64,000 bases of DNA from assembly GCA_902826615.1 (NCBI GenBank), contig CADEFN010000003.1:641133-705132 (forward strand), in the 5' to 3' direction. Positions 1-64,000 of this stretch are shown piece after piece. Every line of letters starts with the position of its first letter. The first letter of the stretch is position 1. The DNA comes from an uncultured Gemmatimonadota bacterium (GTDB lineage Bacteria > Gemmatimonadota > Gemmatimonadetes > Gemmatimonadales > Gemmatimonadaceae). Position numbers and translations under genes: made by a program. The notes beneath the pieces are model-generated. The model was not told the DNA's origin. It was given only the letters and a program-made list of their open reading frames with translations, and did not search any database.

Positions 1-81
1 CCCTGCCTGCGACGCCCCCTTCCAATGTTGTACCAGCCTGACCTTCACGGCTCGTCCGAAGCGGCCGACGATTCCAATCGT

Positions 82-95
82 TAGGCGCGCGCCTA
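82..95. terminator. Palindrome at the 3' end of the PadR gene
   Basis: TAGGCGCGCGCCTA is a perfect 14-base palindrome overlapping the stop codon of the PadR gene. It could form a short GC-rich hairpin in the PadR transcript, but no T-run follows, so termination is only a guess. Confidence 0.25.
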
Positions 96-722
96 CAACG
101 CGTCACAGTACCTGTGCAGCTCCGCGAGCATCGCGGTGTCAGTCAACGTCCCCTGCTCCTGCGCCTGCTTCAGCCCGCGCAACCAATCACGATACGCCAC
201 GCCAAGCCTCACCCCGTTGGTGAGCGTGATCAACGGGCCCACCAGCGCCTGGCGATACCCATCGACCGCATCAGCGTTAGGCAGCTGCTGAAGCATCGCA
301 GCCCGGTCGTGTTCAATCGACCCAAGAATCGTCTTGAACTCCGCGAGTTCGGCATCCACCGCGCTCAACTCGGCGTCGAGCACCGCACTAAGCCCCTGCG
401 CGCCGAGCCGATGGGTGAAGAAGAGCTTGAGCAGCAACGGCTCGCGGCGCACGACCGCAGCCGCGGGCGACACCAGCCAGGCGTCCAGCTCAGCCACGCC
501 GGCGGGCGTGATGTGGTAGAGCTTTCGATCGGGTCGAGTCTGCTGCGCCACTCGCTCGTGCTCCACCAACTGCTCCGCCTCCAGATCGGCGAGCGTCCGG
601 TAAATGGCGGCCTGGTCGGCACTCCAGAAATGCCGTACCGAGCTGTCGAAGCCGCGCTTGATGTCGTAGCCGCTGTACGGCTGGTGGGTCAGAAACCCGA
701 GGATGGCGTACCGAAGCGACAT
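93..722 (-). CDS. PadR family transcriptional regulator
   Basis: The 209-residue protein has the PadR layout. An N-terminal winged helix (about residues 1-85) starts MSLRYAILGFLTHQPYSGYD and contains the YRTLADLEAEQLVE recognition region. A mostly helical C-terminal dimerisation half of the Vir_act_alpha_C kind follows. PadR proteins usually repress a neighbouring gene and are released by a small molecule. The gene is divergent from a secreted S15-family peptidase, and a near-perfect palindrome lies between the two starts, so that peptidase gene and the regulator itself are the likely targets. The ATG start at 722 gives a full-length PadR N-terminus. I see no clear ribosome-binding site. The ligand is unknown. 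Confidence 0.92.
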   Translation of the reverse strand: MSLRYAILGFLTHQPYSGYDIKRGFDSSVRHFWSADQAAIYRTLADLEAEQLVEHERVAQQTRPDRKLYHITPAGVAELDAWLVSPAAAVVRREPLLLKLFFTHRLGAQGLSAVLDAELSAVDAELAEFKTILGSIEHDRAAMLQQLPNADAVDGYRQALVGPLITLTNGVRLGVAYRDWLRGLKQAQEQGTLTDTAMLAELHRYCDAL

Positions 723-784
723 TGTGCCCGACCGGAGGGGTTGCGCTGGGAGCTTGAACCGCCGAAATATAGGCCCACTGTCGT

Positions 785-804
785 ATATATGACATGTCCT
801 ATAT
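785..804. promoter_or_regulatory. Candidate PadR operator between divergent genes
   Basis: A 20-base inverted repeat centred on GACATGTC has AT-rich arms and one mismatched pair (790/799). It lies 13 bases before the S15 peptidase ATG and about 60 bases from the PadR start. PadR operators are typically AT-rich dyads containing ATGT and ACAT halves, which this resembles. Its assignment to this PadR is inferred from position. Confidence 0.55.
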
Positions 805-816
805 TCGGTTTCTCAC

Positions 817-2496
817 ATGACCAGTACCGTCGCCCTTCGACTCGCCGCCTTCGCCCTGCCCGCTGCCCTGCTCGTCTCAGCCTGCCGCTCGGTGCCGGCC
901 GGGGTGACCCATCCGCGAATCCGCGCCGCGGACAACGTGGAGATCGCGGCCGATGTGGTCCTTCCATTGATAGTGCCCGACAGCGGAGTGCCGGTGGTTC
1001 TCATCCAGACCCGCTACTGGCGCAGCTTCCTCCTGCGCGGCGGCACACGGAAAGGCGTGGTGCCGACGGGTCCGCGCGAGCCGATTGTCGAACGGCTGGT
1101 GACGGCGGGATTCGGGGTGGTGGTGACCGACGTCCGTGGCACCGGTGCCTCCAGCGGCATCTGGCCCTGGCCATGGTCGCAAGGCGAGGTGCGCGACATG
1201 GGTCCGATCATCGACTGGATCGTGGCACAGAAGTGGTCCAATGGCCTGATTGGTGCGACTGGCGTTTCATATGAAGGGACGACCGCATTGCTGACAGCGA
1301 CCGCGGGTCGCCCTGCCCTGGGCGCCATTCTCGCGCGCGAGCTGGAATGGGATCTCGTAGACGAGATCATCGCGCCCGGCCATGTGCGCAACATGGGCTT
1401 TGTCGACTCGTGGAGTCGGAGTGTCGATGCACTCGATCATGGCAGGCTGCCGGAGTTGTTCCCGCGTCTGGCCAGGTTTGGCATTCGCGGTGTAGCGCCG
1501 ACTGACGGCGATGAGAAGGGTGACGCCCTCCGTACCCTGCAGCAACAGCGGCCACCAACCGACGTTGCGGGACGTGTCTCGGCCGTACGCACCGGCACAG
1601 ATCGCTTTGGGGCCGACGGTCCACCATCAGACTCACTCTCGCCGTCCGGCCATGCCGCTGCACTCGCCACAACAACTGCCGTCGTCGCCATGTGGGGTGG
1701 CTGGTGGGATGGCGCGACCGCCGACGCGGTGTTTCGGGCGCAGCAGCATATGCCGGTGCGAGAAGCGGTCATTGGTCCGTGGGCGCATGAAGGCACCAGC
1801 AATGCGAGCCCGTTGCGAAGGGACGACTCCGAACGGCCGACCGTGAATCTTGATGCCGTGGTGGGCTTCTTCCGGCGACATCTGGTGGAGCGCAACGCGG
1901 CGCCTGCGCCTCGCAACACATGGTTTGTCGCCGGCGCGGAACGGTGGAAGTCCGCCGAGGAGTGGCCGACCACGGTGCCGCGCACATTGCATCTCGTCGG
2001 CGACCAACTCGCCGAGACTCCCAGGGCAGGTGCGTCGCGTTCACTCACGGTGGACTTTGAGGCCTCCACCGGAAAGAACACCCGCTGGACCACCGGACTC
2101 GCCCGTCCCGTTGATGCGCCGGATCGATCCAGCACACGTGGTGTGATCTCCTGGCAGTCCGCGGCGCTGAACGCCCCACTCTCCGTCTTTGGTGCTTCCG
2201 AATTCGTCTGTCAGGTGACGCTCGATGCGCCCGAGGCCGCGTTACATGTCTACGTCGAGTCGGTCGATCAGGCGAAGCGCGTGCGGCTGCTGACGGAAGG
2301 TGTCCAACGCGTCAGTGCAGGACTAGTGACGGTGCGTGTCCGTCCAGTGGCCTTTGAACTTCCGGCGGGGTGGTCGCTGCGATTGTCTATCGCGGGTGCT
2401 GATGCTCCGAGCTTTGAGCGGGTGCCCGCTGTTGGCGGGCAGCGGATTCAGTTTGCGGGCGAGGGGTGTCGTCTCACGCTACCAGTGGTGCGGTGA
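817..2496 (+). CDS. S15 (X-Pro dipeptidyl-peptidase / CocE) family secreted hydrolase
   Basis: The 559-residue alpha/beta hydrolase belongs to the CocE/NonD or PepX family, which cleaves acyl esters or Xaa-Pro peptides. The N-terminus is hydrophobic and ends in LLVSAC, so it is probably an exported lipoprotein. The catalytic residues are visible: Ser151 in GVSYEG, Asp298 in GGWWDGATAD and His324 in IGPWAHEG. The region from about residue 400 is the beta-rich C-terminal domain of PepX-type enzymes. The length is normal for the family. It is transcribed away from the PadR gene. The substrate cannot be read from sequence. Confidence 0.85.
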   Translation: MTSTVALRLAAFALPAALLVSACRSVPAGVTHPRIRAADNVEIAADVVLPLIVPDSGVPVVLIQTRYWRSFLLRGGTRKGVVPTGPREPIVERLVTAGFGVVVTDVRGTGASSGIWPWPWSQGEVRDMGPIIDWIVAQKWSNGLIGATGVSYEGTTALLTATAGRPALGAILARELEWDLVDEIIAPGHVRNMGFVDSWSRSVDALDHGRLPELFPRLARFGIRGVAPTDGDEKGDALRTLQQQRPPTDVAGRVSAVRTGTDRFGADGPPSDSLSPSGHAAALATTTAVVAMWGGWWDGATADAVFRAQQHMPVREAVIGPWAHEGTSNASPLRRDDSERPTVNLDAVVGFFRRHLVERNAAPAPRNTWFVAGAERWKSAEEWPTTVPRTLHLVGDQLAETPRAGASRSLTVDFEASTGKNTRWTTGLARPVDAPDRSSTRGVISWQSAALNAPLSVFGASEFVCQVTLDAPEAALHVYVESVDQAKRVRLLTEGVQRVSAGLVTVRVRPVAFELPAGWSLRLSIAGADAPSFERVPAVGGQRIQFAGEGCRLTLPVVR

Positions 2497-2690
2497 CGCG
2501 CATCTATCTGATCGGCGCGCGCACTGGGATCTGGCTGGGTGTGGGGAGTCGCACCAATATGTGAGTAGGCTCCTGCGCAAACGACGCCTGCCAGAGTGAC
2601 GAACCGATGGGGTGGTGCGGGCCGAGCGGTGTCGGATTCGTGCTCGCACCCTCGGTCGCAACCAACCTGAAGTTCTCGCCCATCTCGCCG

Positions 2691-3257
2691 ATGACGCCCC
2701 TTCTCTCCGCTCTGCGGATCGCCCTTTGGACCGGGTTCTTTCTCGCTTGCCGACTGGAGGCGCAGAACGCCGGTCCGCGGTCACGCTTTACCGTGACCGC
2801 CGGTGGTGCCAGAATCGGATTCCCGGATGTCTTCGTCCCCTCGACGTCAGCAATCACGGGATCGGCGCGCGTCCGCTTGCTGCAACAAGGCGACGTCGCT
2901 GTTGTGGGGACCGCCCACTTCCTCGTGCCGTTCACTGTCACCGCGCGCGATGCCTCCTGCCCTCCAACCGCTGACTGCGCGAGTTCGTTGTCTCCATCTA
3001 GCCTGATGGGTTGGTCCATCGGCGTGGGCCGGTCCTTCGAAGACAAACTGACGCTTGCCACTCATATCGGGGCCGTCCGTGCCGCCGGAATGGAGGGGGG
3101 AGGTCCGGCGACAAGGGCAACTCTGGCGGCCGACCTCTCGTGGCGGCTCGGCGCACGCCGCGCGGCGCCCGTCGTTGGGCTCACGGCGGTCACCTTCCTC
3201 GGCAAGCTCGCCGGCAGCCGAGGATATCTCACTCCCACCCTCGGGTTTGCCTGGTGA
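2691..3257 (+). CDS. Hypothetical exported protein, probably outer-membrane beta-barrel
   Basis: The start at 2691 (MTPLLSALRI) puts a clean signal peptide at the N-terminus, cut near LEAQ-NAG. The frame stays open further upstream to 2607 but without signal character. The mature part of about 165 residues has alternating hydrophobic and polar stretches, many Gly and Thr, and ends in an aromatic (FAW). This pattern is common in small outer-membrane beta-barrels. Two Cys (in DASCPPTADCA) could form a disulphide. I do not recognise the family. It is convergent with the aspartyl protease gene. Confidence 0.6.
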   Translation: MTPLLSALRIALWTGFFLACRLEAQNAGPRSRFTVTAGGARIGFPDVFVPSTSAITGSARVRLLQQGDVAVVGTAHFLVPFTVTARDASCPPTADCASSLSPSSLMGWSIGVGRSFEDKLTLATHIGAVRAAGMEGGGPATRATLAADLSWRLGARRAAPVVGLTAVTFLGKLAGSRGYLTPTLGFAW

Positions 3258-3328
3258 GGCCACGCCGGCATGATATGCGGCTCGAGAGGGCTGTGTGAGG
3301 GGCTGCCCGACCGACCAGGAGTCGCGGG

Positions 3329-4636
3329 CTATCGGGAAAGGACGAGCCGCATGCGCTGGAAATCGAGCGTCAGCGTGGCATTGGCGAACGCGTCCTGCCC
3401 GACGTTCCCGAGGAAGTTCTCGTACGACGCGGTCGATCTCGCGGCGTTCACCTCAGCGTTCCTCAGCGTCGTGGAGTGGGCCCCCAGCGAGAAATGCAGC
3501 GATGGCAGCGTGTACACACGAAAGGATCGTGAACCTCCCGCTCCAGTCTGATCTTTGTCAGAAGCCTCCATGCCGCTGAACAATTCTGGATACGCGTCTA
3601 CAAACTTCCGCGAGAACGTTGTTGTGTTGGCCCCGGTGTCCAGATGGTAGAGGCCCGTGCGCGAGTCAACGGTGGCGCTGACGAGCGGAGTGAGATACTC
3701 CAGCAACAGGTCCGTCTCGGCGCCATCAGTGGGTGGCCGCATGACCACCAGCCGATCACGGGTCACCGTAACCACCTTCATGGCCTCGATGACCGGGAAC
3801 CCGAGGATCGCCGTGATCTGGTGACTGATTGGCCCGATGTGCAACGCACTGTCCGGCACCACCAGCACGACCATGTTGCGCACCTCGATATCGCCGATCC
3901 GGGCGAGCGGGAGAACTGCTGTGCGCAATTTGACGCGCAGCCCGGTAATGCTCGCGACGGAGGAGGTGTCAGGCGACAACGTCAGCCCCCAGCGTGCGGC
4001 CGCACTTTCGACCACGGTCGAGAAGTTCGCGCCTGTGTCGAAGATCCACCACGACGAGTCGTTGGCGATTCGAACGGGTAGCTCCGGCACGCCGACCACC
4101 CCCCTGCGCATAGCCAGCTCCGTGGCTCGCACCTGCATGACTTGTGGCGGTGCGTCGACCAGCAATCTCCAGAACTGCGCGTTCCGCCGCAAACGCTCCT
4201 TTTCTTCGGGCAGCGCGAATGGCGAGAACTCCCGCTCCAGCATGTCGATCATCCGCGACGCGTCTCGATACTGATAGCGCTTTGCGTAGGAGTCACCAAG
4301 CGTGGTGAGCAGCAGTCGTCGCGCCGCGGTGTCGGCGGCGATGTCGCGATCAGCCAGCAGCGGGCGAAGCAGCGCGATGGCGGTCGCGTTGCGGTTCCGG
4401 CGGTTTGCCACGACACCCGAGTACCAGGAGTAGCGATACCGCAGAGGCGTCTCTGCCCGCTGCAGCAGCGCGTCAAGCTCCAAATAGGAGCGATTGGCCA
4501 GGAGGGAGTCCGCAATGTGGATACGGTCCGGCCTGTTCACGACTTGCGCGCCAGCCTGCGCGGCGCCGACAGCGGTCGCGAGGAAGATCGCCCAGGTGCC
4601 CTGGACGAACGTGATCCGATGACCGAAGAGATTCAT
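3329..4636 (-). CDS. Exported retropepsin-like aspartyl protease with two DTGA motifs
   Basis: The protein has 435 residues and a signal peptide or N-terminal anchor ending near AAQAGAQ. A helical repeat-like region (about 35-165) follows, then two retropepsin-type halves. Each half has the catalytic motif DTGA: D200 in IFDTGANFS and D333 in LDTGANTTT. The second half ends with LDFQRMRLVL. Retropepsins normally carry one DTGA per subunit and dimerise. Here the two halves are fused, so one chain could form the active site, as in pepsins. It probably acts in the periplasm. The substrate is unknown. Confidence 0.82.
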   Translation of the reverse strand: MNLFGHRITFVQGTWAIFLATAVGAAQAGAQVVNRPDRIHIADSLLANRSYLELDALLQRAETPLRYRYSWYSGVVANRRNRNATAIALLRPLLADRDIAADTAARRLLLTTLGDSYAKRYQYRDASRMIDMLEREFSPFALPEEKERLRRNAQFWRLLVDAPPQVMQVRATELAMRRGVVGVPELPVRIANDSSWWIFDTGANFSTVVESAAARWGLTLSPDTSSVASITGLRVKLRTAVLPLARIGDIEVRNMVVLVVPDSALHIGPISHQITAILGFPVIEAMKVVTVTRDRLVVMRPPTDGAETDLLLEYLTPLVSATVDSRTGLYHLDTGANTTTFSRKFVDAYPELFSGMEASDKDQTGAGGSRSFRVYTLPSLHFSLGAHSTTLRNAEVNAARSTASYENFLGNVGQDAFANATLTLDFQRMRLVLSR

Positions 4637-4692
4637 GAATGAATGCGACTAGGTGTCGGTCCACATGCGAGAAGTTCGGCGCACCTGCCGCT

Positions 4693-4710
4693 GCCCGTCA
4701 ACCGACGGGC
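4693..4710. terminator. Hairpin downstream of the membrane-protein operon
   Basis: GCCCGTC at 4693-4699 pairs with GACGGGC at 4704-4710 across a four-base loop. It lies about 50 bases past the stop of the minus-strand membrane protein gene, between that gene and the start of the aspartyl protease gene. There is no clear T-run, so this is a weak terminator call. Confidence 0.35.
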
Positions 4711-4762
4711 TCTCACATGACCCTCCCTGATGGCACCGAGCGCAGCCCCTTTGTGTCGGGAC

Positions 4763-5236
4763 TTAAACTCCGTGCGCGCGGAGCTCCAGGAAGGAGAAGG
4801 TCAGCAGCGCGAAGAACACCGAGGGCGTAACAATGAGGTAGACCGCCTCCCGGGCTGTGAACGTGCGCCCAAGCGGCAATATGTAGAGTGCCATCGCAAC
4901 GCTCATGGCGAGCCAGAATCCAGCACCCAGTGCGCTGCGGCGGTGTTGCAGGGCCACGTCGTCATTCACCAGTGCTCGCACTCGCGCCCCATTGAAGAGC
5001 CCTCCCCCGGTGGCCAGCACCAGAAGAAGCGCAACGACGTTGATCGCCCAGTACTGCAATGACACCCCAGGTGAGGCCGCTCGTTGCCCCGTGAATACCG
5101 GGCGACCCACAAGCTGGACTGCCAGAAACACCAAAGCGACAATGGCGGCAAGGAGAGCACGCTTGCGCGAATACTGATCGGCGAGATCAATCAGACTCAC
5201 TGGTCGTGCGCCTGGTTCCTGCTCTAGTGGGCTCAT
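4763..5236 (-). CDS. Small integral membrane protein of an XRE-linked operon
   Basis: The 157-residue protein has about four transmembrane segments (near residues 29-46, 65-82, 108-124 and 132-150). The N-terminus (to about residue 25) is soluble. A GAGGT ribosome-binding site lies four bases before the ATG at 5236. It is the last gene of a three-gene set (XRE regulator, LolA-like exported protein, this protein). Small membrane proteins are often coupled to short YozG-type XRE regulators, but their biochemical role is not established. No catalytic motif is visible. Confidence 0.7.
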   Translation of the reverse strand: MSPLEQEPGARPVSLIDLADQYSRKRALLAAIVALVFLAVQLVGRPVFTGQRAASPGVSLQYWAINVVALLLVLATGGGLFNGARVRALVNDDVALQHRRSALGAGFWLAMSVAMALYILPLGRTFTAREAVYLIVTPSVFFALLTFSFLELRAHGV

Positions 5237-5301
5237 CGAAACCTCGGGGATTGTGCGACTGGAGCGCGCGCGGACGGGCGGCGCTGTGGCACTCGTGACG
5301 C

Positions 5302-6063
5302 CTACGGCTTCACGAGTGCCGTAACCTGAGCTGGCATAGCAAACACCGACGCTGGAGCAGTGTTGAGGACAACGTCCTGAATTGTCATGATCATCGTTTG
5401 TCCGCCGACCGAGATGACAGTTCTCGTGGGCATCAGCACACCACCGAATCGCTTGTAGTCGCCCTGGGTGAACGACGCATTCGCGGTGCCCGCTGGCGAC
5501 TCCTGGGTGAACGTGCCTCCCAGGACAAGTCCAGAGACGGCGGAGAACAAAGTCAAGGACTCGCTGCCGGACTCCTTGGCAATCATTCTCACCTTGAACG
5601 CCCGTTCGCCGGCAAGAATGGTATCCCCAATGATTTCCATGCTTCGGTATCGAGCGGAGCTGTAAAGCCTCGAGCCGTAGAAGTCAGCGCGCTCGATCAT
5701 CACCTTCAACTCCTTGCCCGCCAGCACGCGAGCCCCCTGCGCCGGATTGACTTCCCACGCAACTTCGCCGTTGTACCCATTCTGCATCTCGCCGGCACCC
5801 GGGATGGTTGTGGTCGTTGATACCAGGTTCGGCGCAGCCGCAAACATCGCCATGCGTACGGAGAGCCCCGCCGCAGGCACTTCCATGAGCGCGCTCTGCG
5901 TGAGGGAGGTGAGCTTCATGATCGCTTCTTTGCCGCCAATTGCCGTGACGTATTTGGCAACGACCTCATCGGCCGAGGGCAGCGTTTGTGCACGTAGCGC
6001 GATCGGGCTCAGCCCCGCAAGGGCGAGCATGGCGGCAGTCAGTGAGCGTAGATGGAAGTTCAT
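5302..6063 (-). CDS. Exported LolA-like periplasmic protein
   Basis: I chose the ATG at 6063 because it gives a standard signal peptide (MNFHLRSLTAAMLALAGLSP, cut near LRAQ). The frame extends 22 codons upstream without signal character. The mature part is an all-beta protein of about 230 residues with the outline of the LolA/LolB fold. The N-terminal helix region reads VVAKYVTAIGGKEAIMKL, and it ends with short alternating strands. Proteins of this kind are annotated as outer-membrane lipoprotein-sorting proteins. Lipid carriage here is only an inference. It lies between the XRE regulator and the membrane protein in one operon. Confidence 0.6.
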   Translation of the reverse strand: MNFHLRSLTAAMLALAGLSPIALRAQTLPSADEVVAKYVTAIGGKEAIMKLTSLTQSALMEVPAAGLSVRMAMFAAAPNLVSTTTTIPGAGEMQNGYNGEVAWEVNPAQGARVLAGKELKVMIERADFYGSRLYSSARYRSMEIIGDTILAGERAFKVRMIAKESGSESLTLFSAVSGLVLGGTFTQESPAGTANASFTQGDYKRFGGVLMPTRTVISVGGQTMIMTIQDVVLNTAPASVFAMPAQVTALVKP

Positions 6064-6097
6064 GATGCTATCGCTGTTGTGAGTGGGTGAGGGCCCT

Positions 6098-6307
6098 TCA
6101 TGAGTCCACGATCTCGAAAAGCGATTCAACCGTCATCTTGAGGGCCGCCGCGAGGCGAAGAGCGAGAATCGCTGACGGGATGAAGATCTCGTTCTCGACC
6201 GTATTGATGGTCTTGCGCGAAACCCCAACCATCGAAGCCAGGTCGGCCTGCGTCAGCCCGCGGTTTGCCCGTTCTCTCTTCAAGTGGTTGATCAGACGTT
6301 CTGACAA
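6098..6307 (-). CDS. XRE family transcriptional regulator (YozG-like)
   Basis: The 69-residue protein is a single Cro/C1 helix-turn-helix domain. The helix-turn-helix is visible in LTQADLASMVGVSRKTINTV (about residues 18-37). It ends with the MTVESLFEIVD tail typical of the YozG group. The start codon is TTG at 6307. No better upstream start is in frame and no ribosome-binding site is obvious. The perfect palindrome at 6364-6379 between plausible -35 and -10 hexamers suggests autoregulation. It leads the operon with the LolA-like and membrane proteins. Confidence 0.88.
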   Translation of the reverse strand: MSERLINHLKRERANRGLTQADLASMVGVSRKTINTVENEIFIPSAILALRLAAALKMTVESLFEIVDS

Positions 6308-6360
6308 TTGCGTGACGTAGTCTTGTGGAGGTGCGCACCCCGGTATCGACTCCCTCGCGT

Positions 6361-6389
6361 AGGGTAACCTATAGGTTACTTTTCGTCAA
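6361..6389 (-). promoter_or_regulatory. XRE operon promoter with perfect palindromic operator
   Basis: On the minus strand a -35-like TTGACG (6384-6389) and a -10-like TACCCT (6361-6366) are 17 bases apart. The spacer and the first -10 bases are covered by GTAACCTATAGGTTAC (6364-6379), a perfect 16-base palindrome. A repressor bound there would block RNA polymerase directly. The XRE protein encoded just downstream is the obvious ligand. The hexamers are seen in the sequence. The binding is inferred. Confidence 0.65.
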
Positions 6390-6530
6390 GGGCGATGCTC
6401 GGAGGGGCGCCGGTATGGAGTTCCGTCGATACCCGTTCCACGTAATAGGAAGTCTCCAGCGCAAACGCTGCTCGACACGCCGGTGCCCAGGGGCAAGATT
6501 GGACTCATCCCCCTCGCGCAGAGCCTGCCC

Positions 6531-9500
6531 ATGTCGTCCAAGGCCCGGTTCGTTCCCGTCGCAGCTCTCCTGCTCATTGGCGGCATCACGCGCCACCTCG
6601 CCGCCCAGGGACCCTACAAGAGTGATCCGCCACGCCGCGCGTTCCTCTTCAAGGATGCGCGAGGGGAGATCGCCGCCGCGCGTGCGCGACGCGACACCAC
6701 GGTGACACTCGTCGTGGCCTCCATGGCTGGCGCGAACGCAAAGGTCGTCGCACTGGTGACCAGGCTCGGCGGCACGGTTGGCTACCGCGAAGACAAAGTG
6801 GACTACCTGCGCGTGAGACTACCGGTGGACAGCGCGGAGCAGGTGGTACGCAGTCCACTCGTCCACTCGAGCGACGTCTCCATCAGCCGGACGAGTCGCG
6901 CGCTTGGCCTGGCCGATGGCGGCGCCCCTGCAGATCAGCCTTTGTCGGCGCTGCCCTTCGCGCCCGATACCACAAAGCGGCCGTGGCCCCCGGTGCTCTC
7001 GGATGCGCCACTGGTCGATCGGTATGACCCGGTCATCGACATGGGCGGCGCAGAATGGCGCAAGGCGAATCCCACCTGGGACGGCCGAGGGGTGACGATC
7101 GCCATGATCGACCAGAGCATGGATGCCTTCCTCCCCGAGTTGCAGGTGGCGAAGACACGCGCCGGGGCCTCGACGCGCAAGATCGTCGGCTACCGAACCG
7201 TAGTCGACATCGACGAGGAGAACGACGGCCAGTGGTTCCGAATGAAGGACGTCGTGAGCGCAACGGACGGGAAGATCTCGTGGCAGGGGAAGACTTACAC
7301 AGCACCTGCTTCGGGGACGTATCGCATTGACGAGCTGGACGAGGCCCTGTTCGACTCACTCAATCGCGCGGGCATCGAGAAGGATGTGAATCGCGACGGC
7401 AATCCGGCGGGATCGAGCCGTCTCTTTGGCATCCTGTGGAACGAGGCCACCAACGACGTCTGGGTCGACACCGACCAGGACCTGGACTTCAGCGACGAGA
7501 AGGCCTACACGGACTATGCAGTTCGGCCGGAGTTTGGCACCATCGGCAAGGACAAACCGGAGACGCCGATTCGCGAGAGCGTCTCGTTTGCCATCCAGAT
7601 CGACAAGGCGCGTAAGCTCGTTGCCCTCAACCTCGGCGTCGCGAGCCATGCGTCGCTGGTGGTTGGTGCGGCCGTGGGCAGCCGCGGCACGGCGGGGCGC
7701 TTTGACGGCGTGGCCCCGGGCGCGCAGCTGGTGAATATGGCCGAGGGTGGCGCGGCGTACGGGCAAACGGAAGCGGTAATCGAGGCAGCGAAGATCCCGG
7801 AGGTCGATGTCATCTTCACCGAGCAGAGTTCGGTGATCGCCCGCAACTACCTCCTCTTCGACGGGCGCCTCGTCCCCACCGTCATCTACGGCCGCGTGAT
7901 CGAGGTCTTCGGCAAGTCGCTGATTCTGCCGACGCACAACTATGCCGTGCTGGCCGCGATCGATGATTATGCACTCGCACCGGGGGCCATCTCCATTGGA
8001 GGGCATGAAAGCAAGGCGAACTTCTTTGCCAATCATGGCGTGCGGGTGCAGCACGACGACAACCTGCTGATCACCGGGGGCTACGGCCCGATGGGGAATG
8101 GCGCACTCAAGCCGGACATCATCGCCCCGTCCAACTATGTGAGCACGGGGCGTGGCTTCCTGGAAGGCACGGCCATTCCCGGGCTGATGCAACTCCCGCC
8201 GGGGTACAACATCGCCGGCGGCACATCGACGGCAACACCGACGACGGCGGGCGCGGTTGCGCTGCTGATCAGCGCCGCTCGTCAGGCGAACGTCAAGGTC
8301 GATCCATATCGGCTGCGCCAGGCGATCATGACGTCAGGGCGCTGGGTGTCACACATCGCGGCGAACAAGCAGGGCAATGGCGCGGTGAATATTGCCGGCG
8401 CGTGGGAGGCGCTCAAGGCGATGGATACGGTGAAGACCGCCATCACCATCACGAGCCGCGCCAGCGTGAAACATGCCATGGCGCATTTACTGGCCACACC
8501 GCACGAAGGTGTGGGCATCTTCGAGCGTGAAGGGTGGACGAGCGGCGACCGCGGCGAGCGCACGGTGACATTCACACGCACGACCGGTCCGAAGGGCGCG
8601 CTCCCGTTCACCATTGGGTGGAACGGGAACGATGGCACCTACACCTCTGCGACCACGGTGAACCTCCCGTTAGGCACACCGGTGCCGGTTGCGGTGAGCG
8701 TCGCTCCATCGACGCCGGGGGTGCACACGGCCGTCATGACGCTCGACTACTCCGGTTCGCCCGGCGTGGAATACCGCACGCAAGCCACGATCGTCGCGGC
8801 CACCGTGCTCAACGCGTCCAACCAGTTTGTCAGCGAGCAGAAGCTCGAAGTCCCGCGCCCCGGCATGACGCACCTGTATTACCGCGTGCCCGAGGGGGCC
8901 ACCACGCTGCGCATTGACGTCGACGCATCAAAGCGACCGGTGAGTGTGGCCGTCACACGTCCCGATACCCGCAACGTGACTGGGTTCGGTTCTGGTGGCG
9001 TGACCAAGCAGACCTTCGCCATCCAGGATCCGGTCGCTGGCGTCTGGGAAGTGCGACTGCAGGATGTTGACGACACACGCGCGTTTGACTGGCAGCAGGC
9101 AAAGAAGAACGAGGTGGTGCCTAACACCGCGGTCACCATCAAGGTATCGGCGCTTGACGCACAGGCGGCGACGTCCGCGCCGGTGAGTGCGATGAGCGGC
9201 ACCCTGTCAAACACGGCGATGGAGGTGGACCTCACCAATCGCATGGCTGCCTTCCCTGGTGTCGCGCTCTCGATGCCCATGGGCGCGGTGCGTCGTGACG
9301 CTGGTCAGCTCGGCGAGTCGGCTCAGCGCATGTATGACATCGATGTACCGGCCGGAACCACCGTGCTCTCGGCGCGTCTGCGGGTGACCGCTGGTGCGGC
9401 GGCAGACCTCGATCTCTACCTCTTCGACTGCTCCGGCAAGGAATGTGTAGCCGCACGTGCCGACGGGGACGCCGCAGGCGATGAGTCGGTGATGGTGCAG

Positions 9501-9833
9501 AACCCTGCAGCGGGCAAGTGGAAGGTGGTGATCGACGCGTCGCGCGCAGGGGCGAGCGTCTCGTACGCCTACGAGGATGTGCTCTTCAACCCGGCGTATG
9601 GCCACGTCGCCGTTACCGATCAGCCGACGGAGCGATCGGTGGGCGGCACATGGTCGGCACGCGGGCAGGCGTGGGTGGCGTCGATGCCGTCGGGACGCGA
9701 GCCCTTCGCGGCAGTACAGGTGCAGGCGCAGCCCAAGGGTGCGCCACCTTTCCTCGTTGGACTCCGCGAGCTGCAAGCACGGGTCGACCGGGCTTCGGGA
9801 AGCGGGGGACGCTCGGAAGCGCAGCATCGCTGA
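6531..9833 (+). CDS. Secreted subtilisin-like (S8) serine protease, TPP II-like architecture
   Basis: The start at 6531 (MSSKARFVPVAALLLIGG) gives a signal peptide cut near HLAAQ. The protein has 1100 residues. The catalytic triad reads Asp194 in IAMIDQS, His373 in VASHASLVVG and Ser566 in GGTSTATP. About 180 residues separate Asp from His, much more than in ordinary subtilisins and similar to tripeptidyl-peptidase II, in which a long insert lies between these residues. From about residue 640 the chain is a series of beta-sandwich modules, including a PPC-like region near TTVLSARLRVTAGAAADLDL. It probably degrades peptides outside the cytoplasm. Its TGA overlaps the ATG of the cupin gene. Confidence 0.85.
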   Translation: MSSKARFVPVAALLLIGGITRHLAAQGPYKSDPPRRAFLFKDARGEIAAARARRDTTVTLVVASMAGANAKVVALVTRLGGTVGYREDKVDYLRVRLPVDSAEQVVRSPLVHSSDVSISRTSRALGLADGGAPADQPLSALPFAPDTTKRPWPPVLSDAPLVDRYDPVIDMGGAEWRKANPTWDGRGVTIAMIDQSMDAFLPELQVAKTRAGASTRKIVGYRTVVDIDEENDGQWFRMKDVVSATDGKISWQGKTYTAPASGTYRIDELDEALFDSLNRAGIEKDVNRDGNPAGSSRLFGILWNEATNDVWVDTDQDLDFSDEKAYTDYAVRPEFGTIGKDKPETPIRESVSFAIQIDKARKLVALNLGVASHASLVVGAAVGSRGTAGRFDGVAPGAQLVNMAEGGAAYGQTEAVIEAAKIPEVDVIFTEQSSVIARNYLLFDGRLVPTVIYGRVIEVFGKSLILPTHNYAVLAAIDDYALAPGAISIGGHESKANFFANHGVRVQHDDNLLITGGYGPMGNGALKPDIIAPSNYVSTGRGFLEGTAIPGLMQLPPGYNIAGGTSTATPTTAGAVALLISAARQANVKVDPYRLRQAIMTSGRWVSHIAANKQGNGAVNIAGAWEALKAMDTVKTAITITSRASVKHAMAHLLATPHEGVGIFEREGWTSGDRGERTVTFTRTTGPKGALPFTIGWNGNDGTYTSATTVNLPLGTPVPVAVSVAPSTPGVHTAVMTLDYSGSPGVEYRTQATIVAATVLNASNQFVSEQKLEVPRPGMTHLYYRVPEGATTLRIDVDASKRPVSVAVTRPDTRNVTGFGSGGVTKQTFAIQDPVAGVWEVRLQDVDDTRAFDWQQAKKNEVVPNTAVTIKVSALDAQAATSAPVSAMSGTLSNTAMEVDLTNRMAAFPGVALSMPMGAVRRDAGQLGESAQRMYDIDVPAGTTVLSARLRVTAGAAADLDLYLFDCSGKECVAARADGDAAGDESVMVQNPAAGKWKVVIDASRAGASVSYAYEDVLFNPAYGHVAVTDQPTERSVGGTWSARGQAWVASMPSGREPFAAVQVQAQPKGAPPFLVGLRELQARVDRASGSGGRSEAQHR

Positions 9834-10162
9834 TGGAGATCGTCGGCATTCCGTTTGGCACCACGGACTGGGCGTCAATCCCGCGAACTGAACACCCGGG
9901 TGCGACGGGGATGGCCTATTGGAGGACCTGCACCTTCGGAAAGATCAGGGTCCGAATGGTGGAGTACACCGCCGGTTACCTCGCAGACCATTGGTGCGTG
10001 AAAGGCCACATTCTCTTGTGTACTGAAGGGCAACTCGACACGGAACTGGCCGACGGGAGGGTGTTCACCCTGACGCCTGGCATGAGCTACCAGATGTCTG
10101 ACAACGCTGAACCGCACCGCTCCCGAACGGTGACAGGAGCCACACTGTTCATCGTCGACTGA
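9833..10162 (+). CDS. DHCW-motif cupin-fold protein
   Basis: The 109-residue protein starts at the ATG that shares one base with the protease stop codon (TGATG), so translation is probably coupled. The sequence is a small single-domain cupin with the conserved YLADHWCVKGHILLC segment, from which the DHCW family takes its name, followed by a Gly turn and LFIVD at the C-terminus. These proteins probably bind a metal through His/Cys, but no reaction has been established to my knowledge. Coupling to a secreted protease gene is unexpected for a protein with no signal peptide. Confidence 0.8.
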   Translation: MEIVGIPFGTTDWASIPRTEHPGATGMAYWRTCTFGKIRVRMVEYTAGYLADHWCVKGHILLCTEGQLDTELADGRVFTLTPGMSYQMSDNAEPHRSRTVTGATLFIVD

Positions 10163-10229
10163 TAGTCGCCTCGCCACCGTACAGGGCCGCATCGGCACCC
10201 GCCAACGCGATCGTTCGCAAGCACAGACG

Positions 10230-11492
10230 TCAGTCGCTATGCTGGTGTCGCGGGGCCAGCGACCAATTCACGTCCGACACGCGTTGATCCGAGAAGATCA
10301 CCGGGAAGAAGTGCCGCTTCAGCGCCTCATGATACTCGGCCACCGAATCGAGGTACCGGAGGTACGACGCCTGATCGGTGCGGGCAAGTGCGTTGAGTCG
10401 CGCGTGGACCGCCGCGGGAGGAAACCAGCGCAGGCGCGATCGACTCCAGGCCTCCCTGCCCTCCATGACCTCCCGATACCGCTGCGCGGACGCTCGCGAC
10501 TGGTCGTCTCCGCGCTGCTGCATCGCGTAGTACCACCCGTTGGAGTACCGATCCGCCGGCACAGGCGCCGAGCGCCACTCCGGATATCGTTGATAGAACG
10601 CCTCCATGACCTCAGCCATGGGCTCATCCCAGGCACCGTGGTAACCCTGCCGCTGTGCGACGGTGAGCTCGAGCGCCTCAGGGAGGGGGAATCGTCGGCC
10701 GGCCAGCACATTCACCAGCGCCGGCCCCAGTGCTGTCGCCACGATCCACACGCCGAGGAGCAGCATGAGATTGAACTCCGACGGACGACGCAGTGCGGCG
10801 ACCAGCCCGGCGAACAGACACCATCCAACCAGGTACAGCGTCAGCACACCAATCATGCTCGCCAGTGTGGTGTCCATCGGAAGACCTAACCACACAGTGG
10901 CGAAGGCGACCACAACCAACAGAGTGATCCAGACCACGGCAGTGCGCAGAGCAAGCCGCACGGCGTAGAGTCGGGCGACCCCTGGCGCCTGCAGCCGTAG
11001 CAGCGGCAGTGTGCCCTGCTCCTCGTCACCTGACCGGAGGTTCCAGGCCAGGGCGATCAGTAACAACGGAGCGAGCACGACGCATACGAAGGCCAGATCG
11101 AACGTCCCAAAAGACGTAAGCAGGGGATTGTCGAGGTCTGCGTCGTACAACTGGCCCTGCAAGGCGTGAATGCGCACCTTGAGGTTGAAGGCATGGACAT
11201 CGCGTTGTCCCAGGGCCAGCGGAGCCCAGGGTGAAGGCGCCCGCGCGGTATGGAAGGCGAGATAGTAGAGCTGGTCACCGGCGACCGCGTTGGGCTGCGG
11301 CCCGAGGATCGCCCGGTGTTCGGCCGCCTGACGAGTCGCTACCTCGGCCAGCACGTCACGCTGCCGCTGAATCACACGGTGGCCGTTCCCGATCGCGAGG
11401 AGTCCGGCCACCAGCAGGAGTGGCACGCCGAGTGAGACCACGCGCTGCCGACGGAGCAGGAGCCATTCGCGCGTGAGCTGGTGCCAGGTCAT
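10230..11492 (-). CDS. ABC-2 type permease, DUF3526-like (second permease of the operon)
   Basis: The 420-residue membrane protein has one transmembrane helix near residues 20-36, a soluble domain to about residue 130, then several helices (about 131-260) and a long charged C-terminal part. This is the DUF3526/ABC-2 pattern, in which two large extracytoplasmic loops sit between helices. Its ATG overlaps the stop of the preceding permease gene (ATGA), so the two are translated together and probably form a heterodimer with the ATPase at 15446-16213. It is the last gene of the minus-strand operon. The transported substrate is unknown. Confidence 0.8.
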   Translation of the reverse strand: MTWHQLTREWLLLRRQRVVSLGVPLLLVAGLLAIGNGHRVIQRQRDVLAEVATRQAAEHRAILGPQPNAVAGDQLYYLAFHTARAPSPWAPLALGQRDVHAFNLKVRIHALQGQLYDADLDNPLLTSFGTFDLAFVCVVLAPLLLIALAWNLRSGDEEQGTLPLLRLQAPGVARLYAVRLALRTAVVWITLLVVVAFATVWLGLPMDTTLASMIGVLTLYLVGWCLFAGLVAALRRPSEFNLMLLLGVWIVATALGPALVNVLAGRRFPLPEALELTVAQRQGYHGAWDEPMAEVMEAFYQRYPEWRSAPVPADRYSNGWYYAMQQRGDDQSRASAQRYREVMEGREAWSRSRLRWFPPAAVHARLNALARTDQASYLRYLDSVAEYHEALKRHFFPVIFSDQRVSDVNWSLAPRHQHSD

Positions 11493-12967
11493 GGGTGGGC
11501 TCGCTGCGGGTGGGTGGTTCGGATCAGGGCCGCCATCACCAGCAGCACCACCAGCAGCAGGACCCCGCCGGCCCGTGCCTGACGAGCCAGCGTCGCGCCT
11601 AACGATGGTTGCTCCCAGGCAAAAGTGGGGAGCGAGGCGAAGAAGTGCTGATCAATACGCTGCCGACTTGGGGCACCGTTGATCACCGCACCATATCGAT
11701 CCTGTGCAGCCGCCACCTCCTCCATGTGGAGTCGGTTGAGCCGCTGAATCAGATCGTACCGGTACGCTTCGGCCTGCCGCTCGAACTCCGCGAGGTGTGC
11801 CGGGTCGGTCCCAGCGGTGGCCATGGAGAGGGAGCGCGTCACCAGAAAGGGACTCACGACACCGAACAGATCGAGGACCAACTGCTGGCGCGCACGAACC
11901 CGATCGAGTGAATCGAGGTGGGCCTGAAATGCCTCGCTGGTGTGCCGTTCCCCTTCCTGCATAACGAGGCCCTGGTAGTTGAACGGCAGCTCGGCCACCG
12001 TCGCCACGCCGTACTTTGCCAGCGTCTCCTGTCGGAGTCGCGCGAAGGCGGGATCGTCCGGGTCATGTGCATCACCCAGCGACCGGACCGTGGCATCCAC
12101 CCGCTCCGCAAACTCGGCGCGCGATGGCAGCGGGAACCAGGCGTTGGCCGCCACCGGTGCGAGGCGCGGCACCACAATCCAGAGCGCGATCCAGGTGCCC
12201 AGGGTGATGGCCAATGCCTCGCGCGAGGTCCGGGAACGCGCCGAGGCCAGCGTGGCGACTGTCGCTACCATGATCCAAAAGATCACGTGCAGCGCGAGCA
12301 ACACGAGGAGCCTGGGCCCCACCGCCGACAACGCCTGTGTACGCGAGACAACCCACGTGGTCGCGATCAGGCCAGAGGCAACGACAAGCGTCACCAGGGT
12401 GCACACGCCAAGAATCTTTCCCATCACCAGGGCACGCCAGCTCACGCCTTGCGCCAGGTGCAGGGCCAGCGTTCCGGCTTCGCGCTCCCGGGTGACTGAC
12501 ACGCCAGCGGTAACCAGCAGGAAGAGCGGCACAAACAACTGCAGGACAGTGGCCGGGTTGAGGTCACCAAACCGTTCCGTGCCGGCTTGCGCCGCCGCAC
12601 TGAAGTTCGCCGTGTTTTGGCGATGGGCCTCGAGGAACATCGACGTGCCGGCGAAGCGCTCCACCCCGCTATCGAAGGCGGAGAGCGGTGCGACCGGCCG
12701 GAACAGGAGATAGCCGTAGTGCGACACCCGGTGCGGGTGACGGTCCGGCTGGGAGGCAAACTGCGAGCCCACGAGTTCCTGGTATCGCTCCCGCTGGGCC
12801 GCTTCTCGCACCTGGCGATCGTGAGAGGTGACCGCGGCCAGGAGGAGCAGCGCCGTCAGGATGGCGCCAAGCAGGAGCGTGCTGCGCGTCCGCCAGGCGT
12901 GACGCAGTTCCTGCTGCGCCACGCGAAGGACCAATGTTGTACCAGAGGCCGTGGATCTGCCCGCCAT
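11489..12967 (-). CDS. ABC-2 type permease, DUF3526-like (first permease of the operon)
   Basis: I chose the ATG at 12967, which has a GAGGT ribosome-binding site six bases upstream. A GTG at 12982 is in frame but has none. The protein has 492 residues. The N-terminus (LVLRVAQQELRHAWRTRSTL) is the cytoplasmic entry helix of this permease family. A first transmembrane helix, a large extracytoplasmic domain (about residues 50-150), a block of five or so helices, a second soluble domain and a last helix near the C-terminus follow. It starts 31 bases after the TonB receptor stop. Its N-terminus resembles the 53-residue remnant at 15275-15436. Confidence 0.8.
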   Translation of the reverse strand: MAGRSTASGTTLVLRVAQQELRHAWRTRSTLLLGAILTALLLLAAVTSHDRQVREAAQRERYQELVGSQFASQPDRHPHRVSHYGYLLFRPVAPLSAFDSGVERFAGTSMFLEAHRQNTANFSAAAQAGTERFGDLNPATVLQLFVPLFLLVTAGVSVTREREAGTLALHLAQGVSWRALVMGKILGVCTLVTLVVASGLIATTWVVSRTQALSAVGPRLLVLLALHVIFWIMVATVATLASARSRTSREALAITLGTWIALWIVVPRLAPVAANAWFPLPSRAEFAERVDATVRSLGDAHDPDDPAFARLRQETLAKYGVATVAELPFNYQGLVMQEGERHTSEAFQAHLDSLDRVRARQQLVLDLFGVVSPFLVTRSLSMATAGTDPAHLAEFERQAEAYRYDLIQRLNRLHMEEVAAAQDRYGAVINGAPSRQRIDQHFFASLPTFAWEQPSLGATLARQARAGGVLLLVVLLVMAALIRTTHPQRAHP

Positions 12968-12998
12968 CACACGACCTCGCACTGCGCGGAACGCGGCA

Positions 12999-15242
12999 TC
13001 AGCGCTGCAGCGTCACGTTGAGCAGCACACCGCGACCACTCGCCGGCGAGTGGAGAGTCTGCGCGCCATCGAACCAGGCGTACTCGAAGTATCGGTCGAA
13101 GACATTCTGCATCGCCAGTCCCACGGTGGCCACGCGCCAACGCCACGAGACATCAACGTTGGTCGAGAAGTAGCTGCCAAACTTCGCCGTGGAGTTGGCG
13201 GTGTTCAGGAAGTAGTCGTCCTGCCCGAAGGTCCATGCGGAGATGGCGACGCCCGAGCGATGACTCCAGTCGATGCCCAACTTGGTCGTCCAGTCCGGAA
13301 CATGGTCGAGACGCTTGCCCTTGAGCTGCGGTTGCGTCAGGCCCGGTTCCACGAGGGTGGCCCGCTGCGAGGTGAAAGTGCCCCAGGCGCTCACCCCACC
13401 GCCAAGGGCAAATGTGCCCTCGAGGTCGACGCCTTTGCGCTCGGTTTCTCCGACGTTTTCTGAATCTCCGCTGTTGTCGAACTTGAGACGGACTTCGTCC
13501 GAGGCGTTCTGTTGCCACACACCAGCCCGCAGCGTGATCCGTGCGGTCGGCGCCGCAGACACCCCAACCTCCCATCCGTCGTTTGTTGACGGGCGCAGGG
13601 GCGCCGTACCAAACGCGCCAGTGCCAGTGCCGATCTGGAAGGAACGCCCGTAGTTGCCGTACACCGAGAAGCCAGCGAGCGGAGTAAGGATGGCTCCCAG
13701 CTTGGGCTGCCATACCGTCCCGTAGTCGAGAATCGGGGAGGTCACACGCGTGGCCTTGTTGGTGAACTCTCCGTCAAAACCGTCGACACGCATACCGGCA
13801 TGCAGACGGAGTGGTGAGACCGGCGCGAGATCGATCTGCGCAAAGCCTCCTCGATTTGAGAAGGTGAAGTCGTAGTCGCGGAGTGTCGCGGCCCGCACAC
13901 GATCGGCCGTGCGAAAGCGCTGTTGCAGGTTGTCCTGAGTCTGCCAATCGCCGCCAAGCGAAACGACCACGTCCTGCGATCGGAGCGCGGCGGGGCGCCA
14001 GGTGAACTGCGACACCAATCCATACTGGTTCTCGTCCTCTCGCCGTTCCTGTTGCGCACCGGCGGCGGTGAACTTGACGAAACGAATGCGGTTGAAAGCC
14101 TGCCCATACGCACGAACAGTCAACGCGGTGGTTGCCGAGGGGGTGATCTCGGAGTGCAGCGACAGCTGCTGGGAGGTGATGTCACCGCCGTCCGCCGCTG
14201 AAAACGCCGGCGATGCCGTCGGCGTGCTGCGCGACTCGGCGAGGGTGAGGTAACCCGGCGCGTCAGTCTCCAGGTCGTGCACCCGTCCGATCATCCCGAT
14301 CGAGAAGCGATCCGAGGGCGTGCTGTAAAACCACTTGCCCGACGCCGTGTACTTTGTGAGCGCCGAGTTGTCGCGGTACCCGTCACTGGTGCGATAGGAG
14401 CCCGCCAGGGTCTGGGAATAGCCGCGCCCCGCAGTCGCCGCGACCAGCTGGCCTTCGGTCGTACCAAAGGAGCCCGTCGTGAGGCGGGCGAGCATGTTAT
14501 TGCCGCCGCGCTTGGTGGTGACATTCACGTTGCCCGCGAGGTTGAACAGGCCGTACCGCGCATCACTCGTTCCCCGCACCACCTCCATGCGATCGATCTC
14601 CAGGGCCGGGATGGCATTGATCTCACCGAAGCCCGCGTTGGTGTGCATCGGGATGCCGTCGACCATGATGCGCGCGTGTGCGATTTCTCCTTCGGTGTTG
14701 AAGCCACGCATGGCGATGTCGCCCGAGACGATCCCCTGGTTGTAGTCGGCGTGATAGACACCGGGAATCTTGCGCAGCAGTTCCTGGGCGAAGTCGACGT
14801 TTTCACGAGCGACCTGCTCGCCGGTCATGACACTCACCGCGCTGAGCATATCGGCGGCGCCGAGATGACGCGTGGAGCCTGCGTCGCCCCGTCCGATGAC
14901 CACCACCGGGGGCTGGACCGTCCGTGTGCGCAAGACAATGTCTCCAGCTGCCGTTGTTGCCGACGTGATGTCGAGGGAACGGGAGATGGTCCGAAGCCCG
15001 GTTGCGCTGGCGGCGAGTGTGTGCCGTCCGCGCCCCAGAGCGTTCAGTGCAAAACGGCCATCCGCACCACTGGTGACACGTACTTCGCGACCGTCGGTGT
15101 CAATGAGGGTAACCATGGCCCCGCTCAGCGGAGTCGACACGGAGTCGAGAATGCGTCCTTCCACGCGCCAGGGTGCCGTGGATTGCGCGGCGGCAAGGGC
15201 GGGTGAGAGGAACAAGGCGAGCACTAGACAGAAGCGACGCAT
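12999..15242 (-). CDS. TonB-dependent outer-membrane receptor
   Basis: The ATG at 15242 gives a signal peptide (MRRFCLVLALFLSPALAAAQ) and a 747-residue protein. Residues 25-110 form a carboxypeptidase-like regulatory (CarboxypepD_reg) domain. A plug domain follows (about 115-240, with IPGVYHADYNQG, MVDGIPMHTNAGFG and VRGTSDARYG), then a 22-strand type barrel ending in the aromatic-rich NVFDRYFEYAWF region. The sequence is of the siderophore-receptor type rather than SusC. It imports a substrate across the outer membrane using the proton motive force. Its place inside an operon with ABC-2 permeases and a sensor kinase suggests that the operon handles one imported or exported compound. Confidence 0.9.
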   Translation of the reverse strand: MRRFCLVLALFLSPALAAAQSTAPWRVEGRILDSVSTPLSGAMVTLIDTDGREVRVTSGADGRFALNALGRGRHTLAASATGLRTISRSLDITSATTAAGDIVLRTRTVQPPVVVIGRGDAGSTRHLGAADMLSAVSVMTGEQVARENVDFAQELLRKIPGVYHADYNQGIVSGDIAMRGFNTEGEIAHARIMVDGIPMHTNAGFGEINAIPALEIDRMEVVRGTSDARYGLFNLAGNVNVTTKRGGNNMLARLTTGSFGTTEGQLVAATAGRGYSQTLAGSYRTSDGYRDNSALTKYTASGKWFYSTPSDRFSIGMIGRVHDLETDAPGYLTLAESRSTPTASPAFSAADGGDITSQQLSLHSEITPSATTALTVRAYGQAFNRIRFVKFTAAGAQQERREDENQYGLVSQFTWRPAALRSQDVVVSLGGDWQTQDNLQQRFRTADRVRAATLRDYDFTFSNRGGFAQIDLAPVSPLRLHAGMRVDGFDGEFTNKATRVTSPILDYGTVWQPKLGAILTPLAGFSVYGNYGRSFQIGTGTGAFGTAPLRPSTNDGWEVGVSAAPTARITLRAGVWQQNASDEVRLKFDNSGDSENVGETERKGVDLEGTFALGGGVSAWGTFTSQRATLVEPGLTQPQLKGKRLDHVPDWTTKLGIDWSHRSGVAISAWTFGQDDYFLNTANSTAKFGSYFSTNVDVSWRWRVATVGLAMQNVFDRYFEYAWFDGAQTLHSPASGRGVLLNVTLQR

Positions 15243-15274
15243 GCGGCGGAGGTGAGGGGGATAGCAGAATTCCC

Positions 15275-15436
15275 CTACGAGCCATCGCGAGCACCCCAGT
15301 TCCAATGAACGGTCGATTTCTTCGGTCCGATGGCTGCGACGGACCTCACCAGCGTCAGGACAATGGCCGCCGACCAGCGGAAACGCCCATCGCGCAGAGT
15401 ATCTGTGAACTCCTTGGATGCGATCCGAAACAGCAT
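15275..15436 (-). pseudogene. N-terminal remnant of a third DUF3526-like permease
   Basis: A 53-codon reading frame begins with ATG at 15436, nine bases after the ATPase stop, with a strong GAGGAGG ribosome-binding site. Residues 1-29 (MLFRIASKEFTDTLRDGRFR then WSAAIVLTL) match the conserved start of ABC-2/DUF3526 permeases: cytoplasmic amphipathic helix, then the first transmembrane segment. From about residue 30 the sequence changes to RSVAAIGPKK and ends in TAG after residue 53, with no further permease sequence. The TonB receptor gene follows after 32 bases. This looks like a permease gene whose body was lost by deletion or replaced when the receptor gene arrived. A functional short peptide cannot be excluded. 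Confidence 0.7.
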
Positions 15437-15445
15437 ACGCCCTCC

Positions 15446-16213
15446 TCAGTCGCGCATGTGGTCGAGATACAAACGTTCGAGATCCGCGTGTCCGATGTCG
15501 GCCGTGCTGAGTGTTTGCACCAGCGTGCCGTGTTTCATGATGCCAACCCGCGTTCCCGTTTCCTTGGCACGGAACAAGTCGTGGGTGGCCATGAGAATGG
15601 CCGCTCCCTGTCCCCGCAACATGTCGAGGAGCTGCGAGAATTCGTTGGACGCCTTGGGATCAAGTCCGGAGGTCGGTTCGTCCAGCAGGAGCGCCTGCGC
15701 GCGTTTGGCGAGCGCAATCGCAATGCCGACCTTCTGCCGCATGCCTTTGGAGTAGTCGCCAACCCGCTTGGTGGCCGCGTCGGGTTGAAGGCCCGCGCGC
15801 GACAGGTACTCGAGCAACTCCTCGCGCTCATGGCGGCGTGACGTTGCCAGCGAGGCGAAATAGTCCAGGTTTTCCAGCCCCGTGAGGTTCTTGTACAGCA
15901 TGACCTGCTCGGGGATATAGGCAACGTGCTGTTTGGTCTCGAGTGGCTGTTTGGTGACGTCGAGACCGGCGATATGCGCCGATCCCGTGGTCGGCTCCAC
16001 GAAATTCAGAAAGAGATTGATGGTCGTGGTCTTCCCTGCGCCGTTGGCTCCGAGCAGACAGAAGACCTCGCCAGGATGGATGGCGAGATCGAGGGCATTC
16101 AGGGCGGTGAAGTTGCCATACCGTTTGGTCAGGGCTCGGGCTTCGAGCACCGCGCCGCGTGCACTTCCGTTCGCGCCGGCTTGAGTCTCTGGAGTCATGG
16201 CGACGGAGGTCAT
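15446..16213 (-). CDS. ABC transporter ATP-binding protein
   Basis: I chose the ATG at 16213 (MTSVAMTPETQ) because a GAGGA site lies upstream. An in-frame ATG at 16198 is an alternative. The 255-residue protein has a Walker A (LLGANGAGKTTT), Q-loop region, signature motif (DYSKGMRQKVG, a variant of LSGGQ), Walker B (ALLLDEPTSGLD) and H-loop (MATHDL). This is the CcmA/NosF-like subclass that energises ABC-2 permeases. It probably pairs with the two permeases at 10230-12967. The gene follows the LytTR regulator gene after 115 bases on the same strand. Confidence 0.92.
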   Translation of the reverse strand: MTSVAMTPETQAGANGSARGAVLEARALTKRYGNFTALNALDLAIHPGEVFCLLGANGAGKTTTINLFLNFVEPTTGSAHIAGLDVTKQPLETKQHVAYIPEQVMLYKNLTGLENLDYFASLATSRRHEREELLEYLSRAGLQPDAATKRVGDYSKGMRQKVGIAIALAKRAQALLLDEPTSGLDPKASNEFSQLLDMLRGQGAAILMATHDLFRAKETGTRVGIMKHGTLVQTLSTADIGHADLERLYLDHMRD

Positions 16214-16328
16214 TGGACCGTTCCTCAGGGTGGTTTGGAGACGACCCGAGGACGATAGGATGAAACAGCCGTCGCAGCACAACGTGACCCCACGAACGGT
16301 CGAAACCGGCCAACGAATGGCTCGACGA

Positions 16329-17162
16329 TCAGAGCCTGAGGAGTTCCTCACGCAGCACGCGCGCGCGCAAACGGCTCACCGGGAGCTGGATGTTGTTCCG
16401 CAGACTGACCACGTAGGTGCCACCGGGCATCGGGCTGATCCGATGAATCAGCTCCACGTTGGCAATGGTTCCTCGTGAGAGTCGCACGAACTTGGCCGGA
16501 TCGAGCCGCGCCTCGAGGTTCTTCAGCCGATAAGTGATCGTGAAGCGCTCACCGTTGATGAGCGTGAGGTGCAACAACTCGCCATCCGCCACAATGGCCG
16601 CGATCTGATCCACCGGAATGATGATGATGTCGTCCCGCTTCCGAACGGGAATTCGCCGCAGATACCGCGTCGGAGCGCCGAGGTCCACTTCCTCTGCCAC
16701 GGCCTTGAGCCGTGCGACTTCTGCTGGCTTGTAGTCAGCCTGTTCCAGTCGCTCCAGCGCCCGATTGAGGGTCAGCCGCAGCCGCACCGGATCCACCGGC
16801 TTGAGCAGGTAGTCGATGGCCGACATCTCGAATGCCTGGACGGCGTACTCATCATAGGCCGTGACAAACGCCACGAGCGGCAAGGCATCCTTCCGCACCA
16901 TCCGCACCACACCCAGGCCGTCGAGCTCCGGCATCTGGAGATCCAGCAGGGCGAGGTCGGGACGCACTTGCTCGATCACCTCCACTGCCTCGGTGCCGGT
17001 CGACGCTTCGCCCACAATCTCCACATCCGGGTTGGCTGCAAGCATGCTGGCCAAAAACGCGCGGGCTGGCCGCTCGTCGTCAGCAATGACCACGCGCAAC
17101 CGGTGCACCAGCTCTGTGGGTCGGTCAGGCCGCTTTTCAGTCCGGGATTGGGGAGGCATCAT
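16329..17162 (-). CDS. LytTR family response regulator
   Basis: The 277-residue protein has an N-terminal receiver domain (about 22-140) with the acidic pair in IADDE, the phosphoacceptor Asp74 in LALLDLQMPE and the conserved Lys in YLLKPVDP. A C-terminal LytTR DNA-binding domain follows (about 175-277, with FVRLSRGTIANVELI and SRLRARVLREELLRL). Such proteins bind pairs of direct repeats about two helical turns apart. It is 12 bases after the sensor kinase gene, so the two are a cognate pair. The 21-base phased ACCAG repeats at 19145-19196 are its likely target. Confidence 0.93.
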   Translation of the reverse strand: MMPPQSRTEKRPDRPTELVHRLRVVIADDERPARAFLASMLAANPDVEIVGEASTGTEAVEVIEQVRPDLALLDLQMPELDGLGVVRMVRKDALPLVAFVTAYDEYAVQAFEMSAIDYLLKPVDPVRLRLTLNRALERLEQADYKPAEVARLKAVAEEVDLGAPTRYLRRIPVRKRDDIIIIPVDQIAAIVADGELLHLTLINGERFTITYRLKNLEARLDPAKFVRLSRGTIANVELIHRISPMPGGTYVVSLRNNIQLPVSRLRARVLREELLRL

Positions 17163-17174
17163 GGCGGTGGAAGG

Positions 17175-19103
17175 TCAGCCCGCGCTGCGCAGGGCTGGTG
17201 AAACCTGATCGTGTATGTCGGCGTCGACGGGAAGGACGAGGGTCACCGTGGTCCCGCGTCCGGGAGCCCCGTCCAATTCGAGTCGCGCTCGATCACCAAA
17301 GAGGCGAAGCAGGCGTTGTTCGATGTTGCGCAGCCCCACCCCACTACCGGACGGATGGGTGCGGGCCGAGTCCGCCAGCCCTGCCCCGGTGTCCTGCACC
17401 ACCAGGGTCAGCACGGCCCCGGCGGTTCCGCGGGTCGCGCTCGCCACGACACTGACGTGTCCTCCGCGACGCAGTGGCGAGATACCATGTTTGATGGCAT
17501 TCTCCACCAGCGGCTGAAGCAGGAGGGGCGGTACACGCACATTGCGCAGTGATTCAGGAACATCGAAGCGCACCTGCAGCCGTTCCTGAAATCGCTCGCG
17601 CTCGATCGCGAGGTAGGCGTCGACGATGTCGAGCTCCTCACCGAGAGAGACCGACTCACCCGCCGGTCCGCGCAACACAGCGCGCAGCAGCTCCGTGAGT
17701 CGGAACAAGGTGCCGAGCGCGCGCTCCGGTGCGCTCTGCATGAGGTAGCCGAGCGTGGTCAGCGCGTTGAAGAGGAAATGCGGGTTGAGTTGTGCCCGGA
17801 GCGCCCGCAGCTCAGACTCGGTGGCCAGCTGCAGGATCTCCCGCTCACGCAGATCGCGCGCGAAGCGCTCACGCGTCACCCGAATGACATCGATGCGCCG
17901 GGCCAGCAGGGTGGCGATCCCCTCGAGGAACGCCACCTCATCAGACAGAATGCGCTGCCCCGCCGGGAGTGGACCCACATCGAGCACGGGAAGTGGACCG
18001 TCACTGGTCGGTACGTCCACGCGGGCGACGTTGCGTCCCGGCGACGAGATGGTGACACGGGGATGCGGAGGCGGCGTCTCATTGACCAGACGCCAACTAA
18101 CTTGAGCCGATACACCGAGGGCCGCCGCCACGATTGGCACGGCGCCGCCTAACGCTTCCTCCGGCGTCTCCGCCCGGGCGACGACAAAGGTGACATCGCT
18201 CCGGAAGGTGGCGCGATCACCGCGACGCAACACCACACGGTCTACCACATAACTGGACAACCGTCGAATAGCAGGATAGGACACGGCGGTGGCGACCCAC
18301 AACATGATGTGCCCCGCGGTCACGTACAGCGACTCCTCGTACCCCGCACGCATGACGACCATCAGTGGCTCCGCCACGGTCACGTGGAGGAGCACGGCCA
18401 GCGCCACCAGGAGCACCAGGGCTATGGCACGCCGCAAGAACAGGTCGGCAAACGCGAACCGGTAGTCCTGATAGAGAATGACCAGCACCAGGGGGATCGA
18501 CGCGTGATGTCCGAGCAGGCCCGTGAGCCAGCCATCGGGCGCCGTGACGTCGTGCCCGAGGTGCATGGCGGTCGCGGCAAAACTGGCCAGTGCCACGGCC
18601 GTCACTCCCCATCGTCCTCCAGCGCGCGTCGCTTGCGCCGCGACCACTAGGGTGACAAGCAGCAGGTAGCCGACCGTGAGAACGAAAAGTGCCGATGCTG
18701 ATGGCGTGGTCGCGGTGCCGTCGCCCAGCGCAAAGATTGCCGCCGCTGCCGCACTCAATGTGTAGGCGAGTGGCACAGGCAAACGCCTCCACCCCGTGGA
18801 CTCGGGGGGCTGCGCCGAATGCACAATTACCGCAGGGAGAAAGCCGAGCGCCGCGAAAGCGACGGCAACCAGGCCGCCGGCAGGCTCGGCGATCGCAAAA
18901 TCCCGGAGACCGTAGATCACGAGGGCTCCGAGGTTCCACACAAGCCCCAGGACGGCCGCCAGAAGAGGAAGCGAGTTCGCTGGCCGACCGACCCTGGTTC
19001 CTGAAAAATCCCGCGCGGTCATGGTCACGAGCATCGCATACAACACGACGCCAGTGGAAAACCCGCTGAGATGAATGAGTGAAGTGAGCTGCGAACTGGC
19101 CAC
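17175..19103 (-). CDS. LytS-type membrane sensor histidine kinase
   Basis: The protein has 642 residues and a GTG start at 19103. The first about 280 residues carry around eight transmembrane helices. A GAF-like region follows (about 300-410) and then the His_kinase/HATPase pair of the LytS/YehU family. The phosphoacceptor is His442 in LNPHFLFNAL, the N-box reads PLVENAIKHG, and the G-box region is GSGVGLRNIEQRL. It phosphorylates the adjacent LytTR regulator. It is the first gene of the long minus-strand operon that contains the ABC transporter and TonB receptor, so the signal sensed is probably the transported compound or the damage it causes. Confidence 0.92.
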   Translation of the reverse strand: MASSQLTSLIHLSGFSTGVVLYAMLVTMTARDFSGTRVGRPANSLPLLAAVLGLVWNLGALVIYGLRDFAIAEPAGGLVAVAFAALGFLPAVIVHSAQPPESTGWRRLPVPLAYTLSAAAAAIFALGDGTATTPSASALFVLTVGYLLLVTLVVAAQATRAGGRWGVTAVALASFAATAMHLGHDVTAPDGWLTGLLGHHASIPLVLVILYQDYRFAFADLFLRRAIALVLLVALAVLLHVTVAEPLMVVMRAGYEESLYVTAGHIMLWVATAVSYPAIRRLSSYVVDRVVLRRGDRATFRSDVTFVVARAETPEEALGGAVPIVAAALGVSAQVSWRLVNETPPPHPRVTISSPGRNVARVDVPTSDGPLPVLDVGPLPAGQRILSDEVAFLEGIATLLARRIDVIRVTRERFARDLREREILQLATESELRALRAQLNPHFLFNALTTLGYLMQSAPERALGTLFRLTELLRAVLRGPAGESVSLGEELDIVDAYLAIERERFQERLQVRFDVPESLRNVRVPPLLLQPLVENAIKHGISPLRRGGHVSVVASATRGTAGAVLTLVVQDTGAGLADSARTHPSGSGVGLRNIEQRLLRLFGDRARLELDGAPGRGTTVTLVLPVDADIHDQVSPALRSAG

Positions 19104-19144
19104 GAGGGGACCGTGAGTGTGATGCCACGATGATTCATGATCCT

Positions 19145-19196
19145 ACCAGAAGCCATCACGGGGCCACCAGTGGTCGCTCTGCCTCAACCAGTGGTC
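19145..19196. promoter_or_regulatory. Three 21-bp phased ACCAG repeats, candidate LytTR operator
   Basis: ACCAGAAGCC (19145), ACCAGTGGTC (19166) and ACCAGTGGTC (19187) begin exactly 21 bases apart, two turns of B-DNA. The last two are identical over ten bases and each contains the odd palindrome ACCAGTGGT. They lie in the 223-base divergent region between the sensor kinase gene and the alpha/beta hydrolase gene. Pairs of direct repeats with about this period are the usual LytTR target. No further copy continues the series cleanly. The assignment is an inference. Confidence 0.6.
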
Positions 19197-19326
19197 TCAG
19201 CACCCCATGGACGGCAGGCCGGCGGGACCGAACGGTTCATTGGGGCTCGGCAACCACCGATCCATGCTGAACGGCCGCTGGTAGGAAGTCAGGTGCGCCC
19301 GGTACCCGGCTCAGCACCTTCAGACA

Positions 19327-20103
19327 ATGAAGCGGCGACACTTTCTGGCCGCTCTGGCAGCTGGGGCCGGGGGGATTCTCGGCGCACCGGCCGCCGGAGC
19401 GCAGGATCAAATCACCCGGCTCAGGTCCAGAATCAAGCCGCCCCAGTCCCTCCTTACCCCCGGACTCCAACCTCTTGGCTTGGCGTCAGGTCGAGATGGC
19501 GTGATGTACGTTCCGGCGTCGTTGCCGGCGGACGCTCCAAAGCCACTCCTGCTCATGCTCCATCACGCCGGAAGCGGCGGGAAGAAGTGGTTTGGACCCT
19601 TCCGGGACCGCGCGGAGGCCCTCGGCCTGATCGTGGTCGCACCTGATGCCCGCGGACGCACCTGGGAGCTCGATCGGCAGCGCGTGGTGCGTGATTTTGC
19701 CTTCATCGATGGTGCGCTCGCACGTGCCATCAGCAGCACACACGTTGACCCCGCCCGGGTCGGCATCGGAGGTTTTGGCGACGGAGCATCGTATGCCCTG
19801 ACCCTGGGAATACCGAACGGCGATCTGTTCACCCACGTCCTCGCCTTCTCTCCCAGCTTTTATGCGGAGACCGACCGACGCGGGGATCCTGCAGTCTTCC
19901 TCGCGCACGGAGTGGCAGACACCGTCTTTCCGATCGTCGGCACCAGTCGAGGACTGGCTCAGGTGCTGCGGGAACAGGAGCGCCGCGTGGAGTACGTGGA
20001 GTTTGAAGGCGGCCATGAACTGCCGCCTGAAATTCTCGACCGCGCGCTCGCTCAGCTCGTGAGCCCTCCGGGCAGGACCGCACCGACGTCGTCTCTCCGA
20101 TGA
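19327..20103 (+). CDS. Tat-exported alpha/beta hydrolase with Ser-to-Gly change at the nucleophile
   Basis: The 258-residue protein has a twin-arginine signal ([16 protein letters not shown]) cut near GAQDQ. It has the outline of the phospholipase/carboxylesterase or PHB-depolymerase-like group: an oxyanion region [12 protein letters not shown], Asp198 in [10 protein letters not shown] and His230 in EGGHELP. The nucleophile elbow, which in this family reads GFSDGAS, here is GFGDGAS (codon GGC at 19777-19779). The base change AGC to GGC would account for it. As written, the enzyme lacks its nucleophile. It shares an overlap with the COG0523 GTPase gene, so the two may be co-expressed. Confidence 0.82.
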
Positions 20104-21383
20104 GTAGTCCCGCTTTTCCTCCAGACACCCTGACCATGAACAAACTGCCTGTCACTGTTCTCTCCGGCTTCCTCGGTGCCGGCAAGACCACCCTGCTCAA
20201 CCACGTGCTCGGCAACCGGGAAGGACTCAAGGTGGCCGTCATCGTCAACGACATGAGTGAGGTCAACATCGATGCCCAACTCGTCAAAGGTGATGCTTCG
20301 TTGAGTCGCGTAGACGAGCGGCTGGTGGAAATGACGAATGGCTGCATCTGCTGCACACTGCGCGAGGACCTGCTGATCGAAGTCGCCAACCTCGCGCGCG
20401 AGGGGCGCTTTGATTACCTCCTGATCGAGTCGACAGGAATCGGCGAGCCCATGCCAGTGGCAGCCACCTTCCATTTCACCGACGAAGCGGGTCAGGCCCT
20501 CAGTGATGTCGCCCGCCTCGACACCATGGTGTCGGTGGTCGACGCTTCGGCCTTCCTCAAGGATTTCAACTCCGCGCAGGATCTGCGTGATCGCAGCCTC
20601 GAAGTGGGCGAGGAAGACGACCGCACCATCGGTGACCTGCTCATCGACCAGGTGGAGTTTGCTGATGTCCTCGTGCTCAACAAATGCGACCTGATGAGTG
20701 CACAACACGTCGCCGAACTCGAAGCGCTCCTGCATCGTCTGAATCCGACGGCGCATATTCTTCGAGCCGAGCGGGGTCGTGTTCCCCTCAGCGAGATCGT
20801 CAACACGGGGCGGTTTGATCTGGAGCGCGCATCATCCATGGCCGGCTGGGCCAGGGAGCTGGCCGGCGACCATGTGCCCGAGACAGAAGAGTACGGCATT
20901 TCCAGCTTTGTCTACCGGGCGCGCCGCCCTTTCCATCCCGAACGACTCCTCACCGAAATCCAGCGGGGCTTTCCCGGATGTGTGCGGTCCAAGGGGTGGC
21001 TCTGGATGGCCACACGCCACGATCTGGTGGGGGCATGGTCGATTGCCGGCCAATCGCTGACGCTCACCCCAGCTGGCTTCTGGGAAGTTGTGGTTCGGGC
21101 GGATGCGGGCGAGGAGACTGAGCATGAGCACACGCATCTGGACGATGTCGCGCGCCAGCTCCCCGAACATTGGGACCCGGTCTGGGGCGATCGGCGGCAG
21201 GAGCTCGTGTTCATCGGCGTGGGCATGGATCGAGAAGCACTCTCGGCGCGGCTCGATAGCGCCCTGCTCGCCGCGGAGGAGATGAGCGCCGGTCCCGCCG
21301 TGTGGAGTTCCTTTGCTGATCCGTTTCCCCCCTGGCCAGTGATGGAGGTGGGTGATGAAGAGGAAGAGGTGCCGGAAATCTGA
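20100..21383 (+). CDS. COG0523 (CobW/P47K) family GTPase, probable metallochaperone
   Basis: The 427-residue protein has the G3E GTPase motifs: Walker [10 protein letters not shown], the metal-binding GCICC (Cys82, 84, 85), ESTGIGEP and the base-recognition NKCD. A CobW C-terminal domain covers about residue 265 to the end. COG0523 proteins load or insert metals such as zinc or cobalt. Which metal cannot be read here. There is no zinc-responsive operator that I recognise and no cobalamin gene nearby. The ATG at 20100 overlaps the preceding stop (ATGA). An internal ATG at 20136 is also plausible, since it is where homology begins. Confidence 0.88.
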
Positions 21384-21464
21384 CTGTGCCCATCCCTGGA
21401 GTGAGTCGGCAAACGCCAGGTCGTCCAGCGTCAGCCGAAAGTCGCGGGGTGACTAGTTTGCGAG

Positions 21465-22850
21465 ATGCGCCCACTTACCCTGGTGTTCCCGCTGCTCGCT
21501 GTCGCTTGCGCCCGTGACGAGCCAGAAGTCAACCGCGGCGCTCCCTGGACCGCCGCCGACTCCTCACGTGTAGCGGCCGTGCTTGCCCCACTCATCGCCG
21601 CACGTGAATTCATGGGAGCGGTGGTGCTTGTCCGCGATGGACAGGTGGTCTACGCACAAGGAGCTGGTATGGCCGATGTCGCCACCAGGCGACCCTTTAC
21701 TCCCGCAACTCCAGCAGACGGAGGTTCGCTCGCCAAGACCTTCACGGCGGCCGCGCTCTGGACCCTCGTGCACGAAGGAAGGGTGGCCATCGACGCACCA
21801 GTGACGGCGTACGTCCCGGACTTCCCGCATGCCGGCACGACAGTACGGCAGTTGATCGCACATTCCAATGGCCTTCCGCCCTACTACGAACAGTTTGACC
21901 CGCATTTCGGTCCCAGGGACGTACGCACGACAACGGGACTTCTCGACGTCGTTCGTCGCGCCATGCCTCAGCCGAGGTTTGCGCCCGGCACACGTTTCGA
22001 ATACTCGAACCTTGGCTTCGACGCGGCGGCACTCGTGCTCGAACGGGTCACGGGCCTGTCCATCGCTGAGGTCTTTCGCCGCCAGTTCTTTGGTCCGCTG
22101 GGGATGGACTCGGCGTTCGCCCGCCCGGGCCGCTTGGCCGACTTTCCGGGTCCACGGACCCTCGGGCATCGATGGGCCGACACAGCCTGGGTCATCGCCG
22201 ATGTGTATGACAATGAAGCATTCATCGGCGGGTCCAACCTGTATCTCTCCGCCCTCGATCTCTCTCGCTGGGCCGGCGCCAACGCAGCGGGTACTGCCGT
22301 GCCATCGGCAGTCGAAGCACTGGGGCAAGCGCCACCCATTATCGACGGCACGCCTTCTCACATCAACGGGCTCAGTTGGTATTGTGATGAGAGCGGCCTG
22401 CGCTGCCACTACACGGGAGCGAACAACGCCTTTCATTCACTCGCCTATTGGGATCGTGCACGAGGCGAGGCCGTCGCCATGGTCAGCAACAGCAACATTG
22501 CCCCCTGGTCGCTGATCACTCTTCAGCGTGCTCTGGTCTCAGTCCTGGCGGGGCGCGTAGCCGAGGTCACACCTCGACCCTTGTTCCTGACCGTGGACGA
22601 GCGGCAGCGTGGTTCGCTTGTCGGGCGCTACGCGGTAGCTGAACACGATACGATTGAGGTTGCCATGACCAGCGACGGGATGCGCCTGCGCCAAGGCCTC
22701 GGTCTCGAGTTCGACGTCTTTCAGGTGTCACCCGAGGTGTTCTATGTCCCCGGGTCTGACTCCTTTCTTGGGTTCACAGACGCATCCGGCCGGCGTCGAA
22801 TGCACGTGCGCTCGATGTTTACTGACTTCGTCGCACTCCGGACTCCCTGA
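21465..22850 (+). CDS. Class C beta-lactamase-like serine hydrolase
   Basis: The 461-residue protein has an exported N-terminus (LLAVACARDE, possibly lipid-modified although the lipobox is weak). The beta-lactamase/transpeptidase-like domain has the SxxK motif Ser88-Leu-Ala-Lys91 and the YxN motif Tyr180-Ser-Asn182 in FEYSNLGF. The C-terminal about 90 residues form a separate beta domain often seen in this family (DUF3471-like position). Members include esterases, D-aminopeptidases and D-Ala-D-Ala carboxypeptidases, so activity against beta-lactams should not be assumed. It stands alone downstream of the GTPase. Confidence 0.87.
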   Translation: MRPLTLVFPLLAVACARDEPEVNRGAPWTAADSSRVAAVLAPLIAAREFMGAVVLVRDGQVVYAQGAGMADVATRRPFTPATPADGGSLAKTFTAAALWTLVHEGRVAIDAPVTAYVPDFPHAGTTVRQLIAHSNGLPPYYEQFDPHFGPRDVRTTTGLLDVVRRAMPQPRFAPGTRFEYSNLGFDAAALVLERVTGLSIAEVFRRQFFGPLGMDSAFARPGRLADFPGPRTLGHRWADTAWVIADVYDNEAFIGGSNLYLSALDLSRWAGANAAGTAVPSAVEALGQAPPIIDGTPSHINGLSWYCDESGLRCHYTGANNAFHSLAYWDRARGEAVAMVSNSNIAPWSLITLQRALVSVLAGRVAEVTPRPLFLTVDERQRGSLVGRYAVAEHDTIEVAMTSDGMRLRQGLGLEFDVFQVSPEVFYVPGSDSFLGFTDASGRRRMHVRSMFTDFVALRTP

Positions 22851-22874
22851 CTATGGGGCCGTGGTCTACCCACT

Positions 22875-23258
22875 TCACGCTGCGGTCGCCGCCGAGCGAC
22901 GGGTATAACTCCAGGCCATCGCCATCATCACGAATTGCAGCGGCAAACGCAGCCACAAAGCGATCGACGGGATCCCGGGATAGCGATCAGGGTTGAGCGC
23001 CATGTGGATGTTGGCCGGGAAGATCGCGATGAGAAGCATGATCAATCCCCAGGCAGCCAGGCGCTGTGTGCGACGCGAGCACAACATCGCCCCCAGCAGC
23101 ACCTCGGCCACTCCACTGACGAATACGAGGGCACCGTGCCACGGCAAGTACGGTGGCATGATGGCGAGATAGAAGCGGGGATTAAAGAAGTGGTTCGCGC
23201 CCGCAGCAACAAAGAAGAGCCCGAAGGCCCATCGGAGCACGTTGCTCTTCATGTGCAC
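22875..23258 (-). CDS. DoxX-like integral membrane protein
   Basis: The 127-residue protein has four transmembrane helices and the DoxX features: VAAGANHFFNPRFYLAIMPP near the N-terminus and the VSGVAEVLLGAML second helix. The family is common, and its role (thiosulfate, redox or stress related) is not settled in most species. The start may be the ATG at 23258 or, two codons later, that at 23252. It is convergent with the preceding hydrolase gene and lies 45 bases downstream of the Uma2 gene on the same strand. Confidence 0.85.
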   Translation of the reverse strand: MHMKSNVLRWAFGLFFVAAGANHFFNPRFYLAIMPPYLPWHGALVFVSGVAEVLLGAMLCSRRTQRLAAWGLIMLLIAIFPANIHMALNPDRYPGIPSIALWLRLPLQFVMMAMAWSYTRRSAATAA

Positions 23259-23303
23259 GAGTTTCGCGACTGAGAGCTGGGCGTCATGCAGCTGATCTGC
23301 GGT

Positions 23304-23873
23304 TCATTCACATCGCGTGATCATCGCGTCGATGTCGATGGTGAGCGGCGGATGTGCTTCGGCGGGGTGCCACTCGAACACGCCCTCGACCACGTCCGGC
23401 ACCTCGTCCGCCGGGCGCCACCGCTCGATTTGCCGAGCCGGGGGGTCTACGATCCAGTACTCGGGTACGCCTTCCTGTTGATACACTTTGGGCTTCTTGT
23501 AGCGGTCGTTGCGCGCGGTGGATGGAGACAACACCTCCACAGCCAGCAGGAGCCGCCCGATTTCTTCGAACCGCTTGACTCGGCGCCCGTCCAGCAGGGG
23601 CAGCACGAACAGATCGGGCTGCAATTCACGTCTGATCGAAAAGGGCACTGCGGCGGGCGCCACCAGGGTCTCGTGCCCTCCGAGCAATCTCACGTAGTCA
23701 CGGATCTGGTCGTACAAATCGAGCAGGGCGCGCTGATGCAGGAGGGATGGCGACGGGCTCACGAGAAGCTCGCCGTCGATGAGTTCGTAGCGGTTCCCGT
23801 CGTCGGGGAGGGCGTGGACCATCTCCAGCGTCCACCCGTGCGATGGGTGCGGTATGGGGAGGGGCATGGCCAT
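23304..23873 (-). CDS. Uma2 family endonuclease (DUF820, PD-(D/E)XK fold)
   Basis: The frame is open further upstream, but the ATG at 23873 (MAMPLPIPHP) fits the usual Uma2 start and gives 189 residues. Typical features are WTLEMVHALPDDGNRYELID, ELLVSPSPSLLHQ, the acidic pair in LQPDLFV, AVEVLSPSTARND and VPEYWIVDP. These form the PD-(D/E)XK core: the catalytic residues are Asp in QPDL, Glu in AVEV and Lys in the KPKVY region. Uma2 genes occur in many copies in cyanobacteria and other phyla. Their targets are unknown and they often sit in mobile or accessory regions. Confidence 0.85.
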   Translation of the reverse strand: MAMPLPIPHPSHGWTLEMVHALPDDGNRYELIDGELLVSPSPSLLHQRALLDLYDQIRDYVRLLGGHETLVAPAAVPFSIRRELQPDLFVLPLLDGRRVKRFEEIGRLLLAVEVLSPSTARNDRYKKPKVYQQEGVPEYWIVDPPARQIERWRPADEVPDVVEGVFEWHPAEAHPPLTIDIDAMITRCE

Positions 23874-23946
23874 ACGGTACGCTCGGCCGTTCGGGTTGAG
23901 CAAGCGAACATAGGCCGAGTCAGGCGGGCTCGCGGCGAAACGCAAA

Positions 23947-23970
23947 CGGGGGAGCCCGAAGGCTCCCCCG
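23947..23970 (-). terminator. Terminator of the SusC-SusD operon
   Basis: CGGGGGAGCC pairs perfectly with GGCTCCCCCG across a four-base loop (CGAA on +, TTCG on the minus strand). It lies 43 bases past the SusD stop and is followed on the minus strand by GTTTG. The UUCG-type loop and strong ten-pair stem fit a rho-independent terminator. Confidence 0.75.
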
Positions 23971-24012
23971 TTGCACGACATGTTTGCGTCACAAGCCGAT
24001 CTTGACTCCCGA

Positions 24013-25410
24013 CTACGCCGTCCGGTTTATACAGGCCGGCAAACCCTTCGTCTCCGGATTGGTTGTCTCGTCCACCGTCACCGGCAGTACCACATCCGAC
24101 CCGTACGAAATGGTCTTGTAGTGCGTGCCTTCGGGGAAGACGTTCGTCGGTGCGCGACCAAACTGCCGCACCAGCCGACGCAAGTCACCCAGACGCTGGC
24201 CCCGACCGAAGGTCCAGAACGCCTTCTCACGGAAATGCAGCGTGACCGCCGCGGTGTCCGAGGCCGGGAGCGGGAGCGAGGGAAGTGCTCCAGCCGCCAG
24301 GGTCACGGTGCCGACCGTTGTAATCCGGTCGCTGCCGTTACGAAGGTTGTTCATGATGGCCAGCCATCCGGGCCGATCCCCTGCCCGGAGCAGCGCCTCA
24401 GCCTCGATGAGACGCGCATCAAGACCACTCACGACATCGATCGGCGTGAGGCGGTCGTAGAGCGTGGTCGTGCGAAGGAAAGTGCCGCCGTCCTGACCCG
24501 TTCTCCTGGTATCGGTAACGGGCAACCGCGGGTCACGGGCTGAGAAAAACGGCACCGCGTTGCGGACCAGCAAGTTGCGACTGTTGCCTTCCAGACTGTC
24601 CGCCACCGAGTAACGCCCCTGGGAGAATGCCTGATCCCAGAGGATGTTGATCGACGTCGTGAGCGAGAAAGTCGTCTGGTATCGGAACGAGGTGGGCACA
24701 CCCGCCACGGCTGCCGCCGCCGCGGCAAACTGATTGTTGCCTAACAGCGCACGTGCCTTGGCCACGCGAGCGGCGCGCTGGATGAGCACACTTTGAGCGT
24801 CGGTACCGGTGGTCACCGCAAGCGCCGAATCGAAGGATCCGATCGCCGCAGTGAAGACAGCCGATACCGGGAGCGGAGCACCGAACTTGATCTCTTCGCC
24901 CGCGCCATCACTCAGCGGAATACCGTTGCAGAAGTCGGATGCCAACTGAAGCTCAGCAAACCCGCGCGCGAAATACATCTCGCCGAGCAGAGCAGTGCGT
25001 GTCGGGCTGAACTCCTTCAGCTTGGGGACAGCCTGCGTCGCGGCCGTCCGCACCTGATACAAGCGCCGCAACTGGTTTTGCACCGAGGAGTTGTTGTCCT
25101 GAATTTTGCGCCAGTCGGCTTCATCGTTCTGGATGAAGGTTGAGCTGGTGCCCCACTCATCGGCCAGGAGCCCACCGAACATCCAGGTGCTCTCGTTGCC
25201 ACCAGTCACATTGCGAAAGCGGCCGAGCGCGCCATTAGCGAGCGCCACAGCGCCCGCGTCGGATCGAGCGTTGGCTTCGCTCACGATATCCGGGTCCTCA
25301 ACCACCAGCAGCGAGTCAGTGACGCTCCCGCAACCCACGGCCCCCGCCGTTGCAACGGCAGCCACCAGGGTTCGAGTGCGACGCCCGCCGATATGCATCA
25401 TTTGCAGCAT
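24013..25410 (-). CDS. SusD/RagB family nutrient-binding lipoprotein
   Basis: I chose the ATG at 25410, ten bases after a GGAG site. The frame runs further upstream into the SusC gene. The 465-residue protein has a lipoprotein signal (ATAGAVGC) and the helical TPR-like scaffold of SusD proteins, with the late conserved block FREKAFWTFGRGQRLGDLRR and the terminal NPETKGLPACIN. It sits on the outer-membrane surface over its SusC barrel and captures glycans, peptides or other large nutrients. The stop of the adjacent SusC gene lies 19 bases upstream of its start. The substrate is not indicated by neighbours, as no glycoside hydrolase is nearby. Confidence 0.9.
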   Translation of the reverse strand: MLQMMHIGGRRTRTLVAAVATAGAVGCGSVTDSLLVVEDPDIVSEANARSDAGAVALANGALGRFRNVTGGNESTWMFGGLLADEWGTSSTFIQNDEADWRKIQDNNSSVQNQLRRLYQVRTAATQAVPKLKEFSPTRTALLGEMYFARGFAELQLASDFCNGIPLSDGAGEEIKFGAPLPVSAVFTAAIGSFDSALAVTTGTDAQSVLIQRAARVAKARALLGNNQFAAAAAAVAGVPTSFRYQTTFSLTTSINILWDQAFSQGRYSVADSLEGNSRNLLVRNAVPFFSARDPRLPVTDTRRTGQDGGTFLRTTTLYDRLTPIDVVSGLDARLIEAEALLRAGDRPGWLAIMNNLRNGSDRITTVGTVTLAAGALPSLPLPASDTAAVTLHFREKAFWTFGRGQRLGDLRRLVRQFGRAPTNVFPEGTHYKTISYGSDVVLPVTVDETTNPETKGLPACINRTA

Positions 25411-25429
25411 GAATCGTCTCCGGTGAGCG

Positions 25430-28400
25430 TTAGAAGATGAAGTTGAAGCGGACCACGAAGTACGTCGGCGGTCCGAGGGTCTGGAACTCCGAGGGAATAT
25501 CACCGTTCACGGTCGCCTGGAAGTCGGATTCCGGATCAGTCCCGCGATACTCGGTCCACAACTTGAGGTTACGGGCGGAGGCGACCACGTTGGCGCTCTG
25601 CGAACGGAAGATCGTGCGCGCCACCGAGGGGCTGAAGGTGTACTGCAGCGACGCCTCACGGAACCGAACGTATTCGCCCGGCTGAAAGTACCCTTCATTG
25701 GTACGAGTCGGGTGCTCCAGGGCCGCCGTCACCATGGCCTGATCGATAAACGACGCCTTGTTGTTCATACGGCCACTGCAGTTGGGACGGGTACAGCGGA
25801 TGCGCTCGGTGTTGTTGTACCATCGGTGGCCACCGCGGTAATCGAACAACGTCTGCACACGCAGTTTGCGACCCAGCATGTCGAAGCCAGTCGTGAGCGT
25901 CGACAGGTAGCGCGGCTGCGTGTAGCCAATGAAGGTGTCCACCGAATCGACAAACACTTCGTTGCGCGCCGTGTCAGCAAAATACGTGAGCAATCCGTCG
26001 CCGTTTTTGTCCTTCCAGCCGAGGATCTTGTTTTCCCAGAACCCGAAGAGCGGGTACCCTTCCACCACACGGGTATTAGTGAGGATCTGCGGCGGCGTAC
26101 CACCAAGCGAGATCAGCTTGTTGGAGTTTGACGAGAAGCTGAGCGACACGTCCATCGCAAAGGCCTTTTTGTCGAACACCTGGCCAGTGCCGAGGAACTC
26201 GAGACCGCGGTTGTTCACCGAACCCAGGTTCTGCCGCACATTGTTCACGGAACCCGCCGAGGGGGCGACGATCGCGGAGATCAGCGCGTCCTTGGTGGTC
26301 TTGGTGTAGCCGGTGAAATCCAGGGTGACACGATTGTTGAGCACGCGGGCCTCAAAGCCCCCTTCGAACTCGGCGCTGCGCTCGGGCCTGAGTGCCGAGT
26401 TGCCGATGGCGCCGATCTGTAATCCAGGCACGTCGAGGTTCAGCACGCTCTGCTGCGAGGTATTGAAGAAGCGCAGTGCGTCATTGGCTTCCGGCTGCAC
26501 ACCGGCGGCGCCATACGACGACCGCAGGCGCAGCGAGTTGATGAACCCGATCTTGGGGAAGAAGGATTCATCGCTGATGACCCACGACAAACTCGCCTTG
26601 GGGTAGAACACGCGCTGGAAATCGCTACCGAAGGCGCTGTTCTGGTCGGTACGCACCGCCGCCGTCAGGAAGAGACGGTCGTTGATGGCCGCCGCTTCTT
26701 CGATGAAGAGCCCCAGCGTGTTGGTGAGTGTTGACGCCTCGGTCGCGAGCCGAGTCACGGCACCGTTAGGCGTCTGGGCTCCCGGAGGAAGTTCGTTGCC
26801 CGTGGCGACGTTCTGCGCAACCGTCTGGTTGATGTACTGGAAGCCGGCCGTGGTCTTGAGGTTCAGCCAGTTCTTCGGGTTGTACGTCGAGGTGCTCCCG
26901 AGCTCGAGCGTCGAGTTTCGCGACGTGGCGCGGGTGTTCTGCTTGAACCCGTTGCGGTAGATGGCCGTGATTGGCGGCCCTTCGCCATTGAACAGGAAGC
27001 GATCGTCCACACGTGAGGTGAAGTCGTTGCCGAGCACGATGCGGTTCTGCATCCACGACGTCGGGCGCCAGTTGGCCTGACCCGAGATGATCGTGCGGTT
27101 GATCTTCTGCTCGTTCTTCTCCTGCCAGGTGTAGCCTGGTGTCCAGGCGCGATAGCCGTTGAGCGGGGTGTTCAGCGGCGCGGCGGCGCCGACATTTCGC
27201 GCGGGGAGGCAAACTCGGCATCCCGGTCCACCAAAGACGTGAGAGCCCAGACCCGCCGTGGCATTGGACTCCAGCGAGAGCCGTGTTGCCAGATTGGTAA
27301 AGCCCGACGAAAGGGCGAGGTCGAACTTGGGATTGACCGCCGCATTCAGGTTCATACGAGCGGTGTTCTTGCCCAGGGCGTTCGGCCGCTCGGTCCAGTC
27401 GCGGATGGGGAGCCCCTGCGCCTTGAGGCGCTCGCGTTCGAAGGTCGGCAGCGCCATCACGCCGACTTCCTGCTCGCGTTCGCCGGCGAGGAAGTAACGC
27501 ACCGCATCGGTACCACCGCTCAGCTGCAGACCGAGCTGCCCGCGGTTCCCCGTCCCGATCGGCTTGAGATCGTCTTCTTCAAAGATGTTGAGGTCGGCGA
27601 TGCTGTCGACCGAGCACTGACCGACGCCAACACGCTGGTTGTTGCAGAAGTTGAAGGCGGCCACGTTGCCAGACGGCAGCTGCTTGCCGAACATCGTGTA
27701 CGCGGTGGGATAGGTGTTACGATCCTGGAGCAGCCCACCCTCGGCGTATGCCGTCCAGCGCGCGGCGCCGGCGCGACCGCGCTTGGTGTTGATGACCACC
27801 ACGCCATTGGCGGCCGCCGTACCATAAAGAGCCGCAGCCGACGGGCCCTTGATGATTTCCATGTTTTCGATCTCATCCGGGTTGATGTCGCCGATCCGGC
27901 TCGGCGTCGCACCACCCGTGGGGAGATTGGTGTCGTCCGGCGTGCTCGTCATACGCACACCGTCGATGATGAACAGCGGCTGGTTGCTCAGGTTGAGCGA
28001 CGACGACCCGCGGATGCGGATGCGGCTGCCGGAGCCCGTCTGATTGCCCTGCGTGATGGTGACACTCGTGGAACGCGCCGTCAGGAGGTCGTCCACGTTC
28101 TTGACCGGAGCACTCTGAATGACCTTGGACACGTCGACCGCATCGATGGCGTTGCCCACCTCGACCCGGCGTGTTTCGCCAGTTGCCGTCGTCACTACCG
28201 GTGCCAAACTCAGTGCGACAGTTGCGAGGGAGAACTCGACCGACACCGCTTCGCCCGAGGTCACGGTAATCGGCTTCTTCTGTTCGGAGTACCCGACTCG
28301 GACCACGCGAATTGTCTGCGAACCAAGCGGCACGTTCCGCAGGGTCAGGGTACCGGCCGTCGAGGTGAGACCACCAACGTTGGTCCCAACCACAGAGACC

Positions 28401-28549
28401 TGCACCTGCTCGAGAGGCTGGTTGTCGTTCGCTGCTACAACTCGTACTGTCACACTACCCTGGGAGCCCTGCGCGCCGAGCCCCGTGGCGCCTAACGCCA
28501 ACGCGCTCAGCAGCACGCCAAGGCGCCGGCCAAACAAGTGAGTCCTCAT
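25430..28549 (-). CDS. SusC/RagA family TonB-linked outer-membrane transporter
   Basis: The ATG at 28549 gives a signal peptide (MRTHLFGRRLGVLLSALALG, cut near GAQG) and a 1039-residue protein. Domains in order are the CarboxypepD_reg-like beta domain (about 28-105), the plug (about 110-240, with RIRIRGSSSLNLSNQPLFII and DGVRM) and a large barrel ending VVRFNFIF. The SusC signature around the first plug strands is clear. It transports the substrate held by the SusD partner, driven by TonB-ExbBD, which is not in the window. A GGAG site precedes the start. The operon ends at the hairpin at 23947-23970. Confidence 0.92.
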   Translation of the reverse strand: MRTHLFGRRLGVLLSALALGATGLGAQGSQGSVTVRVVAANDNQPLEQVQVSVVGTNVGGLTSTAGTLTLRNVPLGSQTIRVVRVGYSEQKKPITVTSGEAVSVEFSLATVALSLAPVVTTATGETRRVEVGNAIDAVDVSKVIQSAPVKNVDDLLTARSTSVTITQGNQTGSGSRIRIRGSSSLNLSNQPLFIIDGVRMTSTPDDTNLPTGGATPSRIGDINPDEIENMEIIKGPSAAALYGTAAANGVVVINTKRGRAGAARWTAYAEGGLLQDRNTYPTAYTMFGKQLPSGNVAAFNFCNNQRVGVGQCSVDSIADLNIFEEDDLKPIGTGNRGQLGLQLSGGTDAVRYFLAGEREQEVGVMALPTFERERLKAQGLPIRDWTERPNALGKNTARMNLNAAVNPKFDLALSSGFTNLATRLSLESNATAGLGSHVFGGPGCRVCLPARNVGAAAPLNTPLNGYRAWTPGYTWQEKNEQKINRTIISGQANWRPTSWMQNRIVLGNDFTSRVDDRFLFNGEGPPITAIYRNGFKQNTRATSRNSTLELGSTSTYNPKNWLNLKTTAGFQYINQTVAQNVATGNELPPGAQTPNGAVTRLATEASTLTNTLGLFIEEAAAINDRLFLTAAVRTDQNSAFGSDFQRVFYPKASLSWVISDESFFPKIGFINSLRLRSSYGAAGVQPEANDALRFFNTSQQSVLNLDVPGLQIGAIGNSALRPERSAEFEGGFEARVLNNRVTLDFTGYTKTTKDALISAIVAPSAGSVNNVRQNLGSVNNRGLEFLGTGQVFDKKAFAMDVSLSFSSNSNKLISLGGTPPQILTNTRVVEGYPLFGFWENKILGWKDKNGDGLLTYFADTARNEVFVDSVDTFIGYTQPRYLSTLTTGFDMLGRKLRVQTLFDYRGGHRWYNNTERIRCTRPNCSGRMNNKASFIDQAMVTAALEHPTRTNEGYFQPGEYVRFREASLQYTFSPSVARTIFRSQSANVVASARNLKLWTEYRGTDPESDFQATVNGDIPSEFQTLGPPTYFVVRFNFIF

Positions 28550-28749
28550 TCCCTGTACTCCAGTGGAAGGTGGGGAGAACGGCCTCGCACACACGCCCGG
28601 CGACACCTGTCATGTCCCCCGCCAGCGCAGGGGGAGGGTTGCGCGCAGCAGACGACGACCGTGGATGTGTATGCGACGCCCAAGGTTATGCCCCGGTACA
28701 ACACCCGTCAATAAACATTCTGACCGGGAGCGCTCACCTTACAGGCGCT

Positions 28750-29709
28750 TTATCCCCGGAGGAGTTGCCCCAGGTAGATCCCGTAACTCAGCAGGAGGAT
28801 CGCGCCCTCGGCTCGTCCCAGCTCCAGTCGGCGCCGCATCAACGGGAAAAGCACAAACGAGGTCCCAAGCATCCACCAGGCGTCCACCCTGATCGCCTCG
28901 GGGGGCACCGCGATCGGGGTGACAAGGGCCGTAACCCCCAGGATGCCCAGGACATTGAAAATGTTCGACCCGATCAGGTTGCCCACGGCGACATCGGTCT
29001 GACCGCGGCGCGCCGCAATAAGTGAAGCGGCCAGCTCCGGTGAGCTCGTTCCGGCCGCGACAATCGTCAGACCAATTACACGCTCGGTCATTCCGAGGTT
29101 GCGCGCCACCACAACCGCTCCATCGACGAGCCAATTGCCCCCGAGAATCAAGAGGACGATACCGGCCGCGAGGAGTGCGACCGCCACTCCCATTTCGCGG
29201 GCCCTCGGTGGCAGGCTGCGCGCCTCCGTCTCAGCTGAAAATTGGGCGGCTTCAGCGGCCTGCATCTCTTGCCGCGCCAGCCAGACGGCGTACGTGGTAA
29301 AGAGCAGCAATGCAGCCAGAAAGGTGCCCCCCTCCAGGCGGTCCACCACTCCGTCGCGCATGAACATCACGCCAATCCACGACGCGGCGAACATGAAGGG
29401 CCACTCGATTTTCACCACACTGCCGCGCACCGGAAGCCGAACCACCATTGCGGTGATGGCCAGGATTCCGACGATGTTGAAGAGATTTGATCCGATCACA
29501 TTGCCAATGGCAATGCTTGGGCTGCCGCGGGACGCCGCCAGCAGCGATACCACGAGCTCAGGCAGCGACGTGCCCATGGCCACCACCGTGAGTCCAATGA
29601 CCGCGGGCGTAAGTCCAGAAAGGCGCGCGATGGTCGTGGCCCCGCGAACCAGCACCTCGCCACCAACGGCAAGTGCGGCCAGTCCGGCGAGAATCAGTGC
29701 GACAGGCAT
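28750..29709 (-). CDS. CaCA family calcium/sodium antiporter (YrbG-like)
   Basis: The ATG at 29709 (MPVALILAGLAAL) gives 319 residues with about ten transmembrane helices. The two inverted alpha-repeats are clear: GTSLPELVVSLLAASRG followed by AIGNVIGSNLFNIVG, and GTSSPELAASLIAARRG followed by AVGNLIGSNIFNVLG. The Glu in each GTSxPE and the Asn in GNxIGSN form the ion site. It exchanges Ca2+ or K+ for Na+ or H+ across the inner membrane. It is divergent from the D-aminoacylase-like gene. Confidence 0.93.
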   Translation of the reverse strand: MPVALILAGLAALAVGGEVLVRGATTIARLSGLTPAVIGLTVVAMGTSLPELVVSLLAASRGSPSIAIGNVIGSNLFNIVGILAITAMVVRLPVRGSVVKIEWPFMFAASWIGVMFMRDGVVDRLEGGTFLAALLLFTTYAVWLARQEMQAAEAAQFSAETEARSLPPRAREMGVAVALLAAGIVLLILGGNWLVDGAVVVARNLGMTERVIGLTIVAAGTSSPELAASLIAARRGQTDVAVGNLIGSNIFNVLGILGVTALVTPIAVPPEAIRVDAWWMLGTSFVLFPLMRRRLELGRAEGAILLLSYGIYLGQLLRG

Positions 29710-29827
29710 GATGGCAACGGCAACCGAGAAGCAGATGGCGCAAGATACCTCGGCGCCCTGCTGGTGGTCGACTCCGTCGCGACGCACGTGCAGATTGGAC
29801 GCGCGTCTCACGCCCATGGAGCCCACG

Positions 29828-31480
29828 ATGCGGTTGTACTCGTTATGCGGATTTCTTCTCGTGCTGCCGGTCGCCGCCTGGGCGCAGGCAGCGCCAGTCT
29901 ACGATCTGGTGATCCGGAACGCCCGGGTCATCGACGGCACGGGCTCCCCATGGTACCGGGCGGACGTGGGCATTCGCGGTGACCAGATCGCCGCCATCGG
30001 CGACCTCCGCAGCCAGCGAGCCCGCCGAGTAATAGACGCCGGGGACCGGGTGGTCACCCCGGGGTTCATCGATCTCATGGGCACCTCCACCCTCCCCCTT
30101 CTCACCGAACCCAGCGCCGCCTGGTCTCGGCTTGCCCAGGGGATCACCACGATGATGGTTGGTGAAGGTGGGTCCGAGGCACCTCAGAATGCCCGCACCC
30201 TCGGCCGCGGGGCGGTCATCAATGGCCAGCCCACCACCTGGCGACGCTATCGTGAGTACTTCGCGCTTCTCGAGCGTGCCGGTGTTCCGATGAATGTGGT
30301 GCACAACGTCGGCGCAGCGCAGGTGCGCGAGGTGGTCATGGGCGTTGAAGATCGCCGTCCCACCGCCGACGAGCTGGCCCGCATGAAGGCGCAGGTGGAC
30401 AGCGCGATGATCGATGGCGCGGTCGGTATCTCGACGGCACTCATCTACCCACCGGGTGCCTACGCCACCACCGAAGAGCTCATTGAGCTGAGCAAGGTGG
30501 CTGCCGCCCGAGGCGGGGTCTACTTCTCACACATGCGCAACGAAAGTGCCGATCTCCTCACCTCCATCCGTGAGGTGATTGCCATCGCCGAGGGGGCGCG
30601 CATTCCGGCACATGTCTACCATTTGAAAGCAGCTGGGCAGGAGAACTGGCCCCTGGTTCCCCAGGCCATCGAACTCATCGCCGACGCGCGCCGACGCGGC
30701 CTGGACATCACCGCCGACATTTATCCCTATATCCGCAACGGCATCGGACTCGGCTCCTTTCTCCATCCGCGGCACTATGCCAAAGGCGAAGCCGCATTCC
30801 TCCCCACACTTCGCGATCCGGCGACACGGAAGGCACTCCGTCAGGAAGTGGAGACAACCCGCGACTGGGAAAACTGGTATCGCCATGTGGGGATGAACTG
30901 GGACAACGTCCTCATCACGGGCGCTGGGCCAGCCGTGGATCAGTCGTACGTCGGACTTTCAGTCCGTGGAGTCGCGCGCAAGCGAGGCGTCGACGAGTGG
31001 GACGCCTTTTTTGACCTCGTCCAGAACGGGCCGGTCGATGTGGCCCCGCAGAGCATGAATGAGGAGCAGAAACATCAGGCGCTCCGCGCACCCTTTGTGG
31101 CGAACGAAGTGGACTCCCCACTCGCCGACCCCGCGACCACAAAAAGCGCACACCCGCGAGCCTTTGGCGCCTTTCCGCGAATCATCGCCAAGTATGTGCG
31201 CGAAGACAAAGTGCTGACCCTGGAAGGGGCCGTGCAGCGCATGACCTCCCTCCCTGCGAACATCCTCCGCCTTCGCGACCGTGGACGTCTGGCGCCGGGG
31301 ATGAAGGCCGACCTGCTGATCTTTGATCCGGACAGCATTCAGGACCGGGCGACGTTCGAGAAGCCGCTCCAGTACGCCACGGGGATCGATTACATGTTTG
31401 TGAACGGGAAGGCGTTGATTGACGGGGGGAAGAGGACCGCTGTGCGGGCGGGGCGGGTCTTGAGGGCGGGGCGGAATTAG
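29828..31480 (+). CDS. Exported D-aminoacylase-like amidohydrolase
   Basis: The ATG at 29828 gives a signal peptide (MRLYSLCGFLLVLPVAAWAQ) and 550 residues. A second ATG four codons upstream is possible. The protein is of the N-acyl-D-amino-acid deacylase branch of the amidohydrolases: composite beta sandwich at both ends (DLVIRNARVIDGTGSPWYRA and LAPGMKADLLIFDPD) around a TIM barrel. The first metal motif, usually HxH, reads FIDLMGTST, so those ligands are absent. The later His in HVYHLKAAG remains. Loss of HxH is shared by a known subgroup, to my recollection. It would hydrolyse N-acylated or D-amino acid amides in the periplasm if active. Confidence 0.82.
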   Translation: MRLYSLCGFLLVLPVAAWAQAAPVYDLVIRNARVIDGTGSPWYRADVGIRGDQIAAIGDLRSQRARRVIDAGDRVVTPGFIDLMGTSTLPLLTEPSAAWSRLAQGITTMMVGEGGSEAPQNARTLGRGAVINGQPTTWRRYREYFALLERAGVPMNVVHNVGAAQVREVVMGVEDRRPTADELARMKAQVDSAMIDGAVGISTALIYPPGAYATTEELIELSKVAAARGGVYFSHMRNESADLLTSIREVIAIAEGARIPAHVYHLKAAGQENWPLVPQAIELIADARRRGLDITADIYPYIRNGIGLGSFLHPRHYAKGEAAFLPTLRDPATRKALRQEVETTRDWENWYRHVGMNWDNVLITGAGPAVDQSYVGLSVRGVARKRGVDEWDAFFDLVQNGPVDVAPQSMNEEQKHQALRAPFVANEVDSPLADPATTKSAHPRAFGAFPRIIAKYVREDKVLTLEGAVQRMTSLPANILRLRDRGRLAPGMKADLLIFDPDSIQDRATFEKPLQYATGIDYMFVNGKALIDGGKRTAVRAGRVLRAGRN

Positions 31481-31531
31481 AGGGCAGAAGTCCCCCGTCC
31501 CTGTAGATTTCGCGCAGCAAATCTGCCCTCT
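31479..31531 (+). terminator. Inverted repeat after the D-aminoacylase-like gene
   Basis: AGAGGGCAGA at 31479-31488 pairs with TCTGCCCTCT at 31522-31531 across a 33-base loop. The left arm overlaps the stop codon region and the right arm starts the heptamer repeat before purE. Termination is possible but the long loop makes this weak. Confidence 0.35.
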
Positions 31532-31555
31532 GCCATCTGCCACCTGCCATCTCCC
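31524..31555 (+). repeat. Heptamer tandem repeat upstream of purE
   Basis: Four imperfect units of CTGCCNN (CTGCCCT, CTGCCAT, CTGCCAC, CTGCCAT) run directly into the purE GTG start. An inverted version follows purK at 33174-33197. No ribosome-binding site is visible in the repeat. Confidence 0.6.
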
Positions 31556-32038
31556 GTGTCCCCACTCGTCGGCATCATCATGGGGAGCAAGTCGGACTAT
31601 GAGCACATGCAACACGCCTGTGCCATGCTCGAAGAGCTCCAGGTTCCTTACGAAGCGCGTGTGGTGTCCGCACACCGCACCCCGGACTGGATGTTCGATT
31701 ACGCGTCGACGGCGGAGTCACGTGGTCTCAAGGTGATTATTGCCGGTGCGGGGGGCGCTGCACACCTCCCTGGCATGGTCGCGGCAAAGTCTGTAGTGCC
31801 GGTGCTGGGTGTCCCCATTCCGGCTACCCTGCTCAACGGACAGGACGCCCTGCTCTCCATTGTGCAGATGCCCGCCGGTGTGCCGGTGGGAACGCTGGCC
31901 ATCGGCAAGCCGGGTGCGATCAACGCCGCCATTCTTGCCGCTGAAATCGTGGGCAACGAGCAGCCCGCCGTACGCGAACGACTGAAGGCGTGGCGCGCAT
32001 CACGCCGCGACGAGGTCCTTGGCCAGACACTGCCGTGA
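31556..32038 (+). CDS. purE: 5-(carboxyamino)imidazole ribonucleotide mutase PurE
   Basis: The 160-residue protein is class I PurE, which converts N5-CAIR to CAIR in purine synthesis. It begins with a GTG codon. The fingerprint is IIMGSKSDYE at the N-terminus, VVSAHRTPD for the catalytic His loop, and IAGAGGAAHLPGMVAAKS. The length is normal. It overlaps purK by four bases (GTGA), so the two steps are co-translated. A heptamer repeat rather than a recognisable ribosome-binding site precedes it. Confidence 0.96.
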   Translation: MSPLVGIIMGSKSDYEHMQHACAMLEELQVPYEARVVSAHRTPDWMFDYASTAESRGLKVIIAGAGGAAHLPGMVAAKSVVPVLGVPIPATLLNGQDALLSIVQMPAGVPVGTLAIGKPGAINAAILAAEIVGNEQPAVRERLKAWRASRRDEVLGQTLP

Positions 32039-33171
32039 GCGTGGTACTGCCCGGCAGCATCATTGGCATCCTCGGCGGGGGCCAGCTTGGCCGCATGACC
32101 GGAATGGCCGCCCGCTCGTTAGGCTATGATGTGCATGTGCTCGACCCCGATCCCGACTGCTCGGCGCGGGCCATTGCCAGCCGTGTGATCACCGCACGCT
32201 TTGACGACGCCGACGCCGCCGCCGACCTGGCCCGTGGCGTGGACGTGGTCACCCTCGAAATCGAGCAGATCGCCAAGGGGTCGCTCGAAGCGGTGGCCGA
32301 ACAGGCGCCACTCCACCCGAGAGCCGAGGCGGTCTTCACCATTCAGGACCGCATCCGGCAGCGCACCTGGCTCGACCGGCACGGGTTTCCCGTTGGTCCC
32401 TTTCGCGCTGTAGGTACCGAGGACGAATGTGCGGCCGCGGTCGAGGCCCTCGGGCCTTCCATCTGCAAGGCCCCCATGGGTGGATACGATGGGCGCGGGC
32501 AGGTGCGGGTGAAAACACCGGACGAGGCCCGTGCGGCATGGAAGTCGTTAGGCTCGGGACGGGTGATTGTCGAGCAATTCCTCTCCCTCGACTTCGAACT
32601 GTCGGTACTTGTGGCCCGCCGTGCCGACGGCGTGTCGGCCGTGTACCCGCCCGCCGTGAACTACCACGTGGACGGTGTGCTGGATTGGTCCGTTTTCCCC
32701 GGTCCCATCCCCAAGCCGGTGGCCGACCATGCGCAGCAGATCGGCCACGCGATCGCTGAAACCATGGGCATCGTGGGGCTCGTGGCCTGCGAGCTCTTTG
32801 TGACAACCGACGGACGGCTGCTGATCAACGAACTCGCGCCCCGCCCGCACAACACCTATCACCACAGCGAGCGTGGTGCCAGCACGTCGCAGTTCGAGCA
32901 GCTGGTGCGGGCCGTGTGCGGACTCCCGTTAGGCGACGTGCGCCCGATTGCACCGGCGGCGATTGCCAACCTGCTCGGCGACTTGTGGGAAGGCATCACC
33001 CCTGATGTGCCGGGCGCCCTGTCAGTCCCTGATGTCCGGCTGCATCTCTACGGCAAGACCTCGGCGCGACCGGGCCGAAAGATGGGTCACCTCTCGGCGG
33101 TCGCCGACAGCACCGACGCGGCGCTGGAGAAGGTGCTCGAGGGACGACGGCGGTTCGCGAAGGGCGTGTAG
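32035..33171 (+). CDS. purK: 5-(carboxyamino)imidazole ribonucleotide synthase PurK
   Basis: The 378-residue ATP-grasp enzyme makes N5-CAIR from AIR, bicarbonate and ATP. I chose the GTG at 32035 because it overlaps the purE stop. The N-terminal pre-ATP-grasp motif is IGILGGGQLGRM. The ATP-grasp core contains CKAPMGGYDGRGQ, VEQFLSLDFELSVLV and the metal-binding LLINELAPRPHNTYH. The C-terminus has the usual HLYGKTSARPGRKMGH. Three copies of the CGTTAGGC octamer lie within this gene (32117, 32546, 32927), the densest cluster in the window. Confidence 0.96.
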   Translation: MSVVLPGSIIGILGGGQLGRMTGMAARSLGYDVHVLDPDPDCSARAIASRVITARFDDADAAADLARGVDVVTLEIEQIAKGSLEAVAEQAPLHPRAEAVFTIQDRIRQRTWLDRHGFPVGPFRAVGTEDECAAAVEALGPSICKAPMGGYDGRGQVRVKTPDEARAAWKSLGSGRVIVEQFLSLDFELSVLVARRADGVSAVYPPAVNYHVDGVLDWSVFPGPIPKPVADHAQQIGHAIAETMGIVGLVACELFVTTDGRLLINELAPRPHNTYHHSERGASTSQFEQLVRAVCGLPLGDVRPIAPAAIANLLGDLWEGITPDVPGALSVPDVRLHLYGKTSARPGRKMGHLSAVADSTDAALEKVLEGRRRFAKGV

Positions 33172-33173
33172 AT

Positions 33174-33197
33174 GGCAGACGGCAGGCAGAGAGGGTG
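33174..33197 (-). repeat. Inverted heptamer repeat downstream of purK
   Basis: Just after the purK stop the minus strand reads TCTGCCT, GCCGTCT, GCCATCT, the same heptamer theme as at 31524-31555 but in opposite orientation. The two could pair as distant inverted arms around purEK. Confidence 0.5.
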
Positions 33198-33218
33198 AAC
33201 GCTGCCTGCCACTCGGCT

Positions 33219-33962
33219 TTAGCCCATCCTGGCTTTTGACAAGCCGCCGAAGCGACGGTCGCGGGCTCGGAAGTCCTCTACGGCGGCGTCAAAATCTGCA
33301 GTGCCGAACTCGGGCCACATGCGGCGCGAGAAGACGAGCTCGGCGTAGGCGCACTCCCACAACAGGAAGTCGCTGAGCCGCTGCTCACCACCGGTGCGAA
33401 TCAGCAGGTCGACATCACCCGCCGAACCGTCGTCGTGATTCACCTCTGCCAGCAGCTCGGCGAAGGCATCGCGCGACAATGGTGAACCGACGGGTGCAGC
33501 CGCGGCGGCTCGCACCATCGTGTCACGTGCCGAGTAGTCGACCGCGAGCCGCAAGTGGAGCGACTCACAGTCAATGGTTGCTTCTTCAGCGGCACGAATG
33601 GCGTGACAGAGCTCGGGTGAGATTCGGTCCCGGCGCCCCACCACACTCATGCGAATATCGTTTTCGACGCACTTCGGTGTCTCGGCTGCCAGATGCCGAC
33701 GGAACAAGCGCATGAGCGCATCGACCTCGTCCTTCGGCCGGCTCCAATTATCCGAAGAGAAGGCGTACAAGGTCAGGCAACGCACACTGCTGCGCCGCGC
33801 ATGTTCGACGATTTCACGAACGGTTTTCGCGCCGGCCAGGTGGCCCGCGGTGCGCGGCTTGCCACGCTGATTGGCCCACCGACCGTTGCCGTCCATGATG
33901 ATGGCCACGTGCCCCGGATACCGCCGATTGTCCGCGGAGACCTGAAAACTTGTCGGGCTCAC
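33219..33962 (-). CDS. uppS: Isoprenyl transferase (undecaprenyl diphosphate synthase type)
   Basis: The 247-residue cis-prenyltransferase makes the C55 lipid carrier for peptidoglycan. It begins with GTG, overlapping the stop of the winged-helix regulator gene (GTGA). The signature motifs are visible: [10 protein letters not shown] with catalytic Asp24, [11 protein letters not shown] and [20 protein letters not shown]. The length is typical. In most bacteria uppS is next to cdsA or dxr. Here it is third in an operon with a membrane protein and a DNA-binding protein, which is unusual. Confidence 0.95.
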
Positions 33963-34363
33963 AGCGTGCCCTCACGTGTCGCCTTTATGATCGCTTCCAT
34001 GTGTTCGAGATATCGTTCGAGCGCCGATCGACCCACGTTTGTCAGCGCGTATTCGGTTTTTGGCATACGTCCTTCGAAGGACTTCTCACAGCTGATGTAC
34101 CCGGCATCCTCGAGCTTGCGGGCGTGCACTGACAGGTTGCCGTCGGTGGTGTTCATCAATGCCTTCAGGTTGTTGAACGACAGCGAGCGGTTCACAGCCA
34201 GCGCGCTGACGATTCCGAGCCGAATGCGTTCGTGAATCAGACGATCCAGCTCGGAGGGCGTCGCGTCACTTCGCCCGATTTCCGCCGAAATCGGCCCGGC
34301 CTTGCTCGGTTCCTCTGTGCGCACGGCCTCATGGGCGCGCGCCGCGTTGCTTCGCTTAGCCAC
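33959..34363 (-). CDS. Winged-helix DNA-binding transcriptional regulator
   Basis: The GTG at 34363 is preceded by a perfect AAGGAGGT ribosome-binding site four to five bases upstream, which decides the start. The 134-residue protein has an N-terminal about 40-residue polar tail and then an HTH_27/MarR-like winged helix: [20 protein letters not shown], the recognition helix in [17 protein letters not shown], and a wing in [11 protein letters not shown]. These proteins usually regulate their own operon. The upstream membrane protein gene overlaps it by eight bases, and uppS overlaps its end. Confidence 0.88.
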
Positions 34364-35009
34364 CGTACCTCCTTGCAATCGCAGTGCCGAACCCGAAATG
34401 GAGCCCGCCAAAGCCCAGGGCCATGATGACGTTGAGCAATTGGGCCCGACTTTCCTCTGGCCAGGCGTTTTGAAGCACTAACGGAGCGCCGAGCGCCACC
34501 GCGCCGAGGAGCATGAATGAGGCGCCCATGACCGGAATGATCGGGACCGAAAGCGCCCCGCCGGCCATCACGGCGGCGCCATACATGATGAGCCACACGC
34601 CGGGGAGGGCCACAAACCACCCGGCGCGCAGGGCGACGGCCGTGATAACCGCCCCTGCCACCAGCGCCGGGAAAAAGGCGAGGGCGAGCTTTCGGCCCAT
34701 GGCCCCGGTTACTGGTGGATTGCTCGACTCAGCCTTGCGCCAGGTGGCAACGGCCGAGCTGCCAAAGGCCACAACTGCTGCCAACACCCAGGTGAGGAGC
34801 CAGCGGGGCGACCCGAGTTCGTGGCCCGAAATCCCGAAGGCGATGCAGGCAACCACACCTGTCGCGACGATTCCTCTCCCCGAAATGGCCGTGAAGGTGG
34901 CCGAACTCTCCATCGTCTCCCTTATGAAGCGGAGATTGTCGATGGCCCGGTCGGAAAGGGCCGGGGGATCCTTGTCTGGCTCGAGGCGCAGGGGCCGACG
35001 GCTTGTCAT
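34356..35009 (-). CDS. Membrane protein paired with a winged-helix regulator
   Basis: The 217-residue protein has a polar N-terminus (about 1-40) and six hydrophobic segments (about 46-62, 70-87, 107-128, 131-148, 152-168, 190-207). The first gene of the operon, it begins with ATG at 35009. No ribosome-binding site is visible, and the -10 hexamer ends ten bases before the ATG, so the message may be leaderless. Similar membrane proteins adjoin HTH_27 regulators in acidobacteria and related phyla, but their role is not known. There is no catalytic motif. Confidence 0.7.
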   Translation of the reverse strand: MTSRRPLRLEPDKDPPALSDRAIDNLRFIRETMESSATFTAISGRGIVATGVVACIAFGISGHELGSPRWLLTWVLAAVVAFGSSAVATWRKAESSNPPVTGAMGRKLALAFFPALVAGAVITAVALRAGWFVALPGVWLIMYGAAVMAGGALSVPIIPVMGASFMLLGAVALGAPLVLQNAWPEESRAQLLNVIMALGFGGLHFGFGTAIARRYGG

Positions 35010-35013
35010 GTGA

Positions 35014-35046
35014 GGAACCCTAAAGGGTCCCGGACCAGTCCGTCAA
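35014..35046 (-). promoter_or_regulatory. Promoter of the membrane protein/regulator/uppS operon, with overlapping dyad
   Basis: On the minus strand a -35 TTGACG (35041-35046) and -10 TTTAGG (35019-35024) are 16 bases apart. An inverted repeat with arms 35014-35021 and 35024-35031 (one mismatch) covers the -10. The dyad ends five bases before the ATG at 35009, so both the promoter and the start could be blocked by the winged-helix protein of this operon. Confidence 0.6.
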
Positions 35047-35089
35047 GTACTCTGCGCTGTAAAGGAAGGGTCACAGTAGGGACACAAAA

Positions 35090-35111
35090 GGGGAGGGCTT
35101 TCGCCCTCCCC
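35090..35111 (-). terminator. Rho-independent terminator of the BNR-repeat protein gene
   Basis: GGGGAGGGC pairs with GCCCTCCCC across a four-base loop, and the minus-strand copy is followed by TTTTG. It lies 25 bases past the stop of the BNR-repeat protein. Confidence 0.8.
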
Positions 35112-35136
35112 CTTGCCTGGAGCCGGTGGATCCTGG

Positions 35137-38100
35137 CTACATCGCGGCCTTCACCCCCATCACTCGCTTGGCCTCGACGATCCGGTCATCGAGCTCCTTC
35201 CGGAGCACGCCGTACCGGGTGATGGCGTCGCGGCCGATCTTCTGGTCGCTCTGCATCGTCATCGAATAGAGGTACTGGATGTTGGCCTGGAGTTCGGGTT
35301 TGGAGTAGCGGATGGAAGGGGTCACGATCTTGGCGCGGAGTTCCTCGAGCATCTTGAGTGTGTCCGCCGCCGAGGCGGCGGTACGGAGACGCGCCCTCCC
35401 CTCCTCGATGCTCGCTGCGAGCTGATTCACCTCGGTCACCATGTCGCGGACCCTGAGGTTGTGCTGCAGCTGCTCACGAAGGGCCAGCACTGTGACGCCG
35501 TCGCGGGCAATACGCGGATCCATCTTCACCATCAGTGGCCGGGTCTGCGTCTGACCACCGGCGGTGAGACGGACGGTGTAGGCACCCGGCAGGACCATCG
35601 GGCCATTGCGGCCGCTGCGCTGCGGGTTGGTGTCCCACGGTCCGGCCATGGTCAGGTCCCACGTGAAGCGATTGTGCCCCGCAGCGTTAGGCAGGCGCGG
35701 TGCCCCCGTGACCTCGGTGACCATCTGCCGCATGCTGGGCTGTGTGGTGGCCGATTCGCCGGGCCCCTCGCTGGTGAACGAGCGCACAATTTTCCCGGTG
35801 CCATCGAGGATTTCCAGCGTCACCGGGCCACGTGAGCCTGCGCCGAGCGAGTAGTCGATCTGGGCACCCATGGGCGGGTACTGGGGATCGGCGGGATCGT
35901 TTCGGCTGCTCTCCACGCCACCAAACGATCCGGCGTAGCGATGGCGATAGGCGTCAGCCGGCGCGAAGAGATGCACCGGGGCCTCGACGACCTGGTCGCT
36001 GAGGGCCCGCACCGTGGCGAGGTTGTTGAGAATCCAGAATGCACGCCCCTGCGTGGACATCACCAGGTCGCCGCGATGGACACGAAGGTCGGTGATGGGT
36101 GTGACCGGCATGTTGAGCTGGAACGACTGCCAGCGTTTGCCATTGTCGAACGAGATGAACATGCCGAACTCGGTGCCGGCGTACAGCAGTCCTTCACGCT
36201 CCGGATCTTCGCGCACGATGCGTGTTGGGTAATCAGCCGGAATGCCGTTGTCACCCGGGGTGAGCAGTGCCCAGCTCTTGCCGTAATCGTCGGTGCGGTA
36301 AATGAAGGGCCGGAAATCGCCTAACAAGTAGCAGAGCACGGCGTAATACGCCGAGCCGCGACGATGGGGCGAGGGTTCGATGTTCTGGGTGCGGCAGCCG
36401 TCCGGCGGTCCCTTGAAGTTGTTGCGGGTGAAGTCGTTTGACGTCGCCACCAGGCCGCGTGGCGTGATGTCTTTCCAGCTGCGCCCATTGTCGCGCGTGA
36501 TGAAGAACGGCCCGTCGTTGGAGCCGGTCCAGATGACGCCGGGTTCCAGCGTCGATTCACGGATCGCGTAGAGCGTGGAGAAGTGCTCTTCACCCGTCAC
36601 GTCGATCGTGATCGGCCCACCGCTGGCGTCCTGCTGCCGCTCGGACGGGAAGAGGGTCAGGTCGGGCGAGATGGTCTGCCAGCTGATGCCACCGTCCCGC
36701 GTGCGATGCACGAACTGGGAGCCGTAGTACACGGTGTTGGCTTCATGCGGCGACACTTCCATGGGCGAGGTGCGCTGGAAGCGCAGCATGAGGTCCTTGC
36801 CCGGCATGCCGTACAACGACTGCCCACCGTTCCAGTACGGCTGCTCCTGCCCCGTGCGCATGCTCATGCGCGAGAACTGACCCTTGCACGCGCCGTAGAC
36901 GGTGTCGGGATTGGTGCGATGCGGCATGATCGGTCCCGTCTCGCACCCTGGCCCCGACGTCCATTCCTGCATCGGCGAATCGGGCCTGCCTGACGAGAGT
37001 GGCAAGCTCGGCACAATCAGGGTCGAGTTGTCCTGCTGCGCGCCATACAGTCGGTAGGGGAACTGATTGTCCACCGCCACCTGGTAGATCTCGGCGGTCG
37101 GCTGATTGTAGATCGACGACCAGGTACGCCCGCCATCGATGCTGACGTTGGCCCCGCCGTCGTTGGACTGGATCATCATGTCCGGCGCGTCGGGGTTGAT
37201 CCACAGATCGTGGTTGTCGCCGTGTGGCACGTTCTGCGACCGGAAGTTCTTTCCGTTGTCGGTGGTCTTGTAGTAGCCCTCGCTGTACGTCCAGAAGGTG
37301 TTGGGGTCGCGCGGATGGACCGTGATCCCCGTGTAGTAGAACGGGCGCGTCAGCATGGGCCCAAAGGTGCTGAGCAGCTTCCAGGTCTCCCCAGCGTCGT
37401 CCGAGCGATACACACCGCTGCCGGGCTTGGCCTCGATAATCGCCCACACCGAGTTGGGAGCCCCGGGTGAGACCGCCAGGTTGCTCTTTCCGAAGAGTTC
37501 GCCTGGCAGACCTCCGGCGAGCTTCTTCCAGGTGGTACCGCCATCGACCGACTTGTAGATGCCTCCCTCACGCGCCCCGGAGATGATGGTCCACGGCTTC
37601 CGCTCGGCGCGCCACATCGAGGCGTAGATCACGCTGGGGTTGCCCGGCATGACTTCCACATCCACGGCGCCGGTGGAATCGGAGACAAACAGCACCTTGC
37701 TCCAGTTCTTGCCGCCGTCGGTGGTGCGGTACACACCCCGGTCGGCGTTAGGCTTGAAGGGGTTGCCGATGGCCGCGACAAAGGCGATGTCGGGATTGGA
37801 CGGGTGAATCTCCACACCGCCAATGTTGCCGACCGTCGCCAGGCCCACGTGCTGCCAGGTGTTGCCGGCATCACTCGACTTCCAGATGCCGCGTCCCACC
37901 GCGACGTTGGAGCGATAGCCGTCGGACCCGGTGCCCGCATAGATCACGTTGGGATCGGAATTGGCGACATCGATGTCGCCCATCGAGCCCACGGTGAAGA
38001 AGCGATCACTGACGTTGAACCAGGACTGCCCCGCGTTCACCGTCTTCCACACACCGCCCCCGGTGGAGCCCATATAGAACGTGAGGGGCTGCTGGGGCAC

Positions 38101-38301
38101 ACCGGTCACCGTTGTCACGCGCCCACCACGTGCCGGGCCCACGTTGCGGTAACGCAAACCCGCCAGCAGGGCCGCGGGAACCTCTTTGGTGAGCGTCGGA
38201 GTGCTCGAAGCGCGACGCGCGGGCGCGCCCTGTGCCGAAACGTCGGCCGCGAAGGCCAGCGCCAGTGTGGCCGTGAGGAGCGAATGCGAAATGCGAGGCA
38301 T
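35137..38301 (-). CDS. Large secreted BNR/sortilin-like beta-propeller protein
   Basis: The 1054-residue protein has a signal peptide (MPRISHSLLTATLALAFAAD cut near VSAQ). Most of it is beta-propeller repeats of the VPS10/BNR kind with Asp-box motifs (for example SSDAGNTW, TTDGGKNW, SVDGGTTW, SDDAGETW). The last about 250 residues have a different fold, a FlgD-like beta sandwich (about 790-900) and a helical tail with LNEDL-free charged helices. Proteins like this are widely annotated as glycosyl hydrolases, but BNR repeats alone do not show catalysis. It may bind a surface polymer. It has its own terminator. Confidence 0.85.
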   Translation of the reverse strand: MPRISHSLLTATLALAFAADVSAQGAPARRASSTPTLTKEVPAALLAGLRYRNVGPARGGRVTTVTGVPQQPLTFYMGSTGGGVWKTVNAGQSWFNVSDRFFTVGSMGDIDVANSDPNVIYAGTGSDGYRSNVAVGRGIWKSSDAGNTWQHVGLATVGNIGGVEIHPSNPDIAFVAAIGNPFKPNADRGVYRTTDGGKNWSKVLFVSDSTGAVDVEVMPGNPSVIYASMWRAERKPWTIISGAREGGIYKSVDGGTTWKKLAGGLPGELFGKSNLAVSPGAPNSVWAIIEAKPGSGVYRSDDAGETWKLLSTFGPMLTRPFYYTGITVHPRDPNTFWTYSEGYYKTTDNGKNFRSQNVPHGDNHDLWINPDAPDMMIQSNDGGANVSIDGGRTWSSIYNQPTAEIYQVAVDNQFPYRLYGAQQDNSTLIVPSLPLSSGRPDSPMQEWTSGPGCETGPIMPHRTNPDTVYGACKGQFSRMSMRTGQEQPYWNGGQSLYGMPGKDLMLRFQRTSPMEVSPHEANTVYYGSQFVHRTRDGGISWQTISPDLTLFPSERQQDASGGPITIDVTGEEHFSTLYAIRESTLEPGVIWTGSNDGPFFITRDNGRSWKDITPRGLVATSNDFTRNNFKGPPDGCRTQNIEPSPHRRGSAYYAVLCYLLGDFRPFIYRTDDYGKSWALLTPGDNGIPADYPTRIVREDPEREGLLYAGTEFGMFISFDNGKRWQSFQLNMPVTPITDLRVHRGDLVMSTQGRAFWILNNLATVRALSDQVVEAPVHLFAPADAYRHRYAGSFGGVESSRNDPADPQYPPMGAQIDYSLGAGSRGPVTLEILDGTGKIVRSFTSEGPGESATTQPSMRQMVTEVTGAPRLPNAAGHNRFTWDLTMAGPWDTNPQRSGRNGPMVLPGAYTVRLTAGGQTQTRPLMVKMDPRIARDGVTVLALREQLQHNLRVRDMVTEVNQLAASIEEGRARLRTAASAADTLKMLEELRAKIVTPSIRYSKPELQANIQYLYSMTMQSDQKIGRDAITRYGVLRKELDDRIVEAKRVMGVKAAM

Positions 38302-38411
38302 GGTCTGGGGACTCGGGTGAACGCGGACTGTCGTGCGTGCTACGCAAAAGCGCGACGCATCGCTGTGGATGCGCCGCGCTCAATCTGCGGCAGAATGGTG
38401 ACCGGGGCCAC

Positions 38412-39032
38412 CTACTGGAGGACGATATACCGCTCCAAACGGGCCACTTCACCCGGCTTTACATACTTCCCGATCTCGCGCCGGAACTGCGCCATGTCCT
38501 TGTAGGGACGGTACTCCTTGAACTCCCGCAGCATCCGGGCGCCAAGCCCGGGGATCGTCGTGAGGTCGGCGTCGGAGGCGGTGTTCAGATCCATCGGAAC
38601 GAATACATAACTCGCCAGCCGGGCCAGCTCGTCGGCCTTCACGTACTTGCCGATCTCCCGGTTGAACTGCGCCATGCTCTTGTACGGGCGATACTCCTCG
38701 AACTCCCGCAGCATGCGGTTGCCGAGTCCGGGAATCATCAGAATTTCTTCCTTCGACGCGGTGTTCAGATTGATATGGAGCCACATCTTGCCGAACACGT
38801 CCTTGAGCTGGTCGGCGTTGAGGGTGGGGCTCAGCACGGCGTGCAAGTCCTTCACGCTGAGGAAGGGGCGCTTGTCGACGACCGCCTTTACCAGCGCCGC
38901 GTTCAAGTGCGGCACGGTGGCCAGCTGCGCTTCGGTGGCAAGATTGGGATCCAGCATCGTGGTCGTTCCGACCTGCGCACCGGCGAGCGACGCCGAAGCG
39001 GTGATGAGGCAAGCTGCAAATAGACGTTTCAT
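38412..39032 (-). CDS. Secreted helix-hairpin-helix (ComEA-like) protein with tandem repeats
   Basis: The 206-residue protein has a signal peptide (MKRLFAACLITASASLAGAQ). An N-terminal degenerate HhH region (about 25-85) is followed by two long repeats (about 87-146 and 147-206). Each runs LNTAS, IPGLG, RMLREF, EYRPY, MAQF and REIGKYVK, identical at most positions. IPGLG is the HhH hairpin. ComEA-type HhH proteins bind double-stranded DNA in the periplasm during uptake. A role in DNA binding here is possible, but no com gene is adjacent, so it may serve as a protein-binding module instead. Confidence 0.78.
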   Translation of the reverse strand: MKRLFAACLITASASLAGAQVGTTTMLDPNLATEAQLATVPHLNAALVKAVVDKRPFLSVKDLHAVLSPTLNADQLKDVFGKMWLHINLNTASKEEILMIPGLGNRMLREFEEYRPYKSMAQFNREIGKYVKADELARLASYVFVPMDLNTASDADLTTIPGLGARMLREFKEYRPYKDMAQFRREIGKYVKPGEVARLERYIVLQ

Positions 39033-39057
39033 GAGTAAGGAGAGGTCTGGGGATCGA

Positions 39058-39519
39058 TCATCGTGAACTTCGCGAACCGGCCTTCCAGGCAGGGTGGCGA
39101 TACATCAGGAGCAGGCCGAGCAAGCCGAATTGCACCATGGTACCCGGGGCAAGCGCGGGCGTTGCGCCTTCCATGGCCGCCCTGAAGAGGGCCAGACCGG
39201 CGAGTTCGGGTGTGCGCTCGATCTCGAACTCGACATTGCCCGCGTAGTGAAACCAGGTGCCGACCAGCCCGGCTGACAGGTACAGCCCCATCAGGGCACG
39301 CCACACGGCGAGCACACGAGGACCCGGCACCACCATCACAACGAGCGCGCCGACGACGCCGGCAGCCAGGAGGCCAAGGGGCAGCCACTGCCGCCAGCCA
39401 TCGTAGTGCTCCAGTAAAAGCAGTTCGACCAGCGTCCCGGCGCAGGCAAAGGCGAGAATTGCCGCCAGGCCACCGCGCAGCGTGGCCGCGGCGCGTGCTT
39501 CAGAGCCCGGATCAGTCAC
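39058..39519 (-). CDS. Small integral membrane protein
   Basis: The GTG at 39519 gives 153 residues. The frame remains open upstream but overlaps the divergent M24 peptidase start region. About four hydrophobic segments are visible (about 18-35, 45-62, 75-90 and 118-135). It lies 25 bases upstream of the HhH protein gene on the same strand, so both may be transcribed together. No family is recognised. Confidence 0.55.
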   Translation of the reverse strand: MTDPGSEARAAATLRGGLAAILAFACAGTLVELLLLEHYDGWRQWLPLGLLAAGVVGALVVMVVPGPRVLAVWRALMGLYLSAGLVGTWFHYAGNVEFEIERTPELAGLALFRAAMEGATPALAPGTMVQFGLLGLLLMYRHPAWKAGSRSSR

Positions 39520-39611
39520 GCCGCAAGATACCCGGACCTCCGCGTCTTGTCGCCTGTGTGTGCGGGCGCAATCATCCCGGATCGCTTCATCCACTCCTTT
39601 CCACACGCCGC

Positions 39612-40928
39612 ATGCGTCGCCTCACCTCCCTGCTCCTCCCGCTTTCCCTCCTGACAGCGCTCCCCGCCCGCGCCCAGTCGCATCTGGAGGCGCGGAATCG
39701 CTGGGCCCGGCTTTGCCAGATGCGGGTCGAGAAGTTCGACCGGGTGCTCCCCGAGGCAATGCGCGAAAACGGGATCGACATGTGGATTGTGGCCATGAAG
39801 GAAGGCCACTACGACCCGATGTGGGAAGCGTTAGGCAGGGGATACGTCGGGACCATCGGCTACTACATCTTCACCGATCGTGGCGGGGATCGCATCGAAC
39901 GGGCCGCCATCGGTATCACCGACCACCACCGCGCCGCCTGCGGAGCCTATGACATCGACTCCCCCTCCGCCGACCTCGGCGAGTTTGTCAAATCGCGCAA
40001 CCCCAAAAAGATCGGGCTCAACATGTCCGAGGAAATGGGGATGGCCGATGGGCTCACGCATACCCTCTACAACCACATCGTGAAGGCGATCGGCCCCACC
40101 TATACTCCGCGGCTGGTGTCCGCCGAGAAGATGGTGTCCGATTTCTCCTCGCGCCGCGTGGCCAGCGAAATCGTGGCCTTCGGCGACGCCACCGAGATCG
40201 GGCGCGTGATTGCCGAACGCGCGTTGTCGAATGAAGTCATCACCCCCGGCGTCACCATGCTTGCCGACGTCGCCTGGTGGATCCAGGACCAGATGCTGAC
40301 TCGCGGCCTGGGGACCAGCTTTGAGGTGCCGAGCATTTATGTCACCGGGCCAGACGGCATTGCTGCCACCTCGAACGATCGCATCATCCAGCGCGGCGAC
40401 ATCATCATGATCGACTTTGGTGTGGGCTACCTCAACATGTGGACCGACCAGAAGCGCATCGCCTATGTGCTCAAGCCGGGCGAAACACGACTTCCGGCCA
40501 GCATCCAGACCGCCTTTGACAACGCGGTCAAGGTGCGCGAGGTGATTCGCCGCACCGCCAAACCCGGCAAAACAGCGCAGGCCATGACGGACGAGGTGAG
40601 TGCCGCCATTGTCGCGGCCGGCTTTACCGCCATGCGTGGCTTCAATCAGGTGCGCGAAGACAACTCGGTGGAGTTCATCATCGGCTGTCACTCTGTCGGC
40701 GACTGGGGACATGGCATCGGACCGTCGATGGCCTTCTTCAACCCGGGCCGCCTGCGCTACGAAATCCGGCCGACCAATCTCTTTTCCATCGAGCTCTTTG
40801 CCTACACACCAATTCCCGAATGGGGCGGCAAGAAGTTGCGCATCCCTCTCGAGGACGACGCCATCATGACCTCGCGCGGCGTGGAGTGGCTGTCACCCAT
40901 CAACCCGCGGATCCAGCTCGTCCGCTGA
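39612..40928 (+). CDS. Exported M24 family metallopeptidase (Xaa-Pro peptidase-like)
   Basis: The ATG at 39612 gives a signal peptide (MRRLTSLLLPLSLLTALPAR, cut near RAQ) and 438 residues. It has the creatinase N-terminal domain followed by the pita-bread domain with metal ligands: Asp in MIDFGVGY, Asp in MWTDQKR, His in GHGIGPSM, Glu in FSIELFA and Glu in IPLEDDA. These are the ligands for two metal ions. M24 proteins of this arrangement cleave Xaa-Pro bonds. A signal peptide on an M24 enzyme is not usual and suggests work in the periplasm. Confidence 0.88.
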   Translation: MRRLTSLLLPLSLLTALPARAQSHLEARNRWARLCQMRVEKFDRVLPEAMRENGIDMWIVAMKEGHYDPMWEALGRGYVGTIGYYIFTDRGGDRIERAAIGITDHHRAACGAYDIDSPSADLGEFVKSRNPKKIGLNMSEEMGMADGLTHTLYNHIVKAIGPTYTPRLVSAEKMVSDFSSRRVASEIVAFGDATEIGRVIAERALSNEVITPGVTMLADVAWWIQDQMLTRGLGTSFEVPSIYVTGPDGIAATSNDRIIQRGDIIMIDFGVGYLNMWTDQKRIAYVLKPGETRLPASIQTAFDNAVKVREVIRRTAKPGKTAQAMTDEVSAAIVAAGFTAMRGFNQVREDNSVEFIIGCHSVGDWGHGIGPSMAFFNPGRLRYEIRPTNLFSIELFAYTPIPEWGGKKLRIPLEDDAIMTSRGVEWLSPINPRIQLVR

Positions 40929-41054
40929 AGCACACCCGGCAGGTCGCGTCACCTGGGCGCGGCCTGTCACTCCGCCTGACACGCCCACAGGGATTCCCCG
41001 ACGCCCCCGTTGAATGGGTCGACGCAGCATTAGTGCGGACCTCATCCCGTACTC

Positions 41055-42149
41055 GTGCACTCGTCGCTCCCCCTCGCTCCCCGGGAGTCCCCTCCCAGCA
41101 AAGTCCGCCACGAGCCCTTTAGCGGCCTCGCTGCCTTGGTGGGCAACACTCCGCTCCTCTCGATCGACGCCGAGTTCCGCGGTCATCGTCGCACGGTGTT
41201 CGCCAAACTCGAGTCGATGAACATGACGGGCAGCATCAAGGACCGAATGGCGCTGCAGATTCTGCATCGAGCGACAGTCGCGGACCAGCTGAAGCCCGGA
41301 GCCCGTATCGCCGAAGCGACCAGCGGCAATACCGGCATCTCCTTTGCCGCGCTCGGCCGTGCCCTCGGACACCCGGTGACCATCTTCATGCCCGACTGGA
41401 TGTCGGCGGAACGGATCAACATCATCCGATCGTTTGGGGCGGACGTTGAACTGATCTCCAAGGCCGAAGGTGGGTTTCTTGGCAGTATCGAACGCGCCGA
41501 AGAGCTGGCGCGGCGCGACCCGCATGTCTTTCTGCCGCGACAGTTCTCCAACAGCTGGAATGTCTACGCACACGAAGCGACGACCGGCCCCGAGATCGTA
41601 TCGCAAATGGCGAGCAATGGGCGCACCCTCGACGCTTTTGTGGCCGGCGTGGGGACCGGGGGCACGGTCATGGGAGTTGCGCGATACCTGCGCCGTGTGA
41701 ACCCGGGTGCGCACGTCCATCCCCTCGAACCCGCCAACTCGCCAACACTTTCCACCGGACACAAGGAGGGGCGCCACCGCATCCAGGGCATCTCGGATGA
41801 ATTCATCCCGCCCATCGTGGATCTCGCCCTGCTCGACGAGATCCTGGCCGTGGACGACGGCGATGCGATCTGCATGGCGCAGCACCTGGCAACATCGTTA
41901 GGCCTGGCGGTGGGCATTTCGTCAGGCGCGAACTTCCTGGGCGCCCTCCTGGCCGCCGAGCGCCTCGGCTCCGATGGCGACGTGGCCACAATCTTCTGCG
42001 ACTCCAACAAGAAGTACCTCTCCACCGATCTGATGCATCGGGAGCCGGTGCGCAGCGACTTTCTCTCGACCGAGGTAAAGCTGCTCGGCTTCTCGGTGCT
42101 GCCCCGGCACTGCGACTTCTGTCCACCCGGCACGCGCACGAGCGCCTGA
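41055..42149 (+). CDS. PLP-dependent cysteine synthase family protein
   Basis: The protein has 364 residues and a GTG start. It is a fold-type II PLP enzyme: Lys62 in [10 protein letters not shown] binds PLP, TSGNTG binds the substrate carboxylate, and VGTGGTVMG binds the PLP phosphate. The best match is O-acetylserine sulfhydrylase or cystathionine beta-synthase without its CBS domains. It has a C-terminal extension with CDFCPPG, whose two Cys might bind metal. Its stop overlaps the multicopper oxidase start (TGATG). Confidence 0.88.
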
Positions 42150-43585
42150 TGCGCAGACGCGACTTTCTCATTGCCGGTGCCGCCAGTGGTCTGGCCGCCG
42201 TGGGAGCAACCCGACGCGGCGTGCTGCGGTCTGCCCCGCGCCCCCCACTCCCCCTGCTGCAGGAAACCAGCGCGCGCAATCTGGTGCTGACAGCAGCACC
42301 GGGAGAAGTACGCATTGGCACCACACCCACGGCCGTGTGGCGCTACAACGATGCGTTGCCGGGCCCGGTCATCCGGATGATGCGCGGCGAGGAGGCGCAC
42401 ATCAGGCTCCGCAACGCTCTCCCGGAACCGACCATCACACACTGGCACGGACTCATGGTACCGGAGGCGGCCGACGGGCACCCTCGGTTGGCCATTCCGC
42501 CGGGCGGTGAATACACCTACACCTTTACAGCAGACCAGGCTGCCGGTCTGGGGTGGTATCACCCGCACACACACATGCGGACAGGCTGGCAGGTGCACCA
42601 GGGCCTGGCCGGTTTGTTCATCATCGATGAGCCGAATGCACCCCGCGGCCTGCCGGATCGAGAGCACGAGCTGGCGCTTGTCATTCAGGATCGCACGATC
42701 GGCGCCGACGGCTCCATGCCGTACGACCTGCGGGGCCCGGCGATGATGGCAGGGTACTTTGGCGACACCGTGCTGGTGAATGGCGCCGCTGAGCCCGAAG
42801 CGCAGGTGAACGCCAGGTGGTACCGGCTTCGTGTGCTCAACGGCTCGGCGTCGCGCATCTACGACCTGGGCTTCTCACCACCGCTGCCAATGCGGCTCAT
42901 CGCTGGGGACGGTGGTTTCCTTACCCAGCCGGTCGACAGCAACCATGTCACCCTGGCACCCGCCGAGCGCACGGACTTTCTCGTGGACTTCGGGGCGGCA
43001 GCCAGGCGCACGGTGACCATGGAAACACGCGCATTCACGCTGCCGGAAGGGACCATGGGGCCGCGCGGGATGGGTCGCGGGATGATGATGATGCGGGGTC
43101 GTCAGGGTGACCCGGCCCCGTTAGTGCATTTCGTCGTTGGGCGTTCTCAGGCATCAGCGCGCCCTGCCACGCTGGCCCTTCCCGCACGCCCTCAACCGCT
43201 GCTGCCTCGCGGTGCTACCGAGCGAAAGTTTGTCTTCTCCAGCATGATGATGGATCACACCATCAATGGTCAGGCCTTCGACATGACACGTCGCGACGTG
43301 ATCACCACGGCGGGCGCGGTCGAACGCTGGACCGTTGTGAACGACGGGCCCGTGCCACACCCCGTGCATTTGCATGCTGCGCAGTTCCTGGTCCGCGCAC
43401 GTTCAGGGGGGCGCAATCAGCTCTTCCCCTGGGAAAGCGGGTGGAAGGACACGGTGCTGGTTGCCCCGTCGGAAACGGTGACCCTCGACGTGCATTTCTC
43501 AACGCACCGAGGGCTTTTCCTCCTGCACTGTCACAACCTGGTGCACGAGGACATGGGGATGATGCTCAACGTGGCTATTGAATGA
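42149..43585 (+). CDS. Tat-exported multicopper oxidase
   Basis: The 478-residue protein has a Tat signal ([20 protein letters not shown]). Three cupredoxin domains are present. Copper ligands are visible: His98 and His100 in HWHG, His138 and His140 in YHPHTH, HPVHLH near residue 410, and H460-C461-H462 with His466 and Met470 in HCHNLVHEDM. The Cys is the type 1 ligand. A Met-rich segment (GPRGMGRGMMMM) near residue 305 resembles the copper-binding insert of CueO. It probably oxidises Cu(I) or phenols in the periplasm. The gene is coupled to the cysteine synthase gene, which could link thiol supply and copper stress. Confidence 0.9.
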   Translation: MRRRDFLIAGAASGLAAVGATRRGVLRSAPRPPLPLLQETSARNLVLTAAPGEVRIGTTPTAVWRYNDALPGPVIRMMRGEEAHIRLRNALPEPTITHWHGLMVPEAADGHPRLAIPPGGEYTYTFTADQAAGLGWYHPHTHMRTGWQVHQGLAGLFIIDEPNAPRGLPDREHELALVIQDRTIGADGSMPYDLRGPAMMAGYFGDTVLVNGAAEPEAQVNARWYRLRVLNGSASRIYDLGFSPPLPMRLIAGDGGFLTQPVDSNHVTLAPAERTDFLVDFGAAARRTVTMETRAFTLPEGTMGPRGMGRGMMMMRGRQGDPAPLVHFVVGRSQASARPATLALPARPQPLLPRGATERKFVFSSMMMDHTINGQAFDMTRRDVITTAGAVERWTVVNDGPVPHPVHLHAAQFLVRARSGGRNQLFPWESGWKDTVLVAPSETVTLDVHFSTHRGLFLLHCHNLVHEDMGMMLNVAIE

Positions 43586-43595
43586 GCGGCCCTGC

Positions 43596-45077
43596 CTAAC
43601 GCGTTCGGTTCCACACGGGGCGAGTCGGCAGCGCCCGGTGATCGATCACCTGACCTTCCTTCATGACCAGCTCCAACCGGCGGATGTTGCGGATGTCCGC
43701 CGTCGGATCAGCAGCAAGGATCAGCACGTCCGCCGACTTCCCCGCCTCCAGCGTACCATACTTCTCGAGAGATTTGCTGGCGATGGCCCCGTTCCGCGTG
43801 CCAGCGGTGAGCGCTTGCAGTGGAGTCATCCCCAGCTCCACCAAACCTTCGATAGCGGCGAGCGTGCCGAGTCCGGGCTCCTGCCAGTCGGGCTTGACGT
43901 CGCGGCGAAATTCGGGGGCGAGGCCGAGGTAGTTGTCGGTCGCGGGCGCGGTGATACACCCGGCCTTGATCAGTTTCTCGGCGTTTTGCCTGCGGATGAG
44001 CATGCCCTGATCACCGCGATCGCGCCGCTGCTCGGCCTCGGTGCGCGCGCGGAGGAGACCAGCCTTCACACTGTCGGCGCGCAGCCGGCCGAGGGAGTCT
44101 TCGCGAGTGCGGCGCTTGTTGTAGTCCTGCCAGGGTTTGCCCGTCATGGTGTTGGACAACATCCCGCAGACCACCTTCCGATCGATGAAGAGTTTCACGA
44201 TGTCGTCCGACATCGGCACGTCGAGTACTTCCGGGTGCTGCACCAGATCAACCCCGGCCTCCAGCGACATGCGCAGCCCTTCCGGAGTGGTGGAGTGAGT
44301 TTCCGCCACCAGCCCGCGGGCGTGCACCGCATCGACGATAGCGCGCTGGGCTCGCTCGGAGAAGCCGATGAACACCGGATACCCGAAGTGCGACGTGCCG
44401 CCAAACTTCAGAAAGTCGACGCCCTGGTCCAGATAGCGGTTGATGGCGGCGCGGAGTGAGTCCGGCTCCATGTTGACCAGCTCTTCACCACCACCGCGAG
44501 TGATGGCGTCGTTCATCTGCTCCTGCAGCAGGGAGAGGTTTTCCGGCGGCCGCCCCGTGAACGAGAAGGACCATGGCCCACCCCAACCCACGATGTTGCC
44601 GGCGAAGAGGAGTCGGGGACCGACGACCTCTCCGCGGTTGATCGCGTCGCGGGTCGTCTTGAGTGGTGCCAGCATGCCGTAGGAGTCGCGGACGGTCGTG
44701 ACCCCAACCTTGAGATGCAACTGGGCGGCCTCGAGCGCCACGTCGGCAAAACGATCCTGGTATCGCGCGAAGTTCTCAATCCCGGAGTAGATCGAGACGT
44801 GCACATTGGCATCGATGAAACCCGGGGTGACATACCGGCCACTGGCGTCGATGACACGCGCTCCTCTCGGCACCTGTACCGACGCCCTCGGTCCGACCGC
44901 CGCGATGACCTTGCCGCGCACCAGCACGGTGGCGTCCCGAAGTGGTGCGCCACCATTGCCGTCGATCACCGTGCCACCCACAATGGCGGTGACGCTCTCC
45001 TGGGCAAAGACCGGGAACGCAACGAGGAATAGGGCGGCGAAACGCCGCAGACGGGTCAAGAAGGGGAAGGCGGGCAT
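43596..45077 (-). CDS. Exported amidohydrolase (imidazolonepropionase/prolidase-like)
   Basis: The ATG at 45077 gives a signal peptide (MPAFPFLTRLRRFAALFLVA cut near FAQ) and 493 residues. It has the amidohydrolase beta sandwich plus TIM barrel with HLKVGVTTVRDS, ETHSTTPEG, VQHPEVL and the late Asp in TAPATDNY. The first motif reads FIDANVHVS, so one His of HxH is Asn. A related D-aminoacylase-like gene in this window (29828) also departs from HxH. It is convergent with the multicopper oxidase; only ten bases separate the two stops. It probably acts on peptides or cyclic amides. Confidence 0.82.
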   Translation of the reverse strand: MPAFPFLTRLRRFAALFLVAFPVFAQESVTAIVGGTVIDGNGGAPLRDATVLVRGKVIAAVGPRASVQVPRGARVIDASGRYVTPGFIDANVHVSIYSGIENFARYQDRFADVALEAAQLHLKVGVTTVRDSYGMLAPLKTTRDAINRGEVVGPRLLFAGNIVGWGGPWSFSFTGRPPENLSLLQEQMNDAITRGGGEELVNMEPDSLRAAINRYLDQGVDFLKFGGTSHFGYPVFIGFSERAQRAIVDAVHARGLVAETHSTTPEGLRMSLEAGVDLVQHPEVLDVPMSDDIVKLFIDRKVVCGMLSNTMTGKPWQDYNKRRTREDSLGRLRADSVKAGLLRARTEAEQRRDRGDQGMLIRRQNAEKLIKAGCITAPATDNYLGLAPEFRRDVKPDWQEPGLGTLAAIEGLVELGMTPLQALTAGTRNGAIASKSLEKYGTLEAGKSADVLILAADPTADIRNIRRLELVMKEGQVIDHRALPTRPVWNRTR

Positions 45078-45212
45078 GTGACCGGGCTCGGGAAGGCTCA
45101 AAGCGCGAAGTTACGCGCGGAGGGGCGCGGCGACAGGCGACCTTGACGATATGTCGCCCTCGGTCTCGATTCCGCTCACACCACATCACCGTCCGCCACA
45201 CTACCGCATCCC

Positions 45213-46958
45213 GTGACCCTCGCCCCAGAAATCACCGCGGCTCTCGCCGACGTGTCACTCGACGCCCCCTGGCCCCTCATCGAACGCTTCACCACGTTGC
45301 GCCGAGAGCACCCGGATGACGTGAAGACGGCAGCTGACGAAATCGTCGCACGTCTGCAAGCACATGGGGTGCCGGTCGAGGTGCATGTGCCTGAGCTTTT
45401 CCTGAGTCTCCCCGGCAAGGCGTCGATCTCAACCGGCACACAGTCGTTCCGTGCCAAGCCGATGGCGATGAGTGTGCCCTTCCCGTCAGGCATCACCGCT
45501 CCGCTGGCGTACGTGCCCGCGCGTTACGCCCGCAACGCCGACGAGATGTTCACCAAGGGGTTTGTCTCCGATGAGGAGATCGACGTGCGTGGCAAGATTG
45601 TCCTGAGCGAAGGCTTCGGCATGCCAGGCAAGGTGGCGTACTTCGAGCAGCGTGGGGCACTGGCCATGATCGCGGTGAATCCCGGTCGCAATGCGCACTG
45701 GGGGATTTGCACCACCGTGTGGGGGACCCCCGACCTGCGCGACCTTCCACGCAAGCCCAAGATCGGTGTGGTGGCCGTCAGCAATCCCGACGGGAGCGCG
45801 CTGATCGAAATGGCCAAAGCGGGCAAGCAGGTGACGCTCACCTCGGAAGTGACTGAGGGATGGTTCCCCTCCCCCGTTCCGGTGGTCACCATACCCGGCA
45901 CCGACGAACCCGAGTCGTTTGTGCTCCTGCACGGGCACTACGATTCGTGGGATTACGGCATTGGCGACAATGCCGTGGGCGACGCCACCATGCTCGAGGT
46001 TGCCCGCGTGCTCTGGCAACATCGGGCCAACCTCAAGCGTTCGGTGCGGATCGCCTGGTGGCCCGGGCACTCCACGGGCCGATACGCCGGCAGCACCTGG
46101 TTTGCCGATCACTTTGCCATCGACCTCTACGAACACTGCATCGCCCAGGTCAATTGCGATTCCCCCGGCTGCCGATGGGCCACCGAGTTCATCGACGTCT
46201 CCCTGATGGAAGAAGCCCAGGCCTTCTGCGGCCGTGTGATCCGCGACGTGGCCGACAAGGAACTCAAGGGAGAACGTCCGCACCAGGCGGGAGACTACTC
46301 CTTCAACAACATCGGCATTTCGTCGTTTTTCATGCTCTCCTCCACCATGAAACACGAACATCGTGAGAAGCTTGGGTACTACGCGGTTGGTGGTTGTGGG
46401 GCCAACATCGAGTGGCACACCGAGGAAGACCTCATCCACATCGCCGACCGCGACATCCTCCTGCGCGACATGAAGGTCTACCTGGCGGCGGTGATGGGAG
46501 CTGCCAACGATGTGGTGGCGCCCTTCAACTTCCGGGCAACCCTCGAAGGGTTCCGGAAAACGCTCGATACCTACGAGGCCCCACTCGACGGCCTCTTCAC
46601 CTTTACCGATGCCCGTCGCGCCATCGACGAACTGGATGCGACGCTGCAGGCCTTTGGCGTGCATGCCTGCAAGGTGGCGGCGCTCCCGATTGGCGATGAG
46701 CGCACCCGGCGCAGCAACCGGGCGATCCGGCGCATGGCGCGCCTGCTCGTGCCGGTGAACTACACCCGCGGCCCGGAGTTTTTCCACGACCCGGCGGAGA
46801 CCACGCCGCCCCTTCCCGATCTCGCCGTGGCGTTAGGCGCCCGTGAGATGTCCGCGTGGGACCGGGGTTTTCTTCGCACCCACCTCATGCGTGGGCAGAA
46901 CCGGCTGGTGGCCGCGCTGCGCGATGCACGACGGACGCTCGAGCGCGCCATGGCATGA
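45213..46958 (+). CDS. M28 family peptidase with PA domain, atypical active site
   Basis: The 581-residue protein starts with GTG and has no signal peptide, so it may be cytoplasmic. A protease-associated domain lies at about 85-215. The M28 core has metal ligands His242 and Asp252 in LLHGHYDSWDYGIGDNAVGD. The catalytic/metal Glu pair, usually WGAEE, is replaced by WWPGHSTGRYAGS (about 282-294). His286 could take over one role. I recall this variant from other M28 proteins. Its stop overlaps the peptide-binding protein start, giving a peptidase, importer and amidase operon. Confidence 0.82.
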   Translation: MTLAPEITAALADVSLDAPWPLIERFTTLRREHPDDVKTAADEIVARLQAHGVPVEVHVPELFLSLPGKASISTGTQSFRAKPMAMSVPFPSGITAPLAYVPARYARNADEMFTKGFVSDEEIDVRGKIVLSEGFGMPGKVAYFEQRGALAMIAVNPGRNAHWGICTTVWGTPDLRDLPRKPKIGVVAVSNPDGSALIEMAKAGKQVTLTSEVTEGWFPSPVPVVTIPGTDEPESFVLLHGHYDSWDYGIGDNAVGDATMLEVARVLWQHRANLKRSVRIAWWPGHSTGRYAGSTWFADHFAIDLYEHCIAQVNCDSPGCRWATEFIDVSLMEEAQAFCGRVIRDVADKELKGERPHQAGDYSFNNIGISSFFMLSSTMKHEHREKLGYYAVGGCGANIEWHTEEDLIHIADRDILLRDMKVYLAAVMGAANDVVAPFNFRATLEGFRKTLDTYEAPLDGLFTFTDARRAIDELDATLQAFGVHACKVAALPIGDERTRRSNRAIRRMARLLVPVNYTRGPEFFHDPAETTPPLPDLAVALGAREMSAWDRGFLRTHLMRGQNRLVAALRDARRTLERAMA

Positions 46959-48520
46959 TGCGCCGGCGTCGCTGGGCGTTCTGCGTCGTGTGGCTCGCCG
47001 CCTGTGGTGGTGAGCCTGCCGTTCCCGCCGCAGATGGCGGCACCATTCGCATTCCCCTGATCAACGATCCGATCTTCAACCCCGTGGTCGCCCCCGACCT
47101 CGGTTCGGTGATGATCAACAAGGTGCTCTATCCGGGCCTCGTGCGACCGGACAGCTCGCTGCAGCCCTCCCCCGACCTGGCTGTGTCATGGACCACGTCG
47201 GATGACGGGCGGAGCTACACCTTCGCCTTGCGGCCGAATGTGCGGTGGCACGATGGCGCCCCATTCACCGCGCGCGACGTGAAGTTCACCTTCGATCAGG
47301 TGATGGACCTCTCGTCAGGCACGCGTCTACGATCGGACTTTGCTGCGCTCGATGGCGTTGATGTCGTGGACTCACTCACGGTACGCTTCAGACTCAAGTC
47401 ACCCTTCGCTCCGTTCCTCACACTCCTCGGTTACAACGCCGGCATCCTGCCTGAACACCTTCTCAAGGGCACACGACTCGGCGACGCCGTGACCTTCAAC
47501 CGGCAGAAGCCAGTTGGTACGGGGCCGTTCAAGGTCAGCAGTGTCACGCCGGGTTCGCGCGTGGAACTGATGCGAAACGAAGACTGGTACGGTGCGAAGC
47601 CCGCGGCCGAACATCTCGTGTTCAAGGTGGTGCCCGACATCAATGTGCAGGTGGCGCAACTCCGTGCTGGCGAACTCGACCTCATTACCATCGAACCATC
47701 CAATGTCGGCGGGCTCGAGAAGGAAGCCGGCATCGCCATCTCACAGGTTCCGGTGGTGCAGCACTGGTATGTGGGCTTCAACGCCGAGTCGTCGTTGTTT
47801 GCTCCGGTGCTGGTGCGACGAGCGCTTGGGTACGCGGTCAATCGCGAGGCCATCATCAAGGGAGTGCTCAAGGGATACGGCGACCTTCCACGTGGCACCA
47901 TTCCGCTGGCCCTGCGCGACTACTTCGATTCCACGCTGGCACCGGTCCCCTACGCCCCCGACTCAGCGCGCGCGCTGCTGGCGCAGGCGGGGTGGCAGCC
48001 TGGGAGTGATGGCAAGCTCCGGAATGCAGCCGGCCAGCCCTTTGCGTTCGAGCTCCTGGTGGACAAAGGCAACCCGACCCGTGAGCAGTCGGCCCTTGCT
48101 GTGCAGGCCGACCTGCAACAACTCGGCATGCAGGTCTCCATTCGCACCATGGAGTTTGCCGCACTGGTACGCGACCATGTGCTCACCCATCGCTTCGCCG
48201 CCAATCTGATCTGGTGGACCACACCACCCGACCCCGATCAATACGCCTTCTACGCGACCGGGCAGGACAACAACAACGTGCGCTGGCACAACCCGCGCGC
48301 CGACTCCTTGCTCGCGGCGGGACGCGCCACACTCGACCCGCAGCAACGACAGTCCATCTACAAGGAGTTTCAGCGCCTGGAACGCGACGATCCACCAGTC
48401 CTGGTGCTCTTTTATCCCCGGGAAATTCGCGCGGCGACTTCACGACTGCGCGGCCTCCTCCCGATCGGCATACGCGACGCGTTACGGCACAGTGAGCGGC
48501 TGTCGCTCGCGGTTCGTTAG
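46955..48520 (+). CDS. Peptide-binding lipoprotein (SBP family 5)
   Basis: The 521-residue protein has a lipoprotein signal (WLAAC at about residues 14-18) and the family 5 extracellular solute-binding layout: NPVVAPDLG, LAVSWTTSDDGRSYTFALRP, WHDGAPFTARDVKFTFD, VGTGPFKV, RRALGYAVNREAI. It delivers di- or oligopeptides (or other cationic solutes) to the DppB/DppC permeases that follow. The ATG at 46955 overlaps the M28 stop (ATGA). ATG 46958 is also possible. Its stop codon lies within a copy of the CGTTAGGC octamer. Confidence 0.93.
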   Translation: MMRRRRWAFCVVWLAACGGEPAVPAADGGTIRIPLINDPIFNPVVAPDLGSVMINKVLYPGLVRPDSSLQPSPDLAVSWTTSDDGRSYTFALRPNVRWHDGAPFTARDVKFTFDQVMDLSSGTRLRSDFAALDGVDVVDSLTVRFRLKSPFAPFLTLLGYNAGILPEHLLKGTRLGDAVTFNRQKPVGTGPFKVSSVTPGSRVELMRNEDWYGAKPAAEHLVFKVVPDINVQVAQLRAGELDLITIEPSNVGGLEKEAGIAISQVPVVQHWYVGFNAESSLFAPVLVRRALGYAVNREAIIKGVLKGYGDLPRGTIPLALRDYFDSTLAPVPYAPDSARALLAQAGWQPGSDGKLRNAAGQPFAFELLVDKGNPTREQSALAVQADLQQLGMQVSIRTMEFAALVRDHVLTHRFAANLIWWTTPPDPDQYAFYATGQDNNNVRWHNPRADSLLAAGRATLDPQQRQSIYKEFQRLERDDPPVLVLFYPREIRAATSRLRGLLPIGIRDALRHSERLSLAVR

Positions 48521-48523
48521 GCG

Positions 48524-49471
48524 ATGTTGCCCTTTGTCGTCCGGCGTGTGCTGCACGGCGTTATCGTGGTGCTGGCCGCCAGCCTCATCACCTTTCTCGT
48601 GATGCATCTGGCGCCGGGCGGGCCTTCCCTCCTCGCCGATCCCAAACTCAGCGTGGAAGAACGCGCGGCCATCACGCGTCAACTCGGGGTGGACGCGCCC
48701 CTCCCGGTCCAGCTTGCCCGATGGGGAGGACGTGCCATGCGCGGCGACCTCGGCACCTCATTCCTGTATCAGGTGCCCGCACTCAGCGCGATTCGGTCGA
48801 GGCTGCCAAACACACTTCTGCTGGCGGGAGCCGCGCTCCTCCTCGCAACAGGGCTGGGTGTAGGCGGTGGTACACTCGCGGCAGCGCGTCCCGGCGGCGT
48901 TGTTGATCGCCTGGGTTCTGCGGTGGCCAGCCTCGGTCTTGCAGTGCCGGTTTTCTGGTCGGGCATTGTCCTCATTCTGCTGCTCGCGGTGAAATGGCAG
49001 CTGCTGCCCGCCGGTGGATTGACGTCGGATGGTGGTGGAGGGATCGCAGACCGTCTTCGTCATTTGCTGCTCCCCGCGATCGTACTCGCCATGGCGGGCG
49101 GCGCCGAGCTGTTTCGCTACACACGTTCTGCGGTGCGCACCACCCTTGCCGAACCGCACCTGCGTACGGCACGGGCCAAGGGGACCACACGGAGACAGCA
49201 GCTCATCACACACGCACTCCGGCCAGCGCTGGTGACCATTGTGAGTGTGATTGGACTCCAGTTGCCACGTCTGGTGGGTGGCGCCGCCATCACCGAGACG
49301 GTTTTTGCGTGGCCAGGGATGGGACGTTTGGGTGTCGAGGCCGCATTGGCGCGCGACTATCCATTGGTCATGGCGGTCACGGTGGTGGTGTCGGCTGGAG
49401 TTGTGGTGGCCAGCCTGGTGGTCGACCTGTTGCAGCGCTGGATCGACCCGCGGGGAGTATCCCCTACGTGA
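48524..49471 (+). CDS. Peptide ABC transporter permease, DppB-like
   Basis: The 315-residue protein has the DppB/OppB features: an N-terminal RRVLHGVIVVLAASLITFLV helix, the conserved DLGTSF block, and EAA-loop (about 205-245, ARAKGTTRRQQLITHALRP). Six transmembrane segments are visible. It starts three bases after the binding protein stop. It forms the inner-membrane channel with DppC. No ATPase genes (DppD/DppF) follow. Confidence 0.92.
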   Translation: MLPFVVRRVLHGVIVVLAASLITFLVMHLAPGGPSLLADPKLSVEERAAITRQLGVDAPLPVQLARWGGRAMRGDLGTSFLYQVPALSAIRSRLPNTLLLAGAALLLATGLGVGGGTLAAARPGGVVDRLGSAVASLGLAVPVFWSGIVLILLLAVKWQLLPAGGLTSDGGGGIADRLRHLLLPAIVLAMAGGAELFRYTRSAVRTTLAEPHLRTARAKGTTRRQQLITHALRPALVTIVSVIGLQLPRLVGGAAITETVFAWPGMGRLGVEAALARDYPLVMAVTVVVSAGVVVASLVVDLLQRWIDPRGVSPT

Positions 49472-50292
49472 GCGCCAGGCGAACATGGCGTGTGCGACTT
49501 GCCCTGGGGTTGCTCGCCCTCCTGATGGTGGGCGTGGTTGCCGGCCCGCTGCTGTGGCGCGTGAGCCCCGAGACACTCGATCTGGCACGTGCCCATGCAC
49601 CACCCGGGGCCGGTCACCCGTTAGGCACCGATGCCTCAGGGCGTGATGTCCTGAGCCGGCTGTTGGCCGGGGGACGTGTGTCCCTGGCGGTGGGCGCACT
49701 GAGCATGCTGGTCTCACTCCTGGTCGGCGCGACGGCCGGTCTTGTCGCGGGCTGGCGTGGTGGCTGGGTGGACAGCGTCGTGATGCGGAGCGTCGATACG
49801 GCCCTCGCCATTCCCACCCTCTTTGTCGTCATCCTCACGCTCACCTTCCTCGGCTCCTCGGTCCCCGTGTTGGTGGCCGCGATCGGTCTCACCACCTGGA
49901 TGGGCGTTGCGCGCATTGTGCGGGCCGAAGCGACGGTCGCTCGCACCCAATCGTTTGTCGATGCCGCGCGAGCGCTCGGGCGGACCGACCTGGCCATCGT
50001 ATGGAACCACCTGGTGCCGCAGCTGGCCCCCACGCTGCTCGTTGCCGCGTCCGTGGGCGTGAGCACCGCGATCCTGACCGAATCGGCCCTCTCCTTTCTG
50101 GGGCTCGGCGTGCAGCCACCCTCCGCGTCGTGGGGCAACATGCTCAGCGACGCCCAGGGCGCGTTGTACGTGAATCCCGCTCTCGCCATCTACCCCGGCG
50201 TCCTCATCTTTCTCACCGTCGTCTGCGTCAACACGCTGGGCGACGTGGTTCGTGACCGGCTTGATCCGAGAACCACTCCCACCACACGCTGA
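49468..50292 (+). CDS. Peptide ABC transporter permease, DppC-like
   Basis: A GTG at 49468 overlaps the DppB stop (GTGA). It gives 274 residues with six helices and the DppC hallmarks: HPLGTDASGRDVLSRLLAGG near the N-terminus, the EAA-loop DAARALGRTDLAIVWNHLVP and SALSFLGLGVQPPSASWGNM at the end. It pairs with DppB. The two ATPases that should complete the transporter are not in the window, so they must be supplied by another locus. Confidence 0.92.
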   Translation: MSARRTWRVRLALGLLALLMVGVVAGPLLWRVSPETLDLARAHAPPGAGHPLGTDASGRDVLSRLLAGGRVSLAVGALSMLVSLLVGATAGLVAGWRGGWVDSVVMRSVDTALAIPTLFVVILTLTFLGSSVPVLVAAIGLTTWMGVARIVRAEATVARTQSFVDAARALGRTDLAIVWNHLVPQLAPTLLVAASVGVSTAILTESALSFLGLGVQPPSASWGNMLSDAQGALYVNPALAIYPGVLIFLTVVCVNTLGDVVRDRLDPRTTPTTR

Positions 50293-50297
50293 CGCCA

Positions 50298-51860
50298 ATG
50301 CGCCTGCCTCTCCTGGTTATACCTGCTGCGCTCCTGACCAGTCTCCCCGTCCAGTCGCAAGTGCGTGTGGGCATCGAAGAAGCCACCATCGCCGAGTTGC
50401 ACGCAGCCATGCAGCGGGGCACGCTGAGCTGTCGACGGTTGGTGAGTGGGTACCTGGCCCGCATCGACGCATACGACAAGAATGGCCCTGCCATCAACGC
50501 GATTGTGCGGGTGAACCCCGCCGCACTGGCCACGGCCGACTCTCTCGACCGTCGCTTTGCACGAGAGGGGCTGATCGGCCCACTGCATTGCATCCCTGCC
50601 ATCGTCAAGGAGAACTTCGAGACCATCGACATGCCGACGAGTGCCGGGTCACTCGCGCTTGCCGAATGGCAGCCCACGCGCGATGCCTTCCAGGTGCGCA
50701 AACTTCGCGAAGCAGGGGCGATTGTCCTGGCCAAGTCGAACATGGCCGAGTGGGCCTTTTCGCCGTATGAAACGGTGAGTTCTGTTCTGCCGGGCTACAC
50801 ACGGAACCCCTATGCCCTCGATCGGGTGACGGCAGGGTCGAGTGGTGGCACTGCGGCGGCGGTGGCGGCCGGCTTTGGCGCGATCGGGCTCGGCACCGAC
50901 ACCGGCAACTCCATTCGTGGACCCTCGGCACATCAAGCCCTGGTTGGCATGCGTTCGACCATGGGGCTCACCAGTCGCATGGGAGTGGTGCCGCTCTTCC
51001 TGTCGCAGGATATCGCGGGCCCGATGACACGCACCGTTGAAGACAACGCACGGATCTTTCAGGTGATCGCGGGGGAGGACCCGGACGATGCCGTCACCGT
51101 TGCGGCGCGCGGACGCGTGGTGCCTCGTTATGCAGACTCGTTGCGACGTGACGGGCTGCGTGGGGCGCGCATTGGTGTGCTTCGCGTGGCCTTCGAGTCG
51201 TCGTCGCTGGACGCCGAGGTGGCTCAGGTGTTTGCGCAGGCGGTTGCCGACCTGCGACTGGCCGGCGCAACCGTGATCGACACCGTCGTCGTGCCGGTCC
51301 TCGATTCCATCAGACGATTGCAGACGGGTGGTGGATGCTCCCCGTTCAAGTACGACCTCGAGACCTACCTCGCGAGTGTCGCCAGTGCGCGGCCACCGGT
51401 GAAAACCGTCGACGACATTGTGCGCTCGGGCAAGATGCATCCCACCGTGCAACGACGTCTCGAACAGGCTCGCGACGTCACGGAGAATCCTTCCCAAAGC
51501 TCAGGATGCATCTCACGGGAGGCGTACCGCGCGGCGCTGCGTGTTGCCGTACTTCGACTCATGGACAGTCAGCGGCTCGATGCCCTCGCCTATCCCACCT
51601 GGAGCAACCCTCCGCGGAAAATCGGCGATCTCAATACACCGCACGGCGACAACTCCCAGGTCTTTTCGCCGTCGACCGGATTCCCTGCCATCACCGTGCC
51701 CATGGGATACACACGCGGTATTCTCCCCGCCGGGCTTCAGCTCATGGGACGTCCGTGGAGCGAGGGGACCCTCTACCGCCTTGCCTTCGCCTTCGAGCAG
51801 TCCACGCGACACCGGCGTCCTCCGGCTTCGGTGCCTCCACTCGACCTCCCGACCCGATAA
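50298..51860 (+). CDS. Exported amidase signature family enzyme
   Basis: The 520-residue protein has a signal peptide (MRLPLLVIPAALLTSLPVQS). The amidase triad is visible: Lys104 in AIVKENFE, cis-Ser near residue 181-182 in AGSSGGTAAA, and nucleophile Ser205 in GTDTGNSIRGPS. The family hydrolyses amides and some nitriles. Position directly after the peptide importer suggests work on peptide amides or similar substrates in the periplasm. It begins five bases after the DppC stop. Confidence 0.9.
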   Translation: MRLPLLVIPAALLTSLPVQSQVRVGIEEATIAELHAAMQRGTLSCRRLVSGYLARIDAYDKNGPAINAIVRVNPAALATADSLDRRFAREGLIGPLHCIPAIVKENFETIDMPTSAGSLALAEWQPTRDAFQVRKLREAGAIVLAKSNMAEWAFSPYETVSSVLPGYTRNPYALDRVTAGSSGGTAAAVAAGFGAIGLGTDTGNSIRGPSAHQALVGMRSTMGLTSRMGVVPLFLSQDIAGPMTRTVEDNARIFQVIAGEDPDDAVTVAARGRVVPRYADSLRRDGLRGARIGVLRVAFESSSLDAEVAQVFAQAVADLRLAGATVIDTVVVPVLDSIRRLQTGGGCSPFKYDLETYLASVASARPPVKTVDDIVRSGKMHPTVQRRLEQARDVTENPSQSSGCISREAYRAALRVAVLRLMDSQRLDALAYPTWSNPPRKIGDLNTPHGDNSQVFSPSTGFPAITVPMGYTRGILPAGLQLMGRPWSEGTLYRLAFAFEQSTRHRRPPASVPPLDLPTR

Positions 51861-51870
51861 TCTTTCCCCG

Positions 51871-52953
51871 ATGACTCGGGTCGACGTTCACGGACACACC
51901 GTTCTGCGGCAGCGACTGCTGGACTCCTTCGAAAAGGGGAGCCTCCCGCAGTCGATGCTCTTTCATGGTCCCGCCGGTATCGGCAAGCAGGCACTGGCGC
52001 TCTGGCTTGGTGGTGTCCTCCTCTGCGAGAACTCACCGGCACCGTGTGGCACCTGTCGGCATTGCCGGTATCAGCAGGCGCTCACCCACCCCGACTTCAT
52101 CTGGGTGTTTCCGCGCCCTCGTCTCAAGGATTCCGACGCCTCACCTGACGAGGTGAAGATGGATATTGCAGGGGCCATCGCGGCTCGCGTTGAAGCCGGG
52201 AACCTGTACGCGCAGCCGCCGGGCAATGAAGGCATCTACGTCCCCACCATCCGTATGGTCGTGCGTGCGGCCACGGTCACCCCCGCGCTTGCCCGCAAGA
52301 AGGTGATTGTCGTGGGCGACGCCGAACGGATGGTTTCGCAGGAAGGCTCCGATCAGGCGGCCAACGCCTTCCTCAAGCTCCTCGAGGAACCCCCCGCCAA
52401 TACCTGGATCGTGCTGACGTCCAGTGCACCGGGTGCGCTCCTGCCGACCATTCGATCGCGCGTGGTGGCGGTTCGTGTATCTCCGCTGTCGCCCGCCGAG
52501 GTCCATGGCTGGCTGACCGATCCTGAGGTTCGCGACCGGCTCAACGATGCCGCCCTTCCATCGACCGTTGCGGAGCGTGTTGCGCTCGCCGCCGGTTCTC
52601 CCGGGCGGCTCCTCGAGGCTCAGGCGGGTAAGGCCGCTGCCGATATCGCACGGCGGCTGCTGGATGCGGCAAGTGTTGGTGATCGTGAGCGAGGCACTCG
52701 CCTCGCACTATCTGCAGGGTCGTCGGGGGCGCGGGGTGCTTTCACGGAAGTGCTGGAGTCCCTGGCCACCCAACTCGCCGAACGTGCCCGCGGCGCCATC
52801 AGTGAGGGGGACGAGCGCGTGGCTCGCGCCGTCGCTCGCGCCATCGAGGATGTGGAAGACGCCAAGGCGCTCGCCTACGGCAACGGCAACCCGCAGCTGA
52901 TCACCTTCTCCCTCTTCGACACCCTCTCCTCGGCCTTTGCCGGACGCCGCTGA
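51871..52953 (+). CDS. holB: DNA polymerase III delta' subunit
   Basis: The 360-residue protein is the clamp-loader delta' subunit. It has an AAA+ core with a degenerate Walker A (GPAGIGKQ, no Ser/Thr at the end), which fits the non-ATPase role of delta'. A zinc motif has Cys52, 59, 62 and 65 in CENSPAPCGTCRHC. The remaining core contains VVGDAERM, NAFLKLLEEPP and the usual SRC position as RSRV. It helps load the beta clamp during replication. It starts ten bases after the amidase stop. Confidence 0.9.
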   Translation: MTRVDVHGHTVLRQRLLDSFEKGSLPQSMLFHGPAGIGKQALALWLGGVLLCENSPAPCGTCRHCRYQQALTHPDFIWVFPRPRLKDSDASPDEVKMDIAGAIAARVEAGNLYAQPPGNEGIYVPTIRMVVRAATVTPALARKKVIVVGDAERMVSQEGSDQAANAFLKLLEEPPANTWIVLTSSAPGALLPTIRSRVVAVRVSPLSPAEVHGWLTDPEVRDRLNDAALPSTVAERVALAAGSPGRLLEAQAGKAAADIARRLLDAASVGDRERGTRLALSAGSSGARGAFTEVLESLATQLAERARGAISEGDERVARAVARAIEDVEDAKALAYGNGNPQLITFSLFDTLSSAFAGRR

Positions 52954-53259
52954 GGCGCACTCGGACTAGCCACAGTTTTCACGGCTGGAGGCAGGTGCGA
53001 CATTCTGCCCGAGCCCGAGAACACTTCGGGGTGGCCAATGGGAGGAGAGGGGGCGATGATGAACGCACGTGTTCGCAGTGTGATGACCGCAATGGGGGCG
53101 ACCCCCGACCAGCGCGAGATTGTGCTGGTCCGGTATCCGGGGAGCGAATCCCGCGGCGCTGCAGAAGTTGTGGAAGGTTTTGTTCGGTCGCCGGCAGTTG
53201 CACGCCGGCCCTCGCTCAGGTCTGACCGACTTCGACTGGTACGTTATTCCAAGAGGGAT
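52954..53259 (+). other. 306-base gap before moaC, no gene recognised
   Basis: No convincing coding sequence is present. Two short hairpins can be drawn: GGGGG/CCCCC at 53094-53106 and GCCGGC/GCCGGC at 53190-53209, the latter about 50 bases before the moaC start. The in-frame extension upstream of moaC (to 53038) has no recognisable MoaC sequence. A cofactor-responsive leader is conceivable because molybdenum cofactor genes are often regulated by one, but I cannot match the known Moco motif here. Confidence 0.4.
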
Positions 53260-53736
53260 ATGAAGGAACTCTCGCACGTGGACGAGTCAGGCAAGGCAAG
53301 CATGGTCGACGTGAGTCAGAAGGCGTCGACGGCTCGGTCGGCGACGGCGTCGGGCTGCATTGTCATGCGTCCCGAAACCCTTCAGGCCATTCGCGAGAAT
53401 GCGATCGCCAAGGGCGACGTGCTCGGCGTGGCCCGAATTGCCGGGGTGCAAGCGGCAAAAAAGACCGCTGACCTGGTCCCGCTGTGTCACCAGATCGCCC
53501 TTTCCGGGGTACAGATCGACCTGGATCTGGACGAGTCCCTGCCCGGTGTGCGGGTACGGGCGACGGCAAAAACGACCGCCCAGACCGGAGTCGAAATGGA
53601 GGCGATGGTGGCCGTAAGTGTGACTCTCATCACACTTTACGATATGGCCAAAGGGGTGGATAAGGGGATGGAGATCCGCGAGATTTCCCTCACCGAGAAG
53701 CACGGAGGAAAGAGCGGGGACTGGGTGCGGGGTTGA
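53260..53736 (+). CDS. moaC: Cyclic pyranopterin monophosphate synthase MoaC
   Basis: The ATG at 53260 follows an AGAGGG site and gives 158 residues, the usual MoaC length. Motifs are MVDVSQKASTARSA near the N-terminus, KGDVLGVARIAGVQAAKKTA and DLVPLCHQIALS around the catalytic region, and MVAVSVTLITLYDMAKGVD. It forms cPMP in molybdenum cofactor synthesis with MoaA, which is not nearby. The gene stands alone. Confidence 0.95.
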   Translation: MKELSHVDESGKASMVDVSQKASTARSATASGCIVMRPETLQAIRENAIAKGDVLGVARIAGVQAAKKTADLVPLCHQIALSGVQIDLDLDESLPGVRVRATAKTTAQTGVEMEAMVAVSVTLITLYDMAKGVDKGMEIREISLTEKHGGKSGDWVRG

Positions 53737-53818
53737 TCAGGTCTCCTTCGTGATTGGTCACAACGTGGAATGCCGGCGGTACGACCTGAGCGGGCTTCCC
53801 TTGGCGATAGAGGTACCT

Positions 53819-54517
53819 ATGAAGGATCTGCGCGGAACGTACGTGCATGCTGGAGATGTGGAACGGGGACGGCGTCGGGTGCGGGGTACGATCATGGCGG
53901 TGGCGCTGGTTGGCACCACGGTGCTGGCGGCCAAATCGTGGACCCCGATTGAGGCAGGGGCAGTTCCGGTAAGCGCCAGCTCCCCGGCCAAGACGGTCGC
54001 CGAGGTCGAGGCGCTTCGTCAGGAGATTGAGGCGGCTCGTGGGGAACTCCGGGTCGCGACGGCACACATCGAACGCTGGAACCGGATTTTCGAGTACGCC
54101 CGCGAATACCGGATTCCGTCGGACCTGGCCGGGTCGATTTACGATGCCGCGGTCAACGAGAAGATCGACCCCGAGTTGGCCTTTCCCCTGGTGAGGCTGG
54201 AAAGCCAGTTCAACGAACGGGCGACCTCTCCGGTGGGCGCCGCAGGTCTCACGCAGCTGATGCTGGGTACGGCCCGCGAATACGACAAGGGCATTACCCG
54301 AGAGGGGCTGTACGATCGCGAGACCAACCTTCGAATCGGTTTCCGGTACCTTCGGAAGCTGATCAAGTGGCAACGCGGGGACGTCGAGATGGCGCTTCTG
54401 GCTTATAACCGGGGCCCCGCCGCAGTCATCACCGCCAAGGAACTCGACCTCGACGCCTCCAACGGCTACGACTCGCGGATCCTGAAGGGTTACCGGGGGC
54501 GGGGTACGCTGGACTGA
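53819..54517 (+). CDS. Membrane-anchored lytic transglycosylase (Slt-type)
   Basis: An AGAGGT site precedes the ATG at 53819. The 232-residue protein has an N-terminal membrane anchor (about 24-40), a short coiled-coil (AEVEALRQEIEAARGELR) and an SLT domain (about 98-225). Catalytic Glu128 lies in RLESQFNERATSPVGAAGLT, and the QLM and AYNRGP motifs follow. It cleaves peptidoglycan, releasing anhydro-muropeptides. Its gene is convergent with a second, MltD-like transglycosylase. Confidence 0.9.
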   Translation: MKDLRGTYVHAGDVERGRRRVRGTIMAVALVGTTVLAAKSWTPIEAGAVPVSASSPAKTVAEVEALRQEIEAARGELRVATAHIERWNRIFEYAREYRIPSDLAGSIYDAAVNEKIDPELAFPLVRLESQFNERATSPVGAAGLTQLMLGTAREYDKGITREGLYDRETNLRIGFRYLRKLIKWQRGDVEMALLAYNRGPAAVITAKELDLDASNGYDSRILKGYRGRGTLD

Positions 54518-54526
54518 CCTGCCCGT

Positions 54527-54546
54527 CGCCCGGCACAGGCCGGGCG
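54527..54546. terminator. Shared hairpin between convergent transglycosylase genes
   Basis: CGCCCGGC pairs with GCCGGGCG across ACAG, a perfect eight-pair stem between the stop codons of the two convergent genes. No T-run follows on either strand, but its position suggests bidirectional termination. Confidence 0.5.
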
Positions 54547-54547
54547 G

Positions 54548-56203
54548 CTAACGCCGCGGGGCTCTTTTCGCCGACGGCTTCTTGCGCGACACCTTGCTCT
54601 TGGACGTCGATCGCTTGGCCGTCGAGCGCTTGGCAACTGTGCTCCTCGCGGGGCGCGCCCGGCCAGTTGAGCGGACAATGATGCTCTGCCCTGGGTACAC
54701 CACCGTCCGCTTGAGACCATTGACCCTACGCAGGGCCGCCACGCTCGTGCGATAACGCCGGGCGATGAGCCCGAGCGACTCTCCACGTCGCACCACGTGC
54801 ACAACACGTCCCCCGGTTGAGGCACCGCCGGAGCCATAACGCTCGATGCTCGGATCGGGCACGTCGCGCGCGCTGGCGAGGACATGGGAGGCGGGAACGA
54901 TGATCTCCTTCCCCACTGGCAACCGCCGCTTTGCCGAAAGCCCGGGGTTATACCAGGCCAGACGGCGGGCATCCACACCATGCGCCGCAGCCACGCTGGC
55001 CAGCGTTTGTCCCTTGCGCGACACCGCCCGGCTGAACGAAATGCGTTCGGCGTCTGGCAGGGCCGCCCACACGCTGTCAAAGCCCGACGCACGCCCCTCC
55101 GGCACACGGACGTGTCCCGTCCACTGTACTGGCGTCGCCCCGCGCAGGAGGTGCGGATTCAGATCGCGGATCTCCTCGATCGTACTCCCGCTTGCACGCG
55201 CGACAACACCGAGTGACGTCAGCGCGGGGACGCGCACCGAATCGTATTTGAATGTCGGCACCGAGTCGGACACCGTCATGCCGAAACGCGACGGCGTCTT
55301 TCCGATCAGGGCCGCTGCGATGAGCTGCGGCACGTAGTTGCGGGTCTCGGAGCGGAGATACGACTGCTCGGCCAGCGCAAAAAAGCGGTCGTCACCAACC
55401 ACCTCTTGCAGTTCATCCTGGAAACGCGCCAGACCGCGGCTCACACGCCCGGGGCCACCGTTGTACGCCGCTGCGGCGAGGTAATACGAACCGAACTGCT
55501 TGTGCAAATCCGTGAGGAAGCGTGCGGCGGCCCACGTGGATTTGATCGGGTCGCGGCGTTCATCCACCCAGGGATCGACGCGAAGCCCTACACCGCGGGC
55601 CGTGGAACTCATGAACTGCCACATCCCCACGGCGGCCGCCCGCGAATACGCGTGCGGATCGTAGCCACTTTCCACGAGGGCGAGGTAATACATGTCCTCG
55701 GGGATGCCGGCGCTTCGGAAGGTCTCGCGAATCATCGGCTCGTAGCGCTTGCCACGCTGCAGACGAGACTGGATCCGGTCTTTGGCTCGGCCCGAGAAGA
55801 GTGAGACATACCGGGCCACCTGATCTTGTGTGGCGTAGGATCGCACATCGAGGTCCCAGGTGGGCTCCTCGTCGTCGGAGGCGGCTGTCGAGTCGGGGTC
55901 GGCGGACTTGGCCAGGAGGTCGTCGAGAGACAAACCGATCGATGCGGCCGCGCCGGCTATGGCCTGACGTACCGTGGGATCGAGCGAGTCGGGCGGTACA
56001 ACAACCTGCGGCTCCGGTGCGGAAACGACGGGCGTGGTGACAGCTCCGTCCCCCTGCGATGTGCCCGATTCCTGGGCTTGCGGCGCCGGAAGAGGTGCGG
56101 GCGCGGGCGCTTGCGTGGGTGGTAACGGGCGTATGGCCGGGCTGCACGCGGCACTGCTCAACACGAGCGCAGCCCACCATCGGGGCGCAGAACGGTGCGA
56201 CAT
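54548..56203 (-). CDS. MltD-like lytic transglycosylase with LysM repeats
   Basis: The 551-residue protein has a lipoprotein signal (LVLSSAAC, Cys20). A Pro-rich linker follows (about 25-65), then an SLT domain with catalytic Glu178 in LALVESGYDPHAYS, VGMWQFM and AAYNGGPGRV. C-terminal are three LysM-like regions (about 330-380, 395-445 and 465-510), the last being VHVVRRGESLGLIARRY. The chain ends in a Lys/Arg/Ser-rich tail (about 515-551). It acts on peptidoglycan from the outer membrane side. The basic tail is unusual and could bind the cell wall or nucleic acid. Confidence 0.9.
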   Translation of the reverse strand: MSHRSAPRWWAALVLSSAACSPAIRPLPPTQAPAPAPLPAPQAQESGTSQGDGAVTTPVVSAPEPQVVVPPDSLDPTVRQAIAGAAASIGLSLDDLLAKSADPDSTAASDDEEPTWDLDVRSYATQDQVARYVSLFSGRAKDRIQSRLQRGKRYEPMIRETFRSAGIPEDMYYLALVESGYDPHAYSRAAAVGMWQFMSSTARGVGLRVDPWVDERRDPIKSTWAAARFLTDLHKQFGSYYLAAAAYNGGPGRVSRGLARFQDELQEVVGDDRFFALAEQSYLRSETRNYVPQLIAAALIGKTPSRFGMTVSDSVPTFKYDSVRVPALTSLGVVARASGSTIEEIRDLNPHLLRGATPVQWTGHVRVPEGRASGFDSVWAALPDAERISFSRAVSRKGQTLASVAAAHGVDARRLAWYNPGLSAKRRLPVGKEIIVPASHVLASARDVPDPSIERYGSGGASTGGRVVHVVRRGESLGLIARRYRTSVAALRRVNGLKRTVVYPGQSIIVRSTGRARPARSTVAKRSTAKRSTSKSKVSRKKPSAKRAPRR

Positions 56204-56302
56204 TGCGTTGCCACCTCCGGAGAATCGCCGTGATACCCGGAATCTCGCTCCGGGTCCCTCGTTATGGAACCTCTGCCTGACGAGTGGCGCGGCGGCCTGT
56301 GC

Positions 56303-56782
56303 TCAGCGAGTGGCGATCGCGTTCCCCAGCACGCGGTTGGTGGCCTGCAGTGTGGCGATGACAGTGCCCCGTAGCAGGTCTTCTTCCGACAGATGACAGC
56401 CCAGAAGTCGGCGCGGTCCCTCATGTGTGTGCGCCAGGACACTGACCATGACGACGTTGGCATCGAAGGCACGCATCGTCTTGACGCCAACGAGCTCGAG
56501 ACGGAGCTCACCATGCGAGAACTGTTCAATCGCGCGCAGTGTGGCGTCAGCCGTCACACGAAGATCGCCGAGTGGGCTGGCGATGCCTTCGGCACGTCCC
56601 GAAACCGCGTCACCTGCCACCCATTCCAGTTCAACGATCGCCGTGCACACGGCATTCGGCGTCCGCTGAAAGTGGAAGCCGGAGAAGCGCAGACGGCTTC
56701 GCCTGGGCTCCTCGACGCCCGCGCCGGAACGCATGGCAGCCGCGAGGGCTCGTTCGGTCTCTTCTGGGGTGAAATCTGACAT
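56303..56782 (-). CDS. Conserved hypothetical protein of 159 residues
   Basis: The ATG at 56782 (MSDFTPEETERALA) is preferred over upstream in-frame codons because homology-like order begins there. The protein is alpha/beta with LRFSGFHFQRTPNAVCTAIV, a central strand pair (GDLRVTADATLRAIEQF) and the region LEWVAGDAVSGRAEG, ending TLQATNRVLGNAIA. The pattern VELxWVxGxxxxGxAEG followed by ATLxAIEQ recalls small regulatory domains in actinobacterial and cyanobacterial proteins, but I do not recognise the family. It lies 100 bases upstream of the MltD gene on the same strand. No function is proposed. Confidence 0.6.
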   Translation of the reverse strand: MSDFTPEETERALAAAMRSGAGVEEPRRSRLRFSGFHFQRTPNAVCTAIVELEWVAGDAVSGRAEGIASPLGDLRVTADATLRAIEQFSHGELRLELVGVKTMRAFDANVVMVSVLAHTHEGPRRLLGCHLSEEDLLRGTVIATLQATNRVLGNAIATR

Positions 56783-56902
56783 ACGCCGCCCTGGGGTCCG
56801 TCCCCGTCGTGGTACGTACATCACACGATTCAGGGCCGGGGAGGCAACGTGCACTTCCTGCCTACTCGCCGGCACCCTCTTCCCTGTCGATATTCCGCGC
56901 CC

Positions 56903-57787
56903 ATGCGACTCCTTCCGCTCGCTCTGCTTTGTGCGCTCGCCTGCCGCCCCACGGATCGGTACGAGGGACTCCAGGCCCGCCTCACGTCGAGGCTCAGTCA
57001 GGTTCCCGGGGCATCTCTCGGCGTCTACGTGCGCGACCTCACAGACGAGTCCGAGTTTGCCTTCAACGCGGACACACTCTTTCATGCCGCGAGCACCATG
57101 AAGGTGCCGGTCATGATCGAGTACTTCCGGGCCCTCGATGACGGTCGGCTGAAGCCCGACGCCGTCACCCTGCTCGAAAACCGGTTCGCGTCCATCGTCG
57201 ACAGCAGCAGCTACTCGCTGGATGCCGGCGAGGATTCCGACAGTGCACTCTATGCCAGGGCCGGGAGCTCGGTGCCGGTGCGGGAATTGGTGGAGCGCAT
57301 GATCACTCGGTCGAGCAACCTGGCAACCAACGCCGTCATTGCCCTCGTCGGGGCCTCGCGTGCCCAGGCGACGGCACGCGCGTTAGGCGCCCGGGACATC
57401 CTGGTGCGGCGGGGAGTGGAGGACGACAAGGCCTTCGAACGCGGGCTCAACAACGCGACCACCGCCCGCGACCTGGGGATGCTCCTCGAAGCCATTGTCG
57501 AGGACCGTGCGGCCTCACCCGAGGGGGCGCGCGAAATGCTCGCCATTCTCGAGCGGCAGGAGTTCAACGACGAAATCCCGGCCGGGCTTCCCAGTGGCAC
57601 CCGCGTCGCGCACAAAACCGGACAGATCAGCGGGGTGCTCCACGATGCGGCTATTGTCTTTCCGCCCGAAGGACGCGCCCCGTTCATTCTCGTGATCCTC
57701 ACGGGCGGCATGCCGGACGAGAAAGTGGCGCGCGCCCTCATCCAGGATGTGTCCCGTGCGGTCTGGGACACCGTAATGGAGCCGTAG
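56903..57787 (+). CDS. Class A beta-lactamase-like lipoprotein
   Basis: The ATG at 56903 gives 294 residues with a lipoprotein signal (LCALAC, Cys14). The class A set is complete: Ser64-x-x-Lys67 (STMK), Ser137-Ser-Asn139, Glu179 followed by RGLN as in the Glu166-to-Asn170 stretch of TEM, and Lys238-Thr-Gly240. All catalytic residues being present, true beta-lactamase activity is plausible, though exported enzymes of this kind can also be carboxypeptidases. It is divergent from the 159-residue protein gene and convergent with the kinase operon. Confidence 0.88.
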   Translation: MRLLPLALLCALACRPTDRYEGLQARLTSRLSQVPGASLGVYVRDLTDESEFAFNADTLFHAASTMKVPVMIEYFRALDDGRLKPDAVTLLENRFASIVDSSSYSLDAGEDSDSALYARAGSSVPVRELVERMITRSSNLATNAVIALVGASRAQATARALGARDILVRRGVEDDKAFERGLNNATTARDLGMLLEAIVEDRAASPEGAREMLAILERQEFNDEIPAGLPSGTRVAHKTGQISGVLHDAAIVFPPEGRAPFILVILTGGMPDEKVARALIQDVSRAVWDTVMEP

Positions 57788-57790
57788 ACC

Positions 57791-59356
57791 CTAGAACTCC
57801 ACAGCCACGAGTTCTTCGCGGGTGGCTGCGGGCGCGCCGGCAAACCGGATGGTGAAGGTGGAGCCTTCGCCCGGCGTGCTCTCGACGCTGAGGCTCGCGC
57901 CCAGCATCTCGCATAACGAGCGGCAGATGGACAACCCGAGACCAGTGCCACCGTAGTGCCGGGTCGTGCTGCTGTCCCCCTGCTCGAAGGGACGGAAAAT
58001 GGACTCCAGTCGATGCGCGGGAATTCCGATCCCGGTGTCCTGCACACTGATGGCCCCGCCTGCTGCATCGATCCGGACGGTCACCAGACCCTCCCGGGTG
58101 AACTTCACCGAGTTCCCCACGAGATTGATCAGCACCTGACGCAGCCGTGCCTCGTCGGTGGCCATCATCCACTCGGTATCCCCTTCCACCCGCAGCTCCA
58201 CCGGCCGACCTGCCACCTGTCCTTCGAGCTCTTCGACCGTGTGTCGCGCGAGCTTCGCCACATCGATCGAGCGCAGCTCCAGTGTCATGCGACCCGCCTC
58301 GATCTTGGACACGTCCAGCAGGTCGTTGATCAGCGTGAGCAGATGGTGACCATTCGAGCGGATGCGCTGGAGCATCCCCAGCTCCGACTCCCCGAGTCTG
58401 TGGTTCCGGTTCTTGAGGAGGACCGCCGAGAAGCCGATCACCGAGTTGAGCGGTGTGCGCAGCTCGTGTGACATGTTCGCGAGAAAACGAGACTTGGTCG
58501 CATTGGCATGCTCGGCACCCCGCAACGCGACCTGCAGGTCAGCGGTTCTCTCTGCGACACGTTTGTCGAGCCCCGCCAGCAGATCGAGGAGTTGGCCATT
58601 GAGGGTGTCTCGTTCGGCCACCGCCTGTTCGAGCTGACGATGCGAGGTTCGCAGGCGGTGCGTCGACTCCTCGATGTGCATCACCAGATCGGCAATCTCG
58701 CGCGGAGTACCTGCTGGCGCCGGTTTGGGCATGTGCGAAGCCGCCGCGTCGTCGCGCAGCCACGCCCCCACCTGCTCGAGGGGGCCGGTGATACGGGCCG
58801 CCAGGGCCATCGCCAGGAGCAATCCGGCGAGGAGCGCCACCCCGGCACCCACCAGCATCGAGTTGCGCCGGTACCGGGCACCCGCCATCAACGTGGCATG
58901 CGACTGAAGGATCATCACGTGCCATCCGTTTCCCACCGCCGCAAATGCGCCGACCGCCGGCTCCTGGCGAGCGCGCAGCCAGCGACCCAACCCGTCCTCG
59001 GACAACGGGACGACCTGCCCCGGCTTGAGACCGGTCGACGGGCTGGCCCAGATCACGCCCCCCTTGCTGTCCGTGACCACCATGAACCGCCCTCGCCTGA
59101 GCCGTGCCGCGACGTCGGCCAGCGAAGCCTCACGGATGGAATCCCGAACGCCCGGCGTTCCGCCGGTGTTCTGCAGGGCCGCGTGACTGTGCAGGTATCC
59201 CGCAACGACATTGGCGTTGGCACGGAGCTGTGTTCCGCCCTCGATGAGTACCTGCCGCTGCTCGCCGGTATAGAGAAACATCGCAATGGCCAGCACCGGG
59301 ACCGTGGCAACAAGCGCGAAGCCGGCAAGAATATGTGAGCTGAGTGAACGCTTCAT
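57791..59356 (-). CDS. Membrane sensor histidine kinase (second of a coupled pair)
   Basis: The 521-residue protein has a first transmembrane helix (about 9-29), a periplasmic sensing domain (30-165), a second helix (167-187), HAMP (about 190-240) and coiled coil. The HisKA phosphoacceptor is His297 in NMSHELRTPLN. HATPase motifs follow: NLVGNSVKFT, DTGIGIPAH and GGTGLGLSI. Its ATG overlaps the stop of the upstream kinase (ATGA). No response regulator gene is adjacent, so the partner is elsewhere. Confidence 0.93.
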   Translation of the reverse strand: MKRSLSSHILAGFALVATVPVLAIAMFLYTGEQRQVLIEGGTQLRANANVVAGYLHSHAALQNTGGTPGVRDSIREASLADVAARLRRGRFMVVTDSKGGVIWASPSTGLKPGQVVPLSEDGLGRWLRARQEPAVGAFAAVGNGWHVMILQSHATLMAGARYRRNSMLVGAGVALLAGLLLAMALAARITGPLEQVGAWLRDDAAASHMPKPAPAGTPREIADLVMHIEESTHRLRTSHRQLEQAVAERDTLNGQLLDLLAGLDKRVAERTADLQVALRGAEHANATKSRFLANMSHELRTPLNSVIGFSAVLLKNRNHRLGESELGMLQRIRSNGHHLLTLINDLLDVSKIEAGRMTLELRSIDVAKLARHTVEELEGQVAGRPVELRVEGDTEWMMATDEARLRQVLINLVGNSVKFTREGLVTVRIDAAGGAISVQDTGIGIPAHRLESIFRPFEQGDSSTTRHYGGTGLGLSICRSLCEMLGASLSVESTPGEGSTFTIRFAGAPAATREELVAVEF

Positions 59357-61293
59357 AAGGGAGTGACAGTATCGGGCAATGACGCGGTCTCCGCGGCGTC
59401 AGCACGCGCTGACCACGGCATCCGCATCGCAAAGCAGGAACCCACCCCCACCATGCTGCGCACCGACAGCTGGAATCCCATCAGATCACACAAACTTTTT
59501 GCCACGGCCAGGCCCAGACCGGTGCCACCGTACGTCCGCGCCATCCCGGCCTCCGCCTGAGCGAAGGGCTTGAAGACACCCGCCACCCGGTCCTCGGGAA
59601 TACCAATCCCGGTGTCTTCCACCTCCACGATCACCTCGTCTCCCAGCAGCAGCCGCACCGTTACCCCTCCGGCCTGGGTGAACTTCACAGCATTGTGCAC
59701 GAGATAGCCGAGCACCTGCCGCATCCGGAGCGCATCGAGACGCATCGCGAGCACACCGTCTGGCAGTTCCAGCGTCATGGACACCCCACGTGCCTCGGCC
59801 TCGGCGAGATGGGCCGCCACGACTTCGCGCAACAGGTGGGAGACATCCACTGCGGCAGGTGTCATGCGCAGCTGACCACGCGTCACCCTGGCGTGGGTGA
59901 GAATGCCATCGATGATACGAAGCAGCGTCCGGCCGCTGCCATGGATTTTTTCGAGGTAGTCCCGTTCGCGGACCGGGACCGTCGCGGCGGCCCGCTTCAT
60001 CAGAATATTCGAGAATCCGATGATGGCATTGAGTGGCGTTCGCAATTCGTGGCTCACAACCGCGACGAAGTTGGCTTGCGCCTGCGAGGTCGCTTCAGCC
60101 TGATCGCGTGCACGCACCAGCGCCTGCTGCAGCTCGCTTTCCTCGGTGACGTCGTGGGCCCCGATGATCCAACCGCCGTCACCCAGCCGAGTGATGGCGT
60201 GGCGCACCACCCGGACGTGGGCCACGTCTTCACCGCGCTCGAAGATCCCTCCCCATTGCATCGTCGATTCCACGGCGAACTCGATGTCATGCAACCGCTC
60301 GAGCGGCGTCCACGCTCGCATCGCGTCAAACCACGAGGTGCCGATCAGCACATCCGCCGTCGCTTCGCCATGCAGGCGGGCAAAGGCCTCGTTCACGACA
60401 ACAAACCGCCGGGCGTCGTCGATCACCGCGATCCCCTCGGATGAGGCGTGAATCGCCGACGACAACCGCCGCAGCTGGAACTCTCGCTCGCGTGACGTTG
60501 TCACGTCGCGGCCGACCGCCGCATAATGCGTGACAACCCCCAGTTCGTTCCGCACGACACTGAAGACCACCGACAGCCAGAGCCGCGCGCCGTTCCGGCG
60601 TCCGCGCATCCGCTCATAGCGAGTCTCCATCCCGATCTCGCAACTCGCGTCGAGATCGCGCAGCACCCCAAGTGTGGGATGCATCTCTTGCAGCTCTGGC
60701 AGGCGCCGCCCCTCCACCTCACGGCGCTCCAGTTCCACAATCTCGAGAAAGGCGTTGTTCACCCACTCCACGCGCCGATCCGGACTGAGAAGAATCATGC
60801 CGTCCTCGGACTGCTCGATGGCTTTCACGAGTTGCTGATTCTGTGCGCGCAGGAACTGCGCCTCCCCCTTCTCCGCGCCCGCCAGCAGCATTCGGGCGAG
60901 CACCTGGCAGCCATCGCGTGCCGTGGCCCAGTCCTCCCCATCCCACGGATACGCGCGGTCTCTCGTCAGCTGCAGCCGACCCAGCGTTCCCTGCTCGCCC
61001 CCCATCAGGTCAAGCGTGAGCTCGACACCGTCACTGACCAGTCGCCCATCCGAAATGCACTCGGCAACGGCCCCTCCCTCGCCACGCAACGTCACCGTCG
61101 CATGCGCCGCATTCGAGGCCAGCCGCACCAGACGCAGCACGCGCATCACCTCCCCCGCCTCGACGGAGGGGAGAGCGCGGCTGCGGACGACATCGCCGAC
61201 GCGCAAGTCGAGCGTCAACGCGGATTCAGTGAGCGGACTCAGGGCGAAGCCGGGCGGAGAGGACGGGCCCGCGCAGGCGGGCAGACCCTCCAA
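59353..61293 (-). CDS. Soluble PAS-domain histidine kinase (first of a coupled pair)
   Basis: The 646-residue protein has no transmembrane helix. A GAF-like N-terminal domain (about 25-145) is followed by two PAS domains (about 155-270 and 275-390) and a HisKA/HATPase module with His415 in VVSHELRTPLN, HNAVKFTQ, DTGIGIPED and GGTGLGLAV. Its last four bases overlap the next kinase gene, so both are made together. The coupled presence of one soluble and one membrane kinase suggests joint control of one regulator. The signal is unknown. Confidence 0.93.
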   Translation of the reverse strand: MEGLPACAGPSSPPGFALSPLTESALTLDLRVGDVVRSRALPSVEAGEVMRVLRLVRLASNAAHATVTLRGEGGAVAECISDGRLVSDGVELTLDLMGGEQGTLGRLQLTRDRAYPWDGEDWATARDGCQVLARMLLAGAEKGEAQFLRAQNQQLVKAIEQSEDGMILLSPDRRVEWVNNAFLEIVELERREVEGRRLPELQEMHPTLGVLRDLDASCEIGMETRYERMRGRRNGARLWLSVVFSVVRNELGVVTHYAAVGRDVTTSREREFQLRRLSSAIHASSEGIAVIDDARRFVVVNEAFARLHGEATADVLIGTSWFDAMRAWTPLERLHDIEFAVESTMQWGGIFERGEDVAHVRVVRHAITRLGDGGWIIGAHDVTEESELQQALVRARDQAEATSQAQANFVAVVSHELRTPLNAIIGFSNILMKRAAATVPVRERDYLEKIHGSGRTLLRIIDGILTHARVTRGQLRMTPAAVDVSHLLREVVAAHLAEAEARGVSMTLELPDGVLAMRLDALRMRQVLGYLVHNAVKFTQAGGVTVRLLLGDEVIVEVEDTGIGIPEDRVAGVFKPFAQAEAGMARTYGGTGLGLAVAKSLCDLMGFQLSVRSMVGVGSCFAMRMPWSARADAAETASLPDTVTPL

Positions 61294-61328
61294 GTATCGG
61301 GCGCTCCGCGCATCAGTTTGAGCCCGGT

Positions 61329-62717
61329 TCAGTCCGCGGCGACCAGAACCTCCGACCCCGTCGTCGCCCGTCGCAAACTCTCGTAATACACGTCACGTCT
61401 GCCGAGTGCGTTGGCCTCGCACATGGAGACGAACTCACCATCGATGTTCACGTGGAATACACAGTGCGAGAGGCGCTCCCGGCCCACCGGTGTCTCCAGC
61501 TGCGCGCGACTCATGAAGTGATGACTGACCACCACCAGGGGATCCACACGAAGGGTGCCCCGTCGCAGTGCCACGAGTGCAGCCAAGGGGCGTCCCGGCA
61601 TCATCCGCCGTAACCAGTACATCGCAAAGGGCAGGAGCCGACGCGTCAGAAAGAGCGGCGCACGCATCGCCATGGAGATCACGCGCGTCACAGCCTGGGC
61701 ACGAGTGTCCCGACGAAAGGTGACGCCACCAAAGATCGACAGGAACTCGTCGACCGTATCGGCACCAACACCATCCCCCTCCACACGCACCGGGAGATAT
61801 CTCGGCATTTCGCCGTCGCGCCGCACCACAAAGCCATGCACAAACCGGTTGCATCCCGGATGACCGAGCCATTGATGGGCACGCCCCATGTCGCGGGCAT
61901 CCCCGCCTTCTGGCGCAAGGCCGCGCTCCACCTCGCGCCACAACTCGTCGACCTCCACCCCACCACCCAGTCCGTCCTCGGTGCGTCCCACCTGCGCAAT
62001 GGGCTGCAGCGAGATGAGACGAAAGACGTCGGTGTTGCGCGCCAGCCAGCGAAAGACGTCGGCGACACCAGCGAGGTTGTCCCGCGTCACCGTCATCGTG
62101 GTGGCGCAACGGAGTGGTAGACCAGTGTTCGCGCGCGCCTGGCGCACGATCGCTGCAAACTCATCACGCAGCGGGTTGAGCTCACCCTCGGTGGTGACCC
62201 CGCGCCACTCCGCGCCCTTCCGGCCGCGTTGTGTGGTGTCCACGTGAATGCTGACTTCCGCAAGCCCGCCTTCCACCATGTAGCGTTCGAGCAGCCCCGG
62301 ACGCCGACGGAATGAGTCCCCGTGGGTCATGAGCATGGGAATCAAGCCCAGCGCCCTGGCGTACCGGATGAGATCGATCACCTCGTCGTCGGGCCGCAGC
62401 GTGATCTCCCCGTCCGTCAGCTGCAGGTTGCCGGCGTTGCCTAACAAGGGGCGCAACGCGCGGATCTGCCGCTTGATCTCCTCCACGCTGGCCGGCGGAA
62501 TGCGATTGGCCTCGTCACCCAGGTAACAACCGCGACAGGCAAAGTCGCAGCGTGGCATGGCGCCGATGGTGGCACCGCATCCATTCCCCTGCCGCCCCAG
62601 CATTTGTTGCGGCGTGCGAAACTGTGGCAGAATCCGGTTCCGGCTCCGCGCCAGATTGTCGCGCGTTTCCGCGAGTACCGGCTCCCTGATGATCTGCAGC
62701 AGCTGGCCTATCCCCAT
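61329..62717 (-). CDS. Radical SAM protein with C-terminal extra cysteines
   Basis: I chose the ATG at 62717, 14 bases after the DUF547 stop, giving 462 residues. A longer start would overlap that gene. The iron-sulfur motif CxxxCxxC is Cys57, Cys61 and Cys64 in RCDFACRGCYLG. An LTDGEITLRPDD segment replaces the usual GGEP motif. Further Cys lie in GHPGCNRF, LSHCVFHV and VSMCEANALG, which could bind a second cluster as in SPASM proteins. The reaction cannot be assigned. The gene lies directly upstream of the two kinases. Confidence 0.85.
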   Translation of the reverse strand: MGIGQLLQIIREPVLAETRDNLARSRNRILPQFRTPQQMLGRQGNGCGATIGAMPRCDFACRGCYLGDEANRIPPASVEEIKRQIRALRPLLGNAGNLQLTDGEITLRPDDEVIDLIRYARALGLIPMLMTHGDSFRRRPGLLERYMVEGGLAEVSIHVDTTQRGRKGAEWRGVTTEGELNPLRDEFAAIVRQARANTGLPLRCATTMTVTRDNLAGVADVFRWLARNTDVFRLISLQPIAQVGRTEDGLGGGVEVDELWREVERGLAPEGGDARDMGRAHQWLGHPGCNRFVHGFVVRRDGEMPRYLPVRVEGDGVGADTVDEFLSIFGGVTFRRDTRAQAVTRVISMAMRAPLFLTRRLLPFAMYWLRRMMPGRPLAALVALRRGTLRVDPLVVVSHHFMSRAQLETPVGRERLSHCVFHVNIDGEFVSMCEANALGRRDVYYESLRRATTGSEVLVAAD

Positions 62718-62731
62718 CGGCGTGTCCCCGT

Positions 62732-63559
62732 TCAGTCGGTGGGTTTCTTCCCGGCGCGCGCGTTCTCCTGCGAATTCAAGGTCCAATCGTAGAACGTTTC
62801 CTTCGCCTTGAATGCCCCACTCAGCAGCAGCTGTTTCTCCGGCCCATCGGCAAAGTACCGCGCGATGTACTTGCCCACGGCCGACTCACTGCCCCCGAAA
62901 TCCTTGATGTAGTCCCGGAACCCGATGAACACCGGGCTGAGATACACCGTCTTGTTTGCGAGGTCGACACGGTTCTTGGACGGCTGCTTGGTCACGAAGA
63001 CGCGCCCCTGATCTTCGAGCTGGGCCTCGAGACGGGCACCGGTGAACGCCTCATTGCGCAGCGGGGGACACCCCATGGCCGCACACACCAGCGCGAAGTG
63101 GATCCGCGGCTCCTTGTACGTCGGGCGGATGATGTCCTGCTCGATTTCGTCCAGCCCATAGGCCTTGCCGCCGACGATGGCGAGCTTCTCCTTCCACGGG
63201 CCATACGCCTTCACGAAGCCGATCGACTTGTTGATGTTCCGGATCGACACCTTCTCGTTATGCTTGTTGATCAGCTGGATGGTGTACGCGTTGTAGGCAT
63301 TGATCCAGAAGGCCAGCTGCTCGTCACGCGACAGTTTGGCGGGGTCAAACGCCGCCACGCTGGCCAGGTAACGAGGAAACTCCGGCGCTCGCGCAAAGGC
63401 GCCATAGTCCACCATCCCATCCGCGACATGTGCCTTGAGCAGATTGTCGAACGGGGTGTGGTCAAATGCCTGCGCTCCGGTCGCCGCGGGCGCCAGCAGA
63501 GCGATCATGCTCACGCGGACCAGCCGCGAGCGCATGGTGAAGATGGAGGGAAAGGCCAT
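62732..63559 (-). CDS. DUF547 family exported protein
   Basis: The 275-residue protein has a signal peptide (MRSRLVRVSMIALLAPAATG from the internal ATG at 63535; the first ATG is 63559). DUF547 is recognised by FWINAYNAYTIQLIN, SIGFVKAYGPW, DEIEQDIIRP, IHFALVCAAMGCPPL and YFADGPEKQ. The family is widespread and its biochemical role is unknown. The Cys in CAAMGCP and the conserved FWINAYN suggest a papain-like fold, but I do not see a complete triad. It is first in an operon with the radical SAM protein and the two kinases. Confidence 0.88.
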   Translation of the reverse strand: MAFPSIFTMRSRLVRVSMIALLAPAATGAQAFDHTPFDNLLKAHVADGMVDYGAFARAPEFPRYLASVAAFDPAKLSRDEQLAFWINAYNAYTIQLINKHNEKVSIRNINKSIGFVKAYGPWKEKLAIVGGKAYGLDEIEQDIIRPTYKEPRIHFALVCAAMGCPPLRNEAFTGARLEAQLEDQGRVFVTKQPSKNRVDLANKTVYLSPVFIGFRDYIKDFGGSESAVGKYIARYFADGPEKQLLLSGAFKAKETFYDWTLNSQENARAGKKPTD

Positions 63560-63741
63560 ATGTATTCTCCGACGGCGTAATCTCTGCCGCGACGGTCAGG
63601 GTGGAAAGGAACTTGTTCGGGTATTCCCGCCTTCTACGCTGCGACACCTGGATCGGATTGGCCGCGCCGCCGACAATCCGGATACCGAACGGTGACGTAG
63701 TGGGCACGAACGCTTCACACGACCCAATCACGCTCGTCTCA

Positions 63742-64000
63742 ATGACTTCAATGCCAGCTGCGACACCTCAGAATGGCTCTGCGCGCATCATCAAGGTGGT
63801 CGCCGGACTTGCCGCCCTGGCGGGGCTTATCGCACTGGGCCGCAGCGTTGGCGGATACGTCCCCCTCTTTGCCGAGCGGGTGCAGTCATACGGGGCATGG
63901 GGTCCGGTGGTCTTCATCGCCGGATACGTTGTCGCCACGGTCGCGTTCATTCCGGGCTCACTGCTCACGCTCGCCGCCGGGGCCATTTTCGGACTGCTCT
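63742..64000 (+). CDS. TVP38/TMEM64 family membrane protein (partial, cut by window end)
   Basis: Only the first 86 or so codons are present. The ATG at 63742 begins MTSMPAATPQNGSARIIKVV, followed by a first transmembrane helix and then VVFIAGYVVATVAFIPGSLL, which is the typical VTT-domain region with its FIPGS motif and GAIFG. The protein belongs to the DedA/TVP38 superfamily of membrane proteins, which includes lipid scramblases and transporters. A GTG at 63700 is an alternative start. It is divergent from the DUF547 gene, with a 180-base intergenic region. Confidence 0.85.
   Translation, partial: MTSMPAATPQNGSARIIKVVAGLAALAGLIALGRSVGGYVPLFAERVQSYGAWGPVVFIAGYVVATVAFIPGSLLTLAAGAIFGLL

Follow-up and report, generated by a model that had tools for sequence, protein, structure and literature searches.

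The window analysed here, the whole 64,000-nucleotide stretch of DNA, contains a two-component operon in which a sensor histidine kinase gene is followed by the gene for a LytTR response regulator, with genes for an ABC transporter, a TonB-dependent receptor and two DUF3526 proteins further along the same strand (Table 1). Upstream of the kinase, a 223-bp intergenic region separates it from a divergent pair of hydrolase and CobW genes. The original prediction had placed a set of repeats in this region beside a LytTR two-component operon, and the domain matches agree, since LytTR regulator and PF06580 histidine kinase genes adjoin them. The best NCBIfam match of the regulator is BtsR (NF008677), but at 171.2 bits it scores below the cut-off of 246 and the protein was therefore not assigned to BtsR. 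When the regulator was searched against PDB sequences, the best stretches fell in the receiver part, among the 60 of 238 matches listed.

Table 1. Genes, predicted regulator boxes and candidate promoter elements of the locus (bits, score under the motif learned from related loci where sites are concerned).
Feature	Position	Strand	Remarks
Second DUF3526 protein, presumed permease	10230..11492	-	Domain match
ABC-2 permease with DUF3526	11489..12982	-	Domain match
TonB-dependent receptor	12999..15242	-	Domain match; start 15242 chosen by us
Weak site CCATCGGACC-11-CCGTTCATTG	15303-15333		Upstream of TonB receptor gene; one strong box, CCGTTCATTG, and a poor partner
ABC transporter ATPase	15446..16213	-	Domain match; start 16213 chosen by us
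Strongest predicted regulator site, CCATTCGTTG-11-CCGTTCGTGG	16290..16320	-	23.4 bits; rank 1 of the 64-kb window
Response regulator, receiver and LytTR (PF04397)	16329..17162	-	Domain match
Sensor histidine kinase	17175..19103	-	PF06580 and HATPase_c
Candidate -10 of kinase promoter, CATCGT	19127..19132	-	41 bp from start of box 1; 3 of 6 letters as in TATAAT
Third ACCAG	19145..19149	+	10-mer at -3.1 bits; in presumed -35/spacer region
Predicted box 1, kinase-proximal, CCACTGGTGG	19164..19173	-	3.1 bits; one ten-base copy of the original prediction
Predicted box 2, CCACTGGTTG	19185..19194	-	6.6 bits; 21 bp from box 1; the other ten-base copy
Predicted box 3, CCGTCCATGG	19205..19214	-	7.8 bits; 20 bp from box 2; new
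Predicted box 4, CCGTTCGGTC	19226..19235	-	5.8 bits; 21 bp from box 3; new
Weak three-box chain facing hydrolase, CGGTTCATTG, CCACCGATCC, CCGCTGGTAG	19233..19284	+	Starts at 19233, 19254 and 19275
Alpha/beta hydrolase (Abhydrolase_2)	19327..20103	+	Domain match
CobW-type GTPase, ZigA-like	20100..21383	+	581.8 bits, just below cut-off of 600

In the intergenic region, ACCAG occurs on the forward strand at 19145, 19166 and 19187, with start-to-start distances of 21 bp, and the ten bases at 19166-19175 and 19187-19196 are identical (ACCAGTGGTC). No other ACCAG triple with 21-bp steps was found when both strands of the window were scanned (109 copies on the forward and 95 on the reverse strand). 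An exact 10-bp repeat at offset 21 appeared in none of 5000 dinucleotide shuffles of the intergenic region, and one at any offset from 15 to 30 in 23 of 5000. Positions and shuffles thus bear out the claim of three copies exactly 21 bp apart, two of them identical over ten bases; because the first copy matches the other two over five bases only, the strong repeat is a pair. The arrangement ACCAGTGGT-N11..13-ACCAGTGGT has a single occurrence in the 5.9-Mb genome. The repeat unit, ACCA-G-TGGT, is a near-palindrome, and ACCACTGGT-12-ACCACTGGT has the format of a LytTR site, namely direct repeats of 9-11 nt with a gap of 11-13 nt.

Related kinases were sought in 179 genomes of the family (145 with a match) and in named genomes, where 80 loci were kept. 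The 27 loci with a nearly full-length kinase match, 14 from the family (the window's own included) and 13 named, were used with 300 bp upstream of each; left out were named loci matching the kinase core only and L031-L035, where the match is partial or broken, in one case at a contig end with the N-terminal part intact. The motif was trained on 25 upstream regions, excluding that of the window (L017) and that of L052, a near-duplicate of L049. Repeats of seven of eight bases at offset 21 are present in 16 of 26 upstream regions, and no other offset between 10 and 44 exceeds nine. An expectation-maximization (EM) search of the 25 regions for recurring 9-bp motifs with constant spacing gave a log-likelihood of 115 at 21 bp; with the other spacings as baseline, the best of 12 other distances reached 67, at 25 bp. 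The 10-bp run returned the consensus CRAYGAAYGG, which is CCRTTCRTYG on the opposite strand, again with a period of 21 bp. Motif pairs of at least 18 bits (18-30 bits, mostly in training data) are found in 15 of the 26 upstream regions of relatives and are absent from the other 11; the best pair is oriented to the kinase in 10 of these 15 and the opposite way in 5. Beyond the stretches used for training, the motif puts one of the three best sites of the locus where the regulator gene ends in 12 of 23 loci, window included, for which a rough estimate of chance is 1 to 2; all 12 share one orientation, and the remaining 11 have no top-three site there. Seven regulators that were aligned are 52-79% identical to that of the window.

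In the closest relative (L018/G151), whose kinase is 65% identical and which is one of the 11 without a pair of 18 bits, the stretch directly before the kinase gene lacks a site; one of 25.4 bits precedes the TonB receptor gene, and one of 19.4 bits stands in the gap between the regulator and ABC genes. In this relative (L132, 6066-8843), the TonB receptor gene and a gene for a 153-aa lipoprotein-like protein head the kinase operon, instead of lying downstream. Judged by these sequence comparisons, spacing and placement are conserved across the relatives and the exact word is not. The expectation that orthologous loci would carry the repeats therefore held for the 21-bp spacing and failed for the word itself, and the earlier reading of the 21-bp period as that of a LytTR site is in line with the direct repeats of equal period beside related kinase operons.

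Scored with this motif on the reverse strand, the intergenic region contains a predicted four-box chain with steps of 21, 20 and 21 bp, which at 23.3 bits ranks first of 127,962 positions when steps of 20-22 bp are allowed, a tolerance chosen after the 20-bp step was known; none of 2000 shuffles matched it. The best three-box chain with steps of 20-22 bp (20.3 bits) likewise ranks first and was equalled in none of 2000 shuffles. When every step must be exactly 21 bp, in the forward-strand reading, three boxes (6.6 bits, rank 11) and four boxes (1.5 bits, rank 10) are unremarkable, because one step is 20 bp. Taken as pairs, 19205-19235 scores 13.6 bits (rank 6 in 64 kb) and the ACCAGTGG pair 9.7 bits (rank 16), against 18-30 bits in 15 of 26 upstream regions of relatives; a pair as good as the latter arose within 19104-19204 in 53 of 2000 shuffles. 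On motif score, both ACCAGTGG copies probably act as low-strength boxes for the regulator. The third ACCAG was rejected as a box on its score of -3.1 bits and is probably not one; read as part of an extended -10, TGGTAGGAT, it is off the distance seen in the family. The notion of three copies as the functional unit was thus not upheld, with one of them lying in the presumed -35/spacer region and two further boxes (19205-19214 and 19226-19235) lengthening the array in the opposite direction.

The relatives also follow a promoter spacing rule, which is directly visible in their sequences. Among 33 merged sites of at least 18 bits from 23 loci, 20 have a -10-like TAnnnT at one of two distances from the proximal box, 40-42 bp in 13 of them and 61-62 bp in 7; the other 13 sites have it at neither, examples being TATACT at 20 bp in L049 and TATCCT at 45 bp in L136. 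From flanking offsets, where TAnnnT occurs 6 times in 2355, 0.42 such cases are expected against the 20 seen, at offsets picked after the peak was visible. The position 21 bp past the last strong box has a mean of -0.5 bits in the 61-62 class, against -11.2 in the 40-42 class (Mann-Whitney p 0.00025) and -11.7 in the class without a -10. This box-like position indicates that a third, degraded box beside the promoter recurs among related loci. In the window, CATCGT lies at 41 bp and is a weak -10; TAGGAT (19140-19145) is nearer the consensus, but its distance of 28 bp is off that of the family.

We consider it fairly probable, from motif and spacing, that the repeats belong, as two weak boxes, to an array of four at a phase of roughly 21 bp that the LytTR regulator is predicted to bind. 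The repeats, their fit to the relatives' motif and their orientation toward the kinase are observed directly; that all four boxes face the kinase, like the best pair in 10 of the 15 upstream regions, speaks for an array. Against it count the weakness of the boxes (3.1-7.8 bits), the unremarkable strict-step chain and the poor CATCGT, as do the five oppositely oriented relatives, the 11 of 26 without a pair and the lack of a direct kinase site in the closest relative. Self-regulation of the kinase operon through the array is likely. In the proposed mechanism, the kinase would phosphorylate the LytTR regulator encoded by the second gene of the operon, and the phosphorylated protein would occupy adjacent boxes along the same side of the helix, presumably cooperatively. 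We infer activation rather than repression: the bound regulator would bring RNA polymerase to a promoter, with a -10 that may lie near 19127-19132, and so raise expression of the kinase-regulator operon. The strong pair at 16290-16320 is situated in the gap between the regulator and ABC ATPase genes, with TATCGT (16252-16257) 42 bp downstream; it may be the principal output site, from which the ABC-transporter genes are driven.

The regulator could instead use only the upstream pair 19205-19235, the ACCAGTGG repeats being decayed or idle. The higher score of that pair (13.6 against 9.7 bits) and the merely mild rarity of ACCAGTGG pairs under the motif (53 of 2000 shuffles) favour this, but decay would hardly leave ten identical bases exactly 21 bp apart, and CATCGT lies 82 bp from box 3, farther than at any of the 20 rule-conforming sites among the 33 from related loci; we regard it as rather improbable. 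Still less likely, in our judgement, is that ACCAGTGGT is the near-palindromic operator of another regulator, with two sites two turns apart that perhaps act on the hydrolase-CobW unit. ACCA-G-TGGT does read nearly alike from either strand, and the two copies share all ten bases although each deviates from the family motif. However, the ACCAGTGGT pair has no second instance in the genome, and near 14 other LytTR genes (13 stretches) the 21-bp repeats outside long ORFs include just one look-alike, CCCCCGTGG/CCCCAGTGG, located 4.4 kb from its LytTR gene. In the same 13 stretches, with a crude ORF mask, no convincing ACCAGTGG pair was found, a weak negative. One of them, L186, has a 21-bp repeat of the CACCGCTCT/CACTGCTCT type at 5280-5310, about 0.5 kb from another LytTR gene, and these are perhaps boxes of that neighbouring regulator.

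A functionless chance repeat would agree with a first copy of five bases only and with the ACCAGTGG-pair matches in the family, none of which is on the contig of a related kinase locus (no listed match on such contigs of 14 family genomes, L018-L031). The shuffles, of which none in 5000 reproduced the repeat and none in 2000 the chain with 20-22-bp steps, speak against it and make it very unlikely. As a regulon marker, the exact ACCAGTGG-pair word was discarded: with up to one mismatch it is matched in 73 of 178 family genomes, and a reversed-pattern control gives the same order (2 against 7 in the window's own genome, compared row-wise). Matches that recur, ACCACTGGGCGTACGC...AACCAGTGG among them, resemble conserved coding sequence.

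The original prediction also suggested that the repeats could control both the kinase operon and the divergent hydrolase gene. The kinase half of this is likely, whereas the hydrolase side has only a weak opposite-strand chain and no good -10. At 16.9 bits, this chain ranks second of 127,962 positions with fixed 21-bp steps and fifth with steps of 20-22 bp. There is no TAnnnT at the family distances from it; the sole candidate is CACCTT at 40, which as a -10 would make the hydrolase message leaderless. A match to the CobW protein is found in 5 of 15 genomes searched. In two of them (G024 and G141) a CobW 63% identical to that of the window is encoded about 0.7 kb after the DUF3526 genes of this same cluster (L194, 3928-5103; L196, 10123-11298), G110 has a close match on another contig and G013 a weak match elsewhere. 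The linkage in these two relatives counts in favour of joint control and hints at a metal-related role of the cluster. The best-scoring hydrolase relative is 46% identical, with partial matches up to 50%, and comparison of the 25 loci with related kinases revealed no hydrolase orthologue. That the regulator controls the hydrolase-CobW unit is weakly suggested, and joint control of this unit and the kinase operon is possible, though on the doubtful side. At an acidobacterial locus (L054, 3857-3950), two opposed box pairs lie between the ABC genes and the kinase, each facing its own gene, which is a cleaner version of divergent control.

The site type and the period are those of LytTR regulators, as is the promoter distance found among the relatives, and the switch is of an ordinary type, its site pattern recurring beside related operons in other bacteria. 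LytTR-type sites are direct repeats of 9-11 nt spaced 11-13 nt apart (PMC4847170), and the sites of Streptococcus mutans HdrR/BrsR and other LRS are 9-bp repeats mostly 12 bp apart, a period of 21 bp, many of them beginning ACCACT (ACCACTTAT) (PMC6193735). These systems, which consist of a LytTR regulator and an inhibitory membrane protein and are separate from two-component systems, strongly favour a gap of 10 bp from the repeat to the -35 (PMC6193735); with a 17-bp spacer this amounts arithmetically to 42 bp to the -10, the distance found here at related loci. The window shares the 21-bp period and, with ACCACTGGT, resembles the entries that begin ACCACT, but its repeats end in GGT rather than TAT. 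It is not an LRS, since its regulator has a receiver domain and is adjoined by a histidine kinase. To our knowledge, LRS regulators lack a receiver domain.

The BtsR motif is ACC[GA]CT[CT]A-N13. The accessible part of PMC7567609 contains no description of the BtsR site. BtsS/BtsR of Escherichia coli pairs a LytS-type kinase with a LytTR regulator, as in the window (PMC5552118), but the regulator here scores 171 against the cut-off of 246 and no pyruvate-transporter gene is among the annotated neighbours. The site of E. coli YpdB consists of a high- and a low-affinity copy of a 10-bp direct repeat, GGCATTTCAT, with a distance of 21 bp in the oligonucleotide as printed; the phosphomimetic form binds them sequentially and cooperatively (PMC4847170). 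The part of that study available describes a single target promoter with two sites, whereas the window has a longer weak array and a separate strong pair (PMC4847170).

Among the matches listed in searches of the literature on LytTR regulators and on Gemmatimonadetes two-component regulons, there was no paper on the operon of the window, and none on Gemmatimonas with LytTR or on DUF3526. In one joint and more speculative reading, which we judge less likely than not, the window would be a case of an unrecorded LytTR regulon that one bacterial family shares with Acidobacteriota and Nitrospirales among the named genomes. Its promoters would obey a strict rule, the boxes recurring at 21-bp intervals and the -10 lying at about 41 or 62 bp. 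At part of the loci this regulon would have as targets a DUF3526 ABC transporter, a TonB receptor and a ZigA-like CobW, with a possible role in metal homeostasis; the weak kinase array would set a high threshold for self-activation, and the strong pair would fire the transporter first. A repeat spotted by eye would in this way become a testable regulon, in which a single motif and a single spacing rule go with predicted target promoters across several phyla. With a strong predicted site at the transporter next to weak ones at the kinase, the locus would lend itself to testing how output and feedback of LytTR systems are ordered by the strength of their sites.
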